NCBI GenBank assembly: GCA_011523395.1
Contig: WTGW01000023.1
Location: 1-34,925, forward strand
Source of the DNA: Acidimicrobiia bacterium
GTDB taxonomy: Bacteria > Actinomycetota > Acidimicrobiia > Spongiisociales > Spongiisociaceae
Reading direction: 5' to 3'
DNA length: 34,925 nt
Shown here: one piece after another, positions 1 to 34,925 of the stretch
Layout of the letters: every line of letters starts with the position of its first letter
Numbering within the stretch: the stretch's first letter is position 1
Position numbers and translations under genes: made by a program
The notes under the pieces: generated by a model
Seen by the model: only the letters and a program-made list of their open reading frames with translations
Database searches by the model: none
Told to the model about the DNA's origin: nothing

Positions 1-153
1 GGAAGCGGAACGCCGCGACGGGGCACCGATGACCGCCAGAACACGCCTGGTTGTTTCGCAGACAGACCACACGCCGGAACCGGGTGGACCCCGATTCCGG
101 GTACCTTGCACGGGCTATTCTTCCGACCGACACCACTACCCGGGGAGGCCAAG

Positions 154-1038
154 ATGAGCGATATCAGCTTCGTGGACACGCACGTGCACTTCTGGGAGCG
201 ACCCCATCCCACGCTGGCCTGGGTCTGGCTGGAGGACGACTTCATCCACCCCCAGCTGGGCGACACCGTTCTCCTCAAGTCCATGAAGAAGTATGCGATC
301 GACGAGTTCGCAGCCGAGGTCGAGGGTGCGGGCGTCTCGAAGGCGGTCCACGTGCAGGCGGCCATCGGCAGCGAGGACCCGGTGGAGGAGACCAAGTGGC
401 TCCAGGCGATGGTTGACCGCACCGGCTACCCGCTGGCCATCGTAGGGGACGCCCGCATGCAGAGCCCCGACGTCGAAGCGACCATCGAGCGCCATGTCGA
501 GTACGCCAACTTCCGCGGCATGCGCGACTTCGCCCAAGGCGACTACCTGGTCGATCCGGACTTCCATCGCGGCTACGCCCTCTTGGAGAAGTACAACCTC
601 GTCTACGACCTGGACGTCTTCTGGGAGAACATGCACAAGGCAGCGGCCATGGCCGCCAAGTTCCCGAACGTCATCCTCGTGGTCGACCACGCCGGCTTCC
701 CGCAGGAACGGACCGCCGAGTACTTCTACAACTGGCAGAAGGGCATCGCCGAATTTAGGGGCATGGACAACGTCTACATGAAGATCTCCGGCCTGGGCAT
801 GGGCGACCACATGGCCGGGCGGAAGTGGACGCTCGACACCATCAGGCCATGGGTGGAGTGTTGCCTGGAGGTGTTCGGGGTGGAGCAGAGCTTCTTCGGC
901 ACCAACTGGCCGGTCGACAAGGACTACTCCACCTACCCGGTTCTGGTCGACGCCTACCGCGATCTGATCTCGGGCTACAGCGAGTCCGAGCAGACGGCGC
1001 TCCTCTCCGGCAACGCCGAGAAGGTCTACCGGATCTAG
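154..1038 (+). CDS. Amidohydrolase family (COG3618-like TIM-barrel metal-dependent hydrolase/lactonase)
   Basis: Protein begins MSDISFVDTHVHFWERPHPTLAWVW (DxHxHFW motif), with VVDHAGFP and FFGTNWPVDK near the C-terminus. The ATG at 154 fits the family better than the ORF-track start at 106. Confidence 0.85.
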   Translation: MSDISFVDTHVHFWERPHPTLAWVWLEDDFIHPQLGDTVLLKSMKKYAIDEFAAEVEGAGVSKAVHVQAAIGSEDPVEETKWLQAMVDRTGYPLAIVGDARMQSPDVEATIERHVEYANFRGMRDFAQGDYLVDPDFHRGYALLEKYNLVYDLDVFWENMHKAAAMAAKFPNVILVVDHAGFPQERTAEYFYNWQKGIAEFRGMDNVYMKISGLGMGDHMAGRKWTLDTIRPWVECCLEVFGVEQSFFGTNWPVDKDYSTYPVLVDAYRDLISGYSESEQTALLSGNAEKVYRI

Positions 1039-1093
1039 TGGTCAGTGGTCAGTGACAACGACTGACAATTAAGGGGGTGGAAGGCCAATCGCG

Positions 1094-1789
1094 ATGAGTA
1101 GAACGGCTCTGGTCACCGGATCGGCCCGTGGTATGGGCGCGGCGATCTGCCGGGCCCTCCGCAAGGACGGTCTACGCGTGATCGGCGCCGACATCATCGA
1201 GCACGAGCACGACGACTCTGACCTCTACATCGAGATCGACCTCTCCGATCCCGCCGAATGCGAACGCCTCGTCGCCGAGGCCGGTGAAGTAGACGTGCTG
1301 GTCAACAACGCCGCCATCTTCTTCCACAAGCCGATACCCGAGTTCACCGTTGACGACTTCGACTACACCATCGCGGTGAACCTGCGCGCCAACTTCCTCA
1401 TCTGCCGGGGTCTGGTGGAGGGTATGAAGGAGCGTGGCTGGGGGCGGATCATCAACATCTCCAGCGTCGGCGCCCGCACGGGCGGGGTGTCGGACTCGGC
1501 GGTGTACAACGCCACCAAGGCGGCCATGATCTCGCTCACCAAGAACTTCGCCCGTAACTACGGCCCCCACGGCGTCACCTCCAACGCCATAGCGCCCGGG
1601 TTCGTGGAGGGCTTCATGACCAGCCACGTCACCGATGCGGACCGCGCCCTGTACCTGAGCCAGATACCCGTGGGTCGATCCTGCCAACCGGAGGAGATCG
1701 CCAACGTGGTCTCATTCCTGGCCGGGGACGGCGCCTCGTTCGTAACCGGCGCCACCATCGACATCAACGGCGGCTGGGTGATGACCTAG
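1094..1789 (+). CDS. SDR family NAD(P)-dependent oxidoreductase
   Basis: TGSARGMG cofactor motif, NNAA, YNATKAA catalytic Tyr/Lys, NAIAPGFVEG, C-terminal TGATIDINGGWVMT. Confidence 0.93.
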   Translation: MSRTALVTGSARGMGAAICRALRKDGLRVIGADIIEHEHDDSDLYIEIDLSDPAECERLVAEAGEVDVLVNNAAIFFHKPIPEFTVDDFDYTIAVNLRANFLICRGLVEGMKERGWGRIINISSVGARTGGVSDSAVYNATKAAMISLTKNFARNYGPHGVTSNAIAPGFVEGFMTSHVTDADRALYLSQIPVGRSCQPEEIANVVSFLAGDGASFVTGATIDINGGWVMT

Positions 1790-1915
1790 TGGTCTCTGCT
1801 GGTAGTTGATACTTGCCGGGAGTAGCTGGCGGTGGTGTCGGAATATGTCCGCGTGGTCTTCGCTCGCCGTGGTTCCCGCGCCGGCTTGTCCTGACCAGAC
1901 TGTGAGCGAACTCCG

Positions 1916-2944
1916 ATGACTCCATCCGGGTCGAGACCGACCATCAAGGAAGTCGCACAGCGGGCCGGGGTGGCCCTCTCATCCGTGTCCCGCGTGTTGA
2001 ACGACCACCCGGACGTCAGCGAGAACATGCGGACCCGAGTGCTCGAGGCGATCGCCGAGCTGGGCTACGAACCCAACCTGCTCGCGGCCAGCCTTCGCAC
2101 GGGCAGCAGCCGCACGATCGGATTCATCGTCCCCGACCTGCGCAACCCCCTGTTCGGTTCGATAGTCACCGCCGCCCAAGACGTGTTGAGCCGGCTGGCT
2201 TATGCGGCGGTCATCACCACCTCGAGCAGCGATGCCGACCGGGACGCCGAAATGGCCCGCCTGCTGCGACACCGCCAAGTGGACGCTCTGATCGTCTCGC
2301 TCGCCGACCAGACACGTGAGGACCTGATCGAGGAGCTCCGCAGGTTCAGAGGACCGATCGTCCTCCTGGACCGCGAGGTGGCCGGACTGCCGCACGCTTC
2401 CATAGTCGAGACCGACCACGGCGGCGGGATGGGACAGGCGACCAGGCATCTCCTATCGCTCGGGCACCAACGAGTGGCCCTGTTGACCGGATCCCTGCAC
2501 GTCAAGCCCTCTGCCCAACGAGTGCAGGCCTTTCGGGAGGCATACAGAGAATCCGGTCTTGACTGCCCGGAGGATCTGGTCCGGCCTACCGGTTTCGCCC
2601 CCGAGTACGGGGAGCAGTCGACCATCGAAGTCCTGGGTATGCCCTCCCCGCCCACGGCCCTGATCGTCGGGGGCAACCAACTCCTCACCGGAGTCCTGAG
2701 GAGCCTGCAAGGCCTCGGGTTCAGTCCGGGAGTCGACATCGCGGTTATCTCGTGCGACGACGTGCCGCTGTCGCAATTCCACAACCCACCCATCACGGTG
2801 ATCGATCGCGACGTGACGGAGATAGGCAGCTCGGCCGCTCGTCTCGCCCTGGAACGTCTCGAGGATCCGGAGCAGCCTCCCCGTCGCATAGTGCTGCCCA
2901 CGACCCTGGTGCTGCGGGACTCGACCCATCCCCTCAAGAGATGA
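1916..2944 (+). CDS. LacI family transcriptional regulator
   Basis: N-terminal HTH TIKEVAQRAGVALSSVSRVLNDHPDVSENMRTRVLEAIAELGYEPN followed by a periplasmic-binding-like domain. Confidence 0.94.
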   Translation: MTPSGSRPTIKEVAQRAGVALSSVSRVLNDHPDVSENMRTRVLEAIAELGYEPNLLAASLRTGSSRTIGFIVPDLRNPLFGSIVTAAQDVLSRLAYAAVITTSSSDADRDAEMARLLRHRQVDALIVSLADQTREDLIEELRRFRGPIVLLDREVAGLPHASIVETDHGGGMGQATRHLLSLGHQRVALLTGSLHVKPSAQRVQAFREAYRESGLDCPEDLVRPTGFAPEYGEQSTIEVLGMPSPPTALIVGGNQLLTGVLRSLQGLGFSPGVDIAVISCDDVPLSQFHNPPITVIDRDVTEIGSSAARLALERLEDPEQPPRRIVLPTTLVLRDSTHPLKR

Positions 2945-3258
2945 CGGCTACCGCGCCTCTGCTCTGAACCTACGGAAAAGAAACTCCTCGTAGACGACAC
3001 GCCGGTGGCGCCGGACGGCACCTCGTAACCTGGGATCTCGCGATGTGGCTGTGCAATCGTCAGGCTCGCGCTCCGGTCGCATGCGCGCCTGTTAGGCCAG
3101 AACGCGACGGATGGCCGCGTTGAGCGCCAGGAACTTGAAGCCCGAGAGACCCTCGATCGCGCTCTCGAAGAGGGACCGTGTCGTTGCCAGCCTCGAATGG
3201 TCCAGGAGTCCGCGCTTGGACCTTCATTCATACGACCGGTTTGAGATCGAAGACGCTC

Positions 3259-3483
3259 TCAGGTCTCGATGATGCAGACGGGGGTACCTACGGTTACCTC
3301 GTCGTCGATCTCGACCAGCAACTCCACGACCGTTCCGGCCACAGGCGATGGAAGCTCGGCCTCCACCTTGTCGGTCTCCACTGTCATCAGGGTGTCGCCC
3401 TCCGCCACCCTGTCTCCTACCGAGACGGTCCACTCGAGGACCAGAACCTCGTCGACGGTCTCGCCGAGTTTCGGCATCTTCAC
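3259..3483 (-). CDS. Stand-alone biotin/lipoyl-attachment domain protein
   Basis: 74 aa MKMPKLGETVDEVLVLEWTVSVGDRVAEGDTLMTVETDKVEAELPSPVAGTVVELLVEIDDEVTVGTPVCIIET; ETDKVE lipoylation-site motif; stop codon directly after the domain. Confidence 0.88.
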   Translation of the reverse strand: MKMPKLGETVDEVLVLEWTVSVGDRVAEGDTLMTVETDKVEAELPSPVAGTVVELLVEIDDEVTVGTPVCIIET

Positions 3484-3591
3484 GTTGCTACGAATGTCGG
3501 TCCCCCCTGTTCCAGGTTGCGGGCAATCTACCAGTGGCAGGCTCGACGATTGAGGCGCGCCCGCGCCTCGACATCCACGCGTAGGTCTCCG

Positions 3592-4584
3592 CTACGGGGC
3601 GTAGATGTTCCGGAACATGTCGTCCACCGTCGCCGGGTCTCCGGCTGCGGCGGTGGCCTCGGCTTCCACGACGCGGCGGGCGGCCCGGGCCTCGACTTCC
3701 CCGGCCTCCTCGGCTGTGAGCACCCCCTCCTCTATGAGGCGGCTGCGGTAGGTGTTGATCGGATCGCGCTCGTACCAGCGGTCGAACTCTCCCTCAGGCC
3801 GGTAGGGAGCGGTATCGGCCCTCGAGTGGCCCGCGTAGCGGTAGGTCTTCATCTCGAGCAGGGACGGCCCGTGGCCCGCCCGAGCCCTTTCCAGAGCCTC
3901 CCCCACGGCCGAGGCCACCACATCCACGTCCTGGCCGTCGACCACGTGGCCCGGGATGCCGTAGGAACCCGCCCTATCGGCGATGTTCTCGACAGGGGTC
4001 GTCAGGTGGATGGCGCTGTACTCCCCGTACTGGTTGTTCTCGCACACGAACACCGCCGGGAGCTTCCAGATGGCGGCCAGGTTCAGCCCCTCGTGGAAGG
4101 CGCCGATGTTGGAGGCCCCGTCCCCGAAGATCGCGATCGCAGCATCGTCCGTGCCCTTCACCTGGGCGGTCAGGGCGGCGCCGGCCGCCACCGGGATGCC
4201 GGCGCCGACGATGGCGAACGTCGGGAGCAGGCCGATCGAGGTGTCACATAGGTGCATGGATCCGCCCACGCCGCCGACCGAGCCGGCTCTCCGCCCCATG
4301 ATCTCCCCCAGCACCGTCACCGGGGGCATACCCAACGCCAGGGCGTGACCGTGGCCGCGGTAGGTGCAGGTCACCGTGTCGGTGGGCCGGGCGGCCGCCG
4401 CTATCCCCACGGCCACCGCCTCCTGGCCCTGGCAGGTGTGGGTGGTGCCGTGGACGGTGCCCTCGAAGAACATGGCCTGGACCCGGTCCTCGAAGGCCCG
4501 TATCTCGCACATGGCCTCGTAGCGCCCGGCCCGGCCCGATTGGAGCCGGAGCCGCCGATCCAGGGATACGCCGGCGCCGCTCAT
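3592..4584 (-). CDS. Thiamine-pyrophosphate-dependent dehydrogenase E1 component, alpha subunit
   Basis: GDGASNIGAFHEGLNLAAIWKLPAVFVCENNQYGEY TPP motif; RYAGHSRADTAPYR. ATG at 4584 (MSGAGVSLDRRLRLQ) overlaps the E1beta stop (ATGA). Confidence 0.92.
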   Translation of the reverse strand: MSGAGVSLDRRLRLQSGRAGRYEAMCEIRAFEDRVQAMFFEGTVHGTTHTCQGQEAVAVGIAAAARPTDTVTCTYRGHGHALALGMPPVTVLGEIMGRRAGSVGGVGGSMHLCDTSIGLLPTFAIVGAGIPVAAGAALTAQVKGTDDAAIAIFGDGASNIGAFHEGLNLAAIWKLPAVFVCENNQYGEYSAIHLTTPVENIADRAGSYGIPGHVVDGQDVDVVASAVGEALERARAGHGPSLLEMKTYRYAGHSRADTAPYRPEGEFDRWYERDPINTYRSRLIEEGVLTAEEAGEVEARAARRVVEAEATAAAGDPATVDDMFRNIYAP

Positions 4585-5597
4585 GCCACCACCTCCCGGC
4601 TCTCCCACCAGTGGGGCGGGCGGGTTCCGGTTTCGAGAAGGGAACCGACCTGTCGGGCGATGTAGTCGGGACCGGGGAGGTAGCGCTGCTCCAGTTCCTT
4701 CCCGTACGGCACGTGGACATCCGGGCACGTGATGCGGACGGGCGGCGCCTGGAGGTCTCCGAACAGCTCGCTCGTCACGAAGGAGGCTATCTCGCCTCCC
4801 CACCCGCCGGTCAGCGGGTTCTCCTCCACCGTCACCAGGCGTCCGGTCTTCGAGACCGACTGCGCCAACGTCTCCTTGTCGTAGGGAACCAGGGTCTGGA
4901 GGTCGATCACCTCTGCCGACCAGGATGCTCCCTCGGCAGCCGCCAGAGCGGCGGGGACCATCGCTCCCAGAGCCACGAGCGTGACATCGGACCCCTCCCT
5001 GACGGTCGCCGCCCGACCGAGCGGGATGATGGCGTCCTCCCCGGTCTGCACCATCTCCCGTTTGGCGTACAGAACCCGAGGCTCCAGGAAGACGACCGGG
5101 TTGTCGTCACGGATGGCCGCCCGCAGAAGACCGTAGGCATTGCCGGCGCCCGAGGCGACTGCCAGCTTGAGCCCCGGAGTGCTGTACATCCACGATTCCA
5201 GCGTCTGGGAATGCTGGCACCCGAAGCCGAGGCCCGCCCCGATCGACCCCCGGACGGTAAGCGGCACCGAGACCGTCCCGCGCGACAGGTAGTGGAACTT
5301 GGCCGCCTCGGTGACCAGTTGGTCGAGAGCCACCCCGATGAACTCGATGAACATGATCTCCGCCACCGGACGGAGCCCGGTCGAGGCGGCGCCCACGGCG
5401 GCCCCCATGAAACCCATCTCCGAGATCGGCGTGTCCCGCACCCGCGAGGGCCCGAACTCTTTGAGAAGCCCCGCGGAGGTCTTGAAGGGGCCTTCGGCCA
5501 CCGCGACATCCTCGCCGAACATGACCACATCGGGGTTGCTGCGCATCTCGTCGGCCAGCGCCGTGGCAATCGCTTGATTCATCCGCATCCTGCGCAT
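4581..5597 (-). CDS. 2-oxoacid dehydrogenase E1 component, beta subunit
   Basis: MNQAIATALADEMRSNPDVVMFGEDVAVAEGPFKTSAGLLKEFGPSRVRDTPISEMGFMGAAVGAA is typical of acetoin/pyruvate dehydrogenase E1beta. AGGAGG ribosome-binding site upstream. Confidence 0.93.
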   Translation of the reverse strand: MRRMRMNQAIATALADEMRSNPDVVMFGEDVAVAEGPFKTSAGLLKEFGPSRVRDTPISEMGFMGAAVGAASTGLRPVAEIMFIEFIGVALDQLVTEAAKFHYLSRGTVSVPLTVRGSIGAGLGFGCQHSQTLESWMYSTPGLKLAVASGAGNAYGLLRAAIRDDNPVVFLEPRVLYAKREMVQTGEDAIIPLGRAATVREGSDVTLVALGAMVPAALAAAEGASWSAEVIDLQTLVPYDKETLAQSVSKTGRLVTVEENPLTGGWGGEIASFVTSELFGDLQAPPVRITCPDVHVPYGKELEQRYLPGPDYIARQVGSLLETGTRPPHWWESREVVA

Positions 5598-5679
5598 GCT
5601 GACCTCCTAGGGTGTCGCCCGACTATATACCGAGGCCCGCCGCCCTCACATGCCGGTGGATTCTGACGAAGGGGACCGG

Positions 5680-6099
5680 TCAGACCGAGGTGGCGCGCCA
5701 CAGCCGATGGGCCTCGACTGCGAACATGAGGGGGAGAGCAGTGTCTATCACGTGCCACACGATGGGCTTCGAATTCGAACCCCATGCATACTCGAACCAG
5801 TTGGGAACGAAGGCGAGCGCGAGCAGGACCGTTCCGTAGAACATCACGTTGGATCGGAGCCAGGGGCGAAGGTCCACCGAACTGTCACCTTCGTGCCTGC
5901 GCTTCTCCCGCCAGGTGGTCAGCATCATGAGCACCAGACCGGCGGCCATGAGCACGTCGAGTACATGCCACACGTTGTGCGCGGCATCCATGATCTCTCC
6001 GCCGGAGTCGTACGCGTACAGCGGGAACACCATGAAATGCACCGCCACCGCCACGGCTACGAGAAGCAGGTAGGCGCTCATCAGCTTGTGTACGGCCAT
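5680..6099 (-). CDS. Small multi-pass membrane protein, unknown function
   Basis: 139 aa with several hydrophobic segments (LMSAYLLLVAVAVAVHFMVFPLY, VLDVLMAAGLVLMMLTTW, NVMFYGTVLLALAFVPNWF). Confidence 0.7.
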   Translation of the reverse strand: MAVHKLMSAYLLLVAVAVAVHFMVFPLYAYDSGGEIMDAAHNVWHVLDVLMAAGLVLMMLTTWREKRRHEGDSSVDLRPWLRSNVMFYGTVLLALAFVPNWFEYAWGSNSKPIVWHVIDTALPLMFAVEAHRLWRATSV

Positions 6100-6289
6100 C
6101 GTTAACTCCGCTTCATCCGAGCCGGTGATTCCGGAATGATCGTGCCGACTCCCGGTCGCCCTTGACGCTCGCGGGCTCTGCTCCTAACCCGTAGGGGATG
6201 GACAAGGCCTGAACCATCTCGGTCATTCTGGATGGTCCTCTGCGTTAGCGCAACTTGCTGGACCCTTCTTAGTCTGGTCTGGCTAAGCT

Positions 6290-6553
6290 ATGTACATGGC
6301 TACCACGATAGTGAACACTCATGAGGCCAAGTCGCGACTGTCGGAGTTGATCCGCAACGTCCAGGAAGGCGGCGAGGTAGTAGTCGCCCGGAACGGACAA
6401 CCTGTTGCCAAGATCATCGCCTGGCCACCGCCGCGCCCCGAACGCCGACCGGGCGCATGGGCGGGACGGGTCATATACCACGGCGACATCGTCGGACCCG
6501 ATGAGGATGTCATTGCGATGTTCTCCGAATCGGCCGAAAGCGGGAAGGCTTGA
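6290..6553 (+). CDS. Type II antitoxin, Phd/YefM family
   Basis: MATTIVNTHEAKSRLSELIRNVQEGGEVVVARNGQPVAKIIAW is the canonical Phd/YefM N-terminus. A start at 6296 is also possible. Confidence 0.9.
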   Translation: MYMATTIVNTHEAKSRLSELIRNVQEGGEVVVARNGQPVAKIIAWPPPRPERRPGAWAGRVIYHGDIVGPDEDVIAMFSESAESGKA

Positions 6554-6930
6554 GACTGCTGGTCGACAGTCACGTAGCGCTCTGGTGGCTGGAAGGAAAT
6601 CCATCGTTGGGACCGGCGTGCCGGAACTCCATCGAGCGCGCCGATCAGGTGTTCTTCTCGGCCGTTACCCCGTGGGAACTCGGGATCAAGAAGGCTCTCG
6701 GCAAGGTCTCCTTCCCGGACGGATTGACGGACAGGCTCGAGGCCGAGGGGTTCGAAGCTCTTTCGATATCGGCACGGCATGCCGAACAGGCAGCCACCCT
6801 CCCGCCGCACCACCGTGACCCCTTCGACCGGATGCTGGTTGCCCAAGCACAACTCGAAGCCCTGGCGCTGGTGACCGCCGACCGCGTCCTCCATCCCTAT
6901 AACACGTCGATGATCGAAGCCTTGGAGTGA
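6550..6930 (+). CDS. Type II toxin, PIN domain (VapC-like)
   Basis: LLVDSHVALWWLEGN; SAVTPWELGIKKALGKV; HHRDPFDRMLVAQAQLE; typical PIN toxin. TTG start overlaps the antitoxin stop by 4 nt. Confidence 0.9.
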   Translation: MRLLVDSHVALWWLEGNPSLGPACRNSIERADQVFFSAVTPWELGIKKALGKVSFPDGLTDRLEAEGFEALSISARHAEQAATLPPHHRDPFDRMLVAQAQLEALALVTADRVLHPYNTSMIEALE

Positions 6931-7049
6931 TCGCGCGCCGCCACCCCTCCACCGCGGGGAGAGTCCGAATTCATGACTCCATTACACCGATATCCTCCTG
7001 ACGCCATGGGAGGGCGATCGGGAGCAACTCGGGTTCGTATGCCTGTCAG

Positions 7050-8009
7050 GTGTTGAGACCCTCGGCTGCGATAAGGCGGCTTCGCGCGCTGGGATCGCGC
7101 CGGCCCCTGCTCCTGCTCAGCGTTTCGGCGGTGGCCTTCAGCACCGCACCTATCTTCATCCAGGCCTCATCGACGAGCGGTCCGGTGTTCGCGTTCTGGC
7201 GGTCATGGATCGGGATCGTGGCGATCTTCGCCGCGGTCACGCTGGCCGGCCGCATCCGCATAGCCTTCCCGCGGGGCCGCGATTGGAGGATTCCCTTCTG
7301 GGCCGGCTTCTTCAACGCCGTCTCGATGGTCTGTTTCATGACCGCTGTCAAGTTCACCTCGGTGGTGGACATCTCGTTACTGACGATGCTCAACCCGGTC
7401 CTGATCGCGTTGTGGGCGATCCCGATGTTCGGGGAACGTCCCGGGCTGCGCTTCCGCCTCTGGACGTTCGTGGCGATCCTCGGGTCCGGGGTGGTCATCC
7501 TCGGAGGATCGACGGGTCCGGACGGCGACCCGCTGGGAATCGCCCTGGGCATCATGTCGGTCCTGTGCTGGTCTTTCCAGTTCGTGAGCATGAAGCGGGC
7601 CCGCGCAACCATGGACACCATCCCGCTGATGGTCGGCATGCTGGTGGTCAGCACCCTGTTCGTGTCCTTGTTCTGCTTCGCCACCCGCGCCGCCGTCTGG
7701 AGCCTGTCCGGCGCGGACATGCTCAACGTGGTGGGAGTGGTGGTCGTGCCCGGAGGGATGGGCGCCATGCTGCTCTCCTGGAGCCTGCGTTGGGTACCGG
7801 CGAACGTCCCCCCGCTCATGTACCTGCCGGCGCCTTTCCTGGCAGGCGCCATGGCCTGGTTCTTCCTCGGGGAAGGCGTGACCCTGGTCCATGTGGGGGG
7901 CGGGGCGATGACGCTGGCGGGGGTGGCGGCCGCTCTGCTCAGCCGTTCGGGCAAGGCGCTGCTGGCGACCGAGTACACCCACCCCACGGCCTCCCCGCCC
8001 CCGGTCTGA
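7050..8009 (+). CDS. EamA/DMT superfamily transporter
   Basis: About ten hydrophobic segments, two EamA-like halves (FCMTAVKFTSVVDISLLTMLNPVLIALWAIPMFGERPG). GTG start. Confidence 0.85.
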   Translation: MLRPSAAIRRLRALGSRRPLLLLSVSAVAFSTAPIFIQASSTSGPVFAFWRSWIGIVAIFAAVTLAGRIRIAFPRGRDWRIPFWAGFFNAVSMVCFMTAVKFTSVVDISLLTMLNPVLIALWAIPMFGERPGLRFRLWTFVAILGSGVVILGGSTGPDGDPLGIALGIMSVLCWSFQFVSMKRARATMDTIPLMVGMLVVSTLFVSLFCFATRAAVWSLSGADMLNVVGVVVVPGGMGAMLLSWSLRWVPANVPPLMYLPAPFLAGAMAWFFLGEGVTLVHVGGGAMTLAGVAAALLSRSGKALLATEYTHPTASPPPV

Positions 8010-8018
8010 AGGCGACCA

Positions 8019-8534
8019 TCAGCGTGCTTGCCAGAGCCTCCAGACCTCCTTGGCGGCCTCCTTGCGGGTCTTCCCGTCCATGGAGATGCTGATGTGGGCG
8101 GCCTCCTCGTACAGGTGCTTGCGGGCCTCCCAGATCTCGGTGTAGCGCGCGGCCAAGTCGTCATGGCCCAGCAGCAAAGGGCGGTTCTTGGTCTTGCCCT
8201 TGGCGATCAGGGAAGCGATCGAGGGTTTGAGCCACACCACCATTCCGGTCTCACGCATCAAGGAGCGGTTCTGCTCGTCGAGGATGGCGCCGCCGCCGGT
8301 GGCCACCACCAGCCGCTCCGAACCCCCGGCGATCCTCGCCACCTCCTCGCACTCCATCGTCCGGAAGGCGGGCTCGCCGTGCGTGGCGAAGATCTCGGGA
8401 ATGGCCATCCCGGCCCGCTCCACGATCTGATCGTCCGTATCCGCCAAGCGAAACCCACTGAGTTTGGAGAGCCTCCGGCCCACCTTGGTCTTCCCGGAAC
8501 TCATCATCCCGATCAGCCACAGCTTGGAAGTCAT
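8019..8534 (-). CDS. aroK: Shikimate kinase
   Basis: Walker A GMMSSGKTKVGRRLS, ADTDD, ATGGGAIL, NRPLL; shikimate kinase motifs conserved. Confidence 0.87.
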   Translation of the reverse strand: MTSKLWLIGMMSSGKTKVGRRLSKLSGFRLADTDDQIVERAGMAIPEIFATHGEPAFRTMECEEVARIAGGSERLVVATGGGAILDEQNRSLMRETGMVVWLKPSIASLIAKGKTKNRPLLLGHDDLAARYTEIWEARKHLYEEAAHISISMDGKTRKEAAKEVWRLWQAR

Positions 8535-8784
8535 GCCTCCACCCTATCCGGACGGGGCGGAGGACACTGCCGAGCATCGCTCACCGCGATCCGAGGCCGC
8601 AGGGCCAAGGGGGGTCTGGCGCTGGCGCTCGGGCGACCTGCGGGCGGGAGGACTCAACCGGGATCGCCGACCCGGTATCCCACAGGTCGTTGTTCTCCGG
8701 TCAGATGATCTACGAGATGGGGTAGGCAACCCGAGGCTTGGGAACGACAAGTTTTCTCCCCTTGTGAACACCCTCCCGCTATTT

Positions 8785-8800
8785 GTCATAATATCATGAC
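8785..8800. promoter_or_regulatory. Near-palindromic candidate operator overlapping the GntR-family start codon
   Basis: GTCATAATATCATGAC; 14 of 16 positions symmetric; overlaps the ATG at 8796. Confidence 0.5.
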
Positions 8801-9551
8801 CTTTATGAACCGACTGGATCGACACCTCCAACGTGGCCCGCTTCCACTGTGGTTCCAGATCAAAGAACAACTTCGGCGCGCAATCGACATGGGCGAGTGG
8901 GCACCAGGCGAACAGCTTCCGACCGAAAGCGAGCTAACCGAGTTCTTCGGTGTCAGCCGGATCACGGTCCGCACTGCTTTCGAACGGCTAGGCGACCAGG
9001 GCCTGGTCGTACGGACCCCGGGAAGGGGCACGTTCGTCGCCCAACGTAGTTTCGAGCAGCCGGTCACCCGTCTCGCCGGATTCCACGAGGACATGGCCAG
9101 CCGTGGCTTCGTCCCTTCCGCTCACACTCTCTCGGTGCGGATCGTTCCCGGTCCCTCCGATGCGGCATCGGCTCTCGGAGCTGAGGGCGAGGAACTGGTG
9201 GAGATCCGACGCCTCCTCCTTGCTGACGACGCGCCGATGGCAATCCAACACGGATACCTCCCCACCTGGGTCTTGGGAAACAGTGAGTTCGCCGCCGCCG
9301 ACCTTCACAACAAGTCGCTCTACAGAATCATGGAGGAACGAACCGCGTCGCATCCGGCGACCGCGGAGGAGACGATCGAGGCAGTGCGAGCCGACGACAT
9401 CCAAGCGGACCTGCTGGGCGTGTCAGGGGGGTCGCCTCTTCTACTCGCCACCCGCCTGTCTCTCGATAGGTCCGGGAGGCCCGTCGAGTGGGTACACCTG
9501 TGGTACCGGGCTGACCGTTATCGCTTCCGGGTGGAGTTGCAACTCCCATGA
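8796..9551 (+). CDS. GntR family transcriptional regulator with UTRA-type effector domain (HutC subfamily)
   Basis: PLWFQIKEQLRRAIDMGEWAPGEQLPTESELTEFFGVSRITVRTAFERLGDQGLVVRTPGRGTFVA; C-terminus ends SLDRSGRPVEWVHLWYRADRYRFRVEL. An alternative start is at 8805. Confidence 0.93.
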   Translation: MTFMNRLDRHLQRGPLPLWFQIKEQLRRAIDMGEWAPGEQLPTESELTEFFGVSRITVRTAFERLGDQGLVVRTPGRGTFVAQRSFEQPVTRLAGFHEDMASRGFVPSAHTLSVRIVPGPSDAASALGAEGEELVEIRRLLLADDAPMAIQHGYLPTWVLGNSEFAAADLHNKSLYRIMEERTASHPATAEETIEAVRADDIQADLLGVSGGSPLLLATRLSLDRSGRPVEWVHLWYRADRYRFRVELQLP

Positions 9552-10450
9552 TCGACGTGGTGGGCGACGCCTGTGTCGATCTGGTCCTGCCGGTCCCCAG
9601 GGTGCCCGAACCGGACCAGAAAGTGCACACCCGCACCGCGGCGATGAACCCGGGAGGAGTGGCGCTCAATGTGGCGGTCGCCTTGGCTCGGCTCGGTTCG
9701 GAGGTGGCGCTACATGCCCGAATCGGCCGGGACGCCTTCGGCTCCATGGTCCTGGAGGCACTTCACCACGAGGCCGTGGACGCCACGGGCGTGGCCGTCG
9801 ACACCTCGATCGATACCTATTTCACCATGTCGCTGATCGCTGACGATTCACCGGAGAAGCGGATGGTGGTGGCGGTGACACCCGGTCTCTATCCCAAGAC
9901 GACCAGCCTGGGGCCCGCGTCCTGGGGTCATACGGCTCCCTTCCATCCGAATGCCGCGGCCCGGGTCACCGACCGCTGGCGCATGCTGGACGTCCCGTTC
10001 TCGATCGATCTGGAACCGGCATGTCTTCCGGACGATCCGACCGGCATAGCGTCGGTGACCGCCGGCGCCGACACCCTGATTGCCAACGCCCGGGCCCGAG
10101 ACCTGCTGGCAGAGTCCGCCGAGGAGGCGCTCTGTGTCCTTTCCGGACCACTGGGCGGTCGTCACGCCGTGATAACCCAGGGGGCTGACGGCATCGTGTT
10201 CCGGTCGGAAGGGACCACGGGGCGGATCCCCGCTCACCCGGTCGAGGCGGTCGACACCACCGGGGCGGGCGACGGCTTCGCCGCCGGATACATCTGGGCC
10301 CGCACCCAGGGTGCGGGGGTGGTTGAAGCACTGGAGGTCGGCGTGTTGGTGGGAGGGATGGCCTGCCGGACGATGGGAGCACTCCCATCGTTCCCGCGCA
10401 TCGCCGAAGTTGAACCCTGGCTGGGGACCCTCGGGAAGGTCGGATTGTGA
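9548..10450 (+). CDS. PfkB family carbohydrate kinase
   Basis: NPGGVALNVAVALARLG and VDTTGAGDGFAAGYIWA PfkB signatures. Overlaps the upstream stop by 4 nt. Confidence 0.93.
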   Translation: MIDVVGDACVDLVLPVPRVPEPDQKVHTRTAAMNPGGVALNVAVALARLGSEVALHARIGRDAFGSMVLEALHHEAVDATGVAVDTSIDTYFTMSLIADDSPEKRMVVAVTPGLYPKTTSLGPASWGHTAPFHPNAAARVTDRWRMLDVPFSIDLEPACLPDDPTGIASVTAGADTLIANARARDLLAESAEEALCVLSGPLGGRHAVITQGADGIVFRSEGTTGRIPAHPVEAVDTTGAGDGFAAGYIWARTQGAGVVEALEVGVLVGGMACRTMGALPSFPRIAEVEPWLGTLGKVGL

Positions 10451-11292
10451 GTCAATTACTGCCCAAGAAGCCGGACGCCCTGTCTGATATCTTCGATCGA
10501 CCGAAACCGATCATCGGGGTAATCCATCTCCCTCCCCTTCCGGGAGCACCCCGATACGACGGTCAACCGGTGGAGGACATCTACGCCGCCGGGGTTACGG
10601 ATGGACTGGCCATGTCCCGGGCCGGTATCGACGGGATCATCGTAGAGAACGCCTTCGACCTTCCCTTTTCCCGTCCCGAGTCGATCGGCCACGAGACTGT
10701 GGCCGCCCTGACCGGGGCATGTCTGCGGGTCGGCGACGCGGTGGATCTCCCCATAGGGATCACCTGCGTCGCCAACGGAGTCATGCCTGCCCTGGCCATC
10801 GCCAAGGCGGTGGATGCCCGCTTCGTGCGAGCCAACCAATGGGCCAACGCGTATGTCGCCAACGAGGGGATCATCAACGGTCCGTCCGGCGAAGCGCTCC
10901 GTTACCGGTCGGCGATCGGGGCCCGCGACGTGCGGATCTTTGCCGACGTCCACGTCAAATTCGGCGCGCATGCGATCACGTCGGACCGTACGGTCTCAGA
11001 GCAGGCCCGCGACGCCGAGTTCTTCGACGCCGACGTGCTGATCGGTAGTGGGCAACGGACCGGATCGATGACCGAGCCGGACGAAATACGCGCCATCCAG
11101 GCCGGCACCTCGCTTCCGGTCCTGGTGGGAAGCGGCCTAGACGTGGACAACGCGGCCGGATTGCTGTCGGTGGCGGACGGCGCAATCGTGGGAAGTTCAC
11201 TCAAATACGGAGGCACCTGGTGGAACCCGGTCGACCCTTCCATCGCCAGAAGGCTGATGAAGGTCGCGCGGAGCGTAAGAGACAAGACATGA
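10447..11292 (+). CDS. BtpA/SgcQ family TIM-barrel protein
   Basis: KPIIGVIHLPPLPGAPRYDGQPVEDIYAAGVTDG; GIDGIIVENAFDLPF; SGQRTGSMTEPDEIRAIQ; VGSSLKYGGTWWNPVD. GTG start overlapping the kinase stop. Confidence 0.87.
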   Translation: MSQLLPKKPDALSDIFDRPKPIIGVIHLPPLPGAPRYDGQPVEDIYAAGVTDGLAMSRAGIDGIIVENAFDLPFSRPESIGHETVAALTGACLRVGDAVDLPIGITCVANGVMPALAIAKAVDARFVRANQWANAYVANEGIINGPSGEALRYRSAIGARDVRIFADVHVKFGAHAITSDRTVSEQARDAEFFDADVLIGSGQRTGSMTEPDEIRAIQAGTSLPVLVGSGLDVDNAAGLLSVADGAIVGSSLKYGGTWWNPVDPSIARRLMKVARSVRDKT

Positions 11293-11314
11293 AAGCAAGA
11301 CCTAGGAGGTCAAT

Positions 11315-12883
11315 ATGAAACATCACCTGCGGTTGTGGACCGCACTGTTTGCCATACTGGCTCTAGTGGCCGCATCCTGTGGCGACGCCGATGGCGACGC
11401 CGAGGTCGCCGAGCCGACCACCACGGCCGCGGCCCCCGCGCCGGAACCCGAGCCCGAGGTGACCGACCCAGGCACCCTCGGCAACATTCCCGACCCGGGC
11501 GCGGCAGCCGGGCGGTTCGACGGAGTCGAGGTTGTAGTGGCCGGACCGGCCGGCCAACTCGACTACATGAAGGCCAAGGCCGCCGAATGGGCCGCCGAGA
11601 CCGGCGCCACCGTTCGGGTCGACGAAATCCCCTTCGGCGAACTCAACGACAAGGTGCTGGCGGCGCTCTCCACCGACACCTTCATCGCCGACGTCATCAA
11701 CATCGGTTCTAACCTGGGCGGCGACCTGATGGGCGGCGGGTTCATGGCCGCCGCGCCCGAGTGGGCCCAGCAGCGGGCCGATTGGGAGGGCATCCTTCCC
11801 ATCTTCCGGTCGAACCAGTTGTCGTTCGGCGGGGTCGCCTATGGCATGCCCTGGGACGGCGACGTCCTGATGTACTACTGGCGCGCCGACGCCTTCGAGG
11901 AGTACGCCGACGAGTACGAGGCGGCCACCGGGAATGCTCTCGCTCCGGCGGAGTCGTGGAGTGAGTACGCGTCCATCGCCAAGTTCTTCACCGAGAACGC
12001 CTGGTCGGACCAGGACGAGGGGTACGGCCTGGTCGAGTTGCCCATGCGCAACAACCAGGGATGGAACGGCTTCATGACCCGGGCGGCGGGATACGCCAAG
12101 GCGCCTAACGACCCCGGATTCTTCTTCGATCCCGAGACCATGGAACCCCGGATCAACAATCCGGGCTTCGTCCGAGCTCTCGAGGACTGGGGCGCCGTGA
12201 TCGAGTACGGCCCTCCGGGAATGCTCAACTTCGGTTGGATCGAGAACGCTCTGAGCTTTGTGGGCGGCATCGCCGCGCAGGACATCCAGTGGGGAGACAT
12301 CGGCCCGATGTCCAAGTCTTCCGACTCGGTCGTCGAGGGAGCGGTCGGTTACGGCCCCGCGCCCGGCGCGGACGAGTACTGGGATCCGGTGGCCGGAGCA
12401 TGGGCTTCCGGAGACGGCCCCAACAAGGCTCCCTTCCTGGGCTTCGGTGGATGGTTCAACCTGGTTCCCGCCACGTCCAACAACCTGGCGGCCGCCTTCG
12501 ACCTGGCCTCGTTCCTCGGTAGCCCGGAAGTGCTGGCCGAGGCGGCCGTGACGGCAGGTACCGGCGTCAATCCGGGAACCGCCGCCACGCTCGATCCGGC
12601 GCTATGGGTGAGCGCCGGATGGCCCGAGGACGAGGCGAGGGCCTACACCGACGCCATCCGGGCGTCGCTCGATCACCCCAACGCGGTGTTTGACATGAGG
12701 CTGCCCGGCTTCCCCGAGTACAAGGACGCATTGGAACTGGCTGTGTCAGAGGCACTGTCCGGTCAGGCCAGCGCCCAGGACGCCCTCGACGAGGCCGCGG
12801 AGAAGTGGAACGAGATCACCGACCGCTTGGGTCGAGATGAACAACTCCGCATCTACCGCGAGGCCCTGGGGCTCGCCGGCTGA
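11315..12883 (+). CDS. ABC transporter extracellular substrate-binding lipoprotein (sugar type)
   Basis: Signal peptide with lipobox (LALVAASC), Thr/Pro/Glu-rich linker, family-1-type SBP body; AGGAGG upstream. Confidence 0.88.
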   Translation: MKHHLRLWTALFAILALVAASCGDADGDAEVAEPTTTAAAPAPEPEPEVTDPGTLGNIPDPGAAAGRFDGVEVVVAGPAGQLDYMKAKAAEWAAETGATVRVDEIPFGELNDKVLAALSTDTFIADVINIGSNLGGDLMGGGFMAAAPEWAQQRADWEGILPIFRSNQLSFGGVAYGMPWDGDVLMYYWRADAFEEYADEYEAATGNALAPAESWSEYASIAKFFTENAWSDQDEGYGLVELPMRNNQGWNGFMTRAAGYAKAPNDPGFFFDPETMEPRINNPGFVRALEDWGAVIEYGPPGMLNFGWIENALSFVGGIAAQDIQWGDIGPMSKSSDSVVEGAVGYGPAPGADEYWDPVAGAWASGDGPNKAPFLGFGGWFNLVPATSNNLAAAFDLASFLGSPEVLAEAAVTAGTGVNPGTAATLDPALWVSAGWPEDEARAYTDAIRASLDHPNAVFDMRLPGFPEYKDALELAVSEALSGQASAQDALDEAAEKWNEITDRLGRDEQLRIYREALGLAG

Positions 12884-13804
12884 CAACTAGACCAGAGCGC
12901 GCCCTGGTCCGTCCCGGCAAGTCGCCGGGACGGACCAGGCTTGCGCCGCGCTGGTTCATCTCGCCCGCCACCACCGCGGTGCTGGCCCTGAGCATCTTTC
13001 CGCTGCTCTTCTCGCTGGGCCTCACCTTTACCAACGTCAACCTCTTCCGGCGGACGCCGCTTCGCTTCGTCGGGCTGGAGAACTGGGCGCGCATCTTCTC
13101 GGACGAGGCGCTCTTAGAGACGCTGATCAACACCGTCATCTTCGTGGGTGGCGGCGTGGCTATCCAGTACACCCTGGGCCTGGCGCTGGCGGTGGCACTC
13201 AACCGGGGACTGCGCGAACAGCGCTTGATGCGGGTGCTGTTCCTGCTGCCGATGATGGTGAGTCCCATCGCGGTGGGCTTCATCATCGGCCGGATGGTGT
13301 TCAGCGAGGGGTTCGGGCCGATCAACGACATGCTGGACGCCCTGGGACTGCCCGCCGTGGCCTGGGTCACCTCGCCGGCCACAGCCAAGTTGACCATCAT
13401 CCTGGTCGACACCTGGCAGTGGACGCCGCTGATGATGCTCCTGATACTGGTCGGTCTGCAGGGCATCCCCGGCGAACCCCTCCAGGCGGCCCCGGGTGGA
13501 CGGCGCCTCGGAATGGCAGATCTTCCGCCACATCGTCTTCCCGCTGCTGCTCCCGGTCAGTATCACCGCCATCCTGATCCGCGCCCTGGAGGCATTCAAG
13601 ATCATCGACATCATCCGGGTGGTGACCGGAGGCGGCCCGGGCCGGGCCACCGAGTCGGTGACCGCCTACGTGTACAACGTCGGCGCCAAGCAGGGAGACC
13701 TTTCATACGCCGCATCGGCCGCCTACGTCCTGTTGTTCGTGGTGATCGGGGTCAGCTTGCTGGCGCTCTATGTCATGCGCCGGGTGCAGGAGCGGTACGC
13801 ATGA
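12880..13804 (+). pseudogene. ABC transporter permease 1 (sugar type, MalF/UgpA-like), apparently frameshifted in the EAA loop
   Basis: Frame 1 encodes ...RLAPRWFISPATTAVLALSIFPLLFSLGLTF...[15 protein letters not shown]. The rest ([55 protein letters not shown]...MRRVQERYA) is in another frame (ORF 13496-13804). Dropping one C of CCCC at 13490-13493 restores a continuous EAA motif. The start is uncertain: no ATG/GTG/TTG in frame before 12979. Confidence 0.8.
12903..12939 (+). repeat. Strong inverted repeat (16-bp perfect stem, 5-nt loop) at the SBP-permease junction
   Basis: CCTGGTCCGTCCCGGC-AAGTC-GCCGGGACGGACCAGG; arms are exact reverse complements. Confidence 0.85.
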
Positions 13805-14637
13805 AGGGCCGTGTGATAACCCGGGCGTTTCTGTGGCTGGCGGCGTTCATCACCCTGTTCCCCCTCTACTGGATCATCATCACCTCGTTCAAGACCCAAC
13901 TGGACATCGGGGTGAGTCCCACCTACCTGCCCTGGGTGGACTTCTTGCCGACCCTCGAGGGCTGGCGGTGGCTGCTGTCCGAGGCGCGGGCCGACGTCAT
14001 CAGAGCCATCACGAACAGCTTGATCGTATCCGGAGGCAGCGCCGTCCTTGCCACCATGCTGGGCGCCGCCGCCGGGTACGGCCTGACACGCTATGAGTAC
14101 CGGTGGCGATTCTGGAGAAACGAGGACATCGCCTTCTGGTTCATCTCCCAGCGAATGCTGCCGCCGGTGGCCATTGTGCTGGCCTTCCTCCTCATGTTCC
14201 GGTCGCTCAGCCTGCTGGATACCCAACTGGGACTGATCATCGCCTACACCGGTTTCGCCATTCCCTTCACGGTGTGGATCATGCGCGACGCCTTCGCGCA
14301 GGTGCCGATCGAATTGGAGGAGAGCGCCGGGGTGGACGGCGCGTCGGCCGCCGGCGTCTTCTTCCGCATCTCACTTCCCCTGGCCGTCCCCGGCCTGGTC
14401 GGGTCGCTCCTGTTCGCCTTCGTCTTCGCCTGGAACGAGTATCTCTTCGCCCTCATGCTCACCTTCCAGGAAGCCACCACGGTTCCCTTGCTTCTGGCCT
14501 CCCGGATCACCTCGTTCGGAGCCCAGTGGGACCAACTCTCCGCGCTCACCCTCACCAACCTGATCCCGGCTGCGATACTGGGCGTCATGCTGGAACGGTT
14601 CTTGATTCGGAACAGAACACAAGGATCCCTCAAGTGA
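13801..14637 (+). CDS. ABC transporter permease 2 (sugar type, MalG/UgpE-like)
   Basis: [36 protein letters not shown] loop [32 protein letters not shown] overlaps the permease 1 stop (ATGA). Confidence 0.92.
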
Positions 14638-15290
14638 CCACCGGCGTCACCTTCATTGCCGACGATCTGCGGCTGGGCGCATCGACCCGTCACCTCTCCC
14701 GTGCTTTCGGCGATCTCGCAGATGAGGGCTGGCTACTCGATCCCCAGCACATCGCCGGTCGCCGGAAGAGCCGCACGCCCACCATCTACTGGTCGGAGCC
14801 CTTCCAGGAGACCGCCGCGTTCGGCCTGTTCGAAGCCCCGGGTCCCCGCGCAGCCCACCGGCAGATCAGCAGGCTGGTCAAAGCGGGCTGGGGACGGATG
14901 TTCGGACGGACGAAGTGGATCGTGGGCGCCCGCGACCTCCCTCCCGCGTTGGGGGATGGACCCTTCGACCAGGGCCTGGGCTTCTTGGCGCTGTGGGATT
15001 GGAACGACGCCTGGCACGCCGCGACGCCGGAGGAGCGTGCGGTCTACGATCGTGACTGCGACGCGGCATTCGAGTACGACGTGGAACTGGGAATCGACAT
15101 CTTCGGCCGCTTCGACGCGAGCGCCGCTTCGGACTGGGACCATGCGGCGTTGTGGGAAGTGCCGGACCTTCCGACGCTCGCCGAGGCAATGCATGGCCAC
15201 GAGATCCAGGACGATTTCATGTTCACCACGTCGTATCATCTCATCGGGCGTCCGATCGCCTTCGACCAACTGGGGGAACGGCTTCGGTGA
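14634..15290 (+). CDS. Uncharacterised protein in the sugar-transport cassette
   Basis: GTG start overlapping the permease 2 stop (GTGA). 218 aa [33 protein letters not shown]...QLGERLR, same frame as the longer track ORF. No family recognised. Confidence 0.7.
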   Translation: MTTGVTFIADDLRLGASTRHLSRAFGDLADEGWLLDPQHIAGRRKSRTPTIYWSEPFQETAAFGLFEAPGPRAAHRQISRLVKAGWGRMFGRTKWIVGARDLPPALGDGPFDQGLGFLALWDWNDAWHAATPEERAVYDRDCDAAFEYDVELGIDIFGRFDASAASDWDHAALWEVPDLPTLAEAMHGHEIQDDFMFTTSYHLIGRPIAFDQLGERLR

Positions 15291-15604
15291 TCACCTGGAT
15301 ACACACCTACCGGCCACGGCCAGGCTGGTACGAGGAGACCGAACTCAACCGGGATGGAATGCTCGCCGGTTGGGAGGAGGCCGTCTCGGTTTCAATCGAC
15401 GAAGGGGCCACCCGGGTGGGTCCGCTGTCGATTCGAGGCCAGTCGCGGCAGGAGCGTCTGGAGGTCTGGACCTTCCCCACACTCAAGGCGCTTGAGAACC
15501 ACTGGTTGCGGCTTCGCCGGCTCGGCTACACGGATTGGCGGGAATCAGAGAACACGGTCGCAACCGAGATAGTCGAGAGCCGACTCACCGGACCGGCACG
15601 CTGA
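15287..15604 (+). CDS. Small uncharacterised protein, terminal gene of the cassette
   Basis: GTG start overlapping the preceding stop (GTGA). 105 aa MITWIHTYRPRPGWYEETELNRDGMLAGWEEAVSVSIDEGATRVGPLSIRG... Confidence 0.65.
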   Translation: MITWIHTYRPRPGWYEETELNRDGMLAGWEEAVSVSIDEGATRVGPLSIRGQSRQERLEVWTFPTLKALENHWLRLRRLGYTDWRESENTVATEIVESRLTGPAR

Positions 15605-15695
15605 GGAACCGGAGCTCGAAGTCCCCGGCGACTCTCGATTATCCGCCTGGTTTCGCTGGCTGCGACCGAGCCAACGGGACACTTTCGGCACCCTC

Positions 15696-17993
15696 CTAGC
15701 CGACGGTGCCGACCCGGTATCCCGGGGGCGGCGCTTCTCCCAGTAGATGCTCCACGAAGAAGTCCCAGCGCCGGCGGGTGAAATACGGGTCCTCGTTCCA
15801 GGTTCCCCACGTGGCGGCATAGTCATGGTTCCGGTTGGGAAGCACCAGCAGGTCGAAGTCGCGGTTCGCCTCGATCAGAGCATCGACCAGCTGAAAGGTC
15901 GCGGCGGGATTGACGTTGTCGTCCAAGTCCCCTGTGACCAGGAGGAGCTTGCCTCGAAGGTTCTCCGCCAGCGTCCGGTTGGCCTGTGTGTCCCAGCCTG
16001 GTCCCCGAAACGGCCCGACCCAGCGTTCGCCCCATGTGACGTTGGTGAGCGCCTGGTCGTGGTTGCCCGACGACGCCACACCCACCCGGTACAGGTCGGG
16101 GTACTCCAGCATCGCCCGGACCGCGGCGTACGCGCCCGCCGAGTGGCCATAGATTCCGACCCGGCTGAGATCGAGATAGGGTCTGGCCTCGGCCAACTGC
16201 GCCAGGACTGCGGCGTGATCGGCCAGGCCTCCCGCCCCTCCCTGCCCACCGTAGGGCGCGTCGAGGAAGGCCCTGGACCTCCCCGGTGTCCCCGACCCGT
16301 CGACGGTGACCACCACGAATCCGAGGTCGGCCAGGCAGCGGGTGCTCTCGCCCACCAGGTCGGTGAAACCGCTGGGAGTTCTCGTGGCCTGCGGGCCGGG
16401 ATAGATGCTCTCGACTACCGGATACCTCGCAGCCGGGTCGAAGTCGTAGGGCAGGACGATCATCCCGTAGAGGTCGGTCTCGCCGTCGCTCGCCTTGGCG
16501 GAGAACCGTTCGGGGTACCGCCACCCCGATGCCAGGAGGGCCGAGACGTCGGCTTCGACGATCCGCGCCACCAACTCGCCCGAGGACTTCCTCAGGACCG
16601 TCCTGGGCGGTTGGTCGATCCGCGAGAAACGGTCCACGAAGTAGCGTCCATCCGGCGAGAAGTCCACCCACGGGGGCCACTCCCCGTGGGCGGCGTCCTC
16701 CGGCGTCAGCAGGCGCGGCGCCCCTCCGTCAAGGCTCACCGCATACAGGTGGTGGTAGTACGGATCCCTGGAGGCTTCCCGCCCCGTGGCCATGAAGTAG
16801 GCGGTCCGGGTCTCCTCGTCGACCCTCAACAGGTCGGTGACCAGCCAATCGCCGCTCGTCAGCTGCCTGACGGGATGACCACCACCGTCGAGCAGGTACA
16901 GGTGGCCCCAGCCGCTCCTGGCCGAGTACCAGATGATCTCCTGCCGATCCCCGCTGACCCAGACATTGGGACGGCCGTAGTAGACAGCGTTGAGGTCGAT
17001 CGGGGTCTCGCTCTCCTCCTCCACGAGCACCGAACATCCCCCGGTCGCCGGATCGCCCCAGACCAGCCGGACCGAGCGCCGGTCTCGATCCCAATGCACG
17101 AAGTACACCGCGTCGCTGCCGGCGGACCACCAGGCGTGCTCCAGCTCGATCGGGGTCAGGAACGACGACTCCAGCGGGTTCCACGACAGGTCGGCGCGCC
17201 TACCGGTCCCGGTCTCGAACACGACCAGGTGTGCCAGCGGCAACTCGGCATCGCCCGGCAAGGCCTGGCGGTAGGTGTGGATGCGTGGTCGCAGCGACCC
17301 GTCCGGCGGGGCCGGCTGCCACAGGTGCATCGTCCCGACCCGCCGCTCGTCGAGCCTATGGGTCAGGAGGTAGCGCTCGTCGGGGGACCAGAGCACCCTC
17401 GGGATCAGGTCCCGGTTCCCCAGGCGGTCGGTGACCGCCGAGTTGCGACCCTCCGGAGAGGACCCGTAGCCGAAGGCGGCCTCGGCATCATCGGTGAGAG
17501 TTGCCGACCTGCCCTCGACGTGATCGACCAGCACAAGGTCTCCCCCGGTCACCGTCACCCCGTGTCTCCCGGAGGGTGAGACGTTCCCCTGCCGGGTTCC
17601 TCCTGGGACGGGCCGCTCCCGCAACGAGGAGCCGTCCAGCCGGCATTCCCACCGGCCGCCATCCACCGCGAAACCTATCCGGGAACCATCAGCTGCGAAT
17701 TCGAACGTCTCGAACGGGAGCCGCTGGGGCTCGATCCCCCTTTCGAGGACCGCCGAGAGAGCCCTGGCCACCATCCGGTGGTCGAACGCCTCTCGCTGGT
17801 GACCGGTCTGCGCGTCCACGAGCATGAAGCGGTGGCCTGATGCCGATTCGGAGCGGTACCAGAAGGCGGTGGAATCCGGTAACCATCGTACCTTCGTTTC
17901 GAGGTTGAACACCAGGGACTTGGCATTCCGGTAGAGCATCGCTTCCGCGCGCCGGTACCGCTCCCACATGGCCGGCTGCTGCTCAGGGCCCAT
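15696..17993 (-). CDS. S9 family peptidase (dipeptidyl peptidase IV-like beta-propeller plus prolyl oligopeptidase domain)
   Basis: N-terminal propeller-like repeats (STAFWYRSESASGHRFMLVD; WSPDERYLLTHRLDERRVG). Catalytic region VGIYGHSAGAYAAVRAM, GDLDDNVNPAATFQLVDALI, PNRNHDY. Confidence 0.88.
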   Translation of the reverse strand: MGPEQQPAMWERYRRAEAMLYRNAKSLVFNLETKVRWLPDSTAFWYRSESASGHRFMLVDAQTGHQREAFDHRMVARALSAVLERGIEPQRLPFETFEFAADGSRIGFAVDGGRWECRLDGSSLRERPVPGGTRQGNVSPSGRHGVTVTGGDLVLVDHVEGRSATLTDDAEAAFGYGSSPEGRNSAVTDRLGNRDLIPRVLWSPDERYLLTHRLDERRVGTMHLWQPAPPDGSLRPRIHTYRQALPGDAELPLAHLVVFETGTGRRADLSWNPLESSFLTPIELEHAWWSAGSDAVYFVHWDRDRRSVRLVWGDPATGGCSVLVEEESETPIDLNAVYYGRPNVWVSGDRQEIIWYSARSGWGHLYLLDGGGHPVRQLTSGDWLVTDLLRVDEETRTAYFMATGREASRDPYYHHLYAVSLDGGAPRLLTPEDAAHGEWPPWVDFSPDGRYFVDRFSRIDQPPRTVLRKSSGELVARIVEADVSALLASGWRYPERFSAKASDGETDLYGMIVLPYDFDPAARYPVVESIYPGPQATRTPSGFTDLVGESTRCLADLGFVVVTVDGSGTPGRSRAFLDAPYGGQGGAGGLADHAAVLAQLAEARPYLDLSRVGIYGHSAGAYAAVRAMLEYPDLYRVGVASSGNHDQALTNVTWGERWVGPFRGPGWDTQANRTLAENLRGKLLLVTGDLDDNVNPAATFQLVDALIEANRDFDLLVLPNRNHDYAATWGTWNEDPYFTRRRWDFFVEHLLGEAPPPGYRVGTVG

Positions 17994-18103
17994 CCGACTC
18001 GATCCGGCGACCGGCTTGGACGGCCACGCTCAGCATGCCGAGCCCGGCCCGGCGCCGCTCCAACCACGGCTGGCCCTTCGAACGAGGGGACCCCCTCCGC
18101 GGA

Positions 18104-19030
18104 TCAAACGAGTCCCCGGAGGAGTTCCTGCCTGACGCCTGCGACGTAGGTAACCGTCGGGTTCACCACCTGGGTGGCGCGCGCCTCGAGGACCTGGCTC
18201 AGTAGCAGGACGGCTTCTCGGGGTTCGAGCCCGTAGTCGGCATGGAGCCAGCGGATCAACTCGGTCACCGCCACCCTGAGGGAGCTCTCCGCCGGCCGGT
18301 CGGCCGCCACCGTGAAGATACGATCCGAGGTGACGATCCGGGGCCAGATCATCTCGGCCGGACGTGGCATGAGTTGGACCCTCAGCCGGAGGAGGGCACT
18401 CGTCTCGATACCGGTACCCGAGACCTCGCCGTCCCCCTGCACGGCGTGAACATCGCCGATATGCAGCAGGGCCCCGGGGACATTGACGACCAGACGCACC
18501 CTGGCGCCCGGCCCGACCTCCTGCACGTCCATGTTCCCGCCCCAGTTGCCGACCCGCACCGTCGACTGCGCTTCGTGAGCGGGAGCAACGGCCACCATCC
18601 CCACCATCGGGCGGGCAGGGATGGTCAATCCCCGGCTCCAGATCACATGGTCGCCACGTATCCGGACGACACGCGCCGCGGCCAAGTCTCCAACCGGAAC
18701 GGGTGAGCTCGGAAAGAGCCGGTTGCTCCCCGCGAACGTGGTGTACCCGACCGGCGCCAGTTCCATGTCCTCGATCACGACTTCTATCGCCATCCCCGGC
18801 TCGGCGCCCTCCACCCAGATGGCGCCCGAGGACGGGTTGGCACCCTCGACCTCGTAGGAATGGTGTTCCGACCACTCCTCCCGAAGGTCGTCAGGCACGG
18901 CGGAGATGTCAGGACCCCGGTTCATCTGGGTGGCCACCTCGAACACCTCGCCCGGCTCCACGCGCAGGGTGGGAGGGTTGTTCGGGCTCGCTTCGTAGTA
19001 GAGGGGAGAAGGCCCCTGGCGCCGGATCAT
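18104..19030 (-). CDS. Acetamidase/formamidase family protein
   Basis: HSYEVEGANPSSGAIWVEGAEPGMAIEVVIEDMELAPVGYT; GNWGGNMDVQEVGPGARVRLVVNVPGALLHIGDVHAVQGDGEVSGTGIE is the family hallmark. Confidence 0.9.
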   Translation of the reverse strand: MIRRQGPSPLYYEASPNNPPTLRVEPGEVFEVATQMNRGPDISAVPDDLREEWSEHHSYEVEGANPSSGAIWVEGAEPGMAIEVVIEDMELAPVGYTTFAGSNRLFPSSPVPVGDLAAARVVRIRGDHVIWSRGLTIPARPMVGMVAVAPAHEAQSTVRVGNWGGNMDVQEVGPGARVRLVVNVPGALLHIGDVHAVQGDGEVSGTGIETSALLRLRVQLMPRPAEMIWPRIVTSDRIFTVAADRPAESSLRVAVTELIRWLHADYGLEPREAVLLLSQVLEARATQVVNPTVTYVAGVRQELLRGLV

Positions 19031-19037
19031 CTGCCGA

Positions 19038-20204
19038 TCATCCTCCCAGGATCTCCGCCAACCTGTCGGCGATGATCTTCTCCTGGCCGGCCTGCAAGGT
19101 GGAGACGCGTACGTCGAGATAGTCCCGATCCGGGTCTACCCACTGGTAGTGGGGGCGAAGGATGATGCACGGCTCCCCGTCGTGTAGCTCCCTGACCACT
19201 TCCGCCAGGGTCTTGGGTGAGCGGAAGCGGTCGAACGTGACCCGCAGAGAGTCCGGCGGCTTCGGATCGGCGGTAACGGAGCCGTCCTCGTAGGAGAAGC
19301 TCAGGAACGGGAACGCCTGGAGGCGAGACCGCATGTTCTCCATGAGCCGCCGGTAGTTCCGGAAGCGCCGGCCGTGGTCCATCTCCAGCCAGTTCCTGAG
19401 CGCTGCGTAGGCAGCCATTATCTCGGCGCGACCGACCTTCATGTGCCTTCCGAACGCCTGCGCGTCCGGCCCCTCGAAGGCCAGGTAGCTGTTCCTACGG
19501 GCAGCCGCGATGCCGGCGGCCGTTCCGGTGAGGATTCCCGCCATCGAACCGGCGCCGAAGAACTTCCCGCTGTAGGTGGCGAAGTCGGCGCCGGCGCGAA
19601 CGTACTTGCTGAAGTTCTCGAGGGGGTAGACCTGCTCGGCCGCGTCGACGATCACCGCCAGGCGATGGCGCCGGGCAATCTCGAGGACCCGCTCGAACGG
19701 GACCACGTTGGGCGCACCGGGAGCGTAGAAGAAGATCCCGGCCGTCCGCTCGCCGATGACCTTCTCGATGTCTCCCTCCGAGGTGGAACACTCGTCGCCG
19801 GCCGGCACGATCCTGCCGCCGGCGCCCTCGAGACACCGGTCGTAGAAAGTCCGCCTTCCGGCCTGGACCACGAACTCGTTGCGGAGCCCGGTGGTATCGG
19901 GGATCCGCGCCACCAGGTCCTTCCTTCCTTCGGTCATGCAGGCCGCCGTGGCCAGGACTGCCGCGGCCGCGGCTCCAGGGGTCACCATCGCTGCCTCGAT
20001 CCCGAGCATCCCGGCGATCGCCTCGCCGGCCGCGTCGGAGAGGCTCTCCACCTCCAGGAAGGATTCGTTGGCTGCCGACACGGCTTCGAGCACCGTTCCC
20101 CGGGGGAGGCTGCCGCCTAGCCCCGTCAGGTCGTTGTGGGCGTTGATCACAGGACGAACACCCAGTTCGGAAAGAAGCACGTGCCCGGTCCACCCACCGC
20201 TCAT
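19038..20204 (-). CDS. PLP-dependent SelA-like enzyme (L-seryl-tRNA(Sec) selenium transferase-related family)
   Basis: LGVRPVINAHNDLTGLGGSLPRGTVLEAVSAA; DAAEQVYPLENFSKYVRAGADFATYSGKFFGAGSMAGILTG contains the predicted PLP lysine. Confidence 0.82.
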   Translation of the reverse strand: MSGGWTGHVLLSELGVRPVINAHNDLTGLGGSLPRGTVLEAVSAANESFLEVESLSDAAGEAIAGMLGIEAAMVTPGAAAAAVLATAACMTEGRKDLVARIPDTTGLRNEFVVQAGRRTFYDRCLEGAGGRIVPAGDECSTSEGDIEKVIGERTAGIFFYAPGAPNVVPFERVLEIARRHRLAVIVDAAEQVYPLENFSKYVRAGADFATYSGKFFGAGSMAGILTGTAAGIAAARRNSYLAFEGPDAQAFGRHMKVGRAEIMAAYAALRNWLEMDHGRRFRNYRRLMENMRSRLQAFPFLSFSYEDGSVTADPKPPDSLRVTFDRFRSPKTLAEVVRELHDGEPCIILRPHYQWVDPDRDYLDVRVSTLQAGQEKIIADRLAEILGG

Positions 20205-20246
20205 AGGGCGGACCCACCCCCGATCATCGACACGATCCGCCGCCGA

Positions 20247-21236
20247 TCATCCCTCGGCCGGGGTCGTGAGTATCTCCGCCAGCCGGTTGGCGCCGATGCT
20301 CCCGCCGCTCAGGACGCAGGCGACGGGGCCGTCCCGCCGCTCCCCGAGGGCCGCCGCCAGCGACATGGCGCCGGAGCCCTCCACGACCAGCTTGTTCCCC
20401 AGCGCCAGGCTCGCGATCGCGGTACGCACATCGTCCTCGGAGACCAGAGCCACCCTGTCAACCACGGAGCTCACCAGCGGGTACATCTCGTCGACCACGA
20501 CCGGCACGGCCGTGCCATCGCAGATCGTCGCCCCTGCTTGCACCCAGGTCGGCTTTCCGGCCTCCAGAGCCGCTCCCAGCGAGGGGCACGCCGTGCTCTG
20601 CACTCCCACCACCTCCACGGCCGGCCGAAGCTCCTTGATCACGCTGCCTATCGCCGCCACCAGACCGCCGCCACCCACAGGTATGTAGACGGCCTTCAAC
20701 TCGGGCAGCTCGTCGAGTATCTCCATTCCGATCGTTCCGGAACCCGCCAGCATCGAGGGGTCGCCCCACGGGTTGAGGTAGCTGTACGGCTCCCGCTCCC
20801 ACCCCCTGTCGAAGACGTAGTCCATCAGCGCCGAGAACGGCACCGGCACCGGGGTAACACCGTAGGAGCGGACACCGTCGACCTTCACTCTCGGGGCACT
20901 GTCCGGCAGGAGGCTCCTGGCCGGGACCCCTAGAAGCCGGGCCACGTACCCGAGGGCCTGGGCGGTATTGCCGGCGCTCTGCGTGCTCAGCCCTCTCTCC
21001 CTCTCGACGGGGGACAGCGACATGCCCCAGTTCAGCACGCCCCGCAGCTTGAACGACCCGGCCGGCTGGAGGCACTCCGCCTTGAGCCAGACCGGTTCGC
21101 CGTCCTCCATGGTCTTGTACCGCAACAGCGGTGTCCGCAACGCCACTCCTTCGATGCGGCCGGCCGCCTCCTCCACGTCCCGGATCGACGGAGGGGGAAT
21201 GGGTGGGCCGCCCGATCCGGTTCTCATCTCGCTCAT
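20247..21236 (-). CDS. Threonine/serine dehydratase-like PLP-dependent enzyme (fold type II)
   Basis: PLLRYKTMEDGEPVWLKAECLQPAGSFKLRG (PLP Lys), STQSAGNTAQALGYVARLLG, VGGGGLVAAIG, VLSGGSIG. ATG at 21236 overlaps the ABC ATPase stop (ATGA). Confidence 0.86.
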   Translation of the reverse strand: MSEMRTGSGGPPIPPPSIRDVEEAAGRIEGVALRTPLLRYKTMEDGEPVWLKAECLQPAGSFKLRGVLNWGMSLSPVERERGLSTQSAGNTAQALGYVARLLGVPARSLLPDSAPRVKVDGVRSYGVTPVPVPFSALMDYVFDRGWEREPYSYLNPWGDPSMLAGSGTIGMEILDELPELKAVYIPVGGGGLVAAIGSVIKELRPAVEVVGVQSTACPSLGAALEAGKPTWVQAGATICDGTAVPVVVDEMYPLVSSVVDRVALVSEDDVRTAIASLALGNKLVVEGSGAMSLAAALGERRDGPVACVLSGGSIGANRLAEILTTPAEG

Positions 21237-22075
21237 TCGTTCAACTCCCGTCCATCGCTGCCGGAATGGATCGGAGCGTAGGGTATGCACATCGGTGAGC
21301 CGGTCTTCGGGTCGGCGACCACGGCGGCCTCGACCCCGAAGCATTCCCGGAGCAGTCCCGGCGTCAACACCTCGTCAGGAGCGCCGTCGGCGACGACGTC
21401 ACCACCGGACATGGCGATCATACGATCCGAGAACCTGGCCGCATGGTTGAGGTCGTGGAGCACCATGACGATGGTCACCCTACGGTCCCGGTTCAGGCTT
21501 GACACCAGCTCCAGCAGATCCAGTTGGTGACCGACGTCCAGGAAGGTGGTGGGCTCGTCCAGGAGGAGGATCTCGGTCTGCTGGGCGAGGGCGAGCGCCA
21601 TCCAGGCCCTCTGGCGTTCGCCCCCGGACAGCGTGTCGATGGGACGGTGGACGAATTCCTCGAGGCGGGTCAGCCGGATGGCTTCTTCGATCGCGTCATC
21701 GTCCTGGCGGCGGAGCATGCCGAGCGCGCCCACATGGGGGAACCGGCCCTGCTCCACCAACTCCACCACGGTTAGCTCGGCCGGGACCTCGTGCACCTGC
21801 GGGAGAATCGCCATCTGGCGAGCCACCTGCCGGGTCGGCAGGCCGTTTATGTCCTGGCCGTTGAGGTAAACGGCGCCCGCCAGGGGAGCGAGCAGGCGCG
21901 CCAGCGTCTTGAGGGTGGTGCTCTTCCCCGATCCGTTCGGACCCACCAGCGACGTCCTGCTCCCCTTCTCCACGCTCAGGCTGAGGCGCTGCGACACAAC
22001 GTGCCTTCCGTATCCGGTGGAGATCCCCTCGGTCAGGATGGCGGGGTCGGCGGCCATCGGCTCCCTCCCGGTCAT
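21233..22075 (-). CDS. Iron/siderophore/cobalamin-type ABC transporter ATP-binding protein (FecE-like)
   Basis: Walker A GPNGSGKST, signature LSGGERQRAWMALALAQ, Walker B ILLLDEPTTFLD; VSQRLSLSVEKGSRTSLVGPNG. Confidence 0.94.
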   Translation of the reverse strand: MTGREPMAADPAILTEGISTGYGRHVVSQRLSLSVEKGSRTSLVGPNGSGKSTTLKTLARLLAPLAGAVYLNGQDINGLPTRQVARQMAILPQVHEVPAELTVVELVEQGRFPHVGALGMLRRQDDDAIEEAIRLTRLEEFVHRPIDTLSGGERQRAWMALALAQQTEILLLDEPTTFLDVGHQLDLLELVSSLNRDRRVTIVMVLHDLNHAARFSDRMIAMSGGDVVADGAPDEVLTPGLLRECFGVEAAVVADPKTGSPMCIPYAPIHSGSDGRELNE

Positions 22076-23160
22076 CGCGTGCGTTCCCGCATGAGGTAGA
22101 GGAAGAACGGTGCTCCCACCAGGGCGGTGAAGGCGCCAACCGGGATGCGGCTACCGCTTTCGGTGCGGATGTCAACGAACGGGATCCAGTCGAGCGAGAA
22201 GACGCGAGCCAGAAGGTCGGCGGCCACGAGGATGACGGCGCCCACCAGAGCGGAGCAGACCAGCAGCCTCCGGAGGTCCGAGCCCACCAGGGTGCGAGCC
22301 AGGTGGGGACCGATGAGGCCCAGAAAGGCGATACCGCCGACCACGGATACCGATCCGGCCGCCAGCACGACCGCCGTCATGAGGATGAACGCACGGGCCA
22401 ACTCGGAACGCAGTCCGAGGCTCACCGACGTGCTATCTCCCAACTGGAGCGCATTGGCCAGCGGTATGACCAGCACCACCAGGGGAAGGGCCAGCGCCGC
22501 AACGGGCACCAGGAAGACCAGGTGGTCCCACGTCCGCGTGCTCAGCGATCCCACCAGCCACCTGACGATCGAGTCGATGTGGCTACCCGAGATCAGGACC
22601 ATGAACGACGTGACCGACGAGAGTGCGGCGGCAACGACCACCCCGGTCAGGATGAGCCGGATGGGATCGGTGCCGGCGCGGCGGTAGCTGAGCACGTAGA
22701 CGATGGCTCCTGCTGCCAGACCACCCGCAATCGCCCCCAGCGGCACCAGGGCGTTCAGATCGTTCAGCGCCCCCTCCGACCCGAAGGTGATCACCAGGGC
22801 CAGGACCGCACCCAGGACGGCGCCCTGCGTCACCCCGACCGTCGCGGGAGCGGCCAGGGGATTCCGGAGAACCGACTGGAGCAGCGCCCCGGACGAGGAC
22901 AGCATCGCCCCGGCCAGCGCGGCGATCAGGACACGGGGCACCCGGACCTCCCACACCGAGATACGGTGGTGAAGCTCGTCCGCCTGATCGATCAGGGCTT
23001 TGAGGACGAGATCGGGACCGAAGACGACCGGGCCCAGCATCACGTAGGCGAACATCACGGCCAGGAGCAACGCGCCGAGCGCCACCAGTACCTGCCGGGT
23101 CCGGACCTCCGGAGTGACGCCGGCCTTCCCGCGCCGGTCTACGGCGGCGGTGACGGTCAA
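22072..23160 (-). CDS. FecCD-family ABC transporter permease
   Basis: RVPRVLIAALAGAMLSSSGALLQSVLRNPLAAPATVGVTQGA; GGIAFLGLIGPHLARTLVGSD. The TTG at 23160 overlaps the upstream permease stop (TTGA); the track start at 23235 is probably too early. Confidence 0.9.
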   Translation of the reverse strand: MTVTAAVDRRGKAGVTPEVRTRQVLVALGALLLAVMFAYVMLGPVVFGPDLVLKALIDQADELHHRISVWEVRVPRVLIAALAGAMLSSSGALLQSVLRNPLAAPATVGVTQGAVLGAVLALVITFGSEGALNDLNALVPLGAIAGGLAAGAIVYVLSYRRAGTDPIRLILTGVVVAAALSSVTSFMVLISGSHIDSIVRWLVGSLSTRTWDHLVFLVPVAALALPLVVLVIPLANALQLGDSTSVSLGLRSELARAFILMTAVVLAAGSVSVVGGIAFLGLIGPHLARTLVGSDLRRLLVCSALVGAVILVAADLLARVFSLDWIPFVDIRTESGSRIPVGAFTALVGAPFFLYLMRERTR

Positions 23161-24212
23161 GGGATGGCCCTTCGCCGCACTAGCCCTCTTTGCATGAGCA
23201 CCAGTAATGCCGGGGCGCCTAAGACGACCGTCCACAGACCGACCGCGATCTCGTGCGGATGGAGGGCGAGCCGGGCAGCCATGTCGGCGCTGACAACGAG
23301 GATCGCCCCCACCGCCGCGGAGACGGGGAGGACGATCCGGGCGTCCGAAGTCCGCAGCAACCTGCGGACGATGTGGGGCGAGACGAGCGCCACGAATCCG
23401 ATCGGGCCCGCAATGGCGATCACCGGCGCCACCAGCAGGACCGCCGCGGCGAAGAGAAGTGCCCTGGTACGCCGGACGCCGACACCGAGTCCTTCGGCCA
23501 TCTCGTCACCCAAGGCCAGGATGTTCAGAGGCCTTCCGGCGAGGAGGAAGACAACCGGCAGAGCAACGGTCCAGGGGGCCACCAAGCGCACCTCCTCCCA
23601 TTGAACGTCGGAGAGACTCCCGACCAGGAAACGGTAGATGATCGAGACACCTCCGAAGTTGGGAGCAAGCGTTATAACCGCTATCACCAGCGCGTTCAGC
23701 AGGGCCGTGAACGCTGCTCCCACCAGCAGCATGCGCATGGGGTTGCTCTTGAGGCTCACCAACGACAGGATCAGCGTTCCCGTAGCCAGTCCCGCCGCGA
23801 GAGCGGCCAGCGGCAGGGCGATACCTGGAAACGGGAGTCGGAAGGCGACGATGGTGGCGACTGCCAGCGAGGCTCCTGCGGACACGCCGATCAGCTCAGG
23901 ACCGGCGAGAGGGTTCCGGAGCGTGTCCTGCATCACCGCGCCCGAAACGCCGAGCATCCCACCCGCCACGAGTCCGCCGATCACTCTCGGAAGCCGGAGG
24001 TTCTGGACGATGAACCGCTGGTTTCCCTCGGACGTGCCCGATCCGGACAGTGCGTCCAGTACCTGCCCGACCGACAGGTCGGGGGTTCCCTGCATGAGTG
24101 ACACCACGGCCACCGCTGCGCACAGGCAGGCGATGAGGAGCACCACGATGGCAGCCCGGGCCGACCTGCCGCGGAACAGGGAGCGCCTCCTCAGTAAGCC
24201 CCGATCATTCAT
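23157..24212 (-). CDS. FecCD-family ABC transporter permease
   Basis: RLPRVIGGLVAGGMLGVSGAVMQDTLRNPLAGPELIGVSAGAS; GPIGFVALVSPHIVRRLLRTSD. Confidence 0.92.
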   Translation of the reverse strand: MNDRGLLRRRSLFRGRSARAAIVVLLIACLCAAVAVVSLMQGTPDLSVGQVLDALSGSGTSEGNQRFIVQNLRLPRVIGGLVAGGMLGVSGAVMQDTLRNPLAGPELIGVSAGASLAVATIVAFRLPFPGIALPLAALAAGLATGTLILSLVSLKSNPMRMLLVGAAFTALLNALVIAVITLAPNFGGVSIIYRFLVGSLSDVQWEEVRLVAPWTVALPVVFLLAGRPLNILALGDEMAEGLGVGVRRTRALLFAAAVLLVAPVIAIAGPIGFVALVSPHIVRRLLRTSDARIVLPVSAAVGAILVVSADMAARLALHPHEIAVGLWTVVLGAPALLVLMQRGLVRRRAIP

Positions 24213-24403
24213 GGATGGAGGTTTGTGGGGGTGACGGGAATAGGTGCTCCTCGCTCCTGACCTGGGGTTATAGGCATTTTGGCAGCCCTATCTCCCGGCC
24301 GGGTGTGAAGTCAACCGCCGGGTGAAGGGTGGCTATTTCGCAAGTGATGTGCTTGACGTGGCCTGATCCGCGCCGAAGGGCTGAGAACAGGAATAGTCGG
24401 AGC

Positions 24404-24438
24404 TAGGGGAGGGTCGAGAGACCGACGACCCTCCCCTA
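24404..24438 (-). repeat. Strong inverted repeat (13-bp perfect stem, 9-nt loop) between metal-type SBP and permease genes
   Basis: TAGGGGAGGGTCG-AGAGACCGA-CGACCCTCCCCTA; no downstream T-tract on the minus strand. Confidence 0.85.
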
Positions 24439-24467
24439 ACCGGCTTGCCCCCCGGGGGTGATCCCAC

Positions 24468-25664
24468 CTAGGCAGCAGGCATCCAAACCGATAGATCTCC
24501 TGGATGGTCGTAGATGGCCGGCCAGCCGGCATTCAGGTAGCACTGGTAAGCCCACTGGAGCATCAGCAGCCCGTGACCGAAGGCACCCGCCGAGTCCTCC
24601 TCACACACCCGGCCTTCGCGGTGGGCGGTGGTGTTGAGCCACACTTCCTGGGTGACGGTGTCGTAGCGGGCGCTTCCGGGCCAGGTGATCATGACCCAAA
24701 CCTCGGGATCCGTCTCCACGATGAACTCCCAGGAGAACTCGCTGTCCGGGGATCCGTATTCGGATTCGCCCTGGTCCGGGAAGGCACACGTCCCGGCCCC
24801 CTCGGAGTGGAGGAACTCGCAGAACGAGGACGAGTCCCAGATCATCCAGTTGGTATCCCCGAATCCGACGGCCACCCGGGTGTCCACGGCTCCGGCGGGA
24901 AGATCGGCCGCCAGGGCTGCGACGTTGGCCTCGAACCTGGCGATGGCCGCGGTCGCCTCTTCTTCCCTGCCCGTCAGGATGCCCACATCGATCCATCCCT
25001 CCTTGAGAGTCTCGACGCCGCCGATATCGACCAGATACACCGGGGCGACGACTTCTAGCGCGTCCCGGACCTCTTCCTCACCGACCCGTCCGATGATCAG
25101 GTCGGGCTCGAACTGGGCGACTTCCTCCACGGACATACGATCACCGAGCACCGGAATGTCAGCAGCTCCGTCGCCGTAGTAGGCGGCGGCACTACCCCAA
25201 CCATCGCCTCGATGCTGGGCGATAGGCACTATTCCCAGGTCGGAGGTGAGGTCGGTGCAGTTGTCCTGCACGCACAGGACCCGCTCGGCAGGACTGTCGA
25301 GCGTGATCTCGCGCCCGCTTCCGTCCGTGACCGTCAGGGTCATGGGCTCGTCCTCGTGCTCGTGGTCGTCCTCGTCGTCCTCGTGCTCGTGGTCGTCTTC
25401 CTCGTGCTCGTCCTCGTGCTCGTCGTCCTCTTCGTGCTCGTCCTCGTGCTCGTCGTCCTCTTCGTGCTCGTCCTCGTCCTCGTGCTCCTCGGTTGCAGGG
25501 GGCGCGGAGGTGGTGGTTGTGGCCGCGGTGGTGGTTGTGGCCGCCGTGGTGTCGCCCGCGTCCTCGCCACCGCATGCGGTCGCTACCAGAAACAGTGCCG
25601 CAACCACGACGCAGACCCGGATGCTCCGTGGGGACAAGAACTCGAAGATCCTCAGATTGACCAT
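24468..25664 (-). CDS. FepB/BtuF-type ABC transporter substrate-binding lipoprotein with H/D/E-rich tract
   Basis: Signal peptide with lipobox LVATAC; MTLTVTDGSGREITLDSPAERVLCVQDNCTDLTSDLGIVPIA; VLGDRMSVEEVAQFEPDLIIG. ATG at 25664 preferred; TTG at 25685 possible. Confidence 0.88.
   Translation of the reverse strand: MVNLRIFEFLSPRSIRVCVVVAALFLVATACGGEDAGDTTAATTTTAATTTTSAPPATEEHEDEDEHEEDDEHEDEHEEDDEHEDEHEEDDHEHEDDEDDHEHEDEPMTLTVTDGSGREITLDSPAERVLCVQDNCTDLTSDLGIVPIAQHRGDGWGSAAAYYGDGAADIPVLGDRMSVEEVAQFEPDLIIGRVGEEEVRDALEVVAPVYLVDIGGVETLKEGWIDVGILTGREEEATAAIARFEANVAALAADLPAGAVDTRVAVGFGDTNWMIWDSSSFCEFLHSEGAGTCAFPDQGESEYGSPDSEFSWEFIVETDPEVWVMITWPGSARYDTVTQEVWLNTTAHREGRVCEEDSAGAFGHGLLMLQWAYQCYLNAGWPAIYDHPGDLSVWMPAA
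25347..25490 (-). repeat. In-frame low-complexity/tandem repeat (30-bp unit) encoding a tract of only His, Asp and Glu
   Basis: Encodes EEHEDEDEHEEDDEHEDEHEEDDEHEDEHEEDDHEHEDDEDDHEHEDE: 48 residues, 10 His; repeated unit EHEDEHEEDD. Confidence 0.9.
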
Positions 25665-25698
25665 GGTGAAGTAGTGCCCTTTCAATAGTCGCTCCCAT

Positions 25699-25727
25699 AA
25701 TGATAATGATTCTCATTCTTATGTCAA
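25699..25727 (-). promoter_or_regulatory. Fur-family-box-controlled promoter of the metal-type SBP operon
   Basis: Plus strand AATGATAATGATTCTCATT (25699-25717), close to the TGATAATnATTATCA Fur-box core. On the minus strand TTGACA (25727-25722), 16-nt spacer, TATCAT (25705-25700). Confidence 0.75.
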
Positions 25728-25915
25728 TGCCCCGGAGTGGTGCCCGCGCGCCGTTTCGACGTTGGTATGGCCGCGACTCCTGCATTTCGACAACGGTGGT
25801 GAACGCGCCCGCTCTATGAGGTAGAAGACATTTGGTTTGGCCGAGTACGCACAAGTCACTCGCGATCGCTATGTGTGAGCACTCACCAGCTATATATTTT
25901 CGCACTTACACCTGC

Positions 25916-25921
25916 TATAAT
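25916..25921 (+). promoter_or_regulatory. Candidate -10 element (TATAAT) upstream of the DUF4143-type ATPase
   Basis: Exact TATAAT in an AT-rich patch 38 bp upstream of the preferred GTG start; no convincing -35 box. Confidence 0.4.
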
Positions 25922-25958
25922 CTCGCACTCAGACGGCTTCGAGACAAGGAGGTGGCTG

Positions 25959-27236
25959 GTGCGCGGAGCTTTGACACCGCCCGGCTACCTACCTCGCATG
26001 GTGGACACCGAGGTGGATTTCGCGCTGCGGGCCGCGCCGGCGGTTGTCATTGAAGGAGCGCGGGCAACCGGCAAGACATGGACGGGGCGCCGGTTCGCCG
26101 CCAGTGCGGTGACCATCGACGACACCGACGACGTCCGGCTGGCGGTCGCGCTTGATCCCGGCGCCCTACTCGATGGCGACACTCCCCGGCTCTTGGACGA
26201 ATGGCAGCTGGCCCCGCGCATCTGGAATCCGATGAGGCATGCCTGCGACCGCCGAGCCCGGCCGGGCCAGTTCATCCTCACCGGCTCCGCCGATCCCCCC
26301 GACGACGTGACCAGGCATTCCGGCGCCGGACGGGTGCTGCGAGTGCGGATGAGACCGATGTCGCTGTTCGAGTCGGGTGAGTCGAGCGGATCGGCGTCGC
26401 TGGGTCGGCTTCTTGACGGCGAGCGGGCCGCGGGCGGGCGCTCCGATCTGAGCATCGCCGATCTGGTGGACCTCGTGTGCCGCGGCGGATGGCCCTGGCT
26501 CCTCGGCGAGTCGCCCGATGTGGCACAGACCCGGCTGCGCGGCTACCTCGGCGAGGTGGCCAGAACCGATGTGGCCCGGTCGGGCGGCCCGGCTCATGAT
26601 CCCGTCGGCGTGCGCCGGCTGCTCGTCTCGCTCGGCCGCAACGAGTCAACGGATGCCTCCTACAAGACGCTGGCCGGCGACATGAGCGGCAGCCGGGAGA
26701 CCCCTACGCATCCCCGCACCGTCAAGCGGTACGTCGACGCCCTATCGCGGTTGTTCGTCGTGGAGGGGCTACCGGCCTGGGCGCCTCACCTGCGGTCGAG
26801 GGCGCAGCTGAGGCGTTCGGAGAAGCGGTACTTCGTTGATCCGTCCCTGGCGGTGGCGGCGCTCCGGACAGGACCCCGACGGCTACGCGCCGACCTCGGC
26901 TTCTTCGGTCTGCTCTTCGAGTCCCTGGTGATGCGAGACCTGCGGGTGTACGCCCAGACCAACAACTGCCGGGTGTCCTACTTCCGCGACAACACGTCAC
27001 TGGAGGTAGACGCGGTGATCGAGCGAGGTGACGGCGAGTGGATGGCCGCCGAGATCAAGCTCGGTGGTGAGAGGCTGATCGAGCAGGGCGTGAACTCCCT
27101 GCTACGGCTGCGCAGAAGGGTCGACACCGACCGGGTGGGCGAGCCCTCGGCAATGGCGGTCATCACGGCCACCGGCTACAGCTTCGAGCACCGCGATGGT
27201 GTCCAGGTAGTACCCATAGCGACCCTTGGCCCCTGA
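25959..27236 (+). CDS. ATP-binding protein, DUF4143-type AAA family
   Basis: Walker-A-like VVIEGARATGKTW, LLDEWQLAPRIWNPMRHACD, FILTGSADP, C-terminal FGLLFESLVMRDLRVYAQ...VSYFRDNTSLEVDAVIERGDGEWMAAEIKLG. GTG at 25959 follows AAGGAGGT; the track start at 25875 lies upstream of the candidate promoter. Confidence 0.85.
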   Translation: MRGALTPPGYLPRMVDTEVDFALRAAPAVVIEGARATGKTWTGRRFAASAVTIDDTDDVRLAVALDPGALLDGDTPRLLDEWQLAPRIWNPMRHACDRRARPGQFILTGSADPPDDVTRHSGAGRVLRVRMRPMSLFESGESSGSASLGRLLDGERAAGGRSDLSIADLVDLVCRGGWPWLLGESPDVAQTRLRGYLGEVARTDVARSGGPAHDPVGVRRLLVSLGRNESTDASYKTLAGDMSGSRETPTHPRTVKRYVDALSRLFVVEGLPAWAPHLRSRAQLRRSEKRYFVDPSLAVAALRTGPRRLRADLGFFGLLFESLVMRDLRVYAQTNNCRVSYFRDNTSLEVDAVIERGDGEWMAAEIKLGGERLIEQGVNSLLRLRRRVDTDRVGEPSAMAVITATGYSFEHRDGVQVVPIATLGP

Positions 27237-27240
27237 CCGA

Positions 27241-28095
27241 TTACGCGAGCCGTATGGCCTCGAGTAGCCAGGCGATGCTCTCGGCGACCATGCGGTCTTC
27301 GTCGCTTCCAGGCGGAAGCGTGGCCAGTTCCACGCACAACAGTCCCTCGAACCCGACCGACCGGAGCTCCGCCAACACGCCTTGAAGGTCCAGATCGCCC
27401 GCCCCGAGTGACGTGCACGGCCACCATCCTCCCGGGTCGCCGAACCCGGCTTCCGAGAGATCCAAGTCCTTCATGTGCACCATGTCGGTCAGGGGCGCCA
27501 GCAGGCGGGCGGCTTCCACCAGATCGCTGCCTACCCGGACCACGTTGGCCGTGTCGAGCACCACGCCGAGGTTGGGGGCTTCGACCCGGCGCACGAGGTC
27601 GGCCAGGGCTTCGACCGGGAGGGCGGTGTGGGTCTCGATCGACAACCGGACTCCGGCATCCCCGGCGTGCCGGCACGCCGCCTCCACCCTGGGCACGAGT
27701 CTGTCGACGGAGACATGGGGCGGCTCCTCTCCCCAGTGGGTGAAGGTGCCGACCACGAGCCGTACCAAAGGCACGCCCATCTCCGCGGCGTAGTCGATGA
27801 CGCGGAGCAGGTCCTCGAGCCTCTCGGCGGACTTACCCATCTCCAGACCTCCGGGATGGCCCCAGGCCAGCACGGCCTCGAGGCCGGCCTCGTCCAGGGT
27901 CAGGGCCAGACGATCCCGGAAGGTCGGATCGTCAAGATCCAGGTAGCAGGTCTCCAGGCTGACCCCGTCCACACGGAGTTCGGCAGCCCGGTCGACGAAG
28001 TCCCAGGTCGTCCAGCGGGTTCCGGGATCCTCCTCACCCTCCCTTATCTCGCCGAAGAAGCGATGGTACGAGTAGGTGTCGATCCCGACCCTCAT
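27241..28095 (-). CDS. Sugar phosphate isomerase/epimerase (xylose isomerase-like TIM barrel)
   Basis: MRVGIDTYSYHRFFGEIREGEE; VSLETCYLDLDDPTF; GVRLSIETHTALPVEALADLV; NLGVVLDTANVVRVG; VHMKDLDLSE. Confidence 0.88.
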   Translation of the reverse strand: MRVGIDTYSYHRFFGEIREGEEDPGTRWTTWDFVDRAAELRVDGVSLETCYLDLDDPTFRDRLALTLDEAGLEAVLAWGHPGGLEMGKSAERLEDLLRVIDYAAEMGVPLVRLVVGTFTHWGEEPPHVSVDRLVPRVEAACRHAGDAGVRLSIETHTALPVEALADLVRRVEAPNLGVVLDTANVVRVGSDLVEAARLLAPLTDMVHMKDLDLSEAGFGDPGGWWPCTSLGAGDLDLQGVLAELRSVGFEGLLCVELATLPPGSDEDRMVAESIAWLLEAIRLA

Positions 28096-28116
28096 GGCAG
28101 GGTCTGTGGAAGACCG

Positions 28117-29214
28117 CTACTCGACGCCGGAGACCCTGGCCAATCCTCCCGTCCTAAGGCTCTCGTAGGCGGCCGCCACCACCTCGACGGACCTGGCGCC
28201 TACCTCTGCCGGTGACCGGTTGGGCACGTCCTTGCCCTGGGTGAGGTCGATCAGCGTGCTGGGCGGGCCGTCGCACTGGTACAGCCCGGCGTGATCGGGC
28301 AGCTCGGGCTTGGCATCGACCCCGTCCTCGCGGAAGTGCCAGAGGAAGTCCCGCTCCAGATCCACGATCAGCTGTCCTTCGGAGCCGTAGAAGCGCACCT
28401 GCAGCTGGTGGCGGGGCCACGGCTCGTCGGCGATGTCGCCGATACCTGCCTGGCTGGGACAGCTGGCGCCGCTCAGCACCCCGGTTGCGCCCGACTGGTA
28501 GCGGATGCTGATGGCGTCGTGCAGGTCGACCCGGGCGCCGACGTTGTTCATCAGGGCGAACACGTCCTTGGCCCGCTCGCCGCTCAGCCACAGGGCCAGT
28601 CCCATGGCGTGGCTCAGCTGCGCGGGGGCATAGCCACCTCCGGACATGGCCGGGTCGGTCCAGGTGTCCCAATCGGGCATGAAGTCGGAGGCCGAGCCCT
28701 CGTAGGCGCCGGTGGCCTTCAGCAGTTCCCTGGTTCCGGAGGCCATCGCCACGAGGATGTGCTCGATATCCCCTACCCCGCCGTCCTCGGTCATCATCCG
28801 CTTGGCCTCGATGACGGTGGGCCGGTAGTGCCAGCCAAAGGAGATCACCAGATGCCGTCCCAGCGCCTTGGCCGTGGCGTCGAGATCCCAGGCGTCGGCT
28901 GGATCGATGGTCACCGGCTTCTCGCAAAGGACGTTGGCGCCTGCCTCCATGGCGGCCTTGGCGTGCTCATGGTGGAAAACCGACGGGCTCCCGACCACGA
29001 CCGCGTCCAGATCGTGCTCGAGCGCCTCCCGGTAGTCCTCGGTGATGTGCTCGAAGCCGAAGCGGTCCTTCAGCATCTCGAGGGCATCCCAGCCCTTGCG
29101 AACGGCCACCACCAGTTCCACGTCGTCCCGCGCCTTCAGTACGGGGATGTGGTTGCTCGCCGCCCAAGAACCGGCGCCGATCACACCTACCCGCACCCGA
29201 TCGTTCGCACCCAT
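28117..29214 (-). CDS. Gfo/Idh/MocA family oxidoreductase (paralog 1)
   Basis: VRVGVIGAGSWAASNHIPVL Rossmann motif; NVLCEKPVTIDPADAW; family-typical C-terminal domain. Confidence 0.92.
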   Translation of the reverse strand: MGANDRVRVGVIGAGSWAASNHIPVLKARDDVELVVAVRKGWDALEMLKDRFGFEHITEDYREALEHDLDAVVVGSPSVFHHEHAKAAMEAGANVLCEKPVTIDPADAWDLDATAKALGRHLVISFGWHYRPTVIEAKRMMTEDGGVGDIEHILVAMASGTRELLKATGAYEGSASDFMPDWDTWTDPAMSGGGYAPAQLSHAMGLALWLSGERAKDVFALMNNVGARVDLHDAISIRYQSGATGVLSGASCPSQAGIGDIADEPWPRHQLQVRFYGSEGQLIVDLERDFLWHFREDGVDAKPELPDHAGLYQCDGPPSTLIDLTQGKDVPNRSPAEVGARSVEVVAAAYESLRTGGLARVSGVE

Positions 29215-29391
29215 GAACCCTCCATTCCGCTGTCGATACCGAGCCCTCCGAACAATAATCGCGGCTCGGGGCCGGTCACATTCCCGGAGTACCGGGTCAG
29301 GCAGGCCCCAAGGCAGACAGTGCGGGTGTCGGCCGGCGTCTCAGAGTTGCTAGATTCGAGCGGGCACCCAGACGGTTTGGAGGAGGCTTCC

Positions 29392-29706
29392 ATGGAACGA
29401 GCGTGCTTCACGTTCGAGATCTATCCGGACAAGGCCGACGAGTACAAGAAGCGCCACGATGAGATCTGGCCCGAACTTGTCGAGGAGATTCAGAAGGCCG
29501 GGCTCAAGAACTACAGCCTGTTCCGCCGCGGCACCCAGGTCATCGCCTACGTGGAGGCCCACCCGGATGTGGCCACCGCCTTCAGCAAGATCGGACCCAC
29601 CGAGGTGAACGCCCGCTGGTCGAAATGGTTCGAGGATGTGATCCTCAGCCTCGTCGACGAGGACGGCAACCTCTACTGGGCCGAAGAGGTCTGGCACCTC
29701 GACTGA
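29392..29706 (+). CDS. L-rhamnose mutarotase family protein
   Basis: MERACFTFEIYPDKADEYKKRHDEIWPELVEEIQKAGLKNYSLFRRGTQVIAYVEAHPDV...LYWAEEVWHLD. AGGAGG before the ATG; the track ORF is over-extended upstream. Confidence 0.92.
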   Translation: MERACFTFEIYPDKADEYKKRHDEIWPELVEEIQKAGLKNYSLFRRGTQVIAYVEAHPDVATAFSKIGPTEVNARWSKWFEDVILSLVDEDGNLYWAEEVWHLD

Positions 29707-29737
29707 CCACCTCCACGGCCGCGAGGCCGTCCAAGCC

Positions 29738-30793
29738 TCAAGACCTGCCCGGAGGCCGACGCGGGGCCAACCACGGCGCGGTAGGTTGTAGCCGCGCCGG
29801 GGGGTAGAAGCCGGGCCGGGCCGCCAGGACGGCGGGAACCGCATTGACGAGCAGGGCCGCGGTGGTCGAAACGGCCGGCATACCCGGCTCCATCGTAAGG
29901 TAAAGTTCGTTCTCCCCGTAGATCCGGATGCGGTCGCGGGTCTGCCAACCGACCTCGCCCGGAGCCACGTGCAGGGAGAGTTCGAAGCGGAGCCACTCCT
30001 GTCCCTCGACCCATGCCGTGGCTAGCTGGACGACCCCTGCGGTCTCGGGCGGTTCGATCGTGTAACCGGCCAGGACGTGGACACGATCGGCCAGCACCGG
30101 CTCGATCTCCTCCTCGAACCGCTCGATCTCCAACCCCATCCCGTCCGCCACGATACGAGCGCTCTCCGCGAAGCCGATATGCCCGCGGACCCTGCGGGAA
30201 CGGACGGCGCTCCGGAACTCGGCCTCGCTGTAGCCGACACCGAGCGAACGGTGTACGTCCCGGCCGAACACGGATGCGTCGAGCGTGCGCTGGACGACGA
30301 TCCGCGAGACGTCCCAGGCGGCTGCCGCGAGCACAAGCGGGAGGGCGTCGAAGGCGAAGCCCGGATTGATGCCGGTGGCCGCGATCACCACCCCGGCCTC
30401 CTCGGCGGCGCGTTGCAGCGAGGCGCCGGCTCCCGGCTGTTCCACATCCGGCCAGGAGAGTTCCTCGCTGGTACTTACGACGTGAACACCCTTCCGGGCA
30501 CACAGCCGGATCAGGGGAAGTACGGAGCCGAGTTCGGACCTGGTCGCTATGAGCGCGACTTCGGGGCGTGCCTCATCGAGCATGGCTTCCGGGTCCGTCC
30601 AGATCCGTACGCCGGTCCAGGCGCCGGCGGTCGACCGGGCGGCAGCCGATGAGGGGCTACGGACGGCAGCGGTGACGGCCATCCAGGAGCGTTGGCGGCA
30701 CAGGTTCAACGCCGCGGTCGCGACGCTGCCCACACCGAAGAAAGCGATCCTCACCCGCTCCGACGTGTCGAGGTTCGCCTCCGGTAACTCCAT
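29738..30793 (-). CDS. NAD(P)-binding dehydrogenase related to dihydrodipicolinate reductase/2,4-diaminopentanoate dehydrogenase-type proteins
   Basis: VRIAFFGVGSVATAALNLC; GVHVVSTSEELSWPD; VIAATGINPGFAFDALPLVLAAAAWDVSRIVVQRTLDAS. ATG at 30793 overlaps the preceding stop (TGATG). Confidence 0.7.
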   Translation of the reverse strand: MELPEANLDTSERVRIAFFGVGSVATAALNLCRQRSWMAVTAAVRSPSSAAARSTAGAWTGVRIWTDPEAMLDEARPEVALIATRSELGSVLPLIRLCARKGVHVVSTSEELSWPDVEQPGAGASLQRAAEEAGVVIAATGINPGFAFDALPLVLAAAAWDVSRIVVQRTLDASVFGRDVHRSLGVGYSEAEFRSAVRSRRVRGHIGFAESARIVADGMGLEIERFEEEIEPVLADRVHVLAGYTIEPPETAGVVQLATAWVEGQEWLRFELSLHVAPGEVGWQTRDRIRIYGENELYLTMEPGMPAVSTTAALLVNAVPAVLAARPGFYPPARLQPTAPWLAPRRPPGRS

Positions 30794-31890
30794 CAGGCCT
30801 CCTGCCAAGACACCTGAGCGACGGCTCCGGTGCTCGCGCTCTCGTATGCGGCGCTCAACAGCTCGACGGTCCTGGCTCCCACATCAGCGGGAGATCGGTT
30901 CTCCGCCGCCTTGCCGAGGGCCAGATCGATCAGCACATCGGGTGGGTCCTCGCACCCGTAGAGACCGGCGCCCGGTGGCAGCTCGACCTTGACATCCCTG
31001 CCGTCGTCGCGGAAGAGCCACAGGAAGTCCCGTTCCAGATCGGCCACGAGATGGCCCTCCGTGCCATACACCCGGACCTGCAGCTGGTGCCTGGGCCATG
31101 GGGCGTCCTCGTGGTCGACCGCGCTCCCGCCGGGTGGTGACGACGCGCCGGATATCGAACCCGTGGCTCCGGAGCGGAACCGGACGCTGATCGCGTCATG
31201 AAGGTCGACGGCGGCGCCCTCGTTGTTCATGAAGGCGAAGACCTGGGAAGCACGCTGGCCCGTGACCCACAACGCCAGCCCGAGGGCGTGGCTCAGGGCC
31301 GCCGGGGCGTACCCGCCGCCGGACAGCCTGGGGTCGGTCCAGGTCTCCTGGGCAGGTCGGAAGAATGAATCCTGGCCCCGGTAGCTCCCCGTGCCGTGGA
31401 GGAGCCCGCGCAGGCCGGAGGCCATTGCCACCAGGACGTGCTGGACTTCTCCGACACCGGGATCCTCCATCAGGCGCTTGGCCTCTACGGCGGTCGGACG
31501 GTAGTTCCAGCCGAGCGCGAGGACCAGGTGACGGCCGAGTTCCGAGGCGATGTCATGGAGTTCCCAGGCGTGGTCCGGTTCGGTGGTGAAGGGCTTCTCG
31601 CACAGCACGTGGGCGCCCGCCTCCAGCGCCGCTCTCACATGCTCGTAGTGGAGCCCCGCCGGGCTGGCCACGACCAGTGCGTCCAAGTCGAGCGCCAACG
31701 CGTCCCGGTAGTCGTGGCTGACATGTTGGAACCCGAACTTGTCAGCCAGCATGGCCAGCGCCTCACGGTTGGTACGGACGGCGCTCACCAGCTCGACATC
31801 GTCCCGTCCGGCCAGGATCGGGATGTGGTTGGCGATCGCCCAGGAGCCGGCGCCGATCACACCCACCCGGACCCGGCGACCCGATCCCAT
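30793..31890 (-). CDS. Gfo/Idh/MocA family oxidoreductase (paralog 2)
   Basis: VRVGVIGAGSWAIANHIPILAGRDDVELVSAV; HVLCEKPFTTEPDHAWELHD; aligns end to end with the product of 28117-29214. Confidence 0.92.
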   Translation of the reverse strand: MGSGRRVRVGVIGAGSWAIANHIPILAGRDDVELVSAVRTNREALAMLADKFGFQHVSHDYRDALALDLDALVVASPAGLHYEHVRAALEAGAHVLCEKPFTTEPDHAWELHDIASELGRHLVLALGWNYRPTAVEAKRLMEDPGVGEVQHVLVAMASGLRGLLHGTGSYRGQDSFFRPAQETWTDPRLSGGGYAPAALSHALGLALWVTGQRASQVFAFMNNEGAAVDLHDAISVRFRSGATGSISGASSPPGGSAVDHEDAPWPRHQLQVRVYGTEGHLVADLERDFLWLFRDDGRDVKVELPPGAGLYGCEDPPDVLIDLALGKAAENRSPADVGARTVELLSAAYESASTGAVAQVSWQEA

Positions 31891-31895
31891 GTGCG

Positions 31896-32399
31896 CTAGC
31901 CGTAGGGGTTGACGAACGGGCTCTCGACCTCGAACGGCCTTCCCCCGTCGGCGAACTGGATCAACTCGATCGAGATGCCGTCCGGGTCGCGCAGGTAGCA
32001 GGTGAGGGCGCCCTCGTACCTACCCCAGGCGCAGCGGACCGGCTCCGCCGACACGAACACGGCGTGGTCGCGCATCCGTTCGTAATCCCGGTAGATGTCC
32101 TCTGTCTCCAGGCACAGGTGCGTGTTGCCGGCGTTGTAGGTGGCCATGTCCACCCGGCCGGGCGGCGGGTTGTGGTACTGCAGCATCTCGAGCACCGAAC
32201 CACCCGGCAGCGCCCAGAACGCTCCCGACATGTCACAGTTGGGGTATCCCACGATCTTGCCCACGTAGTCCTCGATGTCGGCGGCTATCCAGGTGCCCTG
32301 CATGAACGGCTCCTCCTCGAGGAACCGGGTCCACCAGGGAACCGATACTTCCAGGTCGGTTACCGCCACCCCGACGTGGTCGATCGAAAGAAAGCTCAC
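31896..32399 (-). CDS. VOC family protein (glyoxalase/dioxygenase-like)
   Basis: MSFLSIDHVGVAVTDLEVSVPWWTRFLEEEPF; NTHLCLETEDIYRDYERMRDHAVFVSAEPV; CYLRDPDGISIELIQF. GTG at 32399. Confidence 0.88.
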   Translation of the reverse strand: MSFLSIDHVGVAVTDLEVSVPWWTRFLEEEPFMQGTWIAADIEDYVGKIVGYPNCDMSGAFWALPGGSVLEMLQYHNPPPGRVDMATYNAGNTHLCLETEDIYRDYERMRDHAVFVSAEPVRCAWGRYEGALTCYLRDPDGISIELIQFADGGRPFEVESPFVNPYG

Positions 32400-32574
32400 C
32401 GGTCTACCTCCCTGGCCGTCCCATCCACCACCGCGGAGCGATGGCCCTCCGTCTACTGTCCACGAACAAGTTAGTGATGCTTGACAGCCGCTGCACGGTC
32501 CGGCGTACCATCCGACCGGATCCGGTCTCGATCCGCAACGACTCAGGGGACGACCCAACCGAGGAGGTCCACGT

Positions 32575-34620
32575 ATGCCCAGCTTCGACCGCTCAGACGT
32601 ACCGCAGGCCGACCTGGAGTTCGTGGTGATCGCCGACACCCATCACCTGGTCGATCCGGGTATGTACTCGACCAAGGGCGATTCGGTCACTCCGGAGATC
32701 GTGCGCGAGTGGTCTGACCGGGGTGACTGGGCACTGGCTCTCACCAAGGCGACCGAGACCGAGCTGGTCTTCCATGTGGGGGATCTTGCCCAGGAGTACC
32801 CGGGATCCCGATTCTTCGACACCGGGAGACGAGCCGCCGTAGCCCAGTTCGAGGAGTCGGGCCTGGAGGTCAACTTCGCGGCCGGCAACATGGACATCGG
32901 CGACAAGCCGGATCCCACGGTGCCCGCCGGCTGGGTGGAACCGGGATTCCTGAAACGCTGGGACGAGGACTTCGGCAAGTCGTTCTTCAGCCGGACCGAA
33001 GGCGATACTCACTTCGTCGTCCTCAACTCCCAGATCATGAACACCACCCTCCCCGAGGCGATAGAACAGCGCGAGTGGGTGGAGGCCGACCTCGCCGCCC
33101 ACGCCTCGTACCGGATCTTCTTGTTCATGCACCTTCCGCCATACCTCGTCGACGAGGACGAGCCCGGCCTGGGCAGCTACGACGTGCTCGGCAACCCGGA
33201 CCGGACCTGGCTGCTGGACCTGTGCAGGCGCTACGAAGTCGAGGCCCTGTTCAGCGGTCACACCCATTTCCAGGTCTTCAACCGAACCGGCGGCACCCGC
33301 TTGTACACCCTTCCCTCGACGACCACCACCAGGCCGGGCTTCTACGAGGCCTTCAACGTGTGTCCGCCCGACCGGGGATGGATCGACACCACCAAGCTCG
33401 GTTTCTTCCTGGTCCGGGTCACCGATGACGCGACCTCGGTACATCTCATCCGCACCAGCGGGGAGACCCACGCCAACCACCCGGCCGGGTCCCGGATCCT
33501 GACCGGCACGACCGTCGATGTGCCCCACTCCCCCGCAGCCACCTACCTGCGACTGCCCATCACCAACCAGAGCGACGGGGCGATCTCCTATCCCAACCAC
33601 GTGAGGCACAGGATCCGTGACGACTACCCCCTGCTCTCCTGCGTAGAGGCGGGTATCCGCCATGTGCGGTTCCCGATCCATGACCTAGACGTGGCTCTAC
33701 AGGCCGGACAACTCGCTGTGCTGCGGAGCGAAGGGGTGCAGCTGACCGCGACCGTCCTGTGTCCGAGGCCCGGCCACATAGCCGCTGCGGCTCGGAAGGC
33801 CTCCGAAGCAGACTTCATCGAGGTCCAGCTGACCAACCGTTTCCTGCCGGAGGGTGAGGATCTCGAGGCCCTCGCGGAGCTGCGGGAAGCGGGAGTTGGG
33901 GTTGCGATGGCCCCGCTGGCGCTGGAGGACACCGGCAAGGTGCACCTGCGAAGCCGGACCGGCTTCCGACCCCGGGAACTGCCGGACCTCGACGACATGG
34001 TCAGCGAACATGGCGTTCATCTGGACCGGGCGGTCTGCATGGTCGACGACTCGGAGTCGGTGTGGAACGACATCCGGGCCTTCGACACGCCGCTCCGCTC
34101 CGTGGGAGGTCTCGACTTCCTAGTCCCGCTTGGCGCCGACGACGGAGCCAACGCCCAGGCGGCCGCCGAGGCCCTGTTCGCAGCCGCCACGATGCCCGGT
34201 TGCCGCCTCTATCTCGACCCGCTACAGGATCTCGACCGGGTGACCAAGGTCGTAAACGGGCTGCTCGACCGGTTGTCGAACCCGCGCCCGGCCTTCCACG
34301 TGACGAGGGTACTGAACACCGTGCTGTTCGGGGAAGGTCGCAGACCGGGAACCTACACACCTGTGGGTTCCGGCGGGCTACCGGGTGCCGCAGACGTACG
34401 GGTAATCAAGGATCGGAGAGCCGAGTTCTGGCTGGTGCCCGATCAGGAGAGGCGGAGGGCTGCCGAGACCCTGCGGCAGGAGATCGACGAGCACCAAACT
34501 CTTAGGCTGATTGACCCGATAGCCGGAATGTCCTGGCAGATGCCACGCGGACCTGTGGCTGACCTGGTGGCCTCCCCCGAAAGCGGCCCGATGCCGGTGG
34601 TTCAGATCCCTTCGTTGTGA
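32575..34620 (+). CDS. Calcineurin-like metallophosphoesterase with an additional C-terminal domain of unknown identity
   Basis: VVIADTHH, FHVGDLAQ, AAGNMDIG, LFMHLPPY, FSGHTHFQVF; followed by roughly 340 further residues. GGAGG upstream of the ATG. Confidence 0.85.
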   Translation: MPSFDRSDVPQADLEFVVIADTHHLVDPGMYSTKGDSVTPEIVREWSDRGDWALALTKATETELVFHVGDLAQEYPGSRFFDTGRRAAVAQFEESGLEVNFAAGNMDIGDKPDPTVPAGWVEPGFLKRWDEDFGKSFFSRTEGDTHFVVLNSQIMNTTLPEAIEQREWVEADLAAHASYRIFLFMHLPPYLVDEDEPGLGSYDVLGNPDRTWLLDLCRRYEVEALFSGHTHFQVFNRTGGTRLYTLPSTTTTRPGFYEAFNVCPPDRGWIDTTKLGFFLVRVTDDATSVHLIRTSGETHANHPAGSRILTGTTVDVPHSPAATYLRLPITNQSDGAISYPNHVRHRIRDDYPLLSCVEAGIRHVRFPIHDLDVALQAGQLAVLRSEGVQLTATVLCPRPGHIAAAARKASEADFIEVQLTNRFLPEGEDLEALAELREAGVGVAMAPLALEDTGKVHLRSRTGFRPRELPDLDDMVSEHGVHLDRAVCMVDDSESVWNDIRAFDTPLRSVGGLDFLVPLGADDGANAQAAAEALFAAATMPGCRLYLDPLQDLDRVTKVVNGLLDRLSNPRPAFHVTRVLNTVLFGEGRRPGTYTPVGSGGLPGAADVRVIKDRRAEFWLVPDQERRRAAETLRQEIDEHQTLRLIDPIAGMSWQMPRGPVADLVASPESGPMPVVQIPSL

Positions 34621-34689
34621 CCTGTCTGGTCGGATGAATCCGGCCTTGAGTCAGCAAGGCTCCAGGACCACCTCAAACCCGGCAGGCTT

Positions 34690-34925
34690 TCAGTACATGA
34701 GGGCGCCGCCGGTGACGCTGATGGCGGCGCCGCTTATGTAGCTCGCGTGATCCGAGGCCAGAAAGACGACCACCGAAGCGACCTCGGACGGTTGGCCCAG
34801 CCGCCCCAGCGGGCACGCGGCTACTCCGGCCGCCACGACCTCCTCGGTGTTGTCGGTGTGCTGCATGGGCGTGTCGATCGGTCCGGGAAGGAGGGAATTG
34901 ACGGTGATCCCGTGCGGCCCGTACC
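34690..34925 (-). CDS. SDR family oxidoreductase, C-terminal part (truncated by the window edge)
   Basis: Absent from the ORF track. Minus strand reads ...YGPHGITVNSLLPGPIDTPMQHTDNTEEVVAAGVAACPLGRLGQPSEVASVVVFLASDHASYISGAAISVTGGALMY-stop, the SDR C-terminal signature. Confidence 0.88.
   Translation of the reverse strand, partial: YGPHGITVNSLLPGPIDTPMQHTDNTEEVVAAGVAACPLGRLGQPSEVASVVVFLASDHASYISGAAISVTGGALMY

Follow-up and report, generated by a model that had tools for sequence, protein, structure and literature searches.

Systems that combine control by zinc starvation with a small metal-binding molecule have been described for staphylopine, with CntABCDF, and for coelibactin, which is under Zur in Streptomyces (PMC6711530, PMC6103462). 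For such zincophores it is mainly the synthesis and the uptake that are known, while the removal of zinc from the ligand inside the cell is much less clear. Ferric-siderophore importers of the FecBCDE/FhuBCD type work with the cytoplasmic siderophore hydrolases Fes and IroD. Zinc itself is imported by AztABCD, of which AztABC is a cluster A-I metal-ion importer. DgaE, D-glucosaminate-6-phosphate ammonia-lyase, acts on an alpha-amino, beta-hydroxy acid.

The operon considered here lies in a stretch of 34,925 nucleotides (contig WTGW01000023.1, referred to as the window) from an uncultured actinobacterium of the class Acidimicrobiia, and it is a candidate import-and-dismantle route for zinc. It resembles the Cnt and coelibactin systems in its apparent zinc-starvation control and its likely link with a small metal-binding molecule, but its importer is of the FecBCDE type and not of the Opp/Nik type, and it has possible ligand-processing enzymes instead of synthesis genes; neither CntKLM-type synthesis genes nor an Opp-type importer are found among the genes of the operon. 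With FecBCDE/FhuBCD and Fes/IroD it would share the importer architecture and the cutting of the ligand inside the cell. However, the box is of a zinc type, the esterases are replaced by an S9 peptidase and PLP lyases, and orthologs are found in few Acidimicrobiia only. A regulatory palindrome and H/D/E-rich loops in the solute-binding protein (SBP) are shared, in these genomes, with the AztABCD importer, whereas the importer of the window is a chelate-type one (FecCD/Peripla_BP_2). The SelA-like enzyme is reminiscent of DgaE in its family, its PLP lysine and a likely alpha,beta-elimination, but it scores 125.6 bits against the 600-bit cut-off of the DgaE equivalog (NF047797) and occurs in a different gene context. 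The open-access literature searched, which was covered in part, yielded no system for dismantling or for peptidase-linked uptake of a zinc chelate, and among papers on siderophore peptidases and FecCD operons there was no match either.

Eight genes follow each other in one direction on the minus strand (15696-25685), in the order SBP, FecCD, FecCD, FecE-like ATPase, Ser/Thr-dehydratase-like enzyme, SelA/DgaE-like enzyme, short acetamidase and S9 peptidase (Table 1). Their coordinates were confirmed, Pfam and NCBIfam agree on their families, and all are present as the sequence-only reading of this DNA had given them. The spacing it had proposed (an ATGA overlap and gaps of about 42, 7 and 110 nt) agrees with the measured values: a 4-nt overlap between ATPase and dehydratase genes, 42 nt between dehydratase and SelA-like genes, 7 nt between SelA-like and amidase genes and 110 nt between amidase and S9 genes. 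The real start of the second permease may lie downstream of the annotated GTG. Beyond the S9 gene there is a convergent long frame (15152-15604), and upstream of the promoter a divergent gene encodes a DUF4143 ATPase (25875-27236); the latter is absent from the syntenic loci L041-L043 and does not belong to the unit. Elsewhere in the window, a sugar ABC permease gene (12979-13804) has an apparent frameshift near 13490, with the C-terminal half in another frame, which could be an assembly error or decay.

Table 1. Promoter elements and genes of the operon (positions in the window)
Feature	Positions	Strand	Remarks
Sigma-70-type promoter before SBP gene	25700..25727	-	TTGACA-N16-TATCAT, 11/12 matches
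Palindrome, candidate Zur box	25701..25715	-	TGAGAATCATTATCA, 7-1-7; between -35 and -10, overlapping -10
SBP gene	24468..25685	-	Peripla_BP_2 (FecB-type) lipoprotein; likely start ATG at 25664
FecCD permease 1	23157..24212	-	Family match
FecCD permease 2	22072..23235	-	Family match; annotated GTG start gives 79-nt overlap with permease 1
FecE/FepC-type ABC ATPase	21233..22075	-	ABC_tran, best match FecE
Fold-II PLP Ser/Thr-dehydratase-like enzyme	20247..21236	-	PALP; PLP motif PAGSFKLRG kept
SelA/DgaE-like fold-I PLP enzyme	19038..20204	-	TIGR01437 (SelA-related/DgaE family); core enzyme
Short acetamidase/formamidase-family protein	18104..19030	-	FmdA_AmdA; window's family only
S9 serine peptidase	15696..17993	-	Last gene; DPPIV_N propeller and Peptidase_S9 hydrolase; core enzyme

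A promoter scan found one site, where 0.3 were expected in shuffles. The placement of the palindrome within this promoter is usual for a repressor site. Actinobacterial Zur boxes have common features and have been described as palindromes, for example of the 7-1-7 kind (PMC6103462). A DtxR box was sought in the window and none was found. In most orthologous loci the site recurs upstream of the SBP gene: it is exact in L041-L043, L055 and both copies in G272, has one mismatch in L044, L045, L057 and G207, and is weak (two mismatches) in L046. Counted by genome, the operon sites have one mismatch in G002, G007, G207 and G261 and two in G003 and G381. The SBP gene of G175 is split across contigs, and an exact site goes with its matching part; that of G142 is cut off by the end of the contig.

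The nature of the regulation can be read from the other targets of the box. A search of the entire 3.1-Mb genome gave exactly two occurrences of the strict pattern TGANAATNATTNTCA, against none for the reversed-pattern control. One is that of the operon. The other is found 51 bases ahead of the gene of a 790-residue protein, where an AztD zinc-chaperone domain is flanked by two ZnuA/AztC halves. With one mismatch permitted there are two more sites (control: one), in front of the genes of an AztC-type SBP and of a Peripla_BP_6 SBP; no iron gene is found behind the strict or one-mismatch sites of this genome. Among relatives, 11 have sites, of which 31 were examined, with one further G272 copy of the operon's own site omitted, and the reversed pattern gives none in each genome. 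All but one of the 31 (G003 C35) precede genes for metal transport or solute binding, or a divergent pair of AztB permease and Fur-family regulator, which stands behind the box at six loci; the assignments of G175 C19 and C94 are based on incomplete reading frames at the ends of contigs. AztC, AztB or AztD-like proteins account for 19 of the 31. Besides the operon SBP, AztC or AztC/AztD proteins and an AztD-like protein, the targets include other FecB-type SBPs, a FecCD permease and a Peripla_BP_6 SBP. As in a Zur regulon, the promoter contains a palindromic box, and in this or related genomes that box also stands before genes for zinc uptake and a Zur-like gene. The Fur-family protein encoded next to AztB fits generic Fur models better than Zur models. 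It is 39-43% identical to C219 of the window's genome and about 27% to C101, and therefore C219 is the better Zur candidate. Because the other targets of the palindrome are zinc genes, it is read here as a candidate Zur box; the name Fur, as judged from these targets, is probably wrong, and zinc regulation of the operon can be called a prediction well supported by genome comparison.

The unit was followed through 396 genomes of the class with fixed cut-offs (E <= 1e-80 for S9, > 700 bits for SelA-like), below which weaker relatives may exist. SelA-like and S9 orthologs are found in the identical 13 genomes, adjoining the transporter in all 13, and the SBP ortholog in these 13 and one more (G381). 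The genomes are MAG assemblies, probably from marine sponges; contamination of the window's genome is 4.98%, yet the operon recurs in 13 genomes. The core unit consists of transporter, SelA-like enzyme and S9 peptidase and occurs in two families. All four enzymes are encoded in six genomes, while G007 is without the dehydratase and the second family (g29), with six genomes, is without dehydratase and amidase. The latter two enzymes are confined to the window's family, where the dehydratase is present in six of seven loci. In the second family the SelA-like and S9 genes overlap by 4 nt in five of the six genomes, with a spacing of 138 in L055. The flanks of the two families are partly different, and the trees of core pair and transporter are broadly congruent. 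Purifying selection acts on all genes (dN/dS about 0.04-0.25). In G381, SBP, both permeases and ATPase are 75-81% identical and are preceded by the weak, two-mismatch palindrome; the locus has no enzymes, and its next gene appears by eye to be DNA-polymerase-III-subunit-like. Dismantling would therefore be dispensable for transport. In the unrooted transporter tree the longest branch, which lies between the two families, belongs to G381, and midpoint rooting suggests that the enzymes were gained stepwise; loss is also possible.

These data bear directly on the earlier proposal that the enzymes process an imported metallophore. One ground for abandoning it would have been homologous clusters that never keep the four enzymes next to the transporter; this does not refute it, as enzymes adjoin the transporter in 13 of 13 genomes with the core pair. 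As the two form one conserved unit, importer-linked processing is well reasoned, whereas an iron/Fur framing is not supported. Nor is a conserved four-enzyme set: the core is SelA-like and S9 only, and the G381 transporter has none.

Outside this group, a phylum-wide search (E <= 1e-60) recovered the SelA-like protein from the window's genome only among 399 sampled. A pattern-based contig scan found 11 close loci and a 34%-identical Bathyarchaeota protein, the locus of which contains no match to other operon genes. Distant SelA-like relatives within the class (G251, G139, G258 and paralogs in G002/G003) lie among unrelated genes, to judge by eye from the reading frames around them. The cluster is found twice in the G272 MAG (L053 on C4, L054 on C1), with equal scores for the compared genes, and is either a duplication or an assembly artefact. 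A 1-kb contig of G261 (C62, L149) carries a second SBP fragment, 79% identical, and a permease start.

The transporter has all parts of a FecBCDE-type importer: a Peripla_BP_2 SBP, two FecCD permeases and a FecE-type ATPase. The SBP has the lipobox LVATAC and an H/D/E-rich linker of variable length, in which Thr, Pro and Ala take the place of H/D/E in L044, L055 and G381; HDEEEGD repeats are found in the loop of the regulon's standalone AztC. Being optional, the linker is by itself no guide to the metal. The SBP structure model (10 rows) has a mean pLDDT of 35.7, too poor to read the pocket.

The two PLP enzymes and the amidase belong to recognizable families and score below the curated cut-offs of the more specific models. 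In the SelA-like protein the putative PLP lysine, in ATYSGKFFG, is invariant. It reaches 152.9 bits on the subfamily model TIGR01437 (cut-off 385.3) and 21.4 bits on SelA (TIGR00474, cut-off 267.9). Because DgaE acts on an alpha-amino, beta-hydroxy acid, its substrate may reasonably be guessed to be a beta-hydroxy amino acid too. The dehydratase-like protein matches Pfam PALP and attains at best 218.5 of the 496 bits set for threonine ammonia-lyase equivalogs; its chemistry is of the same kind as that of the SelA-like enzyme, on a different fold. The amidase matches Pfam FmdA_AmdA and has 56.8 against 500 bits on formamidase FmdA (NF045496). A link with kupyaphore and isonitriles, with a formamidase acting on N-formyl products, was considered and rejected: the operon contains no isonitrile-hydratase-type gene and the literature search gave no tie. 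The S9 peptidase resembles DPP4 (S9B) in its propeller and hydrolase Pfam domains and its Ser-Asp-His motifs; the catalytic motifs are invariant and place the triad at Ser618, Asp691 and His723. The Glu-Glu motif, by which DPP4 anchors the substrate N-terminus, is absent from all 13 orthologs: VADEEM of 2ecf aligns with VTDRLG, of which VTDR is kept in 13 of 13. Without it, the protein is not a canonical dipeptidyl peptidase and should not need a free N-terminus as DPP4 does. Its structure model (13 rows; mean pLDDT 48.5) is too poor to use. By eye, no obvious signal peptide is present in the PLP enzymes, the amidase or the S9 peptidase. Taken together, the enzymes would fit a process in the cytoplasm that strips the metal of a peptide-like ligand containing a beta-hydroxy amino acid.

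The explanation that we favour, with a probability that we put near the midpoint between false and true, is a Zur-controlled zinc-starvation operon whose products take up a zincophore-like zinc chelate and process it within the cell. When zinc is sufficient, a Zur-like repressor of the Fur family would occupy the palindrome within the promoter, and upon zinc shortage the operon would be expressed. The lipoprotein SBP, with its metal-rich linker and Peripla_BP_2 domain, may capture the metal-chelate complex, which the FecCD/FecE importer would carry across the membrane. In the cytoplasm, the S9 peptidase could cleave the peptide-like ligand, and the DgaE/SelA-like enzyme could eliminate ammonia from the released beta-substituted, probably beta-hydroxy, amino acid; this would destroy the metal-binding group and free the zinc. 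In the window's family, the amidase and the second, fold-II PLP lyase might extend the same chemistry. Of this scheme, the sequences show the gene content, the conservation of the unit, the purifying selection, the overlap of box and promoter and the zinc character of the other box targets; that Zur binds the box, that the solute is a chelate and its metal zinc, and in which order and on what substrates the enzymes act is what we infer. Under zinc control, zinc release would be a more direct purpose than carbon or nitrogen supply. A more detailed version, in which the route is dedicated to a peptidic zincophore (FecBCDE-type uptake under zinc starvation, cleavage of the peptide in the cytoplasm, breakdown of the metal-binding amino acid by PLP chemistry) and was assembled stepwise from transporter, SelA-like/S9 and amidase/dehydratase, is put forward tentatively, as something that may well turn out otherwise. 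If the explanation is true, the step that takes zinc off the ligand becomes directly testable in a zinc-boxed chelate importer with peptidase and PLP lyases, and it would point to a zinc chelate as a public good within an uncultured group of bacteria.

The operon could instead be an iron-siderophore system under Fur, with enzymes that free the iron by recycling a peptide siderophore. The palindrome does match the classical, E. coli-type Fur consensus, the SBP matches are siderophore-binding proteins and the ATPase is closest to FecE/FepC models; but in the same genomes the genes behind the palindrome are AztC, AztB and AztD-like ones and that of a candidate Zur rather than iron genes, and a DtxR-family regulator (C108) exists separately, which makes this reading unlikely. 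The same targets weigh against the import, governed by this Fur-family repressor, of another metal complex (one of manganese, cobalt or nickel, or a corrinoid), since AztB, AztC and AztD are zinc proteins. Corrinoids are also carried by FecCD/FecE importers and the permeases score on BtuC models; however, an S9 peptidase and a PLP lyase do not suit corrinoid handling. Manganese is possible, because the AztC/AztD fusion SBP scores equally on the MntC model. Altogether, we regard such a solute as very improbable.

Zinc control may also have a different meaning. Zur regulons include zinc-free stand-ins for zinc proteins (PMC6103462), and S9 peptidases and PLP lyases are non-zinc enzymes; the serine peptidase and PLP enzymes might thus replace zinc-dependent ones when zinc is short, with the transporter as an independent zinc importer encoded alongside them. 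Such zinc sparing seems improbable too, as no zinc-enzyme counterpart of the SelA-like protein is evident, and in the class the core enzymes occur only beside the transporter, which a shared substrate explains better than general substitution. That the enzymes serve peptide and amino-acid nutrition, sharing merely the promoter through an incidental adjacency, would suit the common catabolic families of S9, dehydratase and amidase and an enzyme set that differs between lineages. Still, core pair and transporter have been co-inherited in two families despite partly different flanks, and carbon-nitrogen scavenging leaves the zinc-type box unexplained, so that we hold this to be quite improbable.

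Some further features of the box's other targets can be mentioned. The locus L128:2409-4778 (C201 of the window's genome) and its counterparts in relatives encode an SBP of the AztC/ZnuA kind with the AztD domain between two His-rich stretches, inserted in C201 at the place of the H/D/E-rich loop of the standalone AztC (L118). In a published docking model the D-loop of AztC projects into AztD (PMC7463823). The AztC/AztD protein is a natural donor/acceptor fusion. The Peripla_BP_6 SBP behind the same palindrome is encoded at L129:8462-9763 in G008 and, with one mismatch, at L128:6476-7702 in the window's genome. At L125 (G272 C25) and L132 (G175 C19) a zinc-type box stands beside an ABC exporter-like gene; in L125 the other side of the box is occupied by a divergent second FecB-type SBP gene encoding long DHEDEDD repeats, and the arrangement at both loci is a possible chelator export/import pair.
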